Shown: positions 1 through 64,000 of the stretch, piece after piece
How the letters are laid out: each line of letters begins with the position of its first letter
Position numbering within the stretch: the stretch's first letter is position 1
Source: Cycloclasticus sp. symbiont of Bathymodiolus heckerae
GTDB taxonomy: Bacteria; Pseudomonadota; Gammaproteobacteria; Methylococcales; Cycloclasticaceae
Length of the DNA: 64,000 nt
Direction of reading: 5' to 3'
Assembly: GCA_002101235.1 (NCBI GenBank)
Contig: LWTL01000119.1
Coordinates: 1-64,000 of the forward strand
Notes under the pieces: generated by a model
Seen by the model: the letters and a program-made list of their open reading frames with translations, nothing else
Databases searched by the model: none
Told to the model about the DNA's origin: nothing
Translations under genes and position numbers: made by a program

Positions 1-45
1 AAATTAATAACGTACAATTTCTTAACTAGAATTTTTGAAATAATT

Positions 46-537
46 TTACTTTCTGGCCTGCTGCAACAAAAATAAAACTTTACCTATTAGCAGCCCCATG
101 TAGATATAACCTATAAATACCTCAGCCATAACCCATCGTTTTACTTCATTCGTAGGCCTATAATCTCCATACCCTAAAGTGGACCAAGTAACCACACTGA
201 AGTACGTTGCTTCAAACCAATCATTTTTTATTGTGCCACCGGTCGCTGTATCAATTATTCCAAATGCTTTATAAATAAGAGCAAAATAAAAAATAATTGA
301 TGGCATTAGCAATAAAAAGAAAAAGAATTTTTGATAAGCGTTATCTACCTGAAAAAATGTATAACTATAGTGAGCAGAGGTAACAACCAAAAGAATCAAT
401 GAGCCCCATAACCCGTAATAGTCTAAATAACCTACAAAGCTTATTATCGTAAGCGCTCCCAAGACCCCTATAGAGAAAATTATTTCATCTAAGTTATCAC
501 GCCACAACTGCCGTATTACACCCACTTTATTGAACAC
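46..537 (-). CDS. Small potassium-channel-like membrane protein
   Basis: A 163-residue membrane protein with about four hydrophobic segments (roughly residues 18-38, 40-57, 70-92 and 135-158). Between the last two lies a pore loop with the selectivity-filter motif TLGYGD at residues 120-125, the signature of two-TM potassium channel pores (Ion_trans_2 family). It has no visible cytoplasmic RCK or nucleotide-binding domain, so any gating domain is absent or supplied by another protein. The start codon overlaps the end of the upstream redoxin gene by 22 nt, which suggests translational coupling. The gene is visibly A+T-rich. Potassium selectivity is inferred from the filter only. Confidence 0.8.
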   Translation of the reverse strand: MFNKVGVIRQLWRDNLDEIIFSIGVLGALTIISFVGYLDYYGLWGSLILLVVTSAHYSYTFFQVDNAYQKFFFFLLLMPSIIFYFALIYKAFGIIDTATGGTIKNDWFEATYFSVVTWSTLGYGDYRPTNEVKRWVMAEVFIGYIYMGLLIGKVLFLLQQARK

Positions 538-1067
538 CCCATACTAGGAATTTGCTCAACCGGCCCTTTGCCTGTTTTAGCAACTGTTAACATCGCTTCA
601 ACTAAATCTCGTTTTGCATTATCAACACTGCCATCCATTCCACTTTCATCTAGCCGGCCACGGTACTGTAATTCCATTTGATTGTTATAACCAAAAAAAT
701 CCGGCGTGCAAATTGCGCCGTAGTCTTTGGCTACTTGTTGCGTTGTGTCGATTAAGTACGGGAAGTTATAGCCTTTTTCTTTAGCGATCAGCTGCATGTT
801 CTCGAGCGAATCGGCGGGGTAGTCGCTTGGGTCGTTCGACATAATTGCGACAACGCCTACACCGCGCTCTTGCAACACCGTGGCATCTTCAACCAATCTC
901 TGCTGAATGGCTTTAACGTACGGGCAATGATTACAAATAAACATGACCAGTAAGCCATTTTCGCCCGCACATTCATCACGCGACCAGTTTTTACCATCAA
1001 CGCCTATCAGGTTAAAATCTGGTGCTGGCAAACCAAAATCGCAAACAGGTGTATGCATTAATGACAC
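516..1067 (-). CDS. Thioredoxin-family redoxin (AhpC/TSA-like)
   Basis: A 183-residue thioredoxin-fold protein without an obvious signal peptide. The active-site stretch is CNHCPYVKA with cysteines at residues 45 and 48, typical of a family of small cytoplasmic redoxins annotated as thioredoxin family protein. It probably reduces disulfides or peroxides, but the partner is unknown. The GTG start at 1067 has an AAGG seven bases upstream. An in-frame ATG at 1058 (MHTPVCDF) is the alternative start. The 3' end overlaps the channel gene, so the two are likely co-transcribed. Confidence 0.85.
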   Translation of the reverse strand: MSLMHTPVCDFGLPAPDFNLIGVDGKNWSRDECAGENGLLVMFICNHCPYVKAIQQRLVEDATVLQERGVGVVAIMSNDPSDYPADSLENMQLIAKEKGYNFPYLIDTTQQVAKDYGAICTPDFFGYNNQMELQYRGRLDESGMDGSVDNAKRDLVEAMLTVAKTGKGPVEQIPSMGCSIKWV

Positions 1068-1098
1068 TGCTTTGCCTTAATAGTTAGCCATCCCCTAA

Positions 1099-2061
1099 TT
1101 AACCGGAAATTAAAGCGTTAACCATTGCTTGTGTTGCGTCTTCTAACACGTCTACTGCTACAGCTTCATATTTGCTAGAAACTGCGTGTAGTTCGTAGCG
1201 ATTAGTATTGCGAATTTTTGTGCCCGTAGCCATCCAAGATAAAGCCGTTAATGCAACATCACTTACCTGGTCTCCTGCCGTTGTGGTGTTTCTCAATTCA
1301 CCCACCTTTTTCGCTATATATACAGGCTGCCCAAGCTTTGAATGCGCAGCTATATTTGGACAGTAGCCATTACACTTTGACTCTTCAAAACCGTAAAAAT
1401 CAACCTTTGAACCGGGCGTAACCGTTAAGGTTTGACCGATGCTAATACCTGTCACAACGTTTAAAGTTGAATCTGTAGATTGGCTTAAATAAGTAAGGTT
1501 CAGTTGAACATCTACAATAGACACACCCATCTCTTGTTGAACTTTGCCTATTTCCCTAACGCGAAAGATACCCGCATCTGACATCCTTAGACCTGTGGGA
1601 GTGACATATGTAGCATCTGGCCCAAATAACGCGCTATCGACATATTGCTTTGCCGACTTAAAGCCTTGGTATGTAGACGATTTGCTTAGAGCAGAGAATG
1701 GCATCACCTCAATCCCCTTAGCCCTCATTTGAGCTTTAAAATTCTTATAGGCTGCATCAGTAATACGCTGTAACGCTGCTGCATCCACACCTAGAAGCTT
1801 TGAGTTTATGATGACTTTATCACCACTATTATTGGAGTAACCGCCTGGACTATTCTCTGTATAAAAAGCTATTTTAAAATAGGGGACGACTGCACGCCTT
1901 CCGCCTTTTACTGGAGCGCCGCCAGAAGTTTCTACATTATCGTTTATTCCCAAGCCAAACAGGCCACCCTTTTGAGCATCAGGTGCAACGTTTGTTGCTT
2001 CGCGCACGGGTGCACACGCCATTAAAGAACCCAACATCAATACCAATAAAATTAAGCGCAT
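1099..2061 (-). CDS. Unassigned lipoprotein
   Basis: A 320-residue protein that begins with a lipoprotein signal peptide: hydrophobic residues 3-14 and a lipobox ending LMAC, with the lipidated Cys at about residue 16. The rest looks soluble and rich in beta-strand and polar residues, with two nearby cysteines (CNGYC) around residue 230. I do not recognise a family and assign no function. A strong purine-rich GGGAGTGAGGA lies just before the ATG. It sits between the redoxin gene and ubiB on the same strand, with gaps on both sides, so it may be its own transcription unit. Outer-membrane anchoring is likely because residue +2 after the Cys is not Asp. Confidence 0.75.
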   Translation of the reverse strand: MRLILLVLMLGSLMACAPVREATNVAPDAQKGGLFGLGINDNVETSGGAPVKGGRRAVVPYFKIAFYTENSPGGYSNNSGDKVIINSKLLGVDAAALQRITDAAYKNFKAQMRAKGIEVMPFSALSKSSTYQGFKSAKQYVDSALFGPDATYVTPTGLRMSDAGIFRVREIGKVQQEMGVSIVDVQLNLTYLSQSTDSTLNVVTGISIGQTLTVTPGSKVDFYGFEESKCNGYCPNIAAHSKLGQPVYIAKKVGELRNTTTAGDQVSDVALTALSWMATGTKIRNTNRYELHAVSSKYEAVAVDVLEDATQAMVNALISG

Positions 2062-2135
2062 TCCTCACTCCCTAAGGTTAAATTCAAACAAACTTACTTT
2101 CGCATCTAGCTAATAACTTTACAAGTTATTAGCTT

Positions 2136-3788
2136 TCAATCATCTCTCGTAGCCCCAAACACAAATAATCCGCCTAAACCACCCAGCACCCATGTGACAA
2201 TAGGTGCATCACCCAGCATCAGTGGTGAAAAGCCATCTAAGCCTAAAATAATAGCGGCCGAAATAAGCATGCTGCCACCACAAATCGCTAGGATATTTTT
2301 ACGGTGATTTGCTGCCATTTGTTGCTTAATTTCTTCTAACTGCTGCGATTTCCACTTAATTTCAAGCTCGCCTTTTGCGGCATCGCTCAAAACCGTGTAC
2401 ATCATCTCTGGCAATTCTGGGAGCTTTTCAGCCATGATAGGCAAATGTTCTTTAAGCTTATTGAAGGTCGCTTTTGGCCCTATTCTATTTTTGTACCATT
2501 CTTCTAAATACGGCTTGGCTGTTTTCCATAAATCCAAATCAGGGTATAACTGACGGCCTAAGCCCTCTATGTTCAACAAGGTCTTTTGAAGCAAAACCAG
2601 TTGCGGCTGCACTTCCATGTCATACCGTCGCGCGGTTTGAAATAAACGGAGTAATAAGTGCCCGTAAGAGATCTCTTTAAGCGGCTTTTCAAAAATAGGT
2701 TCGCATACCGCACGAATAGCACTTTCAAACTCATCAACCCGCGTGTGCTTTGGAACCCAACCCGACTCAATGTGTAATTGCGCCACGCGGAAGTAATCGC
2801 GCTGGAAAAATGCTAAGAAATTTTCAGCTAAATAGCGCTGATCTTCAAGCGTTACGCTACCCATAATACCGAAATCCACAGCGAGGTATTGCGCATCGTC
2901 TGAGGCAAATATATTGCCGGGGTGCATATCCGCATGAAAGAAGTTGTCGCGGAAGACCTGCGCAAAAAATATTTCCACACCACGTTCAGCCAGCAACTGC
3001 ATATCAATGCCTTTTGCTTTTAGCTCGTCTATTCGCCCAATGGGCGTACCGTAAATGCGCTCCATCACCATGACATTTTGACGTGTGTAATCCCAGTATA
3101 TATCAGGCACGTACAATTGATCAGAGCCTTCAAAATTACGGCGCAGCTGCGATGCATTTGCCGCTTCACGTACTAAATCTAACTCGTCGTGAATGGTGTT
3201 ATCAAACTCTTTTACCACTTCCAACGGCTTTAAGCGCTTTGCTTCGCCCCAATACTTCGTCGCCAAACCAGCGAGGGTATATAACACAGCGACATCGGCA
3301 TCAATCGTTTTACTTATGCCCGGACGCAGCACTTTAACAACAACATCTTCGCCACTGTGCAATGTGGCGGTGTGTACTTGTGCTACAGACGCTGAAGCTA
3401 ACGGACTTTCAGAAAACTCAGAAAAAATATCTTCAATCGGTTTTTCAAGTGCCTTTTCAATAATCTCGCGCGCCAAATCATCCGCAAATGGCGGCACATT
3501 GTCTTGTAATTGAGATAATTCTTCACCAATATCAGGGGGCAATAAATCTTGGCGTGTAGATAAAATCTGACCGAACTTAACAAAAATAGGGCCCAAATCT
3601 TCCAGCGCTTTGCGAATACGTTCACCACGCGTACCTTTGCGTTTACCCATTAAGTAACTAGGTGAAAGGTACGTTAAATAGCGTAGAGGCCTGAAGAGGT
3701 GCAAGTTGAAAACAAATTCATCCAAGCCATAGCGCAGTAATACCTGCTGAATTTTTAACAGCCGAAAAGCTGTTTTCACATTAATCAC
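2136..3788 (-). CDS. ubiB: UbiB, ubiquinone-biosynthesis atypical kinase/ATPase
   Basis: UbiB (ABC1/ADCK family) is needed for coenzyme Q biosynthesis at the inner membrane, where its ATPase activity supports the Ubi complex. The 550-residue product is close to the usual 545. Visible landmarks are the family-specific KFGQ motif at residues 71-74, the Ala-rich loop [12 protein letters not shown] near 129-139, the VVVKVLRPG lysine near 152, the [10 protein letters not shown] catalytic loop and the AVDFGIMG metal-binding loop. Two hydrophobic segments close the C-terminus. The GTG start overlaps the ubiJ stop by 4 nt (GTGA), matching the conserved ubiE-ubiJ-ubiB operon. Confidence 0.96.
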
Positions 3789-4429
3789 GTTGATTCCTTT
3801 TCTGACACTACCCGCGCGTCTTCTCGTTGTTTTACTAACCGCTGCACTTTTGCTTCTAAACGGTCGGTGGATAGACGCAAGTCATCTACCTCTTTTTTGA
3901 ACCTCTCTACTTCGAATTTAGAAGGCAGCATGTTTTTTTCTTCACGAAAATATTCCGAAGTATTGCGCGCATTGGTTTTTGCTGTTTCCTGCAACCAGCC
4001 CGACATGCCGCGTACGAAGTCACCCACTTGGTTTGCAACGACATCGCCTGTTATTTGAGACAACGGCTCTTCCCAATCGACCTCTACGTTATCCATGAAT
4101 TCCTGGAATTGCGTACCCAGCTCGGTATCACCTTCAATAACAACATCACCGGAAAACAAACTGTCTGTTGATGCGTCTTGCAAACTCATCACGGCCAAAG
4201 CGAGGGGCGAGCCTGAAATTTTTGTATCGACTGTTTCAGCAAACTCGTCACGAATATCTAAGCCATCGTTGGTGATGATAATAAATAAACTCAACTCTAA
4301 CCGCGTGAAGCTTAACTCCACCACTTTGCCATGCATTTTTGCTAACTGCTTTGGCACTTCAGGGTCGTAATCCAAATAGCGGTTAACCGCTATTTGCAAC
4401 GGCTTTACAAAAGGTGCGACAAACGACAC
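3785..4429 (-). CDS. ubiJ: UbiJ, SCP2-domain ubiquinone accessory factor
   Basis: A 214-residue protein with an N-terminal SCP2 lipid-binding domain (about residues 15-115) and a C-terminal coiled-coil helix (about 170-210, rich in Lys, Arg and Glu). This is the layout of UbiJ, which with UbiK scaffolds the cytosolic ubiquinone-synthesis complex and binds its lipid intermediates. It lies 2 nt downstream of ubiE and overlaps ubiB by 4 nt, the standard operon order. Function is assigned from family and context, since the protein has no catalytic motif. Confidence 0.92.
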
Positions 4430-4431
4430 AG

Positions 4432-5181
4432 CTACAGCTTATAACCTGTATGAACCGCCACAATACCGCCCGTTAAATTATTCACTTGGCAGCGCTCAAA
4501 ACCGGCATCTTCCATCATGCCTTTTAACGTTGATTGGTCAGGATGCATGCGAATGGATTCTGCCAAATACTTATAACTGTCGCCATCTTTAGCGATCAAC
4601 TCGCCAATTTTTGGTAATAATTTGAATGAATAAATGTCGTAAATTTTATCTAAAATAGGGTTAGTTGGTTTTGAAAATTCAAGAATTAACAACCGTCCAC
4701 CCGGCTTTAGCACGTCAAACATAGAGCGTAAGGCCGCGTCTTTGTCCGTTACATTCCGCAACCCAAAGCCAATGCACACACGATCAAATTGATTTGACGA
4801 GTAAGGCAAACATTCAGCATTCGCTAGGTTATACGTGATATTTTTTATATGGCCTTTATCAATCATTCGGTCACGGCCAACGCGCAACATCGCTTCGTTA
4901 ATATCCGCCAACACCACTTTACCTTTGCTGCCAACACGCTTAGCAAACAACGCCGACAAATCGCCCGTTCCGCCTGCCAAATCCAAAACAATATGGCCCG
5001 GTTTCACATTCGCTATTTCAACCGTAAAACGCTTCCACAAACGATGAACACCCATCGACATCAAGTCATTCATAATGTCATACGACGGAGCTACTGAATC
5101 AAAAACCTCGCGGACTTTACCCACTTTTTCATCAACCGGAACGTCTGAAAACCCAAAATGCGTTGTTGCTTTATCTACCAT
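4432..5181 (-). CDS. ubiE: UbiE, demethylmenaquinone/2-polyprenyl-benzoquinol methyltransferase
   Basis: A 249-residue SAM-dependent C-methyltransferase of the UbiE/COQ5 family, normal length (E. coli 251). It carries the N-terminal family signature [21 protein letters not shown] motif [11 protein letters not shown] near residues 66-75, and the UbiE motif [11 protein letters not shown]. It methylates the benzoquinol ring in ubiquinone synthesis and, in menaquinone makers, demethylmenaquinol. No menaquinone genes are visible here. It heads the tight ubiE-ubiJ-ubiB group. Confidence 0.97.
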
Positions 5182-5211
5182 ATCGACCTTCTATTTCAAT
5201 GAATAGCCAAG

Positions 5212-5565
5212 CTATGCTTGACGCTGATGACCGGCTTCTTCAAGCCTTGCCAAATAATCTTGCCAGTTATTCTCTTTATTTTCTGCCAGCTCAATCAAAA
5301 ATTTCCAAGCATATAAACCCGTATCATGGCCGTCACTAAACACGAGACGTACGGCATAATTGCCCACAGGTTCTATAGCTGTAATATTGACGCTTTCCTT
5401 GCCCGTTTGTAACACTTCCTGGCCGGGGCCATGTCCGCGAACTTCCGCCGAAGGCGAGTACACACGTAAATATTCACAGCTCAGCTCAGTTACTTTATCG
5501 CTATCAAATGTTAGTGATAACACTTTATTTTTTTGGTCGAGCGCCAAATCTGTAATTGTTGTCAT
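5212..5565 (-). CDS. DUF971 family protein
   Basis: A 117-residue protein of the DUF971 (gamma-butyrobetaine hydroxylase N-terminal-like) family, recognised by the pattern LRVYSPSAEVRGHG, then NYAVRLVFSDGHDTGLYAW. In many proteobacteria this gene sits between hslU and ubiE, as here. Proposed roles involve iron or Fe-S handling, but this copy offers no direct evidence. I prefer the ATG at 5565, which has AGGGA about six bases upstream, over the TTG two codons earlier. It lies only 9 nt after hslU, so its expression may depend on the hslVU promoter. Confidence 0.85.
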   Translation of the reverse strand: MTTITDLALDQKNKVLSLTFDSDKVTELSCEYLRVYSPSAEVRGHGPGQEVLQTGKESVNITAIEPVGNYAVRLVFSDGHDTGLYAWKFLIELAENKENNWQDYLARLEEAGHQRQA

Positions 5566-5574
5566 TTTCAATCC

Positions 5575-6896
5575 CTATAAAATATAACGCGACAAATCTT
5601 CATCTGCAGCAAGCTCAGACAAGTGCCCATCAACATAGGCAGCGTCAACAACTTCACTCACCTCTAAGCCCGCCGGTGCATTAAATGAAATTTCATCCAG
5701 CAGTCGCTCTAAAATAGTGTGCAAGCGTCGCGCACCAATATTTTCTGTACCTTCGTTTACCTGCCATGCCATTTCAGCAATACGCGCAATGCCATCTTTC
5801 GTGAACGTTAAGTTCACATTTTCTGTTTCTAGCAACGCGGTGTACTGCTCCGTTAACGATGCATCTGGCTCAGTCAGAATTCGAATAAAGTCTTCTGCCA
5901 CTAACGCGTCTAACTCTACGCGAATCGGAAAGCGGCCTTGTAACTCTGGAATCAAATCGGATGGTTTCGACACATGAAACGCACCGGAAGCAATAAACAA
6001 AATATGGTCTGTTTTCACTGGGCCGTACTTAGTTGTTACGGTGCTGCCTTCAACTAAAGGCAATAAATCACGTTGAACGCCATCGCGTGACACATCAGCA
6101 CCACCGCTATCACCACGTTTACCACCTTGTCGAGCTCATCTAAAAATACAATACCTGTTTGTTCAAGGTTGTGTATCGCCTTATGTTTTAGGTCTTCTTC
6201 GTTCAGTAATTTGCCCGCTTCATCTTCAATTAACGCCGCCAATGCTTGTTTAATCGACAATTTGCGCTTTTTCTTTTTATCGCCCGACATGTTCTGAAAC
6301 ATACCTTGCAACTGATTGGTCATCTCCTCCATACCCGGAGGCGCCATAATTTCCACACCCATGCTTGGCGCTGCGGTTTCTATTTCAATGTCTTTATCGT
6401 TTAAATCGCCTTCGCGCAATTTTTTACGAAATTTTTGACGCGTGGTATCGCCTGTTGTATCACTCGGGTCTGCACCATCAGCACGCGGCAATAGAATATC
6501 AAGAATTCTATCTTCTGCCGCATCTTCCGCTTTACGCTGCACTTTCAGCATTTCCGTTTCGCGCGTCATTTTGACGGCAATATCTGCAAGATCGCGGATA
6601 ATAGAGTCAACATCGCGACCAACATAACCCTCTTCAGTAAATTTTGTTGCTTCAACTTTTAGAAAAGGCGCTTTCGCAAGACGGGCTAAACGTCGAGCTA
6701 TCTCTGTTTTACCAACGCCGGTTGGCCCAATCATTAATATGTTTTTGGGCGTAATTTCACCGCGTAAGCTTTCAGATACTTGGGAGCGTCTCCAGCGATT
6801 CCTTAACGCAATAGCAACGGCTCTTTTTGCCGCATTTTGCCCAACAATGTGCTTATCCAGCTCATGAACAATTTCTTTTGGTGTCATTTGGCTCAT
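5575..6896 (-). pseudogene. hslU: hslU, ATPase subunit of HslUV protease, frameshifted
   Basis: HslU is the AAA+ unfoldase that feeds substrates to the HslV peptidase. The N-terminal part starts [10 protein letters not shown] at 6896, one base after the hslV stop, and has Walker A GPTGVGKT and Walker B VFLDELDK. The reading frame breaks at about 6117-6122, just after DELDKV. Inserting one base there restores the expected [20 protein letters not shown] continuation, and the other frame then runs cleanly to the canonical C-terminus LSRYIL. The full span would encode about 440 residues, close to E. coli HslU (443). As written, the first frame ends after roughly 20 aberrant residues near 6054, losing sensor 2 and the C-terminal domain. 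Either a recent null mutation or a sequencing error explains it. Confidence 0.9.
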
Positions 6897-6897
6897 G

Positions 6898-7445
6898 TTA
6901 CTTTTTTTCCTCTGCAACTAATTCTTCAATCGTTTGGTTATGATTGGTGTAAATACAAATATCACCGGCTATGCCTAACGACTTCTCTACAATTTCACGT
7001 GCCGACATGTCTGTGTTTTCAAGCAGCGCCCGTGCGGCAGATTGCGCAAAAGGCCCACCTGAACCAATCGCCATTAAATCTTGCTCTGGCTGAATAACGT
7101 CGCCGTTTCCTGAAATAATTAACGAATCTTTGCTATCAGCGATTGCCAGTAAAGCTTCTAATTTACGAAGCATACGGTCTGTGCGCCAGTCTTTCGCCAT
7201 TTCTACAGCCGCACGCGTTAAGTTGCCGTGATGTTTTTCTAGCATGCCTTCGAAACGCTCAAACAAGGTGAATGCATCTGCCGTTGCGCCCGCAAAACCC
7301 GCAATCACATCGCCTCCAGCAAGCCTACGAACCTTTCTCGCATTGCCTTTATAATAGTGTTCCCAAGCGTTACTTGGCCATCACCGCCAATAACAACGCT
7401 GTTTCCGCGTCGCACAGAAAGAATGGTTGTTCCTCTAAAATCCAC
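6898..7445 (-). pseudogene. hslV: hslV, peptidase subunit of HslUV protease, frameshifted
   Basis: HslV is the threonine peptidase of the HslUV (ClpQY) protease. Reading from a GTG at 7445 with GTGAG upstream gives [13 protein letters not shown], with the catalytic Thr-Thr pair, then [16 protein letters not shown]. The frame breaks at about 7346-7347 inside a short G run (GG where GGG is expected). Adding one G restores the [14 protein letters not shown] continuation into [17 protein letters not shown] and on to [10 protein letters not shown]. The repaired product would be 182 residues against 176 in E. coli. As written, the catalytic N-terminus is separated from the rest, so no working peptidase is made. 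Confidence 0.9.
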
Positions 7446-7594
7446 TGTTATTTCTCACTTTAACTGTTGACCCTACATTTTACACAAAATTGCACGCTTG
7501 GCGCGCTTCGCAGGCGACGTTTATATGTTTGTTTAACCTCAGTTCATACTACATATGATATTCTTATTTTCGATATTAACAGGGAGCTTTTATC

Positions 7595-8260
7595 GTGGAT
7601 GAACTCAATCAGATTTCTCAAACACTTGCGTTAAGCATGGGCGCAGCATGGGGTAGCGGCATTAACCTATATGCAACACTCCTAATGCTCGGATATCTTG
7701 CCCACACCGGCAACATTGATTTACCACCTGACTTGATGATCGTTGCCGACCCATTAGTGATGGCTGCAGCAGGACTTATGTACGCTGTTGAGTTTTTTGC
7801 CGACAAAATACCTGGCGTTGATACAGGCTGGGATACCCTTCATACCTTCGTGCGTATTCCTGCCGGCGCAATGTTAGCTGCTGGCGCTATTGGTGATATT
7901 GGCCCTGCCGCTGAAATAGCCGCCGCCATTGTAGGTGGCAGTTTAGCTGGCGTCACTCATGCAACCAAAGCGGGTAGCCGCGTTCTTATCAACACGTCAC
8001 CAGAGCCTTTCAGCAATTGGACCGCATCTATTATGGAAGACGTTGCCGTATTTGTTGGTGTCTGGGCGTCTATTCAACACCCCGCATTTTTCGTCATTGC
8101 TCTTGTTGCCTTTGTTTTCTTAATGATATGGGCTTTGCCTAAATTATGGCGCGGCATCAAACGTGTCTTTAAATTTCTAGGGCGATTATTTGGCTGGTCC
8201 AGTAACGAAGAGGATTATTCAAAACCCTTAGCCAGCGACAAATTACCGCGACCGGACTAG
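7595..8260 (+). CDS. DUF4126 family membrane protein
   Basis: A 221-residue integral membrane protein of the DUF4126 family. It is recognised by the N-terminal GAAWGSGINLYAT stretch, the conserved VDTGWDTLHTFVRIPAGA segment and the HATKAGSRVLINTSPEP motif. About five hydrophobic segments are visible, and the C-terminus is basic and cytoplasmic-looking. The biochemical role of the family is not established. The GTG start has AGGGAG about eight bases upstream. The gene runs against xerC and their 3' ends overlap by 4 nt. The 150 bases upstream are shared with the divergent hslVU promoter region. Confidence 0.82.
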   Translation: MDELNQISQTLALSMGAAWGSGINLYATLLMLGYLAHTGNIDLPPDLMIVADPLVMAAAGLMYAVEFFADKIPGVDTGWDTLHTFVRIPAGAMLAAGAIGDIGPAAEIAAAIVGGSLAGVTHATKAGSRVLINTSPEPFSNWTASIMEDVAVFVGVWASIQHPAFFVIALVAFVFLMIWALPKLWRGIKRVFKFLGRLFGWSSNEEDYSKPLASDKLPRPD

Positions 8261-9168
8261 GGCTTCTTTTTTTGTTTCGCACGCGGATGCGCTTTATCGT
8301 AAACCGATGCTAAGTGCTGAAAATCTAGGTGTGTATAAACTTGCGTAGTACTGATATTGCTGTGACCTAAAAGCTCTTGTACCGCCCTTAAATCTTGGCT
8401 CGACTCAAGCATATGACTAGCAAATGAGTGACGCAACATATGCGGGTATAAGCGCCCTTGAATCCTCTGTTTTTTTCGCCAGCGTTCCAAACGCGACTGG
8501 ATACCTCGTGTCGTTAAACGCGCACCTGTTTGCCCAATAAACAACGCCATCTCATCGGTTTTAAACTCCCTTCCCCTAACAGATAACCAAACACGAATAG
8601 CCTCAACCGCTTTACCTCCTAACGGTAATAAACGTGACTTATTCCCTTTACCATTAACGACATGAACGGTTTTTCCTCCAAGGTCAATATCCATTAAATT
8701 AACATTCGCCAATTCACTAACTCGCAAACCAGATGAATATAATAGCTCCCACATCGCCACATCACGTATTTCCAAAGAATCCACAGGCTGAGCATTTAAC
8801 AGCGCATTCACCTGATCCACATCCAGCACGTGAGGCAGTGGTTTTGCTGCTTTTGGCGCACGGATACCCGCTGCTGGATTATTGGGCAGTTGCTTAGCTT
8901 TAATTAGGAAATCAAAAAAGCTTCGGCAAGCAGACAGCTCACGCTGGAGGCTTCTACTGCTCAAACCATCTCTGTGGCGTTCAGCTATAAATCGACGGAC
9001 ATGGTGTCCATTCAGCTCCTTCCATGTTGCTAGACTTTCCTTATCACAATATAAAGCCAATTGCGCCAAGTCACGCGTATATGCTTTTAGTGTATGAGGG
9101 GATAATCGACGCTCTACTCTTAGAACATCTAAAAACTGCTGACAGACATCAACAGCGGGCTGATCCAT
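8257..9168 (-). CDS. xerC: XerC, site-specific tyrosine recombinase
   Basis: A 303-residue tyrosine recombinase that, with XerD, resolves chromosome dimers at dif. The N-terminal SAM-like core-binding domain (about 5-90) is followed by the catalytic domain. Visible catalytic residues are Arg in SSGLRVSEL, Lys in VNGKGNKSR, HxxR in HMLRHSFA, His in LLGHSNIST and the nucleophile Tyr in TQVYTHLD. The context DUF484-xerC downstream of dapF is the standard gammaproteobacterial order and separates this gene from phage integrases. No dif site was seen in the window. Confidence 0.96.
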   Translation of the reverse strand: MDQPAVDVCQQFLDVLRVERRLSPHTLKAYTRDLAQLALYCDKESLATWKELNGHHVRRFIAERHRDGLSSRSLQRELSACRSFFDFLIKAKQLPNNPAAGIRAPKAAKPLPHVLDVDQVNALLNAQPVDSLEIRDVAMWELLYSSGLRVSELANVNLMDIDLGGKTVHVVNGKGNKSRLLPLGGKAVEAIRVWLSVRGREFKTDEMALFIGQTGARLTTRGIQSRLERWRKKQRIQGRLYPHMLRHSFASHMLESSQDLRAVQELLGHSNISTTQVYTHLDFQHLASVYDKAHPRAKQKKKP

Positions 9169-9170
9169 CG

Positions 9171-9881
9171 CTATTTCTTATCTATATACTGCAATGATGC
9201 TAAGCGCTTTCCGACTAACTCGCCAAGATGCGCAAGAAAAAGCGTACCCATCGTGGGGTGGAAACGATCTTCACTTTTACTGCCTATCGCCAACAAACCA
9301 TCTTGCTTATCAATTTTCAACGGAATAAGGGCGACCGAATGAACGTTTTCCGCCTGTTCATTAAATAACGATTTAGCTTGTGCATGCGTTGGGTGCCCGC
9401 ATTTTATTTTTTGTGAATCAAAAACACGCTTGAAGTTCTCGAGCTCTATCCCGTCTTTTTCCCAAAGCACGTCACTAATAGGAAAGTCCAAACAGTCATC
9501 ATTTGCAATTAAGCGAATAGCAAAAAAGTCCGCGCCAAAACAGTCTCTTAGCGTGTCATCCAACGTTGCAAATACGTCTTCAACACAACGTGCGTCAATC
9601 AATGCCGTAGTCAACTGTTGCATGCGGCCAAACAACGCATCATTTTCACGCGCTATTGCCAGCAAACCTTCGAGTTGCTTATGCGCTTTCTCATTCTTAT
9701 CCCGCAATAAAGCAAGCTGGCGCATGGTAAGTGACACAACGCCACCTTGTTGATTAGTGACCTTCGCTTCTTCAAGAAGCTCTGGGTATTGGTTAAAAAA
9801 ATCAGGCGTTTCAAGCAAGTAATCTCGTACTTGCTCCGCTGTAATATCCGACTGCTGTTTTAATTTTTGTTGTTTAGTCAT
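9171..9881 (-). CDS. DUF484 family GAF-like protein
   Basis: A 236-residue DUF484 protein, matching the conserved N-terminus (VRDYLLETPDFFNQYPELLE) and a C-terminal GAF-like region. A helical, probably coiled segment (around 55-90) joins the two. DUF484 genes lie almost invariably between dapF and xerC in gammaproteobacteria, but their function is not known. It overlaps dapF by 4 nt and is 2 nt from xerC, so it belongs to the same operon. Confidence 0.88.
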   Translation of the reverse strand: MTKQQKLKQQSDITAEQVRDYLLETPDFFNQYPELLEEAKVTNQQGGVVSLTMRQLALLRDKNEKAHKQLEGLLAIARENDALFGRMQQLTTALIDARCVEDVFATLDDTLRDCFGADFFAIRLIANDDCLDFPISDVLWEKDGIELENFKRVFDSQKIKCGHPTHAQAKSLFNEQAENVHSVALIPLKIDKQDGLLAIGSKSEDRFHPTMGTLFLAHLGELVGKRLASLQYIDKK

Positions 9882-10705
9882 AATTCAATCATACCATCAA
9901 AAACAAACGTTGCAGGACCCGTCATCATCACCGAAGAGCCCTTACCTTGCCACGCTATCGACAACTCACCCCCCACTAGCTTTACGGTAACCGGCGAGCT
10001 CAATTTGCCCAACTGAATGCCCGCAACGACCGCTGCGCAAGCACCGCTTCCGCACGCTAAAGTTTCACCTGCGCCACGCTCATATACGCGCAATGTCATG
10101 CTGGACTCACCTGTAATTTGACTAAAGCCTATGTTCGCACGCTCCGGAAAAACATCGTGACTTTCCATCGCAGCACCCACTCGTTCCACAGGTGCTGTGT
10201 CGATATCATCGACCTGAATAACGGCATGAGGATTACCCATTGATAAGGCTGAAAACTCAACCTCGTTGTCAATAATGCTAACGCTATACTGTGATTGTTC
10301 TTGTTTCACTAGCAATGGAATGCTCTTAGGTGCGAATACTGGCTCGCCCATATCAACCGTTACATCATTTTGCTCATTGAGAGTTAACACCAACTCCCCC
10401 GCACCTGTCTCAACCCGAATAATGCTTTTATCCGTTAAGCCTTTTTGAGTAATGAACAACGCAAAACAGCGCGCGCCATTTCCACATTGCGAGACTTCGC
10501 TACCATCGGCATTATAAATAACGTATCGAAAATCAGCATCGCCTGACGCAGGCTCTACCACTAAAAGCTGATCAAACCCTACACCATAGTGACGATCTGC
10601 AAGCTGCCTAATTTTTGCAGCCGTTAATTCAACCACCTGATTGATCGCGTCAATAACGACAAAGTCATTGCCCAAGCCGTGCATTTTGCTAAAATTAATT
10701 AACAA
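9878..10705 (-). CDS. dapF: DapF, diaminopimelate epimerase
   Basis: DapF interconverts LL- and meso-diaminopimelate for lysine and peptidoglycan synthesis. The 275-residue product starts at a TTG, giving the typical MLINFSKMHGLGNDFVVID N-terminus. It has both catalytic cysteines, in the first-half motif CGNGARC and the second-half motif ACGSGACA. The start overlaps the end of lysA by 7 nt and the stop overlaps DUF484. Placing DapF beside LysA joins the last two steps of the pathway. Confidence 0.97.
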   Translation of the reverse strand: MLINFSKMHGLGNDFVVIDAINQVVELTAAKIRQLADRHYGVGFDQLLVVEPASGDADFRYVIYNADGSEVSQCGNGARCFALFITQKGLTDKSIIRVETGAGELVLTLNEQNDVTVDMGEPVFAPKSIPLLVKQEQSQYSVSIIDNEVEFSALSMGNPHAVIQVDDIDTAPVERVGAAMESHDVFPERANIGFSQITGESSMTLRVYERGAGETLACGSGACAAVVAGIQLGKLSSPVTVKLVGGELSIAWQGKGSSVMMTGPATFVFDGMIEL

Positions 10706-11970
10706 CCGACTTCCTCAAACTCATTAGGTAGCAAGGCTTCGTTTCGCCATAAATCTTCCACGCTTTGGCGCTCGCCAATTAAGTGCATTTGGTCACCATC
10801 AACCATTATTTCAGCAACACTGGGGCGTGAATTGTAATTTGAACTCATGCTAAATCCGTATGCACCAGATGAACGAATGGCTAACAAGTCACCTTCTGCA
10901 ATGGCAAGGTCTCTATCTTTACCTAAGAAGTCGCCTGTTTCGCACACGGGGCCAACAATATCGTAATTCGCTTTATCAGCTAACGCGTCTAAATTCACTT
11001 CAATAATTTCTTGCCACGACTGGTACAACGCAGGGCGTATCAAGTCATTCATTGCCGCATCGATAATGGCAAACAACTTATCGCCTGTTGGCTTAATGTA
11101 CTCAACTTTAGTCACAAGAATACCCGCATTACCGGCAATCGCACGGCCCGGCTCTAATAAAATTTCGTAGGGTAAGTCACCCAGCTTTTTATACAGGGCT
11201 TGTACGTATTCAGTCGGCGTTGGCGGCGTTTCATCGCGGTAGCAAATACCTAAACCACCGCCTAAATCTAAATGGTGTATTTCAATGCCTACGCCTTTTA
11301 ACCTATCCAACAAGCTCAACACACGGTCTAAGGCATCCACAAAAGGCTGCACATCGGTTAGCTGCGAACCGATGTGACAATCCAATCCCGCTATATTCAA
11401 ATGCGGCAATTTGCTCGCACGTTGGTATTCAACAAAGGCAGTTTCAATATCTAAGCCAAATTTATTTTCTTTTAAGCCTGTTGAAATATAAGGATGTGTT
11501 TGCGCATCTACATCGGGGTTCACACGGATAGAAATATTCGCGATAACGCCTAACTCACCGGCTATGTCATTAATTCGGTCAATTTCAGTTGATACTTCTA
11601 TATTAAAGCAACGAATACCCACTTCTAACGCACGACGAATTTCATCGTGGCGTTTACCAATACCTGAAAATACAATTTTTTCAGGTTGGCCGCCTGCTTT
11701 TAAAACACGCTCTAACTCACCCACTGACACAATATCAAAACCTGAACCAAGACGCGCCAATACATTAAGCACCGCAATATTGGAATTAGCTTTTACCGCA
11801 TAACAAACAAGGTGGGGACGACCTTCAAACGCTTGATCAAATGCAGCCCAATGACGCTCTAACGTTGCTCTAGAATACACATAGGCTGGCGTAGCAAACT
11901 GCTTAGCAATAGATTCAACGGCAACATCTTCTGCATACAGTTTGTTTTCACGGTATTGAAAATAATCCAT
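10699..11970 (-). CDS. lysA: LysA, diaminopimelate decarboxylase
   Basis: A PLP-dependent decarboxylase of 423 residues that converts meso-diaminopimelate to lysine. The PLP lysine lies in CYAVKANSN near residue 60. Other visible motifs are HIGSQL, the phosphate-binding LGGGLGICY, EPGRAIAGNAG and the substrate-site GPVCETGDFLGKDR. Length and motifs fit the alanine-racemase-fold family. The ATG directly follows the stop of the small lipoprotein gene lptM, the usual lptM-lysA-dapF arrangement. Confidence 0.97.
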   Translation of the reverse strand: MDYFQYRENKLYAEDVAVESIAKQFATPAYVYSRATLERHWAAFDQAFEGRPHLVCYAVKANSNIAVLNVLARLGSGFDIVSVGELERVLKAGGQPEKIVFSGIGKRHDEIRRALEVGIRCFNIEVSTEIDRINDIAGELGVIANISIRVNPDVDAQTHPYISTGLKENKFGLDIETAFVEYQRASKLPHLNIAGLDCHIGSQLTDVQPFVDALDRVLSLLDRLKGVGIEIHHLDLGGGLGICYRDETPPTPTEYVQALYKKLGDLPYEILLEPGRAIAGNAGILVTKVEYIKPTGDKLFAIIDAAMNDLIRPALYQSWQEIIEVNLDALADKANYDIVGPVCETGDFLGKDRDLAIAEGDLLAIRSSGAYGFSMSSNYNSRPSVAEIMVDGDQMHLIGERQSVEDLWRNEALLPNEFEEVGC

Positions 11971-12090
11971 TTACAAGCCTAGTTCTTGGGCCAGTTGTTG
12001 GCTTGGCATATATAACGGCCCTTTTTGCCCACAACCTGCTGACACGGCAAGTAAACCCAAAATAAGCACCACTTTTAGTAAACGCGTCAT
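11971..12090 (-). CDS. lptM: LptM (YifL/LppL), small LPS-transport lipoprotein
   Basis: A 39-codon gene. The translation starts MTRLLKVVLILGLLAVSAGC and continues GQKGPLYMPSQ. It has a lipoprotein signal peptide with lipobox VSAGC, followed directly by the CGQKGPLY motif that defines the LptM/YifL/LppL family. In E. coli LptM assists maturation of the LptD/LptE outer-membrane LPS translocon. The stop codon abuts the lysA start, exactly as in other gammaproteobacteria where this tiny gene heads the lysA-dapF operon. Confidence 0.93.
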   Translation of the reverse strand: MTRLLKVVLILGLLAVSAGCGQKGPLYMPSQQLAQELGL

Positions 12091-12189
12091 CTGCGCACCC
12101 TTATATTATTTAGTTACTCAGCAGTATAAACGTTTGGCGTTTTTTGGCATACTCTAATCCTTTCCAGTAACCGGCCTACAACCAATATT

Positions 12190-12861
12190 ATGCAAGCAAC
12201 TAGACTTCCCTCTATTATCTCTAACCCCAACACACCTGTTCGTTCCTCCGTTATTTGGCTACACGGGCTTGGCGCTAGCGGTAACGATTTTGCCCCGATC
12301 GTGCCGGAGCTAGGTATACAAGATGAACTAGGTATTCGCTTCGTTTTCCCTCACGCCCCAACCATGCCCGTTACCATTAATAATGGCATGGTTATGCCGG
12401 CGTGGTACGACATCAGCGAAATGGATTTAATGAAACGCGCTGATGCTGAAGGCATTCAACAATCAACCAGTACTATTACTGACATGATCAACGATGAAAT
12501 AGCGATGGGTATAGACCCATCAAAAATCGTGATTGCTGGCTTTTCACAAGGTGGCGTTATCGCTTTTGATGCAGGTATTCGCTTCCCCAGTACATTGGCA
12601 GGCATTATGGCGCTTTCAACCTACATACCTGTACGCGATACGCTGCCCAATGCTGAAACTAGCGGCAATGGCAACTTGCCTATTTTTTACGGGCATGGCG
12701 ATTTCGACCCTGTTATTACCCTTGATCAAGCCGAATCTGCTCGTGATTTTCTTGAAGCAACCGGTTACAGCGTTGAGTGGAAACAATACCCTATGGAGCA
12801 CTCTGTTTGCCCACAAGAAATTGCTCATATCAAAACATGGTTAACCAAAGTCCTTTCATAA
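12190..12861 (+). CDS. Alpha/beta-hydrolase carboxylesterase/phospholipase
   Basis: A 223-residue cytoplasmic alpha/beta hydrolase of the carboxylesterase/acyl-protein thioesterase-like family (abhydrolase_2). Visible elements are the oxyanion-loop stretch VIWLHGLGASGNDF near 22-35, the nucleophile elbow GFSQGG, the catalytic Asp in GHGDFDPV and the His in MEHSVC. The natural substrate cannot be told from sequence, but short-chain carboxyl esters are typical. No strong Shine-Dalgarno is seen before the ATG. oxyR begins 6 nt after its stop, so the two probably share a transcript. Confidence 0.9.
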   Translation: MQATRLPSIISNPNTPVRSSVIWLHGLGASGNDFAPIVPELGIQDELGIRFVFPHAPTMPVTINNGMVMPAWYDISEMDLMKRADAEGIQQSTSTITDMINDEIAMGIDPSKIVIAGFSQGGVIAFDAGIRFPSTLAGIMALSTYIPVRDTLPNAETSGNGNLPIFYGHGDFDPVITLDQAESARDFLEATGYSVEWKQYPMEHSVCPQEIAHIKTWLTKVLS

Positions 12862-12867
12862 AGCGCC

Positions 12868-13737
12868 ATGAACCTTAGGGATTTAAAATACATCGTTGCC
12901 GTTGCCGAGCTAAAAAGCTTCGTTCAAGCCGCGCAGCAATGTTTTGTAAGTCAGCCAACGCTCAGCATGCAAATTAAAAAGTTGGAAGAAACATTAGGCG
13001 TAAAAATTTTTGAGCGCAACAATAAACACGTTCTAGTGACTGAAGTGGGCGAACACATTATCGCAACGGCCAAACGCGCTCTACAAGAAGTGACGCTGAT
13101 TGAAGAACTGTCCAGAAACGCTCAAAATCCTCTAGCGGGAAACTTCACCCTTGGCGCTTTCCCTACGCTCGCCTCTTATATATTACCCGCATTGGTTCCG
13201 CGTATAAAAATGCAACTGCCGGATATTCGCTTAATTCTGGTAGAAGAGAAAACAGACGCTCTTATTCAGCAGCTTAAAAATGGCGAACTCGATGCAGCGT
13301 TGCTCGCCGCGCCTATACATGATGAATATTTACACGCCGAGCCATTATTTGACGACGTTTTCAAACTTGCCGTATCAACACAGCACCCTTTGGCAAAACA
13401 AAAAACTGTCAGCTCAGACGATCTTGCTAACGAGCCATTACTTCTGCTTGATGAAGGGCATTGTTTACGCGACCAAGCACTGCAATTCTGCCAATTAAAT
13501 AACGCTACCGAAGAACAAAATGTCCGCGCCACCAGTTTAGAAACATTACGACAAATGGTAAAAGCTAATACGGGCATTACCTTTATTCCCGAGATTGCCA
13601 TTCAAGGTAATGATGACGACATTCGTTACATCCCCTTTGTTGAACCACAACCCAAGCGCAGCATTTGTTTAGTTTGGCGAAAAACCAACCCTCGCCACAC
13701 GCTCATGACTGAGATCAAACGTCTTTTAGTTAAATAG
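12868..13737 (+). CDS. oxyR: OxyR, peroxide-sensing LysR regulator
   Basis: A 289-residue LysR-type regulator with an N-terminal winged HTH (about 1-60) and a C-terminal sensor domain. The redox pair falls at residues 199 and 208 (GHCLRDQALQFC), the same numbering as the disulfide-forming cysteines of E. coli OxyR. This supports hydrogen-peroxide sensing rather than a generic LysR assignment. It follows the esterase gene closely. A candidate OxyR operator begins at its own last codons and faces the peroxiredoxin gene downstream. Confidence 0.96.
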   Translation: MNLRDLKYIVAVAELKSFVQAAQQCFVSQPTLSMQIKKLEETLGVKIFERNNKHVLVTEVGEHIIATAKRALQEVTLIEELSRNAQNPLAGNFTLGAFPTLASYILPALVPRIKMQLPDIRLILVEEKTDALIQQLKNGELDAALLAAPIHDEYLHAEPLFDDVFKLAVSTQHPLAKQKTVSSDDLANEPLLLLDEGHCLRDQALQFCQLNNATEEQNVRATSLETLRQMVKANTGITFIPEIAIQGNDDDIRYIPFVEPQPKRSICLVWRKTNPRHTLMTEIKRLLVK

Positions 13738-13770
13738 ATTTAATCTATCGATTCAATAAAAACAATCGAT
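13734..13770 (+). promoter_or_regulatory. Candidate OxyR operator upstream of peroxiredoxin
   Basis: The first half, ATAGATTTAATCTAT (13734-13748), matches the OxyR half-motif ATAGnTnnnAnCTAT at every specified position. After exactly seven bases comes a weaker copy, ATAAAAACAATCGAT (13756-13770), giving the tetrameric-OxyR spacing. It overlaps the oxyR stop codon. A weak -35 (TTTATT, 13771) and a -10-like TACACT (13794) 17 bases apart lie just downstream, the expected position for an OxyR-activated promoter. Confidence 0.75.
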
Positions 13771-13855
13771 TTTATTTCTCGCTCAGTTCCTCGTACACTA
13801 TCCCCAGAAGTCACGAAAACTCGTACTTTCAACACATTAAAACTGGAGAAATCAC

Positions 13856-14380
13856 ATGACAAACACTGTACCAAACGTTACTTTCAAAACCCGTGTCAGA
13901 GATGAAAGCCTTGGCGGCGACAACCCTTTTCGCTGGCAAGATGTCACTACCGCTGATATTTTCAAAGGCAAAAAAGTCGTTGTACTTGCCTTGCCGGGCG
14001 CATTTACACCGACTTGTTCAAGCACGCATTTACCGGGGTTTGATAACAAATATCAAGACTTAAAAGCTCAAGGCGTTGATGAAGTTTATTGCCTCAGTGT
14101 TAACGATGCATTCACTATGTTTCAGTGGAGTAAAAATCTTGGCGTAAAGAATGTAAAAATGCTGCCCGATGGCAATGGTGAATTTACGCGATTAATGAAT
14201 ATGCTCGTTAAGAAAGAGAATCTTGGCTTTGGCGAACGTTCTTGGCGTTACTCTATGCTGGTTGAAGATGAGAAAATCACATCCCTGTTCAGCGAACCAG
14301 GAAAAGTTGATAACTGCCCAGATGATCCGTTCACCATCAGCGATGTTGACACAATGCTTAATCACTTAAAACAAGCCTAA
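13856..14380 (+). CDS. Peroxiredoxin, Prx5 type
   Basis: A 174-residue thiol peroxidase of the Prx5/PMP20 type that reduces hydrogen and alkyl peroxides. The peroxidatic Cys is residue 54 in ALPGAFTPTCSSTHLPGF, with the family-typical Pro and Thr. Unlike Haemophilus-type fusions, it has no C-terminal glutaredoxin domain, so a separate glutaredoxin or thioredoxin must reduce it. GGAG lies about seven bases before the ATG. The neighbouring oxyR and the operator at 13734 indicate peroxide induction. A strong terminator follows. Confidence 0.95.
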   Translation: MTNTVPNVTFKTRVRDESLGGDNPFRWQDVTTADIFKGKKVVVLALPGAFTPTCSSTHLPGFDNKYQDLKAQGVDEVYCLSVNDAFTMFQWSKNLGVKNVKMLPDGNGEFTRLMNMLVKKENLGFGERSWRYSMLVEDEKITSLFSEPGKVDNCPDDPFTISDVDTMLNHLKQA

Positions 14381-14381
14381 T

Positions 14382-14420
14382 AAAAAAGCCCTGCCTTCAC
14401 TAAGAAGACAGGGCTTTTTT
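14382..14420. terminator. Bidirectional rho-independent terminator
   Basis: An A-run, then the stem GCCCTG plus CTTC pairing with GAAG and CAGGGC around a short ACTAA loop (one bulged base), then a T-run. It sits between the convergent peroxiredoxin and cytochrome c' genes and can serve both, because each flank has an A/T run. Confidence 0.92.
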
Positions 14421-14437
14421 ACGTTTTAAAATATATC

Positions 14438-14917
14438 TTATTGCCTAAACGAAGCGTGGCAGCTTACGCAAGACGTCATCGTTGTATTAAGCGCACGTAA
14501 TGATGCCTGAAGATCACCCTCTTTAAGGGTTTTTGCTAATTCATCACCACTTTTGTGAAAAGCCATTCCCATTGCTTTAAACGTTTCGTTTTCAAAGCTA
14601 TTGCACATCTTCATCATTTTTTCGTTCGAACCCAACTGTTCACTGGCAATAATAGACGCGCTATCAAAATCATTGTCTGACAACGACAGAACAATTTTAC
14701 GAACCGCATCAAGGTGAGCACGCATATTCGCCAATTGATGCTGCTTCATCATCGGTGATAAATTAAGTGAAACCCGACTGTCTTCAGTAAAGCCGCCTAC
14801 CTTCACCCCATGCATCATTTTATGGTGCATATCTCCGTGCTTCATTTCTGCCGAATGCGCAACACCCGTCAACCCTATTAATAAAGTCATCACCAAACCT
14901 AACTTTTTACTCATCAT
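14438..14917 (-). CDS. Cytochrome c' (class II cytochrome c)
   Basis: A 159-residue periplasmic protein with a signal peptide (about residues 1-23, ending AHSA) and one heme-binding CVSCH motif at residues 150-154, close to the C-terminus. The C-terminal heme motif and helical character fit the four-helix class II cytochrome c' family, which binds NO or CO at five-coordinate heme or acts in electron transfer. An AAGGAG lies before the ATG pair. An FNR/Anr-like box 60-75 bases upstream suggests oxygen or NO control. Confidence 0.85.
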   Translation of the reverse strand: MMSKKLGLVMTLLIGLTGVAHSAEMKHGDMHHKMMHGVKVGGFTEDSRVSLNLSPMMKQHQLANMRAHLDAVRKIVLSLSDNDFDSASIIASEQLGSNEKMMKMCNSFENETFKAMGMAFHKSGDELAKTLKEGDLQASLRALNTTMTSCVSCHASFRQ

Positions 14918-14949
14918 CTACTTTCTCCTTATTTCATCGCTACGCTTTA

Positions 14950-14991
14950 ATGCTAACAATTCCTCAAACAAAATTTATTGACTAATATCAA
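14950..14991 (-). promoter_or_regulatory. FNR/Anr-type box and promoter of cytochrome c'
   Basis: On the minus strand TTGATATTAGTCAA (14991-14978) matches the FNR/Anr consensus TTGAT-N4-ATCAA at 9 of 10 positions. Its centre is 29-30 bases upstream of a TAGCAT hexamer (14955-14950), the geometry of a class II site centred near -41.5. The predicted transcript would start about 25 bases before the ATG at 14917. No gene for the regulator lies in this window. Confidence 0.6.
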
Positions 14992-15118
14992 TTTATCTCT
15001 ATTTATTGTTCACGCCATCTACTCCTGCATTAAAGCTCTCACCGACTGCATCTAGCCCAATAAAAACAACCCAATCTCGCTCTTTATAATATTCTTATTC
15101 TTTTTTCATATATGCTTA

Positions 15119-15147
15119 TTGACATTAGTTATATCAAGAGTTAATAT
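15119..15147 (+). promoter_or_regulatory. Sigma-70-type promoter of the DUF1264 gene
   Basis: A perfect -35 TTGACA (15119-15124), 17 bases, then TAATAT (15142-15147). It lies 65 bases upstream of the DUF1264 ATG, which has AAGGAAG at 15202-15208. It looks like a strong constitutive promoter, consistent with an abundant periplasmic product. Confidence 0.7.
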
Positions 15148-15212
15148 ATCCTCGCTAAAAAGCAAACTGAACGTTTGAGACACGTTCATTCACAACACAA
15201 AAAGGAAGAACA

Positions 15213-15803
15213 ATGAAATTATTGAAAACAATATTGGTAGCTGTCAGCTTATTGAGCGCAGCTGCTGTCGTAAATGCTGCTGATCATAGCGGTCATGACC
15301 ACGCAGGCGCTACCGTACAAAAACTGTACAACGAAACAATGAATCCACGCCAAAACGAATACCCTAACCACCTAGGCTTTAACGATTTACACATTCAAGC
15401 TATTCGTCATATGGCTCCAGACACGCACTCAAACAACGACCCGTTACTTCAAGTAATCGTTCACCATCATTGTAAAGCGTACGAAGACAGCACTTTAATC
15501 TGCATGATGTTTCACACCGGCATGAAAGACCAAGACAAGCCAATGGGTTTTGAATACATCATCCCAACAGCTATGTATGAAGCATTGCCTGAAGAAGAAA
15601 AAAGATACTGGCACTACCATTTAACTGAAGTACCCCGTGCTAAAGCAACATTCCCAGATTTAACAGCAGAAGAAGCTGCCAAAATCCTACCTGTTGTTAA
15701 CGAAACTTACGGCAAAGTTGTTTACTTCAAAAAACCACATGACGAACTGCCTTTAGGCGAACCGTATGTTCTTATCGTTCAAGACATGCCAGAGCAAGAC
15801 TAA
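15213..15803 (+). CDS. Periplasmic DUF1264 (oil-body-associated-like) protein
   Basis: A 196-residue secreted protein with a signal peptide (residues 1-22, ending VNA) followed by a His-rich start (DHSGHDHAG). The body matches the DUF1264 family, best known from plant oil-body-associated proteins and fungal homologues: a HHHCKAYEDSTLICMMFHTG core and a YIIPTAMYEALPEEEKRYWHYH block. Function in bacteria is unknown. The many His residues could bind metal or heme, which is inference. It has its own strong promoter and ends at a 14-bp stem terminator that directly precedes the diheme peroxidase gene. Confidence 0.85.
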   Translation: MKLLKTILVAVSLLSAAAVVNAADHSGHDHAGATVQKLYNETMNPRQNEYPNHLGFNDLHIQAIRHMAPDTHSNNDPLLQVIVHHHCKAYEDSTLICMMFHTGMKDQDKPMGFEYIIPTAMYEALPEEEKRYWHYHLTEVPRAKATFPDLTAEEAAKILPVVNETYGKVVYFKKPHDELPLGEPYVLIVQDMPEQD

Positions 15804-15847
15804 GTTTGGCAAACCGACCCCTTAGAGATACCCTTCTCTAACTACTA

Positions 15848-15887
15848 GCACCTACGGTACACTTATGTACCGTAGGTGCATTTTTTT
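15848..15887 (+). terminator. Perfect 14-bp hairpin terminator abutting the next start codon
   Basis: GCACCTACGGTACA (15848-15861) pairs perfectly with TGTACCGTAGGTGC (15866-15879) around CTTA, followed by A and seven T (15881-15887). The peroxidase ATG is the very next base. The 3' arm holds AGGTG (15874-15878), nine bases before that ATG, the only Shine-Dalgarno-like sequence available. A smaller inverted repeat, TTAGAGA/TCTCTAA, precedes it at 15822-15841. Confidence 0.9.
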
Positions 15888-16949
15888 ATGAAAAACATAT
15901 TGCTTAGCTTACTACTTTTAACATTCGCCTCAACCGTATTCGGCGAGCGAATAGTTGGGTTACCCGCTGTAAAGTTCCCTAGCGATAACCCGCAAACACC
16001 CAAAAAGGTTGCCCTCGGAAAAAAGCTATTTAACGATGTTCGCTTTAGCTCTACCGGCACCATCAGCTGCGCAAGCTGCCACCACAGTAATAAATCATTT
16101 ACAGACGGGCAGCCACAGGCTATTGGTATTCACGGCTTAATCGGCAAAAGAAATTCACCAACCATTACAAACTCTGCATTTTCAACATCCTTCTTTCACG
16201 ATGGCCGCAGAAAAACATTAGAAGAGCAGGCACTAGATCCGCTCACAAACCCCATAGAACACGGATTAAAAGACCACTCGACCGTTCTTAACGTTATCCA
16301 CAGTGATTTTTCTTACTTAAAAGACTTCCTCACTGTTTACGGTATAACCGCTGAAGAAATAACACTCGGCCATGTGGCAAAATCCATCGCCAGTTACGAG
16401 CGTACATTATTGTCTGGCAACTCCCCATTTGACCAATATTTTTTCAAAGGCCAACGCCCCGTATTAAGCGAAAGCGCCGCACGCGGCCTCCGCATATTTA
16501 GGCGTAAAGCAAATTGCGCAAACTGCCACGAAATAAGCTGGGATCACGCCCTGTTCACCGACAACCGCTTTTACAATATAGGCATAGGTTTTGGCGAGCT
16601 ACGACTCATATTGCCCACTTTCCTAGAACACGCTAAAACCAATGTTGCAAATGCAGTCTCAAACCTCAGCAGCAACCAGAAGGTAGAGCTGGGACGTTTT
16701 GCAGTAACCCACCAACTAAAAGACATTGGCGCCTACAAAACACCCACGCTAAGAAACATAGACCTAACCGCACCGTATATGCACGACGGCAGCATAAAAA
16801 CACTAGAAGACGTTGTTGAATACTACGACAAAGGCGGCGACTCAAATTCATTTTTAAACCCCGCCATATTCCCACTAAGTTTATCTAAACAAGAAAAAAC
16901 TGATCTAGTTTCTTTTTTAAAAAGCTTGACCAGTTTAACTACGCAATAA
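15888..16949 (+). CDS. Diheme cytochrome c peroxidase (CcpA/MauG family)
   Basis: A 353-residue periplasmic diheme protein with a signal peptide (about 1-19). It has two c-type heme motifs, CASCHH at 61-65 and CANCH at 210-214, spaced as in the bacterial CcpA/MauG family. It also has the conserved SFFHDGRRKTLEEQALDPL block and a C-terminal APYMHDGSIKTLEDVV segment that includes the Tyr/Met positions distinguishing MauG from peroxidases. It probably reduces H2O2 with cytochrome c electrons, though a MauG-like oxidase is not excluded. I chose the ATG at 15888 over the GTG at 15876 because it starts the signal peptide. No separate promoter is evident, so it may rely on read-through from the DUF1264 gene. 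Confidence 0.9.
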   Translation: MKNILLSLLLLTFASTVFGERIVGLPAVKFPSDNPQTPKKVALGKKLFNDVRFSSTGTISCASCHHSNKSFTDGQPQAIGIHGLIGKRNSPTITNSAFSTSFFHDGRRKTLEEQALDPLTNPIEHGLKDHSTVLNVIHSDFSYLKDFLTVYGITAEEITLGHVAKSIASYERTLLSGNSPFDQYFFKGQRPVLSESAARGLRIFRRKANCANCHEISWDHALFTDNRFYNIGIGFGELRLILPTFLEHAKTNVANAVSNLSSNQKVELGRFAVTHQLKDIGAYKTPTLRNIDLTAPYMHDGSIKTLEDVVEYYDKGGDSNSFLNPAIFPLSLSKQEKTDLVSFLKSLTSLTTQ

Positions 16950-17029
16950 TATCGGGCGTCAATATTCGGTAAAAAACGGGCTTCAAACGGCTTACCTATT
17001 TTTATTACGTAATCATTTTCACACCTATA

Positions 17030-17222
17030 ATCTAACGTTTAAACTTTGGTAAAGAAGGCGTAAGTTCAGATCTATGTGTAGTAGCACCAAAAAACATGTT
17101 CTTGATTTGATTGGCCGTATTTAGATAGAAAATCTACAAAATGATAAGCATACCTTTTAATATAACCTCAACTGGGTTCTCTGCTCTATCGCTTCGCACG
17201 CCCGTTAACTTAAACGTTAGGC
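17030..17222 (+). repeat. Candidate integron attC site preceding an orphan gene
   Basis: The 5' end ATCTAAC (17030-17036) fits the attC R'' box RYYYAAC, and the 3' end GTTAGGC (17216-17222) fits the R' box GTTRRRY. The flanks form an 11-bp perfect inverted repeat, CTAACGTTTAA (17032-17042) and TTAAACGTTAG (17210-17220). The 3' side (CGTTAACTTAAACGTTAGGC) closely resembles the ends of known attC sites such as that of aadA cassettes. At about 193 bp it is long for an attC (usually about 57-141 bp), so it may be composite. No integrase gene is in the window. Confidence 0.65.
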
Positions 17223-17228
17223 AATAAA

Positions 17229-17636
17229 ATGATGCAACGATGGTTTTTATTAGAACCATTCCCAAACACATGGAAATGGGTATGGCTTATGGCAATAATT
17301 GTATATGCCACCTCAATGATAAGCTCAATAAGCTTAATAGGAGATATTCCTGCTGGTCTTGTAATAATCTCTTTATATGGACTGGCATATGAGAGAGCAA
17401 TATTTTTTTTAAAGTTTTGGAAGTGTATTTTATGGGCAATTTCTATTTTTTTAATCCTGACTTTATCCACAGCGCTTATGGCTTTAATTAAAAATATAGA
17501 ATCTATAATAAATATAGGTCTTTCATTATCAATATCTGATTTTGTGATAATAACCTTAATGTTATTGTTTTTTATTCTTCAATTAAGAGGCTTATTTCTA
17601 TATGCATACCAACGTAATGAAATATGGAACAAATAG
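17229..17636 (+). CDS. Orphan hydrophobic protein in an integron-like cassette
   Basis: A 135-residue, strongly hydrophobic protein with about four predicted membrane segments and an N-terminal WxLLEPFPNTWKWVW stretch. I recognise no family. The ATG lies six bases after GTTAGGC, so the attC end (TTAGG) doubles as ribosome-binding sequence, typical of integron gene cassettes. The gene is clearly more A+T-rich than its neighbours and differs in codon use, consistent with transfer. Twelve bases after its stop come two tandem GCCTAAC heptamers, the start of a second, apparently truncated attC. Confidence 0.65.
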   Translation: MMQRWFLLEPFPNTWKWVWLMAIIVYATSMISSISLIGDIPAGLVIISLYGLAYERAIFFLKFWKCILWAISIFLILTLSTALMALIKNIESIINIGLSLSISDFVIITLMLLFFILQLRGLFLYAYQRNEIWNK

Positions 17637-17648
17637 TTACGACTCTAC

Positions 17649-17662
17649 GCCTAACGCCTAAC
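17649..17662 (+). repeat. Tandem GCCTAAC, remnant of a downstream attC
   Basis: GCCTAAC occurs twice back to back (17649-17655 and 17656-17662). It is the exact complement of the GTTAGGC that ends the upstream attC and fits RYYYAAC. No matching GTTRRRY follows before cyaA, so the second attC looks truncated or decayed. Confidence 0.55.
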
Positions 17663-17731
17663 CAAGAAATCAAACCATTCACTGTTCACTAGGACTCAAA
17701 GAAAGACACCTCAAGACTTTTATTAAATTCG

Positions 17732-20572
17732 CTATACATTCAGCTTTCTCTCAACCTCTTGTTTATAATTAAGATAGTGGATTGTTTGTAACGACGTACC
17801 TGCAGTTACGCCAAGCTCTTCATTCGTCACATCAATATCGGTAATGTAAGCAGGGTAATCGCCTTCTCCTTTTCTCTCTTTTCGAATATAGGCTGATGCT
17901 TCGTTATACAGCTCTTTGCCGTAATCTAAACTTGAGAACGTTTGCTCATTACAGTAAACGTGAAATTCTTTTGTTTGCCCATCATAAGCGACTCGAACAT
18001 TCATTCCCGCATTCTTGCTTTTCTCGGACACGTTCACTTTTTTTAGCCCCCAGTTCTGGCGAATTTTCTCTATTCGGTAGCACTCCATTTCCAAATCAAA
18101 CCCCATATCATCTTGCTCATACGCTGCTAAACGGCGGCGGTGCATAATGCTTTCAAGCAGCTCTTTGTACGACTGTAATAATGATTCTTCACTAAGGAAT
18201 GGGTGCTCCTTAAAGAATAACGAGCCCTTTTCATCCAAAATATAAACTTGCGCTACTGCGTCATTCAATTGCGTGTAATAAAGCTGAATAAGGCCCACCT
18301 TATGATGCCCGCAAATAACAGGGAGCAATTCTCTTTGATCTATGAAGTTATCAAATTTAATTGGACTAAAAACTGATTGGGGCTTAGATAGCTCTGCTAA
18401 TAACTGCTTTTGCGTCACGACAAGCGATGTCATTTTCCTGTCTTTAACCTGCATGATACAAAAGGAACGTGCTGACTGAATCACCAGCCTCGGTGACATT
18501 TTTTGGCTGTAACGTTTAAAAACAGCTGCTATTTCTTTAAACAGCATCTGTATGCGCTTTGATACACTCATCGCCCGCGGCGAGTTATAACTGCTACAAA
18601 CCAACGTGGGTAACTCTTGTCGCTCGCCTAATGTTTTATGGTCAAATATTTCACAAAGGCAAGCCATCAAACCGCCCATCCCGTCATATTTACCCACAAC
18701 AATTTCATTCCATGAATTACGAAACATCATATCGACACTTTGAATTAAATTGCGCCGTTGCGAACCAAAGCTGAGAGCATCCGAACGCTCACTAGTTAAG
18801 TTAATCCCCTTATCGGTAAAATCACTCATTGAGTCTATGCCGGAGTTAATAACTAGCATGACATTTGTTACAACAGGCTTATAACGATACGCATCCAGAT
18901 CTGCCGGTTTTTTTGGCAAGGTACTGAAAAACAGAGCGACACTTCGCAAGGTTTGCGCCACTTCTCTTGAATTTATTTGGCTTGCGCCTGGGTCTAGGGC
19001 AATCTTTGTTTTATCGCCCAATACGCCGTAATCTACACACCACGCCAGCAGTCCAATCAAACCATGCGCTTGACGAATAAATTGTTCCTGATTATTAGTA
19101 TCTAGCCGGTTTAACAACCAACTTACTTGTCCATTTTGAGCCACATGCTGCTTCAAAATAACCTTACTTTCTTTCCGAACACGCGTGTTTTTTATCGTAG
19201 AACGCTCAAGCTTACTGGGCCGCTTCTCAAATGCTGCGTTGAGTTTTCGGCCTAATAAAGTCAGTTCTTCGCTATCCCTTTTTGACTTATCAATGCGTTC
19301 TTTTGCAAACCGCATTAACAACCGGTAGTTATGTGTAAGCTCATTGGTTAGCCGCTCTTTCTCTTGCTGAACTTGCGAAATATCCCACTCTTTATGCTCT
19401 AACGCGTTTTCTAAATAATCCGGCAATGGAAGCCACTGCTTTAACATGTCTGTAAATACTTCTTGCCGCCAATCGTGCTTGGCGCCGTTCCGGTGCTCAT
19501 TCAATTTACTATAAAAACAGTAACGCATTAAGTTCAAACGCTCAGGCTCATTCTTCTTTACAAAATACGCCTCCAGCACATCGTATAAAATCAAATAGGC
19601 ATCCAGCTTATTCGCATCACTCTCACCGGCATAAACACGCTGTTTCATTTGCAATGCAGCCCAGTGAGACTCTAGATACTGGTCAACGTAAGATTCCATT
19701 AACATCAGTTTTAATAACGACTTATACGGCGAGTCGATGGCTTTATACAAGTGCCAAAATGATGCGCCCAGAAATTCTTCTGCAGGTACATTTTCAAGGC
19801 CACCAAAATCGATAACGTCATGCTGATCAATAAAGCGTTGCGTTACTAAATTATCAACAAACGCTTGATAATTACTTTCCTCTTCCGGCGGCACTAACCA
19901 CCACACAGGGTAACGCCCTGCCACATAAAGCGCCGTGCGATAAAACTCTTCAAGTAATAGGTGATGCTGTGTACTGCCACTACTTTCTACCGACAATGGC
20001 GTGGCTGCACCGTGTTTAAACTGTTCGGCATTCATTAAGAAGAAATGCACCTCCAAACCAAGCGTTTCAGCCCACTTTTCAATGTCGGAGGCCTTTTCCT
20101 CTAATAACTTTAATTCTTTCCCTGGCAAGTTTGGCGCGTGACACAACCACAAGTCCATATCACTACCTTTTACATAAGCAATACTGCCCACACTGCCCAT
20201 CAAGTAAAGTGATTCTATACCGAAAGAACGCTTCGCTCGTTTACTATAAACAAAGCCTTTCCCTAACTTCTTAGCTTTTTCTATAGAGAGCTTACTTGGC
20301 GCATAATCCGCTATGCCCGCAGGTGTTTTGCTGGAAACATAACCCGGTAAAACAGGGTGATTAACATGAAATAACAAGGGGAGTAGTTCGAGAAATATTT
20401 TCTGGCGAGGGGTTACCGCATCTAACGCTCTTTGCATTTTCAATTTATGCAGGTTTAAAAAGCGCTGTTTAATTAGTCGTATATCTTTCTTGCTGATTTG
20501 CCCATCTGGGCCTACAAGGTTAACGCTTTTTAAGTGACGCTCTTGGCTGGGCTGTTTAACTGAATTAACCAT
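17732..20572 (-). CDS. cyaA: CyaA, class I adenylate cyclase
   Basis: A 946-residue class I (enterobacterial-type) adenylate cyclase that makes cAMP for CRP. The N-terminal catalytic domain shows the nucleotidyltransferase signature GSVGS at 126-130 with metal-binding Asp residues in SDMDLW (138 and 140). It is followed by the long C-terminal regulatory region typical of the family (E. coli 848, Pseudomonas about 950). No crp gene is in the window. It is preceded 3 nt upstream by a degenerate GGDEF gene, so the two are almost certainly co-transcribed. Confidence 0.95.
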   Translation of the reverse strand: MVNSVKQPSQERHLKSVNLVGPDGQISKKDIRLIKQRFLNLHKLKMQRALDAVTPRQKIFLELLPLLFHVNHPVLPGYVSSKTPAGIADYAPSKLSIEKAKKLGKGFVYSKRAKRSFGIESLYLMGSVGSIAYVKGSDMDLWLCHAPNLPGKELKLLEEKASDIEKWAETLGLEVHFFLMNAEQFKHGAATPLSVESSGSTQHHLLLEEFYRTALYVAGRYPVWWLVPPEEESNYQAFVDNLVTQRFIDQHDVIDFGGLENVPAEEFLGASFWHLYKAIDSPYKSLLKLMLMESYVDQYLESHWAALQMKQRVYAGESDANKLDAYLILYDVLEAYFVKKNEPERLNLMRYCFYSKLNEHRNGAKHDWRQEVFTDMLKQWLPLPDYLENALEHKEWDISQVQQEKERLTNELTHNYRLLMRFAKERIDKSKRDSEELTLLGRKLNAAFEKRPSKLERSTIKNTRVRKESKVILKQHVAQNGQVSWLLNRLDTNNQEQFIRQAHGLIGLLAWCVDYGVLGDKTKIALDPGASQINSREVAQTLRSVALFFSTLPKKPADLDAYRYKPVVTNVMLVINSGIDSMSDFTDKGINLTSERSDALSFGSQRRNLIQSVDMMFRNSWNEIVVGKYDGMGGLMACLCEIFDHKTLGERQELPTLVCSSYNSPRAMSVSKRIQMLFKEIAAVFKRYSQKMSPRLVIQSARSFCIMQVKDRKMTSLVVTQKQLLAELSKPQSVFSPIKFDNFIDQRELLPVICGHHKVGLIQLYYTQLNDAVAQVYILDEKGSLFFKEHPFLSEESLLQSYKELLESIMHRRRLAAYEQDDMGFDLEMECYRIEKIRQNWGLKKVNVSEKSKNAGMNVRVAYDGQTKEFHVYCNEQTFSSLDYGKELYNEASAYIRKERKGEGDYPAYITDIDVTNEELGVTAGTSLQTIHYLNYKQEVERKLNV

Positions 20573-20575
20573 GCT

Positions 20576-21379
20576 TTACATCATCATCGATAAATCAACA
20601 TCCTGTCGAATATTTTGTAGCATTTTTTTTGTTGTATCACCCTTAGACCACTCCGTTAACCCAACAGAAAATGATAACGGGCGACCATCCCCCTTTGAGA
20701 AAAGGGCTAAATGCGGCTCTTCGTTAAACTTATTCAATAAACTCGCCGCTGATTGATAATCCGTTTCAGGCAAAATAACTAAGAATGTATTTTTATCGAG
20801 CATACCTATTTGGTCTGCCCAACGAAGCTGATCTTTGAGAAAAAAAGCGATTCGCTGTAAACAACGAACAAATAGATTCGCATCTATTTGATTGGGGAAA
20901 ACATAGCTGATACGCAGTAAAGACAAGGCATTATCGTAACGACGGCTCCGGCTGATATGTCCTTCCAATATTTGCACAATGACATCATTATTCATCATGC
21001 CTGTTACTGGATCTTTCGGGTTCATATCCGACAAATCCCTCTGCAAACGCCGGCATTCATTGCCAATAACAACTAAATCCGAACAATCGTGGAAAAAATA
21101 AATATCGTGCTCTGGCGTTTTAATATGCTCTCGCCGCAACCACGTTTCTTTCCCCTTATTACTGGCAACCAAAAAGGGGTTTTCTGTGCCCAATAAAAGC
21201 GTTGAAAGGCGATCATTTTTTGAAATAACACTGCCTGCTAAATCACCTTCTTTTAAATCGAGAAGAGATAAAAGGTAAGGGTTAACCCATTGAGTTCGCT
21301 GGTCATTTAAAACCAGCGCGCCGAAATCAGCAACTTCAAGCGCTTGTTGGCCCCAACCTCCGGATAATGAATCAAACAT
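20576..21379 (-). CDS. PAS plus degenerate GGDEF protein, cyaA partner
   Basis: A 267-residue cytoplasmic protein. Residues 10-105 look like a PAS sensor domain (ADFGALVLNDQRTQWVNPYLL). Residues 120-260 have the GGDEF-domain framework (DPVTGMMNNDVI, RSRRYDNALSLL, ILPETDYQSA, SVGLTEW). The catalytic loop that should read RxGGDEF is MLDKNTF (193-199), so it lacks the residues for c-di-GMP synthesis and has no upstream RxxD inhibitory site I can identify. It probably acts as a sensor or allosteric partner. The 3-nt spacing to cyaA suggests it controls the cyclase, which is inference. Confidence 0.75.
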   Translation of the reverse strand: MFDSLSGGWGQQALEVADFGALVLNDQRTQWVNPYLLSLLDLKEGDLAGSVISKNDRLSTLLLGTENPFLVASNKGKETWLRREHIKTPEHDIYFFHDCSDLVVIGNECRRLQRDLSDMNPKDPVTGMMNNDVIVQILEGHISRSRRYDNALSLLRISYVFPNQIDANLFVRCLQRIAFFLKDQLRWADQIGMLDKNTFLVILPETDYQSAASLLNKFNEEPHLALFSKGDGRPLSFSVGLTEWSKGDTTKKMLQNIRQDVDLSMMM

Positions 21380-21431
21380 CTAACAGTCTGTTGTTTTTAT
21401 TAACGTTGACCTAAGTATTGCCTATTTTTTG

Positions 21432-21454
21432 AAAAATGTCGGCTTTTTGTCGAC
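21432..21454 (-). terminator. Weak terminator after argH
   Basis: Immediately after the argH stop, read on the minus strand, GTCGAC and GCCGAC can pair at five of six positions around an A-rich loop, followed by ATTTTT. It is a short stem with one mismatch, so it is a weak candidate. Confidence 0.4.
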
Positions 21455-22852
21455 TTATCTTTTCCCAGCCAGAAATGCCTTCGCATTCGCTACCGCTTGC
21501 CTAACTTGGTTTGGTGCCGTCCCACCTAAATGATCTCGTGCCGACACAGAACCTTCTAATGTAAGTACGTCAAACACGTCATCAGAAATTTCGGGGGAGA
21601 AACTTTGTAGCTCTTCTAACGATAAATCTGACAAGTCACGTGCTGTTTCTGTGCCCAAACGTACCGCTAAACCGACCACTTCGTGTGCATCTCTAAAGGG
21701 AATGCCTTTGCCCACTAAATAATCGGCCAAATCTGTTGCTGTAGAAAACCCTTGTTTTGCTGCCTTTAGCATAGAGCTTTTTACAGGTTCTATGTTCGGC
21801 ACCATATCAGCAAACGCACGTAATGAACCCAGCACAGTATCCACCGTATCAAATAAAGGCTCTTTATCTTCTTGATTGTCTTTGTTATATGCCAAAGGCT
21901 GCGACTTCATAAGGGTAAGTAACGACACTAAATTACCATTCACACGCCCCGTTTTCCCGCGAACGAGCTCCGGCACATCGGGGTTTTTCTTTTGCGGCAT
22001 AATGGATGAACCTGTGCAAAAGGCATCCGGCAAATGAATAAAGTTAAATTGCGCGCTTGTCCACAATACAATTTCTTCTGAGAAACGCGACAAATGCGTC
22101 ATTAATAGCGCCGATGCTGCACAAAACTCAATGGCAAAATCACGATCGCTCACACCATCTAGTGAATTGGCCGATGGGTGTGAAAAACCTAACAACTCGG
22201 CAGTCATTAAACGATCAATAGGGTAGCTTGTGCCCGCAAGCGCTGCTGAACCTAACGGCATAACATTAACGCGTTTAGCGCAATCTGCAAACCGTTCAGA
22301 ATCACGTTTTAACATTTCAAACCATGCCATTAAGTGATGGCCAAATGTAACTGGTTGCGCCACTTGTAGATGTGTAAAGCCGGGCATAATGGTGTCGGCA
22401 TTTTGTTCTGCCAAGCCAACCAAGCCTTCTTGTAAACGCAATAATTCAGACTGCACAAGCTCTAACTGATCTCGCAAAAACAAGCGAATGTCTGTCGCCA
22501 CTTGGTCATTACGCGAACGGCCTGTATGTAGCTTTTTCCCGGCCACTCCAATACGTTCGGTAAGCGCTGCTTCAATGTTCATATGCACATCTTCCAGCGC
22601 AATCGACCACTCAAACTCACCGGCCTCTATAGACTTAGTAATATCGGCTAAGCCATCGATAATTTGCTCGCACTCTTGCTGCGTTAAAATACCAACATGA
22701 GTGAGCATTTTTGCATGCGCTACCGAGCCTTGAATATCGTATGGTGCGAGTCGTTTGTCGAAATCAACCGATGCGGTAAAGGCTTGAACGAAGGCATCTG
22801 TACTCTGTGTGAAGCGGCCGCCCCACAGTTTATTTTGCTTATTTTGTGACAT
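21455..22852 (-). CDS. argH: ArgH, argininosuccinate lyase
   Basis: ArgH cleaves argininosuccinate to arginine and fumarate, the last step of arginine synthesis. The 465-residue protein is full length and has the family signature [16 protein letters not shown], plus [13 protein letters not shown] and the TGSS loop. It is transcribed away from algZ, as in Pseudomonas. The start is the ATG at 22852. Confidence 0.98.
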
Positions 22853-22897
22853 AATTTACGGATATAAAGTGAAATTTCGCCTAGTATATCACTTAAG

Positions 22898-22919
22898 ATT
22901 CGCTTAATTTAAAGCGAAT
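22898..22919. promoter_or_regulatory. Palindrome between argH and algZ
   Basis: ATTCGCTT and AAGCGAAT (8-bp perfect arms) flank AATTTA in the 88-base divergent intergenic region. Its position could let it act as an operator for algZ or argH. No matching family of sites is recognised. Confidence 0.4.
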
Positions 22920-22940
22920 AGAAACGAACTAGCCGCCAAT

Positions 22941-23996
22941 ATGGATAAGAGTTCTCTAACCGGTCAACAATATTTCTTACCCGACATGTGTCGCGCATCC
23001 AATGTGCTGTATCTCACGCTTGTCGCCCAACTATTGGCCATTATCCTCGCATTAAATACCAGTTTTCTATCCGGCGATTTTTGGGCTGCCTTGAGTTTAA
23101 ATGCTCTATTTATTTTATGGGTCGCTTTTACCTGCGCCGCTATTTTTTGCGCTTTTAAGAAACGCATCAACAACTGGCCCGCTTTGCAAATCAGCCTGTT
23201 TATGTTTTTAACCATCAATTTAGCAACCTTGCTAATGACATGGCTTATCTCATCATTATTGCCCCAACTTGAGTTATTTAGCACCCCCGCTGAAGGCAGC
23301 ATGAGCGTCTATATAAGGAACACCGGCATCAGCATTATTTTCAGTAGCATCTTGCTACGCTTCTTATACATTCAATTTCAATGGCGCAAACAAACACACG
23401 CAGAAGCTGAAGCTCGACTAGACGCTCTACAAGCACGCATCCGCCCCCACTTTTTATTCAATAGCCTCAACACCATTGCCAGCCTAACGCGGATAGACCC
23501 ACCTCTTGCAGAGACACTAACGGAGGACCTAGCTGAGTTATTCAGGGCTAATATGCAAGCATCAAAAAGGCTTGTTCCATTCAAACAAGAATGTACACTT
23601 GTTCAACAGTACTTAAATATTGAACAAACTCGGTTAGGCAATAGGCTGACCGTAACTATGGATGTTAGCGACATCCCTGATGACGCGCTCATTCCCCCCT
23701 TAAGCATTCAACCCATTATTGAAAACGCGGTCTATCACGGCATTGAGCCTGCCGAGAAAGGTGGCAAATTAGAAATCACGGGGCGGATAGAAAAAAACAT
23801 TATCACCTTACTCATTAAAAATCCTCTCGACGACACCCGCGCTAGCAACAATAGGCCAGGTAACAACATGGCGATAGAAAACATCCGACTACGCATGGAG
23901 AGCTGCTTTCCAGACCAAAGTACACTGCTAATAAGCGCCAGCGATCTTGAATTTCAAACCCAGCTTAAGTTCCCCTACCAAACCAACCTACGATGA
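22941..23996 (+). CDS. algZ: AlgZ/FimS-like LytS-type sensor histidine kinase
   Basis: A 351-residue sensor kinase with four hydrophobic segments (about 22-42, 52-72, 84-106 and 128-146). A His_kinase domain follows, with the phospho-acceptor in RIRPHFLFNSLNTI (His170), then a HATPase_c region (IQPIIENAVYHGIEP). This is the AlgZ/FimS layout, and its position between argH and hemC with algR downstream matches Pseudomonas. There it controls type IV pili and alginate; the targets here are unknown. It overlaps algR by 4 nt. Confidence 0.88.
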   Translation: MDKSSLTGQQYFLPDMCRASNVLYLTLVAQLLAIILALNTSFLSGDFWAALSLNALFILWVAFTCAAIFCAFKKRINNWPALQISLFMFLTINLATLLMTWLISSLLPQLELFSTPAEGSMSVYIRNTGISIIFSSILLRFLYIQFQWRKQTHAEAEARLDALQARIRPHFLFNSLNTIASLTRIDPPLAETLTEDLAELFRANMQASKRLVPFKQECTLVQQYLNIEQTRLGNRLTVTMDVSDIPDDALIPPLSIQPIIENAVYHGIEPAEKGGKLEITGRIEKNIITLLIKNPLDDTRASNNRPGNNMAIENIRLRMESCFPDQSTLLISASDLEFQTQLKFPYQTNLR

Positions 23997-24736
23997 AGAT
24001 TTTAATTGCTGACGATGAAGCACTTGCAAGGCAACGGCTACAGAGCTTACTAAAAGAAATAAGCGGTGACTTCACTATTTTAGCTACCGCAAACAATGGG
24101 TTAGAAGCACTTAACCAATGCATTAGCGAAAAACCAGACCTTGCTTTACTTGATATTCGTATGCCGAAAATGGACGGGTTACAGGCTGCGGCGGAAATAA
24201 TAAAAGCTAACCTAAATATCCCTGTGGTATTTATCACGGCTTACGATGAGCACGCTCTTGCCGCTTTTGATAATAATGCCATTGACTACCTGCTGAAGCC
24301 GGTAAAAAAACAGCGTTTAGAAGCAATGCTGGAAAAAGCTAAACATTTCAGGTTTTCACCACAAAGTTCTCTCGAGCAGCTTCCTCTTACATCAACCACC
24401 CGTAAATACCTATGTTCACATTCTCACCAAGGCACCAACATTATCGACCTCAACCACATACTTTGTTTTAAGGCCGACAGTAAATACGTTTCTGCAATAA
24501 CTGCAACACAAACCTTTTTATTAGACGAGCCACTGAAAGCACTAGAAGAAGAGTTTTCTGGCGCATTTTTTCGTGTACACCGAAATGCCCTGGTTAATAT
24601 CAGCGCTATTAAATTACTCAACAAAAGCTCCGCAGGACAGCACCAAGTCATCCTAGACGGTTTAGAACAACCTGTTGCCGTTAGCCGGCGACATCAGGCA
24701 AAATTAGGTAAGTTTTTACGCGAATCCAGTCGTTAG
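23993..24736 (+). CDS. algR: AlgR-like LytTR response regulator
   Basis: A 247-residue response regulator with an N-terminal receiver domain (acidic DDE near 7-9, phospho-acceptor Asp54 in LLDIRMPKM, Lys in YLLKPVKK) and a C-terminal LytTR DNA-binding domain (about 140-245). It pairs with the kinase encoded just upstream through a 4-nt overlap. No AlgR-type binding sites were identified nearby. Confidence 0.9.
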   Translation: MKILIADDEALARQRLQSLLKEISGDFTILATANNGLEALNQCISEKPDLALLDIRMPKMDGLQAAAEIIKANLNIPVVFITAYDEHALAAFDNNAIDYLLKPVKKQRLEAMLEKAKHFRFSPQSSLEQLPLTSTTRKYLCSHSHQGTNIIDLNHILCFKADSKYVSAITATQTFLLDEPLKALEEEFSGAFFRVHRNALVNISAIKLLNKSSAGQHQVILDGLEQPVAVSRRHQAKLGKFLRESSR

Positions 24737-24844
24737 CGTTTTAAATTACACCTCAACTTGTGACAAGGGTATACGTTTATAAAAAAATACAAACACATGA
24801 ACCTCTATACCCTGTTGCTAACATTGCCATCTCTATTTGCTTGG

Positions 24845-24869
24845 TTTAGTATTAAGTCGCTTTACTAAA
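24845..24869 (+). promoter_or_regulatory. Inverted repeat upstream of DUF3015
   Basis: TTTAGTA and TACTAAA flank an 11-base spacer, 25 bases before the DUF3015 start. It could be an operator or overlap the promoter. No regulator is assigned. Confidence 0.3.
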
Positions 24870-24893
24870 ACAATCTAAACGGAGATATAGATC

Positions 24894-25388
24894 ATGAAAA
24901 AAGTAATTGGTAGTGTAATTGGCGGCGCAGTTCTTATGGCTGCATCAACAAGCGTTATGGCTGTAGCACCAGGCGGTGCAAACTGCGGTTGGGGCAACTT
25001 GTTGTTTAAAGGAGCAAAAGGAATTCCTAGCCATGTTGTTGCAGTAACAACAAATGGAACAACCGGCAACAATACTTTTGGTATCACTAGCGGAACAAAT
25101 GGCTGTGATGCGAGTGGTCGATTAACTTACGGCGGCCGCGATATGGTTCAAGTATCTTCTATTTTTGATGAATTTTCAGAAGATGTCGCTCGAGGCCATG
25201 GTGATGCAATGAATACAGTTGCTGTATTAGTTGGTGTTGAACAGTCTGACCGTTCAACATTTTCAAAAGTTATGCATGAAAACTTTGCACTTATCTTTCC
25301 AAATGAAAACGTAACAGCTCAGCAAGCAATGCTGTCTGTTAACGAAATCATGAAGTCTGATAGTCGCTTAGTGAAGTACGCCGTTTAA
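24894..25388 (+). CDS. DUF3015 family periplasmic protein
   Basis: A 164-residue secreted protein: signal peptide residues 1-23 (ending VMA), then the DUF3015 hallmarks CGWGNLLF, VAVTTNGTTGNNTFGITSGTNGC and a C-terminal FALIFPNENVTAQQAM block. Two conserved cysteines probably form a disulfide. Family function is unknown. A good GGAG Shine-Dalgarno precedes the ATG. A 12-bp stem terminator follows, directly before the DUF4105 gene, which suggests this gene is expressed more strongly than the next. Confidence 0.85.
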   Translation: MKKVIGSVIGGAVLMAASTSVMAVAPGGANCGWGNLLFKGAKGIPSHVVAVTTNGTTGNNTFGITSGTNGCDASGRLTYGGRDMVQVSSIFDEFSEDVARGHGDAMNTVAVLVGVEQSDRSTFSKVMHENFALIFPNENVTAQQAMLSVNEIMKSDSRLVKYAV

Positions 25389-25413
25389 GTCTTAACAGAT
25401 TAAACAAATGACT

Positions 25414-25447
25414 AATGCCCTGCTTTTATCGAAGCAGGGCATTTTTT
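25414..25447 (+). terminator. 12-bp hairpin terminator just before the DUF4105 start
   Basis: AATGCCCTGCTT (25414-25425) and AAGCAGGGCATT (25432-25443) form a perfect stem around TTATCG, followed by a T-run to 25447. The DUF4105 ATG is at 25453. The only upstream purine-rich element, AGGG (25436-25439), lies inside the 3' arm. Confidence 0.92.
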
Positions 25448-25452
25448 ATGAT

Positions 25453-27324
25453 ATGAAATACAAAATATTTTTTTTACTTGCTAGCTTACTTTTTTGCTCC
25501 ACTTTACATGCGGTTGATCACTACCTTGAGCAACTGCAAGAAAAAGCCACTAAAGAAAACCTGTGGCAACAACAATCTTGGCTCAACCTACTTCACTATC
25601 GCGAATCTTCGCAGTTTTGGGAGCCATCATTTAAAAGCTCAATTGATCACGTTCCTTTTTTTCTCTCCGTCGTCGGCCATCAGAGCCCTCAACTTGAGTT
25701 ACAAGCTACTTTAACCTTTTTATTCGATACAGAAAAAAGCAATAACAAACACGTTCAATGCCAATTTATTGGGCGCTTTAACTGGCTTTCTGAGCAGTTG
25801 AATATTGATAAAAAACGCCTGCCCGCGGTTAACTGTAAAGACTACAAGAAATGGCGAGAGCAAGTTCATGCAGAAAAAGTAACACTCGTTTTTCCTGCTT
25901 ATTACCTCAATAGCCCCTCATCCATGTTTGGTCACACCCTTCTTCGCTTAGACCCTAAAGAAGACGAGAACTGGTCTAATTGGCTCTCTTTTGCTGTGAA
26001 TTTTGGCGCCAATGTAAACGATTCAGATAATTCTATTATGTACGCTTACAAGGGGTTAATGGGGGGCTACCCTGGGCAATTTGCCGTTGTCCCGTACTAT
26101 GAAAAAATTCTTGAATACTCTCGCATGGAACGAAGGGATATATGGGAGTACGAGTTAAGCTTAACCCCCAAGGAGGTTAACCGACTCGCCGAACATTTAT
26201 GGGAATTGAACGGTGTAAATTTTGATTATTATTTCTTTACCGAAAACTGCTCTTTTCGGCTATTAGAACTGTTAGAAGTTGCGCGCCCCGGCATTAATTT
26301 AACGGAAGAGTTTAGCCTTACCGCTATTCCTGTTGATACCGTTCGCGCTGTTGAGCGCATTGGTTTAATAAAAAAAGCGCGTTACCGCCCATCGCATGAA
26401 GCCGTTTTGCAAAAGATGATCAACGGCTTAAATCCGGCAGAACGCTCTACGCTTCGCCAATTAGCTAGCCAACCTAACAAAACACTACTTTCTAGCCTCT
26501 CGCCTGAAAGGCAACAGTTAGTTGTAGAAACCGCCTATAAACTCCTTAGGTTTCGCCAAAACAAACAAGCCAGAGACGAGACTATCGCAAAAAAGAGCTA
26601 CCAATTACTCGCATTAATGAATCACTATCCCGTCAAAGTACACGAACCTGTCACACCGCCGGTTCAACCTGAAAAAAGCCACGGTTCCAAACAAATTGCT
26701 TTTAAAATCGGCGAACGTAACAATAAAAGCTACACCGAACTTGCTTTTAGAATGGCCTTTCATGGCTTAGAAGATAATGAATTGGGGTTTTTACGTGGCG
26801 CACAAATCAATATTGCTAGCGGCCGTTTCAGACGAAGTGAAAAAGGCACTATTTTTCTTCAGCAACTTGATATTGTCGATATTTTTTCACTAACCCCCCG
26901 AACCGACTTCTTTAAACCTTTGTCTTGGCGTATAAAAAGTGGTGCTGAACGTGTTTACCGAGAAGGCCACGATCGCTTAGTAACTCATATTTCTGGCGGC
27001 GTAGGATCTTCTTGGAATATCAGCGAAAACACGACAGCCTACAGTTTATTAACTAGTCGGTTCGAGGGCGGCAGCCATTTTAAACATTATATAGAACCAT
27101 CACTCGGCGCCATTGGTGGTTTGCTGATGCATCACAAAATAGGCACGGGAAAGCTTGAGTTCTCTAGTGAAAAGTTTTTAGGTGGAATACAAGCCTCTGA
27201 CTTAGAGTACGAGCAAAACCTTGTGCTTTCTAAGGATCACGCTATAAAACTGAGCCTTAAACGTGAATGGGTGCAAGATAAAGCACTCACTGAATTTGGC
27301 GTTAGCTATCAATTATATTTCTAA
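25453..27324 (+). CDS. DUF4105 protein with Lnb-type periplasmic domain
   Basis: A 623-residue envelope protein with a signal peptide (about 1-20, ending LHA). The central DUF4105/Lnb N-terminal domain shows the NlpC/P60-like pattern with a His in FGHTLLRLD and a Cys in TENCSFRLLELL, the expected catalytic pair of a cysteine hydrolase or amidase. The C-terminal third is rich in alternating strands and ends in an aromatic residue (YQLYF), suggesting a membrane-associated beta domain. I chose the ATG at 25453 because it starts the signal peptide. The substrate is unknown. It follows DUF3015, with a terminator hairpin between them. Confidence 0.82.
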   Translation: MKYKIFFLLASLLFCSTLHAVDHYLEQLQEKATKENLWQQQSWLNLLHYRESSQFWEPSFKSSIDHVPFFLSVVGHQSPQLELQATLTFLFDTEKSNNKHVQCQFIGRFNWLSEQLNIDKKRLPAVNCKDYKKWREQVHAEKVTLVFPAYYLNSPSSMFGHTLLRLDPKEDENWSNWLSFAVNFGANVNDSDNSIMYAYKGLMGGYPGQFAVVPYYEKILEYSRMERRDIWEYELSLTPKEVNRLAEHLWELNGVNFDYYFFTENCSFRLLELLEVARPGINLTEEFSLTAIPVDTVRAVERIGLIKKARYRPSHEAVLQKMINGLNPAERSTLRQLASQPNKTLLSSLSPERQQLVVETAYKLLRFRQNKQARDETIAKKSYQLLALMNHYPVKVHEPVTPPVQPEKSHGSKQIAFKIGERNNKSYTELAFRMAFHGLEDNELGFLRGAQINIASGRFRRSEKGTIFLQQLDIVDIFSLTPRTDFFKPLSWRIKSGAERVYREGHDRLVTHISGGVGSSWNISENTTAYSLLTSRFEGGSHFKHYIEPSLGAIGGLLMHHKIGTGKLEFSSEKFLGGIQASDLEYEQNLVLSKDHAIKLSLKREWVQDKALTEFGVSYQLYF

Positions 27325-27331
27325 CACTTTG

Positions 27332-28159
27332 ATGAAGAGTCTTTTTATTCTGCTTCTACTGTTATTGCAGGGCTGCTCGTCTATTTTCTTTTTCCCTATG
27401 CAAGAGCATGTTTTAACGCCCGATAAAGCCGGTCTTAAATATGCAGATGTTAAACTACAAACTCCCGATAACCATCAATTACACGGCTGGCTACTTCCCG
27501 CTCAAGGCGAATTAAAAGGCACAGTCTACTTCCTTCATGGCAACGCAGAAAATATTAGCACTCACCTTCAAAGTGTTTATTGGCTTCCTAAAAAGGGTTA
27601 CCAAGTTTTTCTTATCGATTACCGTGGCTACGGACTTTCTGAAGGAGATCCAGAGTTACCCGGCGCATTAAGCGATATAAAAACAGGGTTCAATTGGCTC
27701 ACTGAGCAACCCTCTATACTAGAAAAGCCTATTTTCTTACTAGGCCAAAGCTTAGGCGCAAGTATGGGCGTTCACTTTATTGCCACCACGCCCAATGCCA
27801 AAAAGCACCTATCTGCTGCCGTTATAGATGCAGCATTTACAGGTTATAGCGATATTGCTCGCCATGTTGCTAATCGCTCATGGATAACATGGTCACTGCA
27901 ATACCCCGCCTCATGGCTAATGATTAGCGGCTATGACCCCATTGATCATATCTCGGCTATCTCGCCATTGCCCTTGCTCGTCATACACAGTCGTGATGAC
28001 AACGTTATTCCCTTTGATCATTCAAAACAGCTTTATTCAAAGGCTCTTGAGCCAAAATTAAAGATAAATACAAGCGGCCCTCATACGGCAACCTTCAACA
28101 ATCCCAAGAATAGAACCGCGTTACTTCATTTTTTTGAACGCTTTACAACGAAACCGTAA
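27332..28159 (+). CDS. Alpha/beta-hydrolase lipoprotein
   Basis: A 275-residue lipoprotein whose signal peptide ends in LLLQGCSS, with the lipidated Cys at about 14. The hydrolase fold has the nucleophile elbow GQSLGAS, an acidic residue in HSRDDNVIP and a His in SGPHTATF, plus the oxyanion stretch YFLHGNAENI. It resembles BEM46/YheT-like serine hydrolases, and the substrate is unknown. It starts 7 nt after the DUF4105 stop without a clear Shine-Dalgarno, so translation is probably coupled. Envelope location fits its two upstream neighbours. Confidence 0.85.
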   Translation: MKSLFILLLLLLQGCSSIFFFPMQEHVLTPDKAGLKYADVKLQTPDNHQLHGWLLPAQGELKGTVYFLHGNAENISTHLQSVYWLPKKGYQVFLIDYRGYGLSEGDPELPGALSDIKTGFNWLTEQPSILEKPIFLLGQSLGASMGVHFIATTPNAKKHLSAAVIDAAFTGYSDIARHVANRSWITWSLQYPASWLMISGYDPIDHISAISPLPLLVIHSRDDNVIPFDHSKQLYSKALEPKLKINTSGPHTATFNNPKNRTALLHFFERFTTKP

Positions 28160-28176
28160 TAAGCAGTCAATCCTTG

Positions 28177-28182
28177 TATAAT
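28177..28182 (+). promoter_or_regulatory. -10 element of the hemC promoter
   Basis: A perfect TATAAT 33 bases upstream of the hemC ATG. No good -35 is seen 16-18 bases upstream, so an activator may be needed or the promoter is weak. Confidence 0.45.
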
Positions 28183-28214
28183 CACAAACTCCTAAATCGA
28201 GCATTAAAGAGAAT

Positions 28215-29144
28215 ATGTCGCTGATCCGTATTGCTACCCGACGCAGCCCTCTTGCCCTTTGGCAGGCCGAACATGTTGCCAAATTATTGAAAGCATCACA
28301 CCCAGGCATTGAAATTGACCTGGTTAAAATGATCACTCAAGGCGATAAAATTCTTGATACGCCTTTGGCTAAAATAGGCGGCAAAGGTTTGTTTGTAAAA
28401 GAACTTGAACAAGGCATGATGAATGGTGATGCGGATATCGCCGTTCATTCAATGAAAGATGTTCCCGCGAAACTGCCTGAGGGCTTAGAAATAGGCGCAA
28501 TTCTTCATAGAGAAGACCCGCGTGACGCCTTTGTCTCAAATCAATATTCAACTATTGACGCATTACCTCAAGGCGCTGTTGTCGGCACATCCAGCCTTAG
28601 GCGCCAATGCCAATTATTAGAAATGCGCCCCGATTTAAACATTAAATCGCTACGTGGCAACGTCAACACGCGCTTACAAAAATTAGATGATGGCGATTAC
28701 GATGCCATCATTCTTGCAGCCGCCGGCCTTATTCGCTTAGGGTTTGAAGCCCGTATTAAAACAGCTATACCGGTTAACACCATGTTAAGCGCAATTGGCC
28801 AAGGCGCTATTGGCATCGAATGTCGGGAGGGCGATGAGGCGACAAAAGCACTCATCGAATGCCTACACGATGAAAAAACAGCTACGCGTATTTGCGCCGA
28901 ACGCGCCATGAATTTAACACTGGAGGGTGGTTGCCAAGCCCCCATCGCTGGTCACGCTAAAATTAACGGCGGCAGACTTCGTTTGCACGGCTTAGTGGCA
29001 GAACCTGATGGCTCTCTTATGGTATCCGAGCAGCTAGAAGGCCCAATTGAAGACGCAGAGCAAATTGGCATTACCGTTGCCAACCGATTATTGGCAGCCG
29101 GCGCCAAAGATATTTTAGATAAGCTCTATGCAAATGCCGACTAA
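28215..29144 (+). CDS. hemC: HemC, hydroxymethylbilane synthase
   Basis: HemC joins four porphobilinogen units into hydroxymethylbilane for heme synthesis. The 309-residue product has the conserved VGTSSLRRQ and [19 protein letters not shown] motifs, and EGGCQAPIA with the Cys that holds the dipyrromethane cofactor. It is the first gene of hemC-hemD-hemX-hemY and overlaps hemD by 17 nt. Confidence 0.98.
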
Positions 29145-29877
29145 AAAGCCGATGGTTTTAGTCACAAGACCAGCGCATCAGTCCGATAAATTATGCCGGC
29201 TGTTAACCAACAATGGCTTTAGCCCTCTTCGTTTTCCCACGATTGAAATTCAAGAGTTAGCTAACTCGGCAGCGGTCTCGATTCAATTACAGTCAGCAGA
29301 AGATTACGACTTCCTTATATTTATTAGCGCCAACGCCGTTGTGGAGGCCAATAAATTAGTCACTGCATGGCCTACCAACAAGACCATCATCGCTATTGGT
29401 CCTGAAACAGCACGGTCACTGAAGAAAATTGGACTTTCACCTACCATTACAGCAAAAAGGCCGTTTAATTCAGAGCAGCTATTAGCTCAAATTTCAGCAA
29501 ATGCGAATCAAAATAAAGGCCTCATCATTAAGGGTGAAGGCGGCAGGACATTGCTCGCTGACACTCTACGCAAACGCGGCTTAATAATCGACACTGCCAA
29601 TGTATACAAACGTGGCCAACCCGTACTCAACAATAGGGTAACCACAGCACCTGAATTTATCACTATTACCAGTCAACTTGCGCTGAAAAACTTGTTCTTA
29701 TTACTTCCCCAGCAAGCCGATGCTTTAAAAGAGCATTCAACTTTCATTCTATTCAGTAAACGCATTGCAGACTACGCTAAAGAACTAGGCTGCCAGCATA
29801 CAATTTGTAGTGAAGAAGCCAGCGACTCTAGTTTAGTTTTCGCTATGATTAATGATAAAAATCATAGCGGTTCGTAG
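29128..29877 (+). CDS. hemD: HemD, uroporphyrinogen-III synthase
   Basis: HemD cyclises hydroxymethylbilane with inversion of ring D. This is a fast-evolving family; the 249-residue length, the N-terminal [13 protein letters not shown], the FISANAVVE stretch and the position after hemC support the call. The start is the ATG at 29128 inside hemC, or two codons later at 29134. A 159-base gap with hairpins separates it from hemX. Confidence 0.92.
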
Positions 29878-29905
29878 AACTTCGACGCTATACTAGAAAC
29901 AAATC

Positions 29906-30000
29906 AACGTTCTTTTAATATAGAAGTACGTTTTGCTGAGACGGGGAAGCACTGTAACCGTAAAAACCTTCATTATAAAAACCAATGAAGTCCGCACGGT
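29906..30000 (+). other. Two hairpins in the hemD-hemX gap
   Basis: The first hairpin pairs AACGTTCTT (29906-29914) with AAGTACGTT (29924-29932), one mismatch. The second is nested: outer ACCGT/ACGGT (29957-29961 and 29996-30000) and inner CTTCATT/AATGAAG (29968-29974 and 29984-29990). Neither has a long T-run, so they look more like mRNA-processing or leader structures than strong terminators. Confidence 0.4.
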
Positions 30001-30036
30001 TCCAATAACTCGTTTATAAACTTACGGAAATACGTC

Positions 30037-31278
30037 ATGAGCAACAAACCAAAAAAGACAGAGTCAACCAAGGAAGAAACCAGCCCCAAAAAAGCCGTTT
30101 CCTCACCTAAAAAAGCGACAAACAGCCGGCCTAAACAAAAGTCAGGGTCTGGCGTTGCTTGGCTTGCCATTATCTTAGTTCTTGCTGCTGCAGGCGCAGG
30201 TTACTTTGGTTTCATGCAGCTAAAGCAACAAATTAATCAACTTTCAACAAGCTCCGGCTCTGCGAAACAAAATACAACAGAGCTATCTAGCAAGCTTCAA
30301 GCAACCACTAGCGACATTAACGCAAGCGTTTCGACTTTATCTACTCAGTTGGAAGCACTCAAAGAATCATCTAGCGATAAACTTAACTTGCTTCAAAAAC
30401 AAGTCGGCAAAAATAGACGCCAATGGCTTATTGCGGAAGCCGAATACTTAAGTAGCGTTGCTAATACTCGCTTACAGCTTGCCGGTGACATTGATACTGC
30501 CATCGTTGCATTACAAGCAGCCGACCAACGATTAAAAGAAAATGGTGACCCTCTAACATTCCCTATTCGCAAACAGCTAGCAAAAGAGATCAACATTCTA
30601 AAAAGTACCGAGCAGGCTGACACGGTGGGTATTTCATCACAGCTCATCGCACTTGAAGACGCTGTCGCAAAAATGGATATTTCTGAACCTCATGCTGGAA
30701 CAGTACAAGCACCAGAAATAGGTAAAGGCAACCTTTCACCTATTCCAGAAAATATACAAGATACCCTCAATGATGCGTGGGCGAATTTTAGCAAATTAGT
30801 TGTTGTACGCAGAAGCGACGAACCGATGGCCGCACTGATGACGCCTGAACGTGTTGAGCTAATTAGAAAAAACCTATCTTTAAAGCTTGAGGCGGCTCGA
30901 CTGGCTCTTATCAACCAGAATGAGGCTCTTTATAAAGCGAGCATATCTATCTCTATGAAGTGGCTCGGCGATTACTTTAACCCCGAAAACCCAGCCGTTA
31001 AAACCGCAATAGAACAGTTATCAACGCTTAAAAACACACCAATAAAGACTCAGCTCCCGTCCATTTCGTTATCGCTAAAAATGCTACGTGACTTACCCTT
31101 ATTGAACGTTTCTGAGCCCGCACAACCTCCCATTAAGAAAGCAATTAAGGCTGTCAAAAAAGAAATTAAAAAAGCGCCCTCTTCTAAAAAAATAACGTCT
31201 GTAGGAGAAAATAAACCCGTTAAATCAGATACGCCGGACGCTCCTGCTATCAAAGAAGCCGTTAAAACAGAGCTCTAG
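30037..31278 (+). CDS. hemX: HemX, membrane-anchored heme-operon protein
   Basis: A 413-residue protein of the HemX family (annotated as uroporphyrinogen-III C-methyltransferase-like, but without methyltransferase motifs). It has a basic, Lys/Pro/Ser-rich cytoplasmic N-terminus, one membrane segment (about 46-65), a coiled coil (about 66-130) and the conserved WLIAEAEYLLRLA-like stretch (here WLIAEAEYLSSVANTRLQLA). The C-terminal 60 residues are low-complexity and Lys-rich, unusual for the family. It probably scaffolds heme enzymes at the membrane. It is followed by hemY after 8 nt. Confidence 0.9.
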   Translation: MSNKPKKTESTKEETSPKKAVSSPKKATNSRPKQKSGSGVAWLAIILVLAAAGAGYFGFMQLKQQINQLSTSSGSAKQNTTELSSKLQATTSDINASVSTLSTQLEALKESSSDKLNLLQKQVGKNRRQWLIAEAEYLSSVANTRLQLAGDIDTAIVALQAADQRLKENGDPLTFPIRKQLAKEINILKSTEQADTVGISSQLIALEDAVAKMDISEPHAGTVQAPEIGKGNLSPIPENIQDTLNDAWANFSKLVVVRRSDEPMAALMTPERVELIRKNLSLKLEAARLALINQNEALYKASISISMKWLGDYFNPENPAVKTAIEQLSTLKNTPIKTQLPSISLSLKMLRDLPLLNVSEPAQPPIKKAIKAVKKEIKKAPSSKKITSVGENKPVKSDTPDAPAIKEAVKTEL

Positions 31279-31286
31279 GAACTATT

Positions 31287-32486
31287 ATGAAATTCATATT
31301 CCTTGCCATATGTGCACTCGTTATTGCCAGCGGCCTCGCTTATCAAGTTCACCTAGAGCCTGGTTATGCTCTACTCACATACGGCGATCTATCTATCGAA
31401 ACATCGCTTGCCGTTCTCTTGTTTATCACGCTGATCATTTTTGTTGTTCTGTATGTTTCTCTAAGAGCTCTGTTAACGATTAAACGCACACCAAAGAACA
31501 TAGCCAAATGGAACACTACGCGTAAACAGAACAGATCAAGAAAGGAACTCAACAAAGGCCTTATTGATTCCGCCGAAGGAAACTGGCAACGTTCCGAGAA
31601 ATTACTTATAAAACACGCTCAGCAAAGCGACACGCCTTTACTAAACTACCTAAGCGCCGCTCATGCCGCACAATCTCAACAAGCCTACGATCGTCGTGAC
31701 GAATACCTCTTTAAGGCCGGTGAAGCGCTACCTGATCAAGCACACGCCATTCACTTAACCCGTGCAAAACTGCAGTTATCTGCAGGACAAACAGAGCAAG
31801 CGCTGGCCACGCTACAACAACTCAGAACCGCAACGCCAAGCCACCCTATTGTGCTCACCTTATTGATGAAAGCACTCTATCAATCAAATGATTATGAAGC
31901 CATGTACAACCTGCTACCAGCCATTAAAAATAACCGAAAAATCCCGCAGGAAGAATGGCTTCACATAGAACAAAAGGTACTGCTAGACTTATTCCAAGGC
32001 ACGTCTACATCCAGCCAACACGACCTTAAAGTTATTTGGAAATCTCTCGATAAAAATCAACGTTTAAATGCGGATTACCTCGCAGCCTATGCGGCTCAAC
32101 TGGTTAGCAGTGGAAAAGTTCATATTGCAGAAGACTTGCTAATTAAAGCGCTCAACACTCAAATTAACACCGTTTTATTATCACTCTATAGCCAACTCAA
32201 TATTTCTATTGATAAGAAAACAAAGCAATTGAATAAGTGGTTGCGCAAACACGCCACGAGTCCCGAGTTGCTTAATACAATAGCTGAAGTTTATATGAAG
32301 CAGGAACAGTGGAGCAAAGCCAAAACATACCTTGACGATAGTATTTCTATCGCTCCAAGTAGTTTTGCTTACCTTTTATTAGGAAAAGTTCACGAACAGC
32401 TAGGTGAATCTACTGATGCGGCTAATTCAAGCTATAAAGCAGGCCTAGAGCTTACATTTAACACAACGGAAATAAGTCAGCGGTAA
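31287..32486 (+). CDS. hemY: HemY, TPR-containing heme-biosynthesis protein
   Basis: A 399-residue protein with two N-terminal membrane segments (about 3-20 and 40-62), followed by TPR repeats across the rest, the layout of proteobacterial HemY N-terminal-domain proteins. It is not the protoporphyrinogen oxidase also called HemY in Bacillus. Its role is probably assembly or scaffolding for late heme synthesis. It ends 3 nt from the convergent ubiD. Confidence 0.9.
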   Translation: MKFIFLAICALVIASGLAYQVHLEPGYALLTYGDLSIETSLAVLLFITLIIFVVLYVSLRALLTIKRTPKNIAKWNTTRKQNRSRKELNKGLIDSAEGNWQRSEKLLIKHAQQSDTPLLNYLSAAHAAQSQQAYDRRDEYLFKAGEALPDQAHAIHLTRAKLQLSAGQTEQALATLQQLRTATPSHPIVLTLLMKALYQSNDYEAMYNLLPAIKNNRKIPQEEWLHIEQKVLLDLFQGTSTSSQHDLKVIWKSLDKNQRLNADYLAAYAAQLVSSGKVHIAEDLLIKALNTQINTVLLSLYSQLNISIDKKTKQLNKWLRKHATSPELLNTIAEVYMKQEQWSKAKTYLDDSISIAPSSFAYLLLGKVHEQLGESTDAANSSYKAGLELTFNTTEISQR

Positions 32487-32489
32487 CTA

Positions 32490-33956
32490 TTAATCAAGCC
32501 CAAGCTCTGCCCACATAGCATCTATTTTTTGCTTAACCGATGCATCCATAACAATAGGTTCTCCCCATTCTCGCGTTGTTTCGCCGTGCCATTTGTTTGT
32601 CGCATCGAGCCCCATTTTAGAGCCTAGCCCTGAAACAGGCGACGCAAAATCCAAATAATCAATAGGGGTGTTATCTATTAGCGTAGTGTCCCGGCTAGGG
32701 TCCACTCGCGTTGTAATAGCCCAAATAACAGATTCCCAGTCTCTTACATCCACATCATCATCCGTCACAATAATAAATTTTGTGTACATGAATTGACGTA
32801 AAAATGACCAAATGCCGAACATAATGCGCTTTGCATGCCCAGGATATTGTTTTTTAATGCTCACAATAGCCATACGATAAGAGCAACCTTCCGGTGGCAA
32901 ATAAAAGTCCACAATTTCTGTGAATTGTTTTTTAAGAATAGGAACAAAAACTTCGTTCAGTGAAACACCTAATATCGCTGGTTCATCAGGTGGCTTACCC
33001 GTATACGTTGAATGATAAATTGGATTTTTTCGGTGCGTAATACGTTCAATGGTGAATACAGGGAAGCTTTCAACTTCGTTGTAATAACCGGTATGATCAC
33101 CAAAAGGCCCTTCATCCGCCATTTCACCAGGGTATAAATAACCTTCTAATACAATTTCTGCACTCGCTGGCACCTGTAGATCATGCGTTAAACATTTCGA
33201 CACTTCTGTTTTTGAGCCTCGTAATAAACCAGCAAATGCATATTCTGACAATGGATCTGGGACAGGGGTTACTGCCGCCAATATCGTCGCTGGGTCTGCA
33301 CCTAATGCCACAGCAATTGGAAACGGCTCGCCAGGGTGCCCATCTTGCCACGCTTTGAAATCTAACGCGCCGCCTCGATGCGCTAACCAGCGCATAATCA
33401 CCTTATTTCGACCAATTACCTGTTGGCGATAAATGCCCAAATTTTGTCTTTTTGCGTGTGGGCCTTTAGTAATAACCAAGGGCCACGTAATCAATGGCCC
33501 CGCATCATCTGGCCAACACGTTTGAATAGGGAAAGCAGCAAGATCCACAGCATCACCCTCGATCACCACCTGCTGGCAGTTCGGGTTTTTAACCACTTTC
33601 GGCGCCATATTTAAAACTTGCTTATATACAGGCAACTTCTCCCAGGCATCCTTCATTCCTTCCGGCGGTTCTGGCTCTTTTAGAGCTGCTAATACCTCCC
33701 CCACCTTTGCTAAAGCATCAACACTGTCTTGCCCCATTCCTAAGGCGACTCGCTTTGGTGTTCCAAATAAATTGGCTAGTACAGGCGTTGAGTACCCCTT
33801 AGGGTTTTCAAACAATAACGCAGGGCCTTTTTGACGAAGCACGCGATCACAAATCTCTGTCATTTCAAGATACGGGTCTACTTCTGCAGAAATTCTTTTT
33901 AACTCGCCTAACTCTTCCAGTTTTGAGATAAAATCACGTAGGTCGTTATATTTCAT
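32490..33956 (-). CDS. ubiD: UbiD, 3-polyprenyl-4-hydroxybenzoate decarboxylase
   Basis: A 488-residue prenylated-FMN-dependent decarboxylase of the UbiD family acting in ubiquinone synthesis. The length and sequence match the ubiquinone-type enzyme: [22 protein letters not shown] at the N-terminus, the cofactor-binding [13 protein letters not shown] region and the catalytic Glu in [14 protein letters not shown]. The prFMN-making partner ubiX is not in the window. It is separate from the ubiEJB group at 2-5 kb. Confidence 0.97.
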
Positions 33957-34080
33957 TAATTATTTTGAATGGTTAATTAAATGGTAGGTATAAAAACGGC
34001 GTTGAAATAAAAACCTTTTTCTACTTCAACGAAGCTAGTAGTTCATAACAATAAAATAACATTTATACAAAAACTTAGAT

Positions 34081-34311
34081 ATGGAATACAACATTACTCT
34101 CGATGTGAAAGGCCTTAACTGCCCTCTCCCATTACTCAGATTAAAGCAGCTTCTACAAAACTCCAATTCTGGAGACATCATACAGATGATGGCAACAGAC
34201 CCAGCGGCACATTTAGATGTGGGTGTATTTATTGATAAGTCCAATCATGAGATGCTATTGCATGAGCGAAAAGATGAGGTTCAGTATTTTTATATCAAAA
34301 TATCCAATTAG
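34081..34311 (+). CDS. tusA: TusA-family sulfur-carrier protein
   Basis: A 76-residue TusA/SirA-like protein. The active Cys is residue 14 in LNCPLPLLR, the defining CPxP motif. TusA proteins relay persulfide sulfur for tRNA thiolation or for sulfur oxidation. The neighbouring sulfide:quinone oxidoreductase (convergent, sharing a terminator) raises the possibility of a role in sulfane-sulfur handling, which is inference. No clear Shine-Dalgarno precedes the ATG. Confidence 0.9.
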   Translation: MEYNITLDVKGLNCPLPLLRLKQLLQNSNSGDIIQMMATDPAAHLDVGVFIDKSNHEMLLHERKDEVQYFYIKISN

Positions 34312-34332
34312 CCCTCACTTTTCTCATTCAAT

Positions 34333-34362
34333 AAAAAAGGCGTTCATTTGAACGCCTTTTTT
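34333..34362. terminator. Bidirectional terminator between tusA and sqr
   Basis: A run of six A plus GGCGTTC pairs with GAACGCC plus six T around ATTT, a perfect 13-bp stem. It serves the convergent tusA and sulfide:quinone oxidoreductase genes. Confidence 0.95.
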
Positions 34363-34385
34363 AAATATTTCTGCTGAATTAAAGC

Positions 34386-35639
34386 TTATTCACCTGTTTC
34401 ATAATCCAACTGTGGCTCAAGGAATTTCTCATAGCCTTTCAACATAAACTCCCAATATAAAAGGGGCAGACCAATTGTTTTGGTGTGCCACATCATGCTG
34501 GATTCTTCATTCGGCTTAGCCACCCATGGAAGCGTTGGCGTTACTTTCCCGCCATAGATAAACTCTGCCATCATCACTTTTCCACGTGCAGTTGTTAATG
34601 GGCAAGAACCATAACCATTGTAACCTTCAGACATCGGTTTCCCGTCCATCAAGTTTTTAATATTTTGAACAATCTCTGGCGCTTGTTTACGCACAGCAGC
34701 AGCAGTTTTTGAATTAGGCGTAGAACATGCATCACCCAAACCAAATACGTTAGAGTACTTCACATGCTGCATAGAGTTTTGGTGAACATCAACATAACCT
34801 GCATCATTCGACACAGCAGAGCCATGTAAAAACGCTGGTGTTTTTTGATGTGGCGTCACATGAATCATAGTGAAATCAAGTTCTTTAATTTCACCTTTGT
34901 TGTCACCATCAACCACTTCAAACGTTGCCTTTTTAGCTTCGCCGTCAATTTTAATTAATTTGTGTAATAAATCTTTATGAATGCCGTAACCCTCAATAAC
35001 ACCATTTAGCGCTTTAGCAAAATAAGGGACACCAAACATACCCGGCCCAGGGTTTGTAAAGTGAACGTCACTGTTATCTAAAATATCTTTACCACGCCAG
35101 TAATCAGCGGCTAAGTAAGCAATTTTTTGTGGTGCACCGGGGCATTTGAATGGTAACGGGGCCTGTGTAAAGAAGGCCGTATCGCCCGCTTTAAATGCTT
35201 GTACACATTCCCATGTGTATTGAACATAGTCAGGTGAATAGTTTGTACAAACGCCATTCTTACCTATTGTTTCCTTAAGACCTGGAATACCATCCCAATC
35301 CAATACTAAGCCTGGGCAAACAACTAAATAGTCATATGTGATTTTTTCGTCATTATCTAAGTCAACAACGTTATTTTCTGGGTCAATACTCGTTGCCGCT
35401 TGTTTAATCCAGCTAACACCATTAGGAATTAAACTTTGTGTTGAACGACGCGTTTTTTCAAAGTCGTAACAACCGCCACCCACCAATGTGAATGCTGGTT
35501 GGTAGTAATGATTTTCTGCAGGGTCAACAATCGCAATATCGAACTGTTTGCCGTCTGAATGGCGCTGTAAACTAGCCGCAACTGTGATGCCGGCTGCACC
35601 TGCGCCAATGATTAAAATTTGATGATGTTTTTCTGACAC
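34386..35639 (-). CDS. sqr: Type II sulfide:quinone oxidoreductase
   Basis: A 417-residue flavoprotein that oxidises sulfide and passes electrons to quinone at the inner membrane. It has the FAD-binding GAGAAG (residues 12-17) and the NHYYQPAFTLVGGG block. The two redox cysteines sit at 166 (FKCPGAPQK) and 346 (GSCPLTTARGKV). These positions match the mitochondrial SQOR (type II) pattern rather than flavocytochrome c or type I. It may detoxify sulfide rather than support lithotrophy, since no sox or dsr genes are nearby. AGGAG lies before the ATG. Confidence 0.9.
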   Translation of the reverse strand: MSEKHHQILIIGAGAAGITVAASLQRHSDGKQFDIAIVDPAENHYYQPAFTLVGGGCYDFEKTRRSTQSLIPNGVSWIKQAATSIDPENNVVDLDNDEKITYDYLVVCPGLVLDWDGIPGLKETIGKNGVCTNYSPDYVQYTWECVQAFKAGDTAFFTQAPLPFKCPGAPQKIAYLAADYWRGKDILDNSDVHFTNPGPGMFGVPYFAKALNGVIEGYGIHKDLLHKLIKIDGEAKKATFEVVDGDNKGEIKELDFTMIHVTPHQKTPAFLHGSAVSNDAGYVDVHQNSMQHVKYSNVFGLGDACSTPNSKTAAAVRKQAPEIVQNIKNLMDGKPMSEGYNGYGSCPLTTARGKVMMAEFIYGGKVTPTLPWVAKPNEESSMMWHTKTIGLPLLYWEFMLKGYEKFLEPQLDYETGE

Positions 35640-35805
35640 GATTAAAGCTCCTCTTGTGCTGATTTATAAGTATTATTTTTAAGATTCATAACTATACGAC
35701 GGCAAGCATTAAAAAAGAACAGCTAAGCACCTGCTTATTCAATCCTTTTTTTTAAATACACACCTTCATATATTTTATGGTTATATGGATATTCTTGGCG
35801 CTTCT

Positions 35806-36462
35806 CTAAATTCTAAATCCACCATGTCTCTTCAACTGGCGTTTATCTTGAATACGTATTCCCATAATTACTCCAACTGCAGCAGCAATAACAAGCATCA
35901 GCGGTATAATAAACCACGATATCCCAGGTGAGGCACCTCCCTCTACAAACATCTCTTGTTTCCCAAGTTTCTTGCGCAAACCAGCTTCCACTAATTCCTG
36001 TTGGACTTGTTCTTTTTGTAATTGTGAGACTTCGTTTTTTACCTCCACGAGCCTAGCTTTTAAAACTCTTACTGATTCACTCAGTTCATCGGAATTAACA
36101 ACCGCCTCCACCACCTGTGAAGGAGCTTTTCCAAACCCTTCTAACTTTTTTTCAGCAATATCCAGTTTGCCTTGTAACTGCCTATATTTACTCTGCAACG
36201 CCAATAGTCTAACTTTAGCTGGCTTATCTTCCGATAAAAACCGCTTTTCAACCCAGCCTACTTTTCCATCGACAAGCTCCACTTTTACAAAACCATCTTG
36301 CTCGCCGATTAACTCAACAGGTGTGCCACTTGGGAGTAATTGAACCGGTTGCTCAGCACTCGATGGCTTGGCATACATACCCGCTAACAATTTATCTGTA
36401 ATATGCGCCGAATAACCCACTATTGGCCACAACAATAACAAAAAGACAAACCGTTTCAGCAT
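35806..36462 (-). CDS. SH3-domain membrane protein (TIGR04211-type, YgiM-like)
   Basis: A 218-residue envelope protein: signal peptide (about 1-18), bacterial SH3 domain (about 22-78; LLPSGTPVELIGEQDGFVKVEL...GWVEKRFL), long coiled coil (about 85-165) and a C-terminal membrane segment (about 183-203) with a basic tail. This matches the TIGR04211 SH3 domain family that includes YgiM. The role is probably cell-wall related, but not established. It follows opdA after 1 nt and may be co-transcribed. Confidence 0.87.
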   Translation of the reverse strand: MLKRFVFLLLLWPIVGYSAHITDKLLAGMYAKPSSAEQPVQLLPSGTPVELIGEQDGFVKVELVDGKVGWVEKRFLSEDKPAKVRLLALQSKYRQLQGKLDIAEKKLEGFGKAPSQVVEAVVNSDELSESVRVLKARLVEVKNEVSQLQKEQVQQELVEAGLRKKLGKQEMFVEGGASPGISWFIIPLMLVIAAAVGVIMGIRIQDKRQLKRHGGFRI

Positions 36463-36463
36463 T

Positions 36464-38503
36464 TTAAGCTGCTATTCCCGAGTGTCTCAGTAACGCATCA
36501 ATGTTTGGCTCACGACCTCTAAAGGCCGTAAATAAAGCAAGCGCATCATCACTACCGCCTTTTTCTAAAATGTTATTCAAGAACGAACGCCCCGTTTCCT
36601 CATCAAACACGCCCTTTTCCTCAAACAATGAAAACGCGTCACTCGATAACACCTCCGCCCATTTGTAACTATAATAACCTGCGGCATAACCACCCGCAAA
36701 AATATGAGAAAAACTATTAGGGAAACGATTAAACGCAGGCGTGTTAACAACGCTCACATCGTTTCTTACTTCTTCTAAAATGTCATAAATTTGCGTGGCT
36801 TTTGCTGCGTCATATTCCAAATGCACTCGAAAATCAAATATTGAAAATTCAATTTGGCGAACCATTTGCATCGCTGATTGAAAATTCTTTGCTGCCAACA
36901 TTTTTTCAAACATTTCAGCTGGTAGCTGTTCGCCGGTTTGATAATGCCCCGAAATTAGTGCCATTACTTCCGGTTGCCAGCACCAGTTTTCCATAAATTG
37001 GCTCGGCAGTTCAACGGCATCCCATTCCACACCATGAATGCCTGAAACACTTAAATAATCAACCTTCGTTAACATGTGGTGCAAGCCATGGCCAAATTCA
37101 TGGAACAATGTTTCCACTTCACCATGCGTTAATAGTGATGGGTCGTCACCTATTGGCGGCGTAAAGTTACATGTTAGGTAGGCGACTGGCGACTGAACAC
37201 CTTCGACCTTTTTAAATCGGGTCACGCATTCATCCATCCATGCACCGCCTCTTTTGTGCGGGCGCGCATACAAATCAATATAAAAACGGCCTCGTTGCAT
37301 ACCCTCTTTGTCTGTAATAACAAAAAACTGCACGTCTTTATGCCACTTATCTACATCGGTAGATTCAACAATTTTAATTCCATAGAGCTTTTCTACGACT
37401 GTAAACATCCCTGTTAACACGCGGTTAGCTGGGAAGTAAGGCTTAACTTCTTCTTGTGAAAACTGATAACGCGCTTCACGTAATTTTTCAGAAAAGTACG
37501 CCACGTCCCACGATTCAATATCACCCACATGACCTTGTTCTTTAGCAAACTTAACCAACGCTGCAAAGTCTTCCTTTGCCATAGATAACGACCTTTCCGC
37601 CAACTGGTTTAAAAAGTCCAATACGTCTACAGGCTGTTTCGCCATTTTGGTTGCTAACGATAGATCTGCATAACTTTCAAAACCTAACAGTTGCGCTTTC
37701 TCATGACGCAAACCAACAATTTTAGACATTGTTTCTGTGTTGTCCCAGTCGCTGCTACCATCACTTTGCTCAGAGGCTCGGGTAACAAATGCTCGATGAA
37801 GCTCATAACGCAAATCGCGATTCCCCGCATACGTCATGACCGCCATATAACAAGGAAATTCCAACGTTAGCAGCCAACCTTCTTTATTTTTTTGCTCTGC
37901 TGTCTGCTTTAGCAAATCCATGGTCGATTCTGGCAAGCCTTTTAGCTCACTTTCATCCGTAACTGACTTGCTCCACGCATTCGTGGCATCCATTATATTT
38001 TCTTCAAACTGGTTGGTTAACGTCGATAATTGCTGCGATATTTCCATATAGCGCTGCTTCTTGTCTTCTGCTAATGCAACGCCAGAAAGCTCAAAATCAC
38101 GCAGAGAGTTATCTATAATTTTTTTCTGCGCTGTATCGAGTTTTTTATACTCATCGCCTTCTTTAATAGATAAGTAGGCCAAATAGAGCACCTTATTTTG
38201 GCCAATCTCAGTTGAATATTCACTGAGCTTGGGCAAGCAATTCGAATATGCTTCACGCCACTCATCATTATTCATTACTGAATTAAGGTGACCAATGGGC
38301 GACCAAACGCGGCTCAAGTAATCGTCGATTAGCTCCATTGGATACACCAGGTTATTCCAACTGTATGATGCTCCCTTTTCTAGCAAACTGGCTATTTTTT
38401 TCTTATTAGCAACAAGAATCTCATCAATGGCTGGCTCAATATCTGCAGCCTTCAACATACTAAAATTCGGCAACTCGAAGTCTTCTAACAAAGGGTTTTT
38501 CAT
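36464..38503 (-). CDS. prlC: Oligopeptidase A (M3 metallopeptidase)
   Basis: A 679-residue zinc metallopeptidase of family M3 (E. coli OpdA/PrlC 680) that degrades signal peptides and oligopeptides in the cytoplasm. The zinc motif HEFGH lies near residue 470 in ETLFHEFGHGLHHML, with the third-ligand Glu in HGVEWDAVELPSQF. An inverted repeat GCGTTC/GAACGC (38512-38530) sits just upstream of the start. Confidence 0.96.
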   Translation of the reverse strand: MKNPLLEDFELPNFSMLKAADIEPAIDEILVANKKKIASLLEKGASYSWNNLVYPMELIDDYLSRVWSPIGHLNSVMNNDEWREAYSNCLPKLSEYSTEIGQNKVLYLAYLSIKEGDEYKKLDTAQKKIIDNSLRDFELSGVALAEDKKQRYMEISQQLSTLTNQFEENIMDATNAWSKSVTDESELKGLPESTMDLLKQTAEQKNKEGWLLTLEFPCYMAVMTYAGNRDLRYELHRAFVTRASEQSDGSSDWDNTETMSKIVGLRHEKAQLLGFESYADLSLATKMAKQPVDVLDFLNQLAERSLSMAKEDFAALVKFAKEQGHVGDIESWDVAYFSEKLREARYQFSQEEVKPYFPANRVLTGMFTVVEKLYGIKIVESTDVDKWHKDVQFFVITDKEGMQRGRFYIDLYARPHKRGGAWMDECVTRFKKVEGVQSPVAYLTCNFTPPIGDDPSLLTHGEVETLFHEFGHGLHHMLTKVDYLSVSGIHGVEWDAVELPSQFMENWCWQPEVMALISGHYQTGEQLPAEMFEKMLAAKNFQSAMQMVRQIEFSIFDFRVHLEYDAAKATQIYDILEEVRNDVSVVNTPAFNRFPNSFSHIFAGGYAAGYYSYKWAEVLSSDAFSLFEEKGVFDEETGRSFLNNILEKGGSDDALALFTAFRGREPNIDALLRHSGIAA

Positions 38504-38602
38504 GCTCTAGCGTTCCGTAAAAGAACGCCATCTTCGCATGCTTTTTACACGCTTCCAAGTATCAAGACCACTAAGCCATAAGAATTAAGTAACCCACGCC
38601 CA

Positions 38603-39106
38603 TTAGGGATTAATTAACTGTTGTTGCGCCGCCAACCAATTTTCTAACGCTTTTTGCTTAACAATACCTAAATGACGAACTTCTCTATTATCTTGATCAA
38701 AGAAGTGCGTTACCGGTAACTCTCCGCGCCAGCGTTTATGAACATCAGCATAAATACGTTCGGGGAATTGCTCTGCAAAGACCCATGTTTTCTGAAGCGA
38801 CAAACCTGTCCGCTCAAGCATTCCTTTAACTTCAGATTCATCTAAGAATGGATCCGTTGCGACAACAACAAGCGGTACGTCTGGGTATTTCCCCTGTAGC
38901 TTTGCAAACATCGCTAGCTCTTTCATACAATAACTGCAACTCTCTGACCAAAATATCAACACAAACGGCTGATTGCTGTATTCCTGTTTAAGTTCTGCAA
39001 ATGAGCCTTTTACAAACGGCCGAATTTCAATAGTGTTTGCTTTTGAAACAACGCTTATAAACAAAAATACCGCCAATAGAATTAGTTTAAATGGGCCCAT
39101 TTTCAT
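38603..39106 (-). CDS. TlpA-like periplasmic thioredoxin
   Basis: A 167-residue thioredoxin-fold protein with an N-terminal signal peptide (about 3-23) and the active site CSYC in FWSESCSYCMKEL. The CxxC and TlpA/ResA-like layout suggest a periplasmic disulfide reductant or metallochaperone. The start overlaps the stop of the Asp-box protein by 4 nt (ATGA), so the two are translationally coupled. A reducing role toward its Cys-rich neighbour is inferred. Confidence 0.87.
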   Translation of the reverse strand: MKMGPFKLILLAVFLFISVVSKANTIEIRPFVKGSFAELKQEYSNQPFVLIFWSESCSYCMKELAMFAKLQGKYPDVPLVVVATDPFLDESEVKGMLERTGLSLQKTWVFAEQFPERIYADVHKRWRGELPVTHFFDQDNREVRHLGIVKQKALENWLAAQQQLINP

Positions 39107-40338
39107 AGGCCTTTCGTCATCAACCGTTGATTTAAACCATCACTTTCTGTCCAAGCTGCAAAAAAACCATTCTTTGTTTTCACTATCCGTGGGTGGCTCG
39201 CTCTTGCTCCCTTCGTTGACAACAATTTAGCAACCGACCAATGCTCGCCACCATCTTTAGACTCCGCATAGAAATTGCCCAAACCGACCTCGCCCATCAT
39301 GTCCCAAACCGCGATAACACGACCATCTTCATGCGCGGCAATGTCTGAATGTATTGCTGATTCATCACCTAATGTCTTTATATCAGACCAACTTTTACCG
39401 CTGTCATTAGAATATAAATAGTGAACACCAAGATGTTTCGGATGAGCCGTTCCAACAGTCGCGTGTAGACGCTTCACACCCAATACTGTTTGAAAATCGA
39501 GCCCACCACCAATATGTGGGCAACCATCGAACATCCAGTTAAACGAACCTACATGGTTTAAATATTGCCATTGCTGCTGTTCATTCACCACCCCAATAGA
39601 TAAATCAGAAGGATTTTTGTCCCTGTACAGTACGTACGCACTCGACCCATCCGTAACAACTTTGTTCCAACAACACGAGCAAGAATGACCATCCAGTGTT
39701 AAGTTTTTATCCCAACTTAAACCGCCATCACTCGACCGAGAATAACGCACACCTTGCTGCTTTTTAAAGCCCTCCGCTTTTCGGCTATCCAGCCAAACCG
39801 CATGCACAAATTTGTCATCTACAGCCATATCAATAAAACCGTGAGAACCTCCATTCCAGTCGGGCGGCGCTGAAGCAGGCAGCCAGCTCTGGCCACCATC
39901 AACCGATCTCGCGGCAAGCATAGGGCCAGAATTAAAACGCGTTTTAGGGTCAAATTTGGTCCAAGTAACAACAACGATCTCTCCTTGAGCAACAATCTGC
40001 GCATCATTACCTCGAGTAGCTCGAACCGGGAGACTATCTTTTTTTAAGACCTGACTATCAACAGACCAACTCGCTCCGCCATCATCTGAGTAACGATACC
40101 AAAGCGATTTTTTATCCGCTTTTTGTCGACCAGCCAAAAGGTGAATTCGCCCTTTGTTAACCACCATATCCAAACTGAAAACACCTTCTATTTGGGGTCT
40201 CTTCATTTTCTTATGCGGCTTACCGCCAGATGTTTTATGAACGCTTTTAACCGGCTTATGCCCCGGCTGTTCAGCCAAGGTAGTTACCGAAAAAGACATC
40301 GTTAATAGAAAGGTAACCGCTACTATTATTTTTCTCAT
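39103..40338 (-). CDS. Secreted Asp-box (BNR) propeller protein with CSCC motif
   Basis: A 411-residue secreted protein with a signal peptide (about 1-22), a basic His/Lys-rich linker (about 23-48), then a beta-propeller with five Asp boxes (YSDDGGASW, SVDGGQSW, SSDGGLSW, SNDSGKSW, SKDGGEHW). It is annotated as sialidase-like, but I see no F/YRIP arginine motif needed for sialidase activity. An unusual CSCC cluster (DGHSCSCCWN) near the middle could bind a metal or take part in redox exchange. It lies between a TonB receptor and a TlpA-like gene. Confidence 0.8.
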   Translation of the reverse strand: MRKIIVAVTFLLTMSFSVTTLAEQPGHKPVKSVHKTSGGKPHKKMKRPQIEGVFSLDMVVNKGRIHLLAGRQKADKKSLWYRYSDDGGASWSVDSQVLKKDSLPVRATRGNDAQIVAQGEIVVVTWTKFDPKTRFNSGPMLAARSVDGGQSWLPASAPPDWNGGSHGFIDMAVDDKFVHAVWLDSRKAEGFKKQQGVRYSRSSDGGLSWDKNLTLDGHSCSCCWNKVVTDGSSAYVLYRDKNPSDLSIGVVNEQQQWQYLNHVGSFNWMFDGCPHIGGGLDFQTVLGVKRLHATVGTAHPKHLGVHYLYSNDSGKSWSDIKTLGDESAIHSDIAAHEDGRVIAVWDMMGEVGLGNFYAESKDGGEHWSVAKLLSTKGARASHPRIVKTKNGFFAAWTESDGLNQRLMTKGL

Positions 40339-40373
40339 TTTTACGCTCGCGCTAAATAATCATTAAATACAGA

Positions 40374-40405
40374 AAAAGCCCGCCTACTCATTAGGCGAGC
40401 TTTCT
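40374..40405 (-). terminator. Terminator between the TonB receptor and the Asp-box gene
   Basis: AAAGC-CGCCTA and TAGGCG-GCTTT form an almost perfect stem (one C/A mismatch) around a short loop, with T-rich flanks. Read on the minus strand it would limit read-through from the receptor into the Asp-box/TlpA genes, so these may be expressed at a lower level or from their own promoter. Confidence 0.8.
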
Positions 40406-40428
40406 TGTTACTGAATCCCTTAACTAAC

Positions 40429-42753
40429 TTATATATCTAAGCTGATGCTTGTGAAATAAGTTCTTTGTGGGTAAGGGTGGTAGTCGTAGTAATCTTCGTT
40501 TAACACGTTGTCGATACCCGCTGAAAACTTCAACATCATGTCATTCTTTAACGGAATTTTGTATTGCGCCTTAAGATTAACTAATAAGTACTCATCCGAC
40601 GCGCCATAAACGCCTGTCACATTATCGCTATTGTCTTCATTAGTAAACTGTGGCCCACGATAGTTGATGCTTAGGTTAGCATCCAGTTTTGGCGTTACAT
40701 GGTACGTTGCATCCGCATTAACCTTCCAACGAGATGTACGAACCCAACGCTTACCCACTAGCTCAGGGCGGTTATCATTCTCTTTAATGATTTTATCCAA
40801 CCATGTTGCGTTAAAGCCTAGGTCTAACGGTAAATCTAAAACACTTGCTTGCTTATATGAAAACTGCGTTCCATATGTGCGTGTTTTACCAATACTTAGC
40901 AATGTTTTTACATCAATGCCGCCAATAGTTTGCTCAGTGTTCATAATTTCATCACGAATCTCGTTATAGAAAAAGCTTAGACCCAACTCACCGTTCAAAA
41001 TACCGTATGTGAACGTTAAATCATGGAAGTTACCGTTCTCAGGTCCTAGGTCTGGGTCCGGAATGCTTTCACTTAGCCCTGTTGAAGAACTTTCATAAAG
41101 CTCCTGTACAAGTGCAAAGCGATACGCTCTAGAGAATGAGTAGCGCGCACTGTAAAGACCTGGCTCCCAAGCTAAAGAAAATTTCGGTGAAAAACGCGTT
41201 TGCTCACGGTCATCAAATTGGCGATTATATGCTCCAAATCCCCCTTTAATATCATGTCCGCCTTCTGCTTTCCAATTATCTAAGCGTCCACCAATTAACA
41301 CACTCCAGTCAGGCATAAATAAATAATCAACCTGGGCAAAAACACTGTGCATAACTGTTTTACCGCCAGAATCCTGCTTTAATGAAGTCTCTTCTTCGCT
41401 TCCAATATCACTAGACTTATAAGTAATTGTATTTAGCGACGCTTGGTTAAATTGATACCCACCCATAAAACTTAAGTTTTTATTACCAAAAAGATTTTGT
41501 GTCGCCAACTTTAAATCATAAGTTGCCCACCACACCTTCTTATCTGTAATTTCACCTGAGTTATCATCATTAATATCCAATGAGCTATAAGTTGGTTTAA
41601 TGCTCTTATCTTTATAACCATCAAAGTAGCTAGCTGACGTATCAATACTCCAGTTATCATTCAGCTGCCCCGACAAATTCAGCCCGTAAGATAACGTTTC
41701 ACGCTCACTTTCACTCGGGGCATAGCGACTGGATCCATAACTTCTTTTTGTTGGCTGGAACTCAGACCCATCTTGACTGGCATAAGTTGTACCATCACCC
41801 CAATAAGGCGAACCATCTGCTTGTTTCAAATAATTACGCTCGTCAAGGTCGCCTTTGCCAGTGTCACGCTGAAATTCTTCATAAGCAATATTAAAGACCG
41901 CTCTTAAATCTTTATTTAAGTCATAACCAACTTTAAATGAATACAAATCACTAGTCGTTTCTTCAATGCCTGAATCCCCAGTAACAATACGCGGCGTGCC
42001 AGAAGTATCTACTGTATGAACCCCACCAGTTACTGCCGTTACAGGGTCGCCTGACGTACCAATTGGATTAAACTTTTGAGAATCCCACTGCTGCGGCTGC
42101 CCTTCATTTTCTAGATGGTTATAAAAACCATAAAACGTGAAGTCACCATAACGATCCCCTGCTGAAATAAACTCTTTATTTCCCCAAAGATTTTCTGATC
42201 TTCCAAGGCGATCTGAACTCTGCATCATGGCCATCGCTTCCATATGCATTTCAAAGTCATCCGGCAAGCGTGTTTTAACATCAATAACACTGCCAAAAGA
42301 ACTACCTGAGTGCTCAGCTGAGAAAGGGCCGTATGAAATATTGACCGATTCAACAGAGTCAGGCGAAATAAGGCCCCAACGAGGTGCCCCGTTCCATTTT
42401 GTTTGCGTTAAATTACTCAGCGGAATACCATCTTGAATAAGCATACTATGCGCTGTTTGCATATTAGTAGAGCCACGCGTAGAAACAATACCATTGGTAT
42501 CACCAATAAAGCGCCGTCTTACTTGAATACCGGGAGCACCTCTAACAATATCATCGGCCGTTGGCGCATTAATTTTTGCAATGTCTTCTCTATCAAGGCT
42601 AAATTGTGGTGTTGCAACGGTTGTCTTAGGGAAAAGCTTATGTGATGTCGTAATAACCATCTCATCCCCTTTATAAGTATCCACTGGCTCCTCTGCCATG
42701 GCTGGTAAAGCAGTAGCAGCTCCCGCTAAAAATAAAATTTGTTTCAAATTCAC
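40429..42753 (-). CDS. TonB-dependent outer-membrane receptor
   Basis: A 774-residue receptor with a signal peptide (about 1-20), a TonB-box-like DEMVITTSH (about 30-38), a plug domain (about 45-160; DDIVRGAPGIQVRR, STRGSTNMQTAHSMLIQDGIPL) and a 22-strand-type barrel ending in a C-terminal aromatic strand (YFTSISLDI). The substrate is not evident; siderophore, copper or another small chelate are all possible. I saw no Fur box or cobalamin riboswitch upstream. It starts at a GTG with AGAGGG about nine bases upstream. Confidence 0.92.
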   Translation of the reverse strand: MNLKQILFLAGAATALPAMAEEPVDTYKGDEMVITTSHKLFPKTTVATPQFSLDREDIAKINAPTADDIVRGAPGIQVRRRFIGDTNGIVSTRGSTNMQTAHSMLIQDGIPLSNLTQTKWNGAPRWGLISPDSVESVNISYGPFSAEHSGSSFGSVIDVKTRLPDDFEMHMEAMAMMQSSDRLGRSENLWGNKEFISAGDRYGDFTFYGFYNHLENEGQPQQWDSQKFNPIGTSGDPVTAVTGGVHTVDTSGTPRIVTGDSGIEETTSDLYSFKVGYDLNKDLRAVFNIAYEEFQRDTGKGDLDERNYLKQADGSPYWGDGTTYASQDGSEFQPTKRSYGSSRYAPSESERETLSYGLNLSGQLNDNWSIDTSASYFDGYKDKSIKPTYSSLDINDDNSGEITDKKVWWATYDLKLATQNLFGNKNLSFMGGYQFNQASLNTITYKSSDIGSEEETSLKQDSGGKTVMHSVFAQVDYLFMPDWSVLIGGRLDNWKAEGGHDIKGGFGAYNRQFDDREQTRFSPKFSLAWEPGLYSARYSFSRAYRFALVQELYESSSTGLSESIPDPDLGPENGNFHDLTFTYGILNGELGLSFFYNEIRDEIMNTEQTIGGIDVKTLLSIGKTRTYGTQFSYKQASVLDLPLDLGFNATWLDKIIKENDNRPELVGKRWVRTSRWKVNADATYHVTPKLDANLSINYRGPQFTNEDNSDNVTGVYGASDEYLLVNLKAQYKIPLKNDMMLKFSAGIDNVLNEDYYDYHPYPQRTYFTSISLDI

Positions 42754-43048
42754 CCTATTAATCCCTCTTAATAATTATGCAAAAAAGCAATGATTTGTTG
42801 CGAAAAGGGGACTATAGCAAAACAAACAGAGGTTAAGAATGTGGCAAATTGTCGCAGCTATAAGGGAGTAATAGGCGCTATGATATTCGGCTGAAACTTA
42901 TAGATAACGGCATTGAAACATAATAACTATTAAATTTTGCGCCCAAAATCCCCGCTAGAGATGTAAGGAAAAAGCTGTAAAAGTCTTCTGATTTTGAAGA
43001 AACGTCATCCTCACCAGCCTAATTATCTGTGTTAACGAGGTGCTTTTT
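42754..43048 (-). promoter_or_regulatory. Intergenic region with extended -10 promoter for the TonB receptor
   Basis: A 295-base stretch without a gene. On the minus strand TGCTATAGT (42819-42811) is an extended -10 element about 60 bases before the receptor GTG, with a poor -35. The half near 43000 has only a small stem (TCTTC/GAAGA) that might weakly end the upstream transcript. No Fur box, CRP site or riboswitch core was recognised. Confidence 0.45.
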
Positions 43049-43987
43049 TTATAAAAACCAAGTGTTAAATAACCAAAGAGCAACCACTCCTGTAGTAAAA
43101 AATAAAAACAACGATCCATACGATTTATACTGAAAACTCTTAGTTAATTCAGCCTCATCTTTAGTCGAAATCAAAAAGGGCTTCCGGCTACCCGTTGGTT
43201 TCTCAATCATATTTTCTATGTGCTTATCACCCTGTTCCATAGCAACCTGACTCAGCTGCTCCTTGGCGATTAACACGGCCTTCTCCCACTCAGACGAATC
43301 TATATTGCCATCCTTATTTTCATCAAACCGATTTAATAAAACCTGAGGGTTATTTTTCCACGCACTTAATATCGCTGCTAAAGATTCGTTCTCAGGCGGC
43401 AAAGCCGTCTCTCTAAACGACTTAAAGTCGCCCAAAACGTACAGCAAATCATCTTCATGGATACGCTTTTCGCTATAGCGGTAACGCTTACCAATAGCGA
43501 ACGCACTTGAAGAAAATCCTCGTGGCCCTGCGCTAGGAAATGCTGTACTTCCATACCATGTGTCGGATACCGAATACACAACCTCTGCATCATCGGGATC
43601 TACAATTGCTTTACCTGTTCTGCCGTGTAAGACAAAAATACCATCACTGACACCAGATTCATAAATATGCCAACTAGTCCGGCTACGCCCGCGAACATAA
43701 TGCGACTGCTTTTCCTCAACTTTGTATTGATACCAAACACAAGGAAGCTTTGTCAGCGGTGCAATAATTGGTTCACCGGGTAACATTTTCGCAATACCTT
43801 CGAACTCATTATACCCCTGCGCAGCTGAACGTATTAAGGACGTGGGCATGTCCTGCATAATCCGATAACGCCACAAAAAACGAAAGTAAAAGTACAAACT
43901 TGCTATTGAAGCAAGACAAGCACCGACAAAATACAGCCAAAACTCGTCCTCTGGCAGGTTCTGTACGGCATACACCAATTCATTCAT
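43049..43987 (-). CDS. GIDE-domain membrane protein with an EF-hand
   Basis: A 312-residue protein with membrane segments near the N-terminus (about 15-38) and C-terminus (about 290-311). The middle resembles the GIDE domain (CVWYQYKVEEK, a FVLHGRTGKAIVDPDDAEV segment) found in bacterial relatives of eukaryotic MUL1-type ubiquitin ligases, but without a RING finger. Residues 222-233 form a textbook EF-hand loop with D-x-N-x-D-G-x-I-x-x-x-E spacing, so calcium binding is likely. It overlaps lemA by 1 nt, and LemA-GIDE pairs are common. Function is unknown. Confidence 0.8.
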   Translation of the reverse strand: MNELVYAVQNLPEDEFWLYFVGACLASIASLYFYFRFLWRYRIMQDMPTSLIRSAAQGYNEFEGIAKMLPGEPIIAPLTKLPCVWYQYKVEEKQSHYVRGRSRTSWHIYESGVSDGIFVLHGRTGKAIVDPDDAEVVYSVSDTWYGSTAFPSAGPRGFSSSAFAIGKRYRYSEKRIHEDDLLYVLGDFKSFRETALPPENESLAAILSAWKNNPQVLLNRFDENKDGNIDSSEWEKAVLIAKEQLSQVAMEQGDKHIENMIEKPTGSRKPFLISTKDEAELTKSFQYKSYGSLFLFFTTGVVALWLFNTWFL

Positions 43988-44559
43988 TATTCAAATAAGC
44001 TTTTAACACTCACATCGGCAATTTCGGACTCTTCAAATTCCAACAAATCAAACCCTTTAAAGTTGAAAAACTTGGCGATAAGAACATCGGGGAATTGCTC
44101 TATACGGACATTGTTTAGGTTAACGCTTTCATTATAAAACTCGCGCCTATCAACGATATGATTTTCAAGCTGACTAATGCGTTTTTGCAATTCCTTAAAC
44201 GAGTCATTCGCTTTTAGGTCGGGGTATGCTTCTGCCACAGCAAATAAGTTCATTAGTCCTTGGCGCATTTTCGTTTCTGCTTGGCCTACACCTGCAATAT
44301 CGCCTTTACCTAACGCGCTAGAAACACCTGAACGCGCCAACATAACTTTTTCAAGCGTTTCTTGCTCGTGCTTCATATATTGTTTACACGTCTCAACCAG
44401 CTTAGGCAGTTCATCATGGCGTTGTTTCAGCAACACATCAATGTTCGACCATGCTTTCGACACGCTATGCTTCAAACTAACAAGACTGTTATAAAGCGCT
44501 ACGCCATAGCCCGCTAAAACAACTATCACTGCCAACGTGATAAATCCTGATACACTCAT
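43987..44559 (-). CDS. lemA: LemA family protein
   Basis: A 190-residue LemA protein: an N-terminal membrane segment (about 5-25) and a long helical domain with the family motif YNSLVSLKHSVSKAWSNIDV, then the conserved AYPDLKAN stretch. LemA proteins are membrane-anchored and often encoded with GIDE-type or TPM-domain partners. Their role is not settled. It overlaps the downstream GIDE/EF-hand gene by 1 nt. Confidence 0.93.
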   Translation of the reverse strand: MSVSGFITLAVIVVLAGYGVALYNSLVSLKHSVSKAWSNIDVLLKQRHDELPKLVETCKQYMKHEQETLEKVMLARSGVSSALGKGDIAGVGQAETKMRQGLMNLFAVAEAYPDLKANDSFKELQKRISQLENHIVDRREFYNESVNLNNVRIEQFPDVLIAKFFNFKGFDLLEFEESEIADVSVKSLFE

Positions 44560-44612
44560 GCTTTTCTCCCTTTAAACAAATACTCGCTAGAGTATAGAAC
44601 AGGAACTCTTTC

Positions 44613-45149
44613 ATGCACGTTAAATCTTTTGGTTCTAAGATGCCGGTCACTCATCAATCCACATTTGTACACGAAATGGCCGTCGTTATTGGCGATGTAG
44701 AACTAGGCGAAGACGTTTCAATTTGGCCATTCGCTGCTGTCCGCGGCGATATACACAGCATTAAAATTGGCGCACGGTCTAATGTACAAGACGGTAGCGT
44801 TTTACACGTTACCCACGCCAGTGACTTCAACCCCGGCGGTTACCCGCTAACTATTGGCACGGATGTCACTGTTGGCCACAATGTCACGTTGCACGGCTGC
44901 ACTATTGGCAACCATTGCTTAATTGGCATGGGGGCAATTGTTATGGACGGAGTTGTTATAAATGATGGCGTGATGGTGGGTGCTGGAAGCCTTGTCCCAC
45001 CCGGGAAAATTCTGGAAAGCGGTTACCTGTATGTCGGCTCACCGGTTAAAAAAGCACGGCTTATTAACGATAAAGAAGCAAAATTTTTAAGCTATTCACC
45101 TAAAAATTATGTTCGTTTAAAAAATCAATATCTAGCAGAAAACAACTAG
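44613..45149 (+). CDS. Gamma-carbonic anhydrase family protein
   Basis: A 178-residue left-handed beta-helix (hexapeptide) protein of the YrdA/PaaY/gamma-carbonic anhydrase family. The three zinc-ligand histidines are visible at about 68 (HVTHAS), 89 (TVGHN) and 94 (TLHGC). Many members bind metal without carbonic anhydrase activity, so CO2 hydration is not certain. AGGA about eight bases upstream supports the ATG at 44613. Its 3' end overlaps aroE by 4 nt, convergently. Confidence 0.92.
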   Translation: MHVKSFGSKMPVTHQSTFVHEMAVVIGDVELGEDVSIWPFAAVRGDIHSIKIGARSNVQDGSVLHVTHASDFNPGGYPLTIGTDVTVGHNVTLHGCTIGNHCLIGMGAIVMDGVVINDGVMVGAGSLVPPGKILESGYLYVGSPVKKARLINDKEAKFLSYSPKNYVRLKNQYLAENN

Positions 45150-45958
45150 CCTCGTAAACCTGCTCTTATAAGAGATGTATCAGGCATAACACCACGCCAT
45201 AGTTTAAATGCATGCGCCGCTTGTTCCACCAACATCCCCAAACCATCTGTTGATAATGCTGCGCCTTGTTCCTCGCCCCAGCGTACAAACGCCGTTGGCT
45301 CTTGACTATAAGCCAAGTCATAACAAACCCCTTTTTCTGCCAATAAGCCCTTAGCTAAAGGGGGTAACTCGCCGGTTAAACTAGCCGATGTAGCATTAAT
45401 GATCACGTCAAACTGCTGCCCCGCCAAATCTTCATAACTTGATGAGTGAATATAGCCGATAGGTGCGAATAACTCTTTCATCACCTGCGCCTTTGAAACG
45501 GTTCTATTAGCCAGCCAGAGTATTGATGGGTTAGCTTCGAGCAATGGTCCTAAAATGCCGCGTGCCGCGCCGCCTGCGCCTAACACTAATAACCGTTTGC
45601 CTTCCAAGCTCAAGCCAAGGTTATCGCATAGGTCACTTAATAAGCCGACACCGTCCGTGTTATCCCCCAACAAAGATCCATCATTCATCTTTTTAATGGT
45701 GTTAACCGCCCCACTAAATTGAGCACGCTCGGTCAGTTGATCCACTATTTCAAACGCCAGTTCTTTTAAAGGAACCGTACAATTCAAGCCCTTACCATTA
45801 GTTTGGAAAAAATCAGCAATGGCCTCATCAAAAGCCTCTGGCCGAACTTCAACCGCCTGATAATTCAATAACTGCTCTGTTTTCTCAGCAAACTGCTGGT
45901 GTATTAAAGGCGACTTACTGTGCCCAATGGGAAAGCCAAAAACTGCGTATTGATCCAT
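45146..45958 (-). CDS. aroE: AroE, shikimate dehydrogenase
   Basis: AroE reduces 3-dehydroshikimate with NADPH in aromatic amino-acid synthesis. The 270-residue product has the substrate-binding FGFPIGHSKSP, the catalytic Lys in NCTVPLKE, the NADP-binding GAGGAARGI and the AXR-like ANRTVSKAQ motif that confers NADPH preference. It follows hemB after 2 nt. Confidence 0.97.
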   Translation of the reverse strand: MDQYAVFGFPIGHSKSPLIHQQFAEKTEQLLNYQAVEVRPEAFDEAIADFFQTNGKGLNCTVPLKELAFEIVDQLTERAQFSGAVNTIKKMNDGSLLGDNTDGVGLLSDLCDNLGLSLEGKRLLVLGAGGAARGILGPLLEANPSILWLANRTVSKAQVMKELFAPIGYIHSSSYEDLAGQQFDVIINATSASLTGELPPLAKGLLAEKGVCYDLAYSQEPTAFVRWGEEQGAALSTDGLGMLVEQAAHAFKLWRGVMPDTSLIRAGLRG

Positions 45959-45960
45959 TT

Positions 45961-46992
<1,032 letters not shown>

Positions 46993-47107
46993 CTATAATG
47001 ATTTGTTGCTTTTTTACGACTAAACCGTAAAGCGACTCTAATTTTGATTTGCACGACTATACTCTATTTTATAGCGCCTATTACATACAGCCATTCGGTA
47101 AACACCT

Positions 47108-47572
47108 ATGAAACACTTATTAAGCATCTTAATTCTTTGTTTTTTATCAACTTTCGCTCTCGCTTCTAACAGTAGCGTATACGAAAAAACGGCCAATATG
47201 GGTATCGATGAGGCCTTCGATTCCGTTTACCAAGAACTTGAACAGCGTAATTTTTATGTCATTTTTGAGGCTAATATAGGCAAAAACATTTCACGCTTTA
47301 AAGAGAAGTGGGCTGAAAATTACAATAAAAACAATTTAGGCGGCATTCGTAGCATGGTTTTTTGCAATGGTTGGTACGCTAATAAAGTGAGCAATGCCGA
47401 CCCATCCATGCTGGCACTATGCCCATTGCATTTAACAGTCATCGAGCGTTCAGGTAAGGCGCATATATTATTTGTTAAGCCTAGCTTTGTCGCGCAAGAC
47501 AGCCCTGCGCTGCCTGTATTGCAAGAAATAGAAAACACCGTTATTGAGGCCATTAACGCTGCAATAGAATAA
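47108..47572 (+). CDS. DUF302 family periplasmic protein
   Basis: A 154-residue secreted protein with a signal peptide (about 1-19, ending ALA). The mature part matches DUF302: a LEQRNFYVIFEANIGKN segment and a SMVFCNGWYANK region, ending with a helix. DUF302 proteins have a compact alpha-beta fold of unknown function. It is followed 60 nt later by the mlaC-like gene on the same strand. Confidence 0.82.
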   Translation: MKHLLSILILCFLSTFALASNSSVYEKTANMGIDEAFDSVYQELEQRNFYVIFEANIGKNISRFKEKWAENYNKNNLGGIRSMVFCNGWYANKVSNADPSMLALCPLHLTVIERSGKAHILFVKPSFVAQDSPALPVLQEIENTVIEAINAAIE

Positions 47573-47632
47573 CCACTTACACGGTCTAAATGACTGAAGA
47601 TCAATAATAAGGAACAAAAAAGGATAACTGCA

Positions 47633-48316
47633 ATGAATAAAATAAAAGGATTTTCATTTAACTCAGCTCTAATTGCTACAATTTTAGCCTTTCTCTCACT
47701 GTCTAGCTTTAACGCATCAGCTATAGAGCTGAACCCTGCTCAACAAGTCATTCAAGAAACATCTGACTTGTTATACGGCATCATTCAGAAAGATAAAGAG
47801 CGCCTAAACGATCGTTCATACATTTTACAACTTGTGAATGAAGTCATTGAGCCCCGTGTTGATTTAAACAAAGTCTCTAAACTTGTTTTAGGCAAGTACT
47901 GGCGCAAAGCATCAACAGAGCAAAAGACTCAATTTCAACAAGAATTTAAAGGCCTACTTGTCAATACTTACGCAACAGCATTCAAAGAATTTGGCGAATG
48001 GACTGTACATTTCTTACCCATGACTTTAGATGGGACAAAAAAACGCATCACCGTGAAAACAGAAATTATTCAACCTTCACGCCCGCCCATTGCTGTTAAC
48101 TACCGCATGGCTATTAATAAAGAAGGCCAGTGGAAAGCTTATGATGTGATCATTGAAGGCATCAGTATGGTAACGAACTATAAAGCTAGCTTTGCCAGAA
48201 CGATCAAAAAGCGTGGTGGTTTAGATAATGTGATTAAGCAGCTAGCCGAGAAAAACAAAAGATCTCAAGCCTCTTCTAGCCAGCTTGCTCTTGAAGAAGC
48301 GCCTAGCAAATCTTAA
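47633..48316 (+). CDS. mlaC: MlaC/Ttg2D family phospholipid-binding protein
   Basis: A 227-residue periplasmic protein with a signal peptide (about 1-30). It matches the MlaC/toluene-tolerance Ttg2D family: VLGKYWRKASTEQKTQFQQEFKGLLVNTYATAF and WKAYDVIIEGISMVTNYKASFA. MlaC shuttles phospholipids between outer and inner membranes. The usual mlaFEDB partners are not beside it, so this may be a second or relocated copy. It runs toward hemF. Confidence 0.9.
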   Translation: MNKIKGFSFNSALIATILAFLSLSSFNASAIELNPAQQVIQETSDLLYGIIQKDKERLNDRSYILQLVNEVIEPRVDLNKVSKLVLGKYWRKASTEQKTQFQQEFKGLLVNTYATAFKEFGEWTVHFLPMTLDGTKKRITVKTEIIQPSRPPIAVNYRMAINKEGQWKAYDVIIEGISMVTNYKASFARTIKKRGGLDNVIKQLAEKNKRSQASSSQLALEEAPSKS

Positions 48317-48319
48317 TCA

Positions 48320-49237
<918 letters not shown>

Positions 49238-49251
49238 TTACATTCCGCTGT

Positions 49252-49806
49252 TTATCGTATTTGTTTGTTCAATAAGGGGTTAATGATTCGGCTCGGATTC
49301 TGAGCACCACCCACACACCCATTAATAATATGCACACCTTTACTATGAAATTTCAAACGCGCGTGACATGCTGTCCTTACAGGCTCACAACCAGATATAT
49401 TCGCACTGGTTGAAACCAATGGCATTCCTGCCAATGTACATAATTCTTTTGCAAGACCGTGCTGAATGAATCGAATACCCAGCGTTTCATGATCGCCTGT
49501 TAGCCATTTTGGCACAGATTCTTTCGCCGGTAATAACCACGTCGTTGGTTCCTGATTTACATCATGTATTTTCGACATCACTGATTCAGGCAATGCTTTT
49601 ATATAGCTGGAAACTTGTGAAAAGTCAGCCGTGATAAGAATAAGCCCTTTAGATAAGGACCTACTCTTCAGTGCTAATAGTTTAGAAACCGCATCAACAT
49701 TGAAAGGATCGCAACCTAAGCCAAACACAGCCTCTGTTGGATAAGCGACAAGCCCACCTTGATGCAAGGTTTCAACAAACCGCCTTTTCTGCCAAATTGA
49801 TGGCAT
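49252..49806 (-). CDS. tsaC: TsaC, L-threonylcarbamoyladenylate synthase
   Basis: A 184-residue YrdC-domain protein that makes threonylcarbamoyl-AMP for the t6A modification of tRNA. Recognised by LVAYPTEAVFGLGCDPFN and PLVSTSANISGCEP. Length is typical of the short TsaC form (E. coli 190). I choose the ATG at 49806, with AGG six bases upstream, over the TTG one codon earlier. Confidence 0.95.
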   Translation of the reverse strand: MPSIWQKRRFVETLHQGGLVAYPTEAVFGLGCDPFNVDAVSKLLALKSRSLSKGLILITADFSQVSSYIKALPESVMSKIHDVNQEPTTWLLPAKESVPKWLTGDHETLGIRFIQHGLAKELCTLAGMPLVSTSANISGCEPVRTACHARLKFHSKGVHIINGCVGGAQNPSRIINPLLNKQIR

Positions 49807-49821
49807 CAATAACCTGTGCTA

Positions 49822-50337
49822 TTAAGCCTTTTGTAGCTTGTCTTGTAACTCTTGGTTCTTCTGTATAACGGCTGCACCCGCTGCTTTTCTTTCAGCTAAT
49901 ACGCGTTGTGCAACACCTTCATCAGATAAAGCCAAGATTTGAGCCGCTAAATAAGCCGCATTTTTAGCACCCGGCTTACCAATAGCAACACTGGCTACAG
50001 GAATGCCGCCCGGCATTTGTACTGTAGACAATAGAGCATCTTTGCCTTGTAAAGAACCCGCATCCAACGGCACGCCAATAACAGGCTTAACTGTATTCGC
50101 CGCTACTGCGCCAGCTAAATGCGCTGCTAAGCCAGCTGCTGCAATAAAGACTGCGCAACCACGTTGGTCAGCATCTGTCACATAAGCATGCGTTTCAGCC
50201 GGTGTTCTATGTGCTGAGGTGATACGCACTTCATAAGGAATATCTAATTTCTTTAAAATAGCTAATGTTGACTCCATCACAGGAAAATCAGAGTCTGAGC
50301 CCATTAATACAGCAACGAATGTTTTTTTATTTTGCAT
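49822..50337 (-). CDS. purE: PurE, N5-carboxyaminoimidazole ribonucleotide mutase
   Basis: A 171-residue class I PurE of de novo purine synthesis. Key motifs are [18 protein letters not shown] and [13 protein letters not shown]-like stretches (here [16 protein letters not shown]). The usual partner purK is not adjacent: the downstream neighbour is tsaC and the upstream one topA. Confidence 0.96.
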
Positions 50338-50351
50338 AATTTTCTTCTTTG

Positions 50352-52646
50352 TTATTCAGGTTTAGCCATTTCTTCACAAGGCGTTACATAGGAACACTCT
50401 TGTTGTGGGCAAACTTTTTCAGCGCCCCGGCGTTTGGTTGTTTTTACAGTTAAAATCGGCCAATCACAGTTTGGGCACGACTCATTAATCGGCTCATTCC
50501 ATAAAGCGTATTTGCACTTTGGGTAATTTGAGCATGAATAAAATATTTTTCCTTTACGCGACTTACGTTCCAGTATTGTCCCTTTCTTACAATCAGGGCA
50601 CACTACATTGGTATCTTTAGGCTTTACCAGCGGCTCCATATGCTTACAGTTAGGATACGAACTACAGCCAATAAACTTGCCATAACGTCCAGAGCGAATA
50701 ATAAGATCGGACTCGCACTTTGGACACTGCCTACCTTCAACCACTTCTGGCTCTGCCGCCTCAGCATCTTCATGAAGGTTACGTGTATAACCACACTCAG
50801 GATAATCAGTACAGCCAATAAAGCGGCCATTTCGCCCTAAACGAATAGACAGTTGCTTGCCGCACTCTGGACACTTTTCATCCATTGCTTCTTGCGTCAC
50901 ATCGCTGCGTTGAACACTGGTTTCTTTATCATCAATGAGCGTTTTAAACGGCTGCCAGAATTTCTTCATCAACGGCAACCATTTTTTCTCACCACGAGAC
51001 ACCGCATCAAGATCATCTTCTAACTTAGCCGTGAAATCGTAATCCACATAATTAGTAAAATGCTGTGTTAAAAACTTATTAACAATACGCCCCACATCTG
51101 TTGGATAAAAACGTTTTGTTTCTAACTCAACATAATCACGGTTTTGCAACGTCGAAATAATTGATGCATAGGTCGATGGACGGCCAATACCATGCTCCTC
51201 TAAGGCTTTAACTAAACTCGCCTCACCATAGCGTGGTGGAGGTTCTGTGAAGTGTTGATTCGGTTTAACCTCCAATAAATCAATAAGGTCGCCTTCTTTC
51301 ATCGGCGGTAATAAATTCTCTTTATTGTCGTCATCTTCTTTGCTGTCATCTTTACCTTCAAGGTAAACCGACATAAATCCAGGCTTGCTAACAGTTGACC
51401 CTGTAGCACGGAAAACATGGCCGTTACCACAGGTTAAATCGACACTAACGCCATCAATGGATGCGTGCACCATTTGACTCGCAACCGTTCTTTTCCAAAT
51501 AAGCAAATACAGCTTATATTGATCGCTCGACAAAGAACCCCGGATATCTTCTGGAATTTTAGTCGCTGCACTAGGGCGTATCGCCTCATGCGCTTCTTGA
51601 GCGTTTTTTGATTTGGTTTTATAAACTGGCGGTGTTTTCGGCACATTGTCTTTGCCATAACGCGAACCAATAAGCTCACGAATTTCATCCACCGCTTCCT
51701 CAGCAAGGTTTACTGAGTCGGTTCTCATGTAAGTAATTAAACCGGCTGATTCTAAACCAATTGTTACGCCTTCATAAAGCTGCTGCGCTATTTGCATGGT
51801 CTTTTTAGTGGTAAAACCGAGCTTTCTTGCCGCTTCTTGTTGAAGTGTTGACGTGGTAAACGGTGCTGCTGGGTTACGTTTACGTTGTTTCTTTTGCAGT
51901 TTCTTAACCAGTAATTTACCAGCGGCAACAGCCGTAATATCATCTGTTATTTGATTCGCATACTCTGCGTTTTCAACGCTAAACTGAGTCAGCTTTTCGT
52001 CATTAAAGTGCGTCAACTTCGCTTTAAACGCCTGTTTTTCAGCGTTTACTGCTGCTTCAATGCTCCAATATTCACGATTTTTAAAGGCTTCAATTTCAAG
52101 CTCGCGCTCAACAATCAGCCGTAAAGCTGGGCTTTGAACTCGACCTGCCGATAAGCCTCGTCGTATCTTTTTCCATAATAGAGGCGATAAATTAAAGCCT
52201 ACCAAATAATCCAATGCACGCCGTGCTTGTTGCGCATCGACCATGTCCATCGATAATTCGCGTGGTTCTTTGATGGCTTTTTGAATCGATTTTTTAGTGA
52301 TCTCATGAAAAACCACTCGATAAACAGGTTTGTCTTTAAGTAACTTCTTCTCTTTTAGTAACTCGGACACATGCCAAGAAATGGCCTCTCCCTCTCTATC
52401 TGGATCGGTTGCGAGATAGAGTTCATCCGCTTTTTTCATCGCCTTGGTAATGGCCTGAACATGCCGCTGGTTTCTTTCTACCAGCGAATATTTCATTGCA
52501 AAGTCATTTTCCGTATCGACAGCGCCTTCTTTTGGAACTAAGTCTCTAACATGGCCATACGATGCTAGGACCGTAAAGCCTTTACCTAAATACTTTTCAA
52601 TTGTTTTGGCTTTCGCCGGTGATTCTACGATAACAAGTGCCGACAT
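50352..52646 (-). CDS. topA: TopA, DNA topoisomerase I
   Basis: A 764-residue type IA topoisomerase that relaxes negative supercoils. It has the TOPRIM domain at the N-terminus ([24 protein letters not shown]) and the active-site Tyr in [10 protein letters not shown]. Four C-terminal zinc-ribbon modules follow (pairs such as CPECG...CTDYPEC and CPKCE...CSSYPNC). It is shorter than E. coli TopA (865). It follows smg after 8 nt in a topA-smg-dprA-lysM group. Confidence 0.98.
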
Positions 52647-52654
52647 ATTCTCGC

Positions 52655-53140
52655 CTAATGTAATTCGAATGGAATATCGCCGTAAACCAGCTCTTCCATT
52701 TGTGAATAGTGACCTTCCATGCCTGTTTGGCTAAACAAAACCATCAGTGCAACCCATTTAATATGATCAACCGTTAATACGGTGTCGCCAAGCGCCATCG
52801 CCCTATCAATAATAAGCTCTCGACGCGTTGAGTCTATAATGCCTGACTGTTCTAGAAACAATAAAAAGCCTTGCGCATCAACATCAAAACGTAAAAGTTC
52901 TTCGGGCGAGTGAATGCGGATAGCGCCCTGGCCTACGTAATTCTCAACCGCAGCCGATGGCAATAACGTTAACTCATCCATCCAATCGAAGGCTCTATCA
53001 ACGTAATTTTCTGTAAAACCAGCTTCTAATAACTCGGTTTTTAATTTTCCCGACTCCATCGTCTCGCCGTCCCCCACATCAATATAATGCTCGAAGAGGT
53101 AAACAAGTACTTCAAAAATAGTTTCTTTCATTTTTTCCAA
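52655..53140 (-). CDS. smg: Smg/DUF494 family protein
   Basis: A 161-residue Smg protein (DUF494), recognised by MKETIFEVLVYLFEHYID at the start, the AFDWMDELTLL segment and the VDHIKWVALMVLFSQTG block. It is almost always encoded between dprA and topA in proteobacteria, as here. Its function is unknown. Confidence 0.93.
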   Translation of the reverse strand: MEKMKETIFEVLVYLFEHYIDVGDGETMESGKLKTELLEAGFTENYVDRAFDWMDELTLLPSAAVENYVGQGAIRIHSPEELLRFDVDAQGFLLFLEQSGIIDSTRRELIIDRAMALGDTVLTVDHIKWVALMVLFSQTGMEGHYSQMEELVYGDIPFELH

Positions 53141-53152
53141 AATTTATCTCTA

Positions 53153-54310
53153 TTAGTCGGTTGAACACCGATAGAAAAGGCCACCAGGCGCAGATGATAC
53201 TAAACCCTGAAGCTCCAACACCAGTAACATAGACGAAATCTCTTCTGCTGTAAAATGTGTTTCAGCAACCAACACATCAACAGACGTGGGGTCAAAGGCA
53301 ATTTTTTCAAGTAAAACGAGGTAATCCTCCCCTAAAGACTCTGTATCTGCTCCATCATTGCCGATACTTTTTGTGGCATTGCCCATAGCAACCAATGAAA
53401 GATTACCTAGGTCTTCCAATACATCTTCCGCCGTCTCAATTAATTTGGCGCCTTGACGAATAAGGTGATGACAACCTTTTGACAAAGGGTTATGAATTGA
53501 TCCTGGAATAGCAAACACTTCACGCCCTTGCTCCATCGCATGTTTCGCCGTCACCAATGTACCGCTCTTTATTGCCGCCTCAACAACCAACACACCCAAA
53601 CTCAACCCACTAATAATGCGATTCCGCCTTGGAAAGTAGCCTGGCTTTGGCTCAACACCAATAGGAAACTCGGACACAATAGCGCCCGTTTTAATAATCT
53701 CTTCTGCCAATGCTTTATGGCGAGCCGGATACACTCGATCTAGCCCAGTAGCCGCTACAGCAATAGTTCCACCATTTGCCTCAAGCGCCCCACGGTGCGC
53801 CGCTTGGTCTACGCCTAGGGCTAAACCGCTGGTTACCGTCAAGCCAAACGTAGCAAAGCTTTTCGCGAATGCCTGCGCTGTTTTTAACGCCATAGGCGAT
53901 GGGTTTCGTGTCCCCACCATCGCAATTTGCAATGAACCCAATAACGACCGGTCGCCGCGTATAAACAAAACCGGCGGCGGGTCGGGGATTTCTTTCAATA
54001 GCGCCGGGTAGTCATCATCATGCCAACACATCAGGTGACAATCTTCACGAGCCAACCACTTCAAGTCAGCTTCAACTTCACATCTATCGAATTTTTTCAC
54101 CCTACCAGCGACTGCTGATGATAAGCCCGCTTGCTTTAACTGACTCGACGGTGCAGCAAAAACAGCTTGCGGTGTGCCAAACACTTCAAGCAAGGCTAAA
54201 TACGTCTTTGCGCCAACGCCTTTAACGCGCCACAGCGCCAACCAAGAATCTAAGCCAGAAACAGAAAAGCCTGACGATGAGATTTCATCGTCAGGCTTTT
54301 TAATATCCAT
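53153..54310 (-). CDS. dprA: DprA, DNA-processing protein
   Basis: A 385-residue DprA/Smf that loads RecA onto incoming single-stranded DNA during transformation. It has the Rossmann-like core with MVGTRNPSPMAL, SGLALGVDQAAHRGAL and FPRRNRIISGLS, plus a C-terminal winged-helix-like segment. The ATG at 54310 (or the TTG one codon before) is just after the LysM gene stop. Codons 5-16 contain a perfect 16-bp inverted repeat that may attenuate transcription or translation. Confidence 0.95.
   Translation of the reverse strand: MDIKKPDDEISSSGFSVSGLDSWLALWRVKGVGAKTYLALLEVFGTPQAVFAAPSSQLKQAGLSSAVAGRVKKFDRCEVEADLKWLAREDCHLMCWHDDDYPALLKEIPDPPPVLFIRGDRSLLGSLQIAMVGTRNPSPMALKTAQAFAKSFATFGLTVTSGLALGVDQAAHRGALEANGGTIAVAATGLDRVYPARHKALAEEIIKTGAIVSEFPIGVEPKPGYFPRRNRIISGLSLGVLVVEAAIKSGTLVTAKHAMEQGREVFAIPGSIHNPLSKGCHHLIRQGAKLIETAEDVLEDLGNLSLVAMGNATKSIGNDGADTESLGEDYLVLLEKIAFDPTSVDVLVAETHFTAEEISSMLLVLELQGLVSSAPGGLFYRCSTD
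54265..54300 (-). terminator. Perfect 16-bp hairpin inside the 5' end of dprA
   Basis: AAAAGCCTGACGATGA (minus-strand sense) and its exact complement TCATCGTCAGGCTTTT surround a four-base loop. It lies inside dprA, about 10 bases after the ATG, and encodes part of KPDDEISSSGF. The 3' arm ends in only four T, so termination may be partial. It could serve as the terminator of the LysM gene, as an attenuator of dprA-smg-topA, or both. Confidence 0.65.
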
Positions 54311-54314
54311 CAAT

Positions 54315-55331
54315 TTACGGTGTGTGAACTACATCGCCACGATGCATAACTCGTTTACTTTGCATAACAAGCCCATAACTAACACGTTCAAAAACTCGGA
54401 ACACCATTAAGACACCTGCTTTTTCATCGGGCAATGTCACTTCCGCTCCACCGCCAGCAACAACATCTCTTACCGTTTCGCCTGCTTGGTCAATTTGTAA
54501 TACATGGCCTACTTCAACACCATCTTGCTCACCGCGATCAATCACAACAACGTCAAATTGCGCAATCTGAGATACGCCATCAACAACACCTACAATACGA
54601 CCTTTAATGTCGCTATCAGGCGCGTGCGGGAAATAATTTTGTACGATTGGGCCTTCTAATGCTGGCAGCAAGCGGTCACCTTTGCGAACCTCTCGCGTTG
54701 ACTTGGATAACATAACTGTCGCAGGGTCACCTTTCAACGTCACCGCCGATTCGGCAATAAAAACTGATTCAAACCCCAATGACTCACCTGTTTCACCATC
54801 TTTATATTCTTCACCTTGGCGAACAACAATATAACCATCGTCTATCCCATCTAAAAACGAACGGACGTAAGCTTTATAGCCCGGACTTCCCAAGATATGC
54901 TCGTCATCAAATGCAACAATATACGGAGCAGTCTCATATTCTTCTTGCGTCATCACTCTTGGGTTATTCAAAAACGCGGCAATAGCGTCAATCGGTATAG
55001 CCGGTATCGCATTATTTAAACTAGTACGACGAACAGAAGGCGACAGCTTCCCATTGCCTCTTTTTAACGTCAACCGCGGTTGCCCATCAATGAAAGTCAA
55101 TTCAATAATGTCACCAGGATAAATTAAATGCGGGTTAGCAATTTGCTCATTTGCTTGCCAAATATCAGGCCAGCGCCACGGAGTTTGTAAAAACCGCGCT
55201 GATATATCCCAAAGTGTATCGCCTTTAACAACAACATAGCGGTCTGGGTGCGATGGGTTTAACTCTATTTCATCTGCCAGTACATTCCAGCAAAGAAACA
55301 CCCCAAATAACAACACCAATAATTTTTTCAT
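54315..55331 (-). CDS. LysM-domain envelope protein
   Basis: A 338-residue secreted protein with a signal peptide (about 1-19) and one LysM domain (about 30-80: YVVVKGDTLWDISARFLQTPWRWPDIWQANEQIANPHLIYPGDII), the pattern of the LysM protein commonly found next to dprA. The C-terminal region is beta-rich and of unknown function. I choose the ATG at 55331 (MKKLL), which has AAGGAAG at a suitable distance. An ATG two codons earlier also exists. It diverges from def. Confidence 0.87.
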   Translation of the reverse strand: MKKLLVLLFGVFLCWNVLADEIELNPSHPDRYVVVKGDTLWDISARFLQTPWRWPDIWQANEQIANPHLIYPGDIIELTFIDGQPRLTLKRGNGKLSPSVRRTSLNNAIPAIPIDAIAAFLNNPRVMTQEEYETAPYIVAFDDEHILGSPGYKAYVRSFLDGIDDGYIVVRQGEEYKDGETGESLGFESVFIAESAVTLKGDPATVMLSKSTREVRKGDRLLPALEGPIVQNYFPHAPDSDIKGRIVGVVDGVSQIAQFDVVVIDRGEQDGVEVGHVLQIDQAGETVRDVVAGGGAEVTLPDEKAGVLMVFRVFERVSYGLVMQSKRVMHRGDVVHTP

Positions 55332-55416
55332 AGCCATAATCTTCCTTTTTGTTGGCAAATATAGAACGATCTAAGTCTAGCTTAAAATATTCGCTATTCA
55401 AAGTTTAACCTAAATT

Positions 55417-55430
55417 AGTTAAAATTAACT
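55417..55430. promoter_or_regulatory. Palindrome in the lysM-def divergent region
   Basis: AGTTAA-AA-TTAACT in the 140-base gap between the divergent LysM and def genes. It is A+T-rich, so it may be incidental. Confidence 0.25.
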
Positions 55431-55471
55431 CTAAACAATTGAGTACAAACGCACATTCCCAACTTTTAAAC

Positions 55472-56005
55472 ATGGCAAAATTAGAAATTCTTCACTTTCC
55501 AGATAAACGATTACGTACAAAAGCACGTGAAATTAATACCGTCGACGAGGCATTACGTCTTTTTATCGATGATATGTTTGAAACTATGTACGAAGCACCC
55601 GGTATTGGTCTAGCGGCAACACAAGTCAATTTTCATAAGCGCTTAATGGTCATTGATGTATCAGAAGAAAAAGATGAGCCCTTGTGTTTTATCAACCCTG
55701 TCATCACGCACAAAGAGGGCGTTGAAGTCATGCAAGAGGGCTGCCTTTCTGTTCCCGGCTTTTACGAGGATGTTGAGCGAGCGGAAAATATTACGGTAAC
55801 CGCTCTTGATAAACACGGTGAGCCTTTTGAATTAACAACAGGTGATTTACTGGCTGTTTGTATTCAACATGAAATTGACCATTTGGATGGGAAGTTATTT
55901 GTCGACTATTTATCACCTTTAAAACGTAATAGAATTCGCAAAAAACTAGAGCGCATGGAAAAAGAACTCGCCGCCCAGAACGCCAACCCTGCATCCACAC
56001 TGTAA
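55472..56005 (+). CDS. def: Def, peptide deformylase
   Basis: A 177-residue peptide deformylase that removes the formyl group from nascent proteins. Motifs [18 protein letters not shown] and [11 protein letters not shown] supply the Cys and two His metal ligands. I start at the ATG at 55472 ([15 protein letters not shown]), the normal N-terminus. The first of the def-fmt-rsmB operon. Confidence 0.97.
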
Positions 56006-56020
56006 CGCCCCATCAACCCT

Positions 56021-56944
56021 ATGAATATTATCTTTGCCGGCACACCAGATTTTTCTATACCTACATTAAAAGCACTGATCGCAAGCGACCATAACGTTTG
56101 CGCCGTTTATACTCAACCCGACAGACCTGCGGGGCGGGGGCGTAAAGTTCAACAAAGCCCAATTAAACAGTTTGCCTTAGAACAATCTATTCCCGTTGAG
56201 CAACCTCTTAACTTTAAAACACAAGAATCACTCGACACACTAACCGCGTACAAGGCCGACGTAATGATCGTCGTCGCTTATGGCATTATCTTACCCGAAA
56301 CCGTATTGAGCACTCCGCGCTTTGGTTGCATCAATATCCACGCATCCTTATTACCACATTGGCGTGGCGCGGCCCCCATTCAACGTGCTATTTTATCTGG
56401 CGACAACGAAACTGGCGTCACCCTAATGCAAATGGACAAAGGCTTAGATACCGGCGACATGCTCGCGAAAGTTACTTGCCCCATTATGCCGCAAGACACA
56501 TCCAGCACGCTTCACAACAAGCTATCCATACTTGGCTCAGACACTCTGATCAACTTGCTTGTCGATATCGAAAATGGCAATGCACAACCTACCCCTCAGC
56601 CTACATCTGAAGTAAGTTATGCGCACAAACTGAGCAAGCAAGAAGCAATGGTCAATTGGAATAAACCCGCTGCCGATGTTCAACGCGCCATTCAAGGCTA
56701 CAACCCTTGGCCCGTGGCTCACACACTCATTCATGGAAAACCTTTACGAATTTGGCAAGCAACAATTACTGCCGAAGCGGCAAACGATAAACCGGGACAA
56801 ATAAAGATCCAAGGCAGCCAACTTTTTGTCGCATGCAGTGATTACCATATTGAAGTCATTGAATTGCAGCCCGCCAACAAGCGTCGCATGGCCGCCAGTG
56901 ACTATTTAGCTGCACATCAAATTAACGAACTGGTCTTAGGCTAA
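56021..56944 (+). CDS. fmt: Fmt, methionyl-tRNA formyltransferase
   Basis: Fmt formylates initiator Met-tRNA. The 307-residue product is near the usual length. Signature HASLLPHWRGAAPIQRAI and the N-terminal FAGTPDFSIPTL are clear. It follows def by 15 nt and precedes rsmB by 1 nt. Confidence 0.98.
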   Translation: MNIIFAGTPDFSIPTLKALIASDHNVCAVYTQPDRPAGRGRKVQQSPIKQFALEQSIPVEQPLNFKTQESLDTLTAYKADVMIVVAYGIILPETVLSTPRFGCINIHASLLPHWRGAAPIQRAILSGDNETGVTLMQMDKGLDTGDMLAKVTCPIMPQDTSSTLHNKLSILGSDTLINLLVDIENGNAQPTPQPTSEVSYAHKLSKQEAMVNWNKPAADVQRAIQGYNPWPVAHTLIHGKPLRIWQATITAEAANDKPGQIKIQGSQLFVACSDYHIEVIELQPANKRRMAASDYLAAHQINELVLG

Positions 56945-56945
56945 T

Positions 56946-58262
56946 ATGAATTCAAAAACACCCACTCCTCTATCCGCGCGACAAACAGCCGTTAACGTTA
57001 TTTGCGCTGTTATAAAGCAAGGCAAATCTCTCACTGATGCTCTTAGCCTTTGCGATCAACTGGAGCCTAGAGACCGCGCCTTTTGTCGCGAGCTTTGTTA
57101 CGGCACAATTCGATGGCACGGTCGTTTAAACGCCATCCTTAACTTATTACTAAAAAAACCTTTCAAACCTAAAGATACCGACATTACCGTGCTGGGGCTT
57201 ATTGGCTTATATCAAATAATTTACTTAAACACCCCTGACCACGCCGCTGTCTCCGAGACTGTCAACCTGTGTAGGCAAGGCAAAAAAAGCTGGGCCAAAG
57301 GCGTGTTAAATGGTGTATTACGAAATTTTTTACGCAACCGTGAATCGCTGGAAAATACTGCTGATGAAAATATATTTCATCAGCAAGCGCATCCTCAATG
57401 GCTTGTTGAACGTATTAAAAATGATTGGAGTACCGAAACAGATACTATCCTTAAGGCCAACAACCAGCACGCACCTATGTCGATCCGCGTTAACCAACGC
57501 ATTTTCTCGCGCGACGCCTATATAGAACAACTAACCCAAGTAAATATCAGCGGTTCAGCCAATCCATTTAACGCAGTCGGCATCACACTTGAAACGCCCG
57601 TCAATGTTGACCAGTTACCCGACTTCTTTAAAGGCGCCGTATCGGTTCAAGATAATGCCGCTCAATTAGCCGCAGATCTATTAGATGTTAAAAGCGGTCA
57701 CCGCGTATTAGATGTTTGCGCCGCACCTGGTGGCAAAACAGCACATATTTTAGAAACATCTCCTGATGATATTTCTCTCACCGCCATCGATATCGATGAA
57801 GCACGAAATCAACGCGTTATAGAAAACTTAGAGCGCCTAAGCTTAAACGCGGATGTTTTAACAGTAGACGCACTTGAGCCAGCCGAATGGTTCGATGACA
57901 AGCCATTTCAGCGAATTCTATTAGACGCACCTTGCTCTGCCACCGGTGTTATTAGACGCCATCCCGACATTAAATTGCTGCGTAAACCATCCGATATTCC
58001 AGCGCTGGTTGCACTGCAAAGAAAGCTATTAGATGCCGTCTGGCCGTTGCTGGACAAAAAGGGTGTGCTTTTGTACGCGACCTGCTCTATATTGTCCGCA
58101 GAGAATAATCAGCAAATTGCATCATTTATAGCGGACCATGCGGATGCAAAAGAAATACTCATCGAGGCTAATTGGGGGCAAGCTTGTACATACGGACGAC
58201 AAATTCTACCTGGCGAGCATAATATGGATGGCTTTTACTACGCATGTTTAACAAAAATATAA
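56946..58262 (+). CDS. rsmB: RsmB, 16S rRNA m5C967 methyltransferase
   Basis: A 438-residue SAM-dependent rRNA methyltransferase with an N-terminal NusB-like domain (about 10-135) and a C-terminal catalytic domain. SAM motif VLDVCAAPGGKTAHI and the two cysteines in LLDAPCSATGVIRRHPDI and LLYATCSI are present. Its last 19 nt overlap the DUF4390 gene. Confidence 0.97.
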   Translation: MNSKTPTPLSARQTAVNVICAVIKQGKSLTDALSLCDQLEPRDRAFCRELCYGTIRWHGRLNAILNLLLKKPFKPKDTDITVLGLIGLYQIIYLNTPDHAAVSETVNLCRQGKKSWAKGVLNGVLRNFLRNRESLENTADENIFHQQAHPQWLVERIKNDWSTETDTILKANNQHAPMSIRVNQRIFSRDAYIEQLTQVNISGSANPFNAVGITLETPVNVDQLPDFFKGAVSVQDNAAQLAADLLDVKSGHRVLDVCAAPGGKTAHILETSPDDISLTAIDIDEARNQRVIENLERLSLNADVLTVDALEPAEWFDDKPFQRILLDAPCSATGVIRRHPDIKLLRKPSDIPALVALQRKLLDAVWPLLDKKGVLLYATCSILSAENNQQIASFIADHADAKEILIEANWGQACTYGRQILPGEHNMDGFYYACLTKI

Positions 58263-58837
58263 CTTTTCTATCTATCAGCAACTGTTTGCAGCGCTTATTG
58301 TTTGCTTTGTTCTTGCTATGTTTTCTCAATCCCAGCATGGCAAACGAAGAGCCGAACATCTCCATAAAAACGGCAACCTTATCGGCTCAAGATCAGATCC
58401 ATTTACTGAATGCCAACATAAATTACCGCTTGAGCAGCGAGGCTACCGAAGCCCTACACAACGGTGTTACGTTAACATTTAATGTTGACTTAGCTACTAT
58501 TGAGCCAAGAAACTGGCTATGGAATAAACACCTCAGCACCGTCACATTACCCTATCAAATTAAATACCACACACTGGCCGAAACATACCAGGTGTCAGAC
58601 AAAACCAATAACTCACAACATAACTTTTCCACCCTGTCAGCTGCGCTTCGCTCGTTAGGAACGCTTACAGACATATCCTTGCACTCAATAACAACGACTG
58701 GTAATAGCGACATTAAAGCTTCACTAAAAGCCTACCTCAATATTGAAGCTTTGCCTCTACCTATGCGACCTCTCGCCTACGTAACAGCGGGGTGGTACTT
58801 ACGCAGCAATACTTATCAATGGCCGCTCACTCCATAA
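58244..58837 (+). CDS. DUF4390 family protein
   Basis: A 197-residue secreted protein with a signal peptide (about 1-33, ending SMA) and the DUF4390 body: TFNVDLATIEPRNWLWNK and YLNIEALPLPMRPLAYVTAGWYLRS. It is found between rsmB and ntrY in many gammaproteobacteria; function is unknown. It overlaps rsmB upstream and ntrY downstream. Confidence 0.87.
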   Translation: MFNKNITFLSISNCLQRLLFALFLLCFLNPSMANEEPNISIKTATLSAQDQIHLLNANINYRLSSEATEALHNGVTLTFNVDLATIEPRNWLWNKHLSTVTLPYQIKYHTLAETYQVSDKTNNSQHNFSTLSAALRSLGTLTDISLHSITTTGNSDIKASLKAYLNIEALPLPMRPLAYVTAGWYLRSNTYQWPLTP

Positions 58838-60966
58838 AGAAAAGAACCTACCTCATTCCTATTGGGGTTCTGCTTAGCTTACTCTTCAGCCTTTACCTGA
58901 TGAGCCACGCAACGCAGTCATCTTCACAATTCAACGAGCTCTTTTCTTCGCTTATTTTAGTGAACCTTATCGGCGCTCTATTTCTATTTGGCTTACTTGT
59001 TGCCAATGTTCGCTGGCTTTGGCGACAATTCAAAAGCCAAGCTGTTGGCTCAAAAATAACCGCAAGAATTGTTTTATTATTTTTTGCTATTTCCGTTATT
59101 CCAACCGGCATTGTTTTTTACTTCTCAAACCAGCTACTACACCAGAGTATCGACAGCTGGTTTGATGCGCAAATTGACGAGGCGATGCAAAATTCACTAA
59201 AGCTTAGCCGCCGCTCGTTGGATAACCGAACCATATCTCTCGTAAAAGAAACACGACAACTCTCAACTCAACTGGAAAATGAAACTGATATATTTCTCTC
59301 GCTAACACTGGCAGGCCTTCTTATCCAAACCAGTGCTAACGAACTCACGATTTTTTCGAAACAAGGAAAAATCATCGCCTCAACTAATATAGACCCTAAC
59401 GTTCTAATCCCCAACACGCCCGATAGCGCCATGCTCTCATTGGTCAGACAAAATAACGAGTTTATCGGCATCGAGCCCCGTGCAAACAACGAATTAATTG
59501 TTCGCACACTAGTTAACATTAAGCACTCAAACCCCAAGCGTTATTTACAAGCCATCTACACCGTGCCCGAAGACATTAGCGAGCTGGCCAGTTCTGTAGA
59601 AAATGCTTATACCGCTTATCAAGAGTTCAACTATCTACGTAACTCGTTACGATTTAGCTTTACGCTAACGCTTTCTCTGGTACTAGTTTTCAGCCTATTA
59701 GCCGCTAGCTGGGCAGCATTCATCTTTGCGCGCGAATTAGTAGCCCCCATCCGCCAGTTAGTTAAAGGCACACAAGCCGTTGCAGAAGGCAATTATAAAA
59801 AGAAGCTAAAAACGAACCGTAAAGATGAGCTCGGTTTTCTTGTTAATTCATTTAATGCGATGACTTCTCGTATATACAGCTCTCGAATGGAAGCGCATTC
59901 CGCACAAAAAGATGCGGAAGACCAACATGCTTATTTAGAGACCGTATTAAGCCACCTATCCAATGGCGTTTTAGGCTTTGACCTTGCCTTACAACTTAAA
60001 ACAACCAATAAGGGTGCAGACCAAATCTTAGAACATCCGCTAACCACTTGTATTGGCCTGCCTCTAGAAAAAATCGCGCATGAGTTCCCTGAGCTGAATG
60101 CATTCACAAGCTTGTTATTGGACAGTTTCTCAGCCAAAGAAAAAGAGTGGCAGCAAGAGTTTATTTTCTCAATTAACCACCAAAAGAAAACATTATTGCT
60201 AAAAGGCACTCCGCAATACACAACCGATAAAGCCCTATTAGGTTATATTTTGATCTTTGATGACGTGACCCCCATCATTCAATCCCAACGCAACGCGGCA
60301 TGGAGCGAGGTAGCTCAACGCCTCGCACACGAAATTAAAAACCCGCTTACACCAATACAACTATCGGCTGAACGATTACAAAGAAAGTTACACGACCAGC
60401 TTGATGATGATGCCAACAAGATTTTAAAAAAATCCACCGACACGATTGTTCAACAAGTAGCCGCAATGAAAAGCATGGTAAACGATTTTTCTGACTTTGC
60501 TCGCCCCCCTAAATCCACGCCTCAAGTCATTTCAATTGGGCAACTTATCGACAACATTACAACGTTATACCAAGCACAAATTCAGCGGCTCTCTATTCAT
60601 ATAGGAGATAACTTACCGCAAACATTTGCCGACCCCGTACGCCTACGCCAAGTGCTCATTAATTTAATTAAGAATGCACAAGAAGCCATCGCCGATACCG
60701 AAAACGGTCAAATTACCGTCTCAAGCTGCTATCACAAAAATAACGATTGTATAGAAATTAGTATTGCTGATAATGGCCCAGGGGTAGATAATTCCGAGCT
60801 TGAACATGTATTTGAGCCTTATGTTACCTCCAAAGAAAAGGGGACTGGCCTTGGGCTCGCTATTGTTAAAAAAATTATAGAAGAACACGGCGGAAGCATT
60901 ATTATCCAACCTGTTGAGCCTCATGGCGCAAACTTTATTATTCAACTGCCGGTTGTTAACACTTAA
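58819..60966 (+). CDS. ntrY: NtrY-like sensor histidine kinase
   Basis: A 715-residue membrane kinase. It has several N-terminal membrane segments, a periplasmic portion, a HAMP domain near residues 290-345, a PAS region, the HisKA phospho-acceptor in RLAHEIKNPLTPIQLSAERL and a HATPase_c domain (NLIKNAQEA, GTGLGLAIVKKIIEEHGG). This is the NtrY layout, which responds to nitrogen or redox state in other bacteria. I start at the ATG at 58819 because upstream residues overlap the DUF4390 frame. Confidence 0.92.
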   Translation: MAAHSIKKRTYLIPIGVLLSLLFSLYLMSHATQSSSQFNELFSSLILVNLIGALFLFGLLVANVRWLWRQFKSQAVGSKITARIVLLFFAISVIPTGIVFYFSNQLLHQSIDSWFDAQIDEAMQNSLKLSRRSLDNRTISLVKETRQLSTQLENETDIFLSLTLAGLLIQTSANELTIFSKQGKIIASTNIDPNVLIPNTPDSAMLSLVRQNNEFIGIEPRANNELIVRTLVNIKHSNPKRYLQAIYTVPEDISELASSVENAYTAYQEFNYLRNSLRFSFTLTLSLVLVFSLLAASWAAFIFARELVAPIRQLVKGTQAVAEGNYKKKLKTNRKDELGFLVNSFNAMTSRIYSSRMEAHSAQKDAEDQHAYLETVLSHLSNGVLGFDLALQLKTTNKGADQILEHPLTTCIGLPLEKIAHEFPELNAFTSLLLDSFSAKEKEWQQEFIFSINHQKKTLLLKGTPQYTTDKALLGYILIFDDVTPIIQSQRNAAWSEVAQRLAHEIKNPLTPIQLSAERLQRKLHDQLDDDANKILKKSTDTIVQQVAAMKSMVNDFSDFARPPKSTPQVISIGQLIDNITTLYQAQIQRLSIHIGDNLPQTFADPVRLRQVLINLIKNAQEAIADTENGQITVSSCYHKNNDCIEISIADNGPGVDNSELEHVFEPYVTSKEKGTGLGLAIVKKIIEEHGGSIIIQPVEPHGANFIIQLPVVNT

Positions 60967-60996
60967 AAATAACCGATTAATTTACAGGTACGCAGC

Positions 60997-62364
60997 ATGA
61001 ACAAACCGCACATTCTTGTCATTGACGACGAACCGGACATTCGCAGTCTCATTCGCGATATTCTTGAAGATGAGAGCTACGAAGTCTCTACCGCACAAAG
61101 CGCAGCTGCCGCTCAGCAAGCACGACACGAATGCCGGCATGATTTAATTCTGCTTGATATTTGGATGCCTGACATCGATGGCGTTGCGCTACTCAAAGAA
61201 TGGTCAACAAGCGGCGAACTATCCTGCCCTGTCATTATGATGTCCGGACACGGCACTGTAGAAACAGCGGTTGAAGCCACCCGCCTAGGAGCTTACGACT
61301 TCTTAGAAAAACCGCTTTCAATTGCAAAACTATTACTAACCGTTGAGCGCGCCTTAGAAGCTGAAAAGCTTAAGCAAGAAAACATAGATCTAAAACAATT
61401 TTCAACGACCGTTCAAGAACCGCTTGGAAATAGCCGAACAATACAACAACTTCTCGAACAAGCTCGCCGTTTAGGACAGCACGATACACGCGTTTTATTA
61501 ACAGGCGAACCCGGCAGCGGTAAAGAGACCCTCGCACGATATATCCATGAAAACAGCTCAAGACGGCAAGCTCCTTTCGTTGAATTGAACACCGGCATTA
61601 TTACTTCGCACAATGCTCTCGAAGAATTTTTTGGTCGTGAAGATGGCGATTCCATACACTACGGCTTATTAGAAAAAGCGAACCACGGCACTTTGTTTAT
61701 TGACGAAATTGGCGACATGGACAATGAGGTTCAACATCGCCTATTAAGCGCATTAGAATCAAAATCATTTAAACGTATTGGCGGCCATGAAGACGTTAAA
61801 GCTGACGTCAAAATTATTGCCTCATCTCGGCAAGACCTTGAAGAGGCCATTCAACATGGTCAGTTTAGGCAAGATTTATACTACTTGTTAAATGTTGCCA
61901 GCCTTCATTTGCCTTCATTAAGAGACCGAAAAGAAGACATCCCTTTGCTGTTAGATTTTTATCTTCAACATTACATAAAGCGAGAAAATTTACCTAAACG
62001 CAAATTTACTATTGCGGCGCAACAATTTTTAAGCGATTATATGTGGCTAGGGAATATACGCGAACTAAGGAATGTGGTTCAACGCCTTTTAATATTGGGC
62101 ATTGGGGACGAGATTGGTCTCACCGAAGTTAAAACAACGCTCGGTGAATCCGCTAGATCCGTCATTACGTCAAATGATATACCGGTCTTTTATGATTTAC
62201 CCCTTAAAGATGCGAGAGCACAATTTGAAAAAGCCTACCTTGATTATCACCTCGATCAACATAAAGGCAGCGTTACAAAATTGGCTGAAACCGCGGGTGT
62301 TGAAAGAACCCATTTATACCGTAAGCTACATGCCTTGGGCATTGAGTTTCGAGGCAAACGCTAA
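60997..62364 (+). CDS. ntrX: NtrX-like AAA+ response regulator lacking GAFTGA
   Basis: A 455-residue NtrC-family regulator: receiver domain with phospho-acceptor Asp54 (LLDIWMPD), AAA+ domain with Walker A TGEPGSGKET (about 168-177) and Walker B TLFIDEIGDM, and a C-terminal Fis-type HTH (VTKLAETAGVERTHLYRKL). Where sigma-54 activators carry GAFTGA, this protein has EEFFGREDGDSIHYGLLEKA, so it is unlikely to open sigma-54 promoters and probably acts at sigma-70 promoters. It follows ntrY by 30 nt and precedes trkA. Confidence 0.92.
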   Translation: MNKPHILVIDDEPDIRSLIRDILEDESYEVSTAQSAAAAQQARHECRHDLILLDIWMPDIDGVALLKEWSTSGELSCPVIMMSGHGTVETAVEATRLGAYDFLEKPLSIAKLLLTVERALEAEKLKQENIDLKQFSTTVQEPLGNSRTIQQLLEQARRLGQHDTRVLLTGEPGSGKETLARYIHENSSRRQAPFVELNTGIITSHNALEEFFGREDGDSIHYGLLEKANHGTLFIDEIGDMDNEVQHRLLSALESKSFKRIGGHEDVKADVKIIASSRQDLEEAIQHGQFRQDLYYLLNVASLHLPSLRDRKEDIPLLLDFYLQHYIKRENLPKRKFTIAAQQFLSDYMWLGNIRELRNVVQRLLILGIGDEIGLTEVKTTLGESARSVITSNDIPVFYDLPLKDARAQFEKAYLDYHLDQHKGSVTKLAETAGVERTHLYRKLHALGIEFRGKR

Positions 62365-62385
62365 CCCTACGCATCGCTGTATCTC

Positions 62386-63774
62386 ATGAGAATTATCATT
62401 TTAGGCGCAGGCCGTGTCGGCTTCACCGTTGCCAGCAACTTATCAAGTGAAAATATCGACATCACATTGATCGATAAAAACCAGCAAGTTATTGATACCG
62501 TTTGCGAACGCTTGGATGTCTCCGCTATTTGCGGCAATGTATCCCACCCTGATGTATTAGAAAGCGCAGGTATTAAACAAGCCGATATTATTATTGCCGT
62601 CACCGACAGCGATGAAACTAATATGATGGCATGCCAAATTGCTCATCATTTATTTAACGTTCGACAAAAAATTGCCCGCGTAAGAGCACAAACCTTTCTT
62701 GACCTCAAAGACCGCCTATTTCATAAAGACGCTATTCCCATCGATGTCATTATTAACCCTGAAAATGAAATCGTTCAGTTCATTAAGAACCTTATTCTTC
62801 ACCCCGGCGCGCAACAAGTTTTATCTTTTGCTAATAACTCTCTCAGTTTAGTTGAAACAAAGTGCGGGCGTCATAGCCTCCTTATTGGGAAGTCACTCAG
62901 CGATCTAACGAGTGAGCTACAAGGTGTTTATGCGCGAATCGCCATTATCTATAGGCACTCAGAAATAATCATTCCCAACAACCAAACTGTTATTGAAGAG
63001 AATGACCGGCTTTTCTTTGTCGCCGCCTCCGATGATATCCAAAAAGTATTAAGCTTATTATTTAACCAAAATAAACCTTACAAACGCCTCATTATTGCTG
63101 GTGGCGGTAGAATTGGATTAGGTTTAGCAAAAGAACTGGAAAACACACTTCAAGTTAAAATTATTACCAAAAGCAATAAAAAGGCCTATGACTTATCTGA
63201 ACAGCTAGATCACAGCATTGTACTCTGTGGCGATGCAACAGACGAAGCCTTCTTGCTAGATGAAAACATAGACAGAACCGATGTTTTTTGTACCCTCACC
63301 AGCGATGACGAAACAAACATTCTATGCTCAATGCTAGCCAAAAACCTTGGCGCTAAAGTCGTAATGAGCCTAGTAGACAGAAATGCCTATATGAGCATGG
63401 TCGATAACGGTTCCATTGATAACGTTATTTACCCTCAACACACGACCATCGGCAAAATTCTTAGCCAGGTGAGGCAAGGGGATATCACCAGCGTACACTC
63501 TTTACTGCGTGGGCAAGCAGAAACCTTTGAAGCAATTATTCAGGATCAAGATAAATCTAATATCGCCGGAAAAGCAATTAACGACCTGAAACTGCCCCTA
63601 GGAAGCTTTGTTATAGGTATGGTCAGAAACTCGCTATCTATTCCCGCAAAAGGTGAGCTGATCATCGAAACAGGTGACCACTTAATTTTATTTATATCCG
63701 ACAAGTCACTCATTCATCAGGTTGAAGCGCTCTTCTCACCCACAAAATCACTGTTTAGCCGACTCATCAACTAA
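62386..63774 (+). CDS. trkA: TrkA, potassium uptake regulatory subunit
   Basis: A 462-residue peripheral protein of the Trk potassium transporter with the doubled RCK layout: NAD-binding GAGRVG at 7-12 and a second GGGRIGLGL at about 240, each followed by a TrkA-C domain. It binds nucleotides and gates TrkH. The order ntrY-ntrX-trkA-trkH is conserved. trkH starts 2 nt after its stop. Confidence 0.97.
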   Translation: MRIIILGAGRVGFTVASNLSSENIDITLIDKNQQVIDTVCERLDVSAICGNVSHPDVLESAGIKQADIIIAVTDSDETNMMACQIAHHLFNVRQKIARVRAQTFLDLKDRLFHKDAIPIDVIINPENEIVQFIKNLILHPGAQQVLSFANNSLSLVETKCGRHSLLIGKSLSDLTSELQGVYARIAIIYRHSEIIIPNNQTVIEENDRLFFVAASDDIQKVLSLLFNQNKPYKRLIIAGGGRIGLGLAKELENTLQVKIITKSNKKAYDLSEQLDHSIVLCGDATDEAFLLDENIDRTDVFCTLTSDDETNILCSMLAKNLGAKVVMSLVDRNAYMSMVDNGSIDNVIYPQHTTIGKILSQVRQGDITSVHSLLRGQAETFEAIIQDQDKSNIAGKAINDLKLPLGSFVIGMVRNSLSIPAKGELIIETGDHLILFISDKSLIHQVEALFSPTKSLFSRLIN

Positions 63775-63776
63775 AC

Positions 63777-64000
63777 ATGCACTTTAACGTTATTCGTCGA
63801 ATATCCGGACTGTTGTTAGGTCTATTTAGCATCACCATGCTGCCTCCTATCTTCATATCTTATCTTTACGAAGAACAAAATCACCAACCTTTTATTATCG
63901 GGTTTTTCACCATTTTTCTAACCGGCGGCATCCTTTGGGCAACAGCCAGAAATGCTAAAGGGGAATTACGTACACGCGATGGCTTCGTCATCGCTACTAT
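63777..64000 (+). CDS. trkH: TrkH, potassium uptake transmembrane subunit (partial)
   Basis: The window ends inside this gene; about 74 codons are present. The visible part has two hydrophobic segments and the TrkH-type N-terminus: LLGLFSITMLPPIFISYLY, then GFFTIFLTGGILWATARN and RTRDGFVIAT. TrkH is the membrane pore of the low-affinity Trk K+ system. The rest lies beyond 64000. Confidence 0.88.
   Translation, partial: MHFNVIRRISGLLLGLFSITMLPPIFISYLYEEQNHQPFIIGFFTIFLTGGILWATARNAKGELRTRDGFVIAT

Follow-up and report, generated by a model that had tools for sequence, protein, structure and literature searches.

Integron gene cassettes and attC sites are known to occur away from complete integrons in several forms. 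A single attC site lacking an integron-integrase is termed a SALIN, and 115 of these are found across 41 Shewanella genomes (PMC9229058). A cluster of attC sites lacking an integrase is a CALIN, as defined in IntegronFinder (PMC9024848), and integrase-less clusters occur in Xanthomonas (PMC12444791). The insertion of integron cassettes at attG sites by the integrase IntI is also established (Loot et al. 2024, as cited in PMC12901181 and PMC12444791).

We have analyzed a 64-kb stretch of DNA (the window), which lies on contig C119 of the 2.13-Mb assembly, in 123 contigs, of a marine Cycloclasticus bacterium. It contains an integron-type cassette that shares features with each of these. Like a SALIN it is one orphan cassette gene separate from any integrase, with IntI elsewhere in the genome, but here the attC that belongs to the cassette is only half present and there is a second, damaged attC upstream. 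It resembles a CALIN in that a cassette remnant with no integrase occupies a chromosomal position separate from the intI locus. However, the default CALIN definition needs two detectable attC sites, and neither site here is expected to pass. As in attG insertion, to the extent that this is described in the two citing papers, the cassette lies outside attI/attC arrays and would have been placed by IntI. Such an insertion should have unrelated DNA on its left and a complete attC on its right, whereas here the left flank is attC-like and the right end lacks a complete attC. Nor is there an attI beside a first cassette, as in a full integron. The locus is a degraded member of the documented orphan-attC or CALIN-like kind, and stray cassettes are already known.

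The cassette lies between two recognizable genes. Upstream is a gene for a di-haem cytochrome c peroxidase of the MauG/CCP family (15876–16949, + strand; Pfam PF03150, E = 2.7e-53), and downstream is cyaA, encoding class I adenylate cyclase (17732–20572, − strand; Pfam PF01295/PF12633). The C-terminus of the latter is an intact KLNV, and the C-termini in 11 congeners are KLN followed by V, I, L, S or A. The region 14438–16949, containing cytochrome c′-like, DUF1264 and mauG genes, is a variable block upstream of the cassette; of ten cyaA regions fetched from congeners, only two have DUF1264 and mauG adjoining cyaA. The original prediction that the window holds no integrase was correct, although the same genome has a full IntI on another contig (C117). 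A tyrosine-recombinase match at 8302–9114 falls below the integron-integrase cut-off and is probably XerC/D. Neither Rfam nor our attI model R2 gives any match within the window.

The cassette gene (17229–17636, + strand, with the stop codon at 17634–17636) encodes a small membrane protein of 135 amino acids. It is A+T-rich as predicted, with 29% G+C compared to 43% for the window. The prediction of a four-helix membrane protein of no recognized family also agrees with our analysis. Hydropathy indicates about four hydrophobic segments, AlphaFold2 run on the single sequence gives an all-helical model (mean pLDDT 78.6, pTM 0.36), and no family was found in Pfam, NCBIfam or PADLOC. Searches of genome, plasmid, phage and viral collections did not recover the gene. 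Distant homologs, all of them weak matches, occur in a few other Gammaproteobacteria and have the motif YG.AY..A....WK in common with the cassette protein; a three-sequence profile found one further relative among 398 genomes. The homolog L104 (1450–1900) lies between two transposase genes directly after CGTTAGGT, and beyond its stop codon there is a left-half-like stretch TCCCAACAAG (8.8 bits), so that it may also be a cassette. The homologs L105/L134 and L135 have no clear cassette context, and a match in L019 was dropped on account of internal stop codons within it.

Absence of the gene at this site in relatives was proposed as a check on the original prediction. No match to the protein occurs in 17 congeners. 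Among ten congener cyaA 3′ regions the neighbor of cyaA is mostly a peroxiredoxin gene. In one genome (G010, locus L045) mauG directly adjoins cyaA with no insert, and another (G012) has a different gene in between. As far as gene order can tell, the comparison supports insertion in the lineage of the window. The cyaA of L045 is only 52% identical to that of the window, and the relatives examined are not close enough to define an empty site to the exact base.

Two kinds of model were used to search for attC sites. From 51 candidates collected at the integron loci of congeners, 12 that did not resemble true sites were removed by hand before profile building. Nearly all of the remaining 39 have the form NNNTAACAA, a hairpin, then CGTTANNN. 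From these sites we built one 20-nt profile for each half, left and right, and scanned both strands of the window with the two profiles. A MAFFT alignment of mixed attC sites yielded no consensus fold, and the covariance model (R1) was therefore based on 14 short sites, one of which supplied the structure. In the congeners' loci R1 gave 44 matches at E up to 1, scoring 17–84 bits, many of which are training sites or their array neighbors. The score thresholds are our own, and are not those of the attC model of IntegronFinder.

The case for a cassette rests on the half-site profiles and not on the whole-site model. The top right-half match in the window (17203–17222, + strand) scores 21.6 bits, which is higher than all the leave-one-out scores of the 39 known sites (maximum 20.6). 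The top left-half match on either strand (17656–17675) scores 15.2 bits, where real sites score 6.2–22.6. These two matches bracket a single ORF in the correct order, defining a cassette body that begins at TTAGGC and extends through the R″ box of its own attC (17217–17662, + strand). Their sum is 36.8 bits, similar to the 37–39 of the better real arrays, while 200 shuffles gave a mean of 24.5 (standard deviation 2.6, maximum 32.2) with none reaching the score of the cassette. The highest pair score in 28 Pseudomonas loci (415 kb) was 23.3. The arrangement within the element is that of a cassette: a short leader separates GTTRRRY from a single ORF, and an attC left half comes 19 bases after the stop codon. 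As originally described, the ATG at 17229 is six bases beyond the GTTAGGC at 17216–17222, and tandem GCCTAAC heptamers (17649–17655 and 17656–17662) follow the stop codon. Only the second of these fits an attC left half, the first (+ strand) scoring −10.4. On the − strand, 17649–17662 also resembles a right half, with a score of 14.4 bits.

The proposal of an integron-type cassette outside an integron is thus supported by the half-sites, but the anatomy originally given for the upstream site was wrong. The cassette was thought to be preceded by a 193-bp attC (17030–17222), whose RYYYAAC and GTTRRRY ends share an 11-bp inverted repeat. The repeat exists and is perfect (17032–17042 and 17210–17220), yet as evidence for an attC it is close to chance, since 38 of 2000 shuffled versions of the stretch contain one and the window holds 28. 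The 193-bp site folds no better than shuffled sequences (z = −0.66). The low score of its left end as an attC left half (−7.3 bits) is due to the lack of the AA found after TAAC in the collected sites. From the fold, the profile score and the shuffles, the left arm (17032–17042, + strand) is not an attC end. R1 instead places the start of the site at 17160, and a complete cassette preceded by the 193-bp attC is scarcely credible. The site selected (attC_A; 17160–17222, + strand) is the best R1 match in 16500–18200. In the R1 alignment it has all four boxes: R″ (ATATAAC, 17160–17166), L″ (TCAACTGGG, 17168–17176), L′ (CCCGTTAA, 17201–17208) and R′ (GTTAGGC, 17216–17222). Its left spacer is short by about 6 nt, and this is why the site scores only 12.7 bits compared to the 17–84 of known sites. 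The integrase crossover G|TT would be placed between 17216 and 17217. The covariance search proposed with the original prediction thus gave a poor score and no intact attC, with this one weak match at E = 2.9 over the whole window, and used on its own the whole-site model would have missed the element. The top R1 score in the window is a 28-nt hairpin at 37845–37872 (17.5 bits), which is probably a chance match. Downstream, attC_B (17656–17676, + strand) has R″ (GCCTAAC), a 7-nt spacer (CAAGAAA) and L″ (TCAAACC). This is just the left half of the cassette's own attC; there is no right half in 17660–17764, where the best score is −0.3 bits, and R1 gives no match to this site. With a whole-site score that lies within the noise of the window and an inverted repeat near chance expectation, it might be argued that there is no cassette, and that chance matches flank an orphan gene. 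We consider this very improbable, since the half-site pair score is far beyond that of the shuffles and of 415 kb of other loci, and the independent top right and left halves fall on the same ORF.

The original prediction offered two origins for the element: an insertion at a secondary chromosomal site, or an attC-only (CALIN-like) remnant. In the former, IntI would have put a single cassette into an attG-type site in or near the 3′ end of cyaA, so that the left flank would be chromosomal and attC_B once complete. IntI is already established to carry out attG insertion, and joining the left flank TTAAACG to the TTCAGC of cyaA generates the codons AAC GTT TAA, the KLNV-stop end of several congeners. 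But cyaA already has an intact KLNV-stop, for which another congener uses the same codons, and although insertion into the stop codon itself would rebuild this end, we rejected it because cyaA is already intact. Moreover, the 13 bases to the left of R′ are attC-like, resembling an attC right half so closely that as good a score occurs at only 17 of 956,774 positions, and what is left of a hairpin-like attC reaches back to 17160. A right-end R′ with GTT is also absent. Single insertion is therefore unlikely, and the remnant is the better of the two origins. The combination of an attC-like left flank with half an attC on the right favors an array of at least two cassettes.

We conclude that a small array of integron cassettes probably once lay between mauG and cyaA, and that the locus is what remains of it. 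Against this reading, there is no intact attC, and no close relative with the same neighbors provides a clean empty site. In such an array at least two cassettes would have been placed between mauG and cyaA, either by the IntI of this genome acting in trans or by an earlier IntI. The upstream cassette would have lost its gene, leaving the damaged attC at 17160–17222, the one site that points to its former presence. The second has kept the gene for the membrane protein but has lost the right half of its own attC. IntI recombines attC as a folded hairpin of the bottom strand. Judged by their sequences, both sites look too damaged to work, and the cassette is probably frozen in place since neither can form a full hairpin. 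Our sequence scan found no attI and no convincing promoter at the locus, and no terminator between mauG and the cassette. As mauG is on the same strand, any expression would be by read-through from that gene.

The IntI on contig C117 scores 440.9 bits (cut-off 265). Beside it is an attI-like site ending in TTAACACT|GTTA, followed by the first cassette with its attC; this is a draft genome, in which parts of the integron are lost from view at contig ends. IntI scores above the cut-off in 13 of 18 congeners, where attC sites adjoin it. In the closed genomes G008 and G014, attC matches are also scattered around the chromosome. The attI model (95 nt) was made from nine attI regions beside intI. 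It finds eight attI copies at E < 1e-10 with one full IntI in G008 (integrase-less attI-like sites here include L117, L121, L122, L129, L130 and L131), and six copies with one IntI in G014 (integrase-less sites include L113, L115, L126, L127 and L128). The genome of the window (G000) has five copies and one IntI; these are on C117, C113, C108, C115 and C123 (L010, L125, L123, L124 and L110 respectively), and L010 on C117 adjoins intI. There is no significant IntI match near the 18 stray copies examined (best E = 0.05). At least one attC half-site of over 11 bits lies within 3.5 kb downstream in 13 of these 18. L117 and L121 have about 258 bp in common, up to and including the attI site. Seven loci in G008, G004 and G000 have flanks that match those of three stray attI sites of G014 but contain no attI, which suggests that these sites were either inserted in the G014 lineage or lost elsewhere. 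A second stray cassette is also present in G000 (L107/L110; C123:157390–158002), flanked by a gcvT-like gene and a gene for an FAD-dependent oxidoreductase. It has attI-like sequence, a good attC scoring 45 bits, and a 152-aa gene. By eye, its product resembles the GFA/formaldehyde-activating family.

Many attI copies that lack intI are dispersed in Cycloclasticus genomes, and cassettes often follow them. Their function in trans, like the former presence of an attI at the locus in the window, is putative. It is conceivable, though we hold it only tentatively, that these genomes have a distributed integron, in which one integrase would serve several dispersed attI platforms lacking intI, each with its own cassettes, and that the cassette in the window is a decayed station of this kind. 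We found no description of dispersed integrase-less attI sites in the literature searched, which misses most subscription journals, and their novelty is unproven.

Taken alone, the locus contributes a single degraded orphan cassette together with a small uncharacterized family of membrane proteins. Half-site profiles trained on the attC sites of the genus itself can recover remnants that a whole-site model misses. If it is true that the stray attI sites recombine in trans, then an integron need not be one locus.
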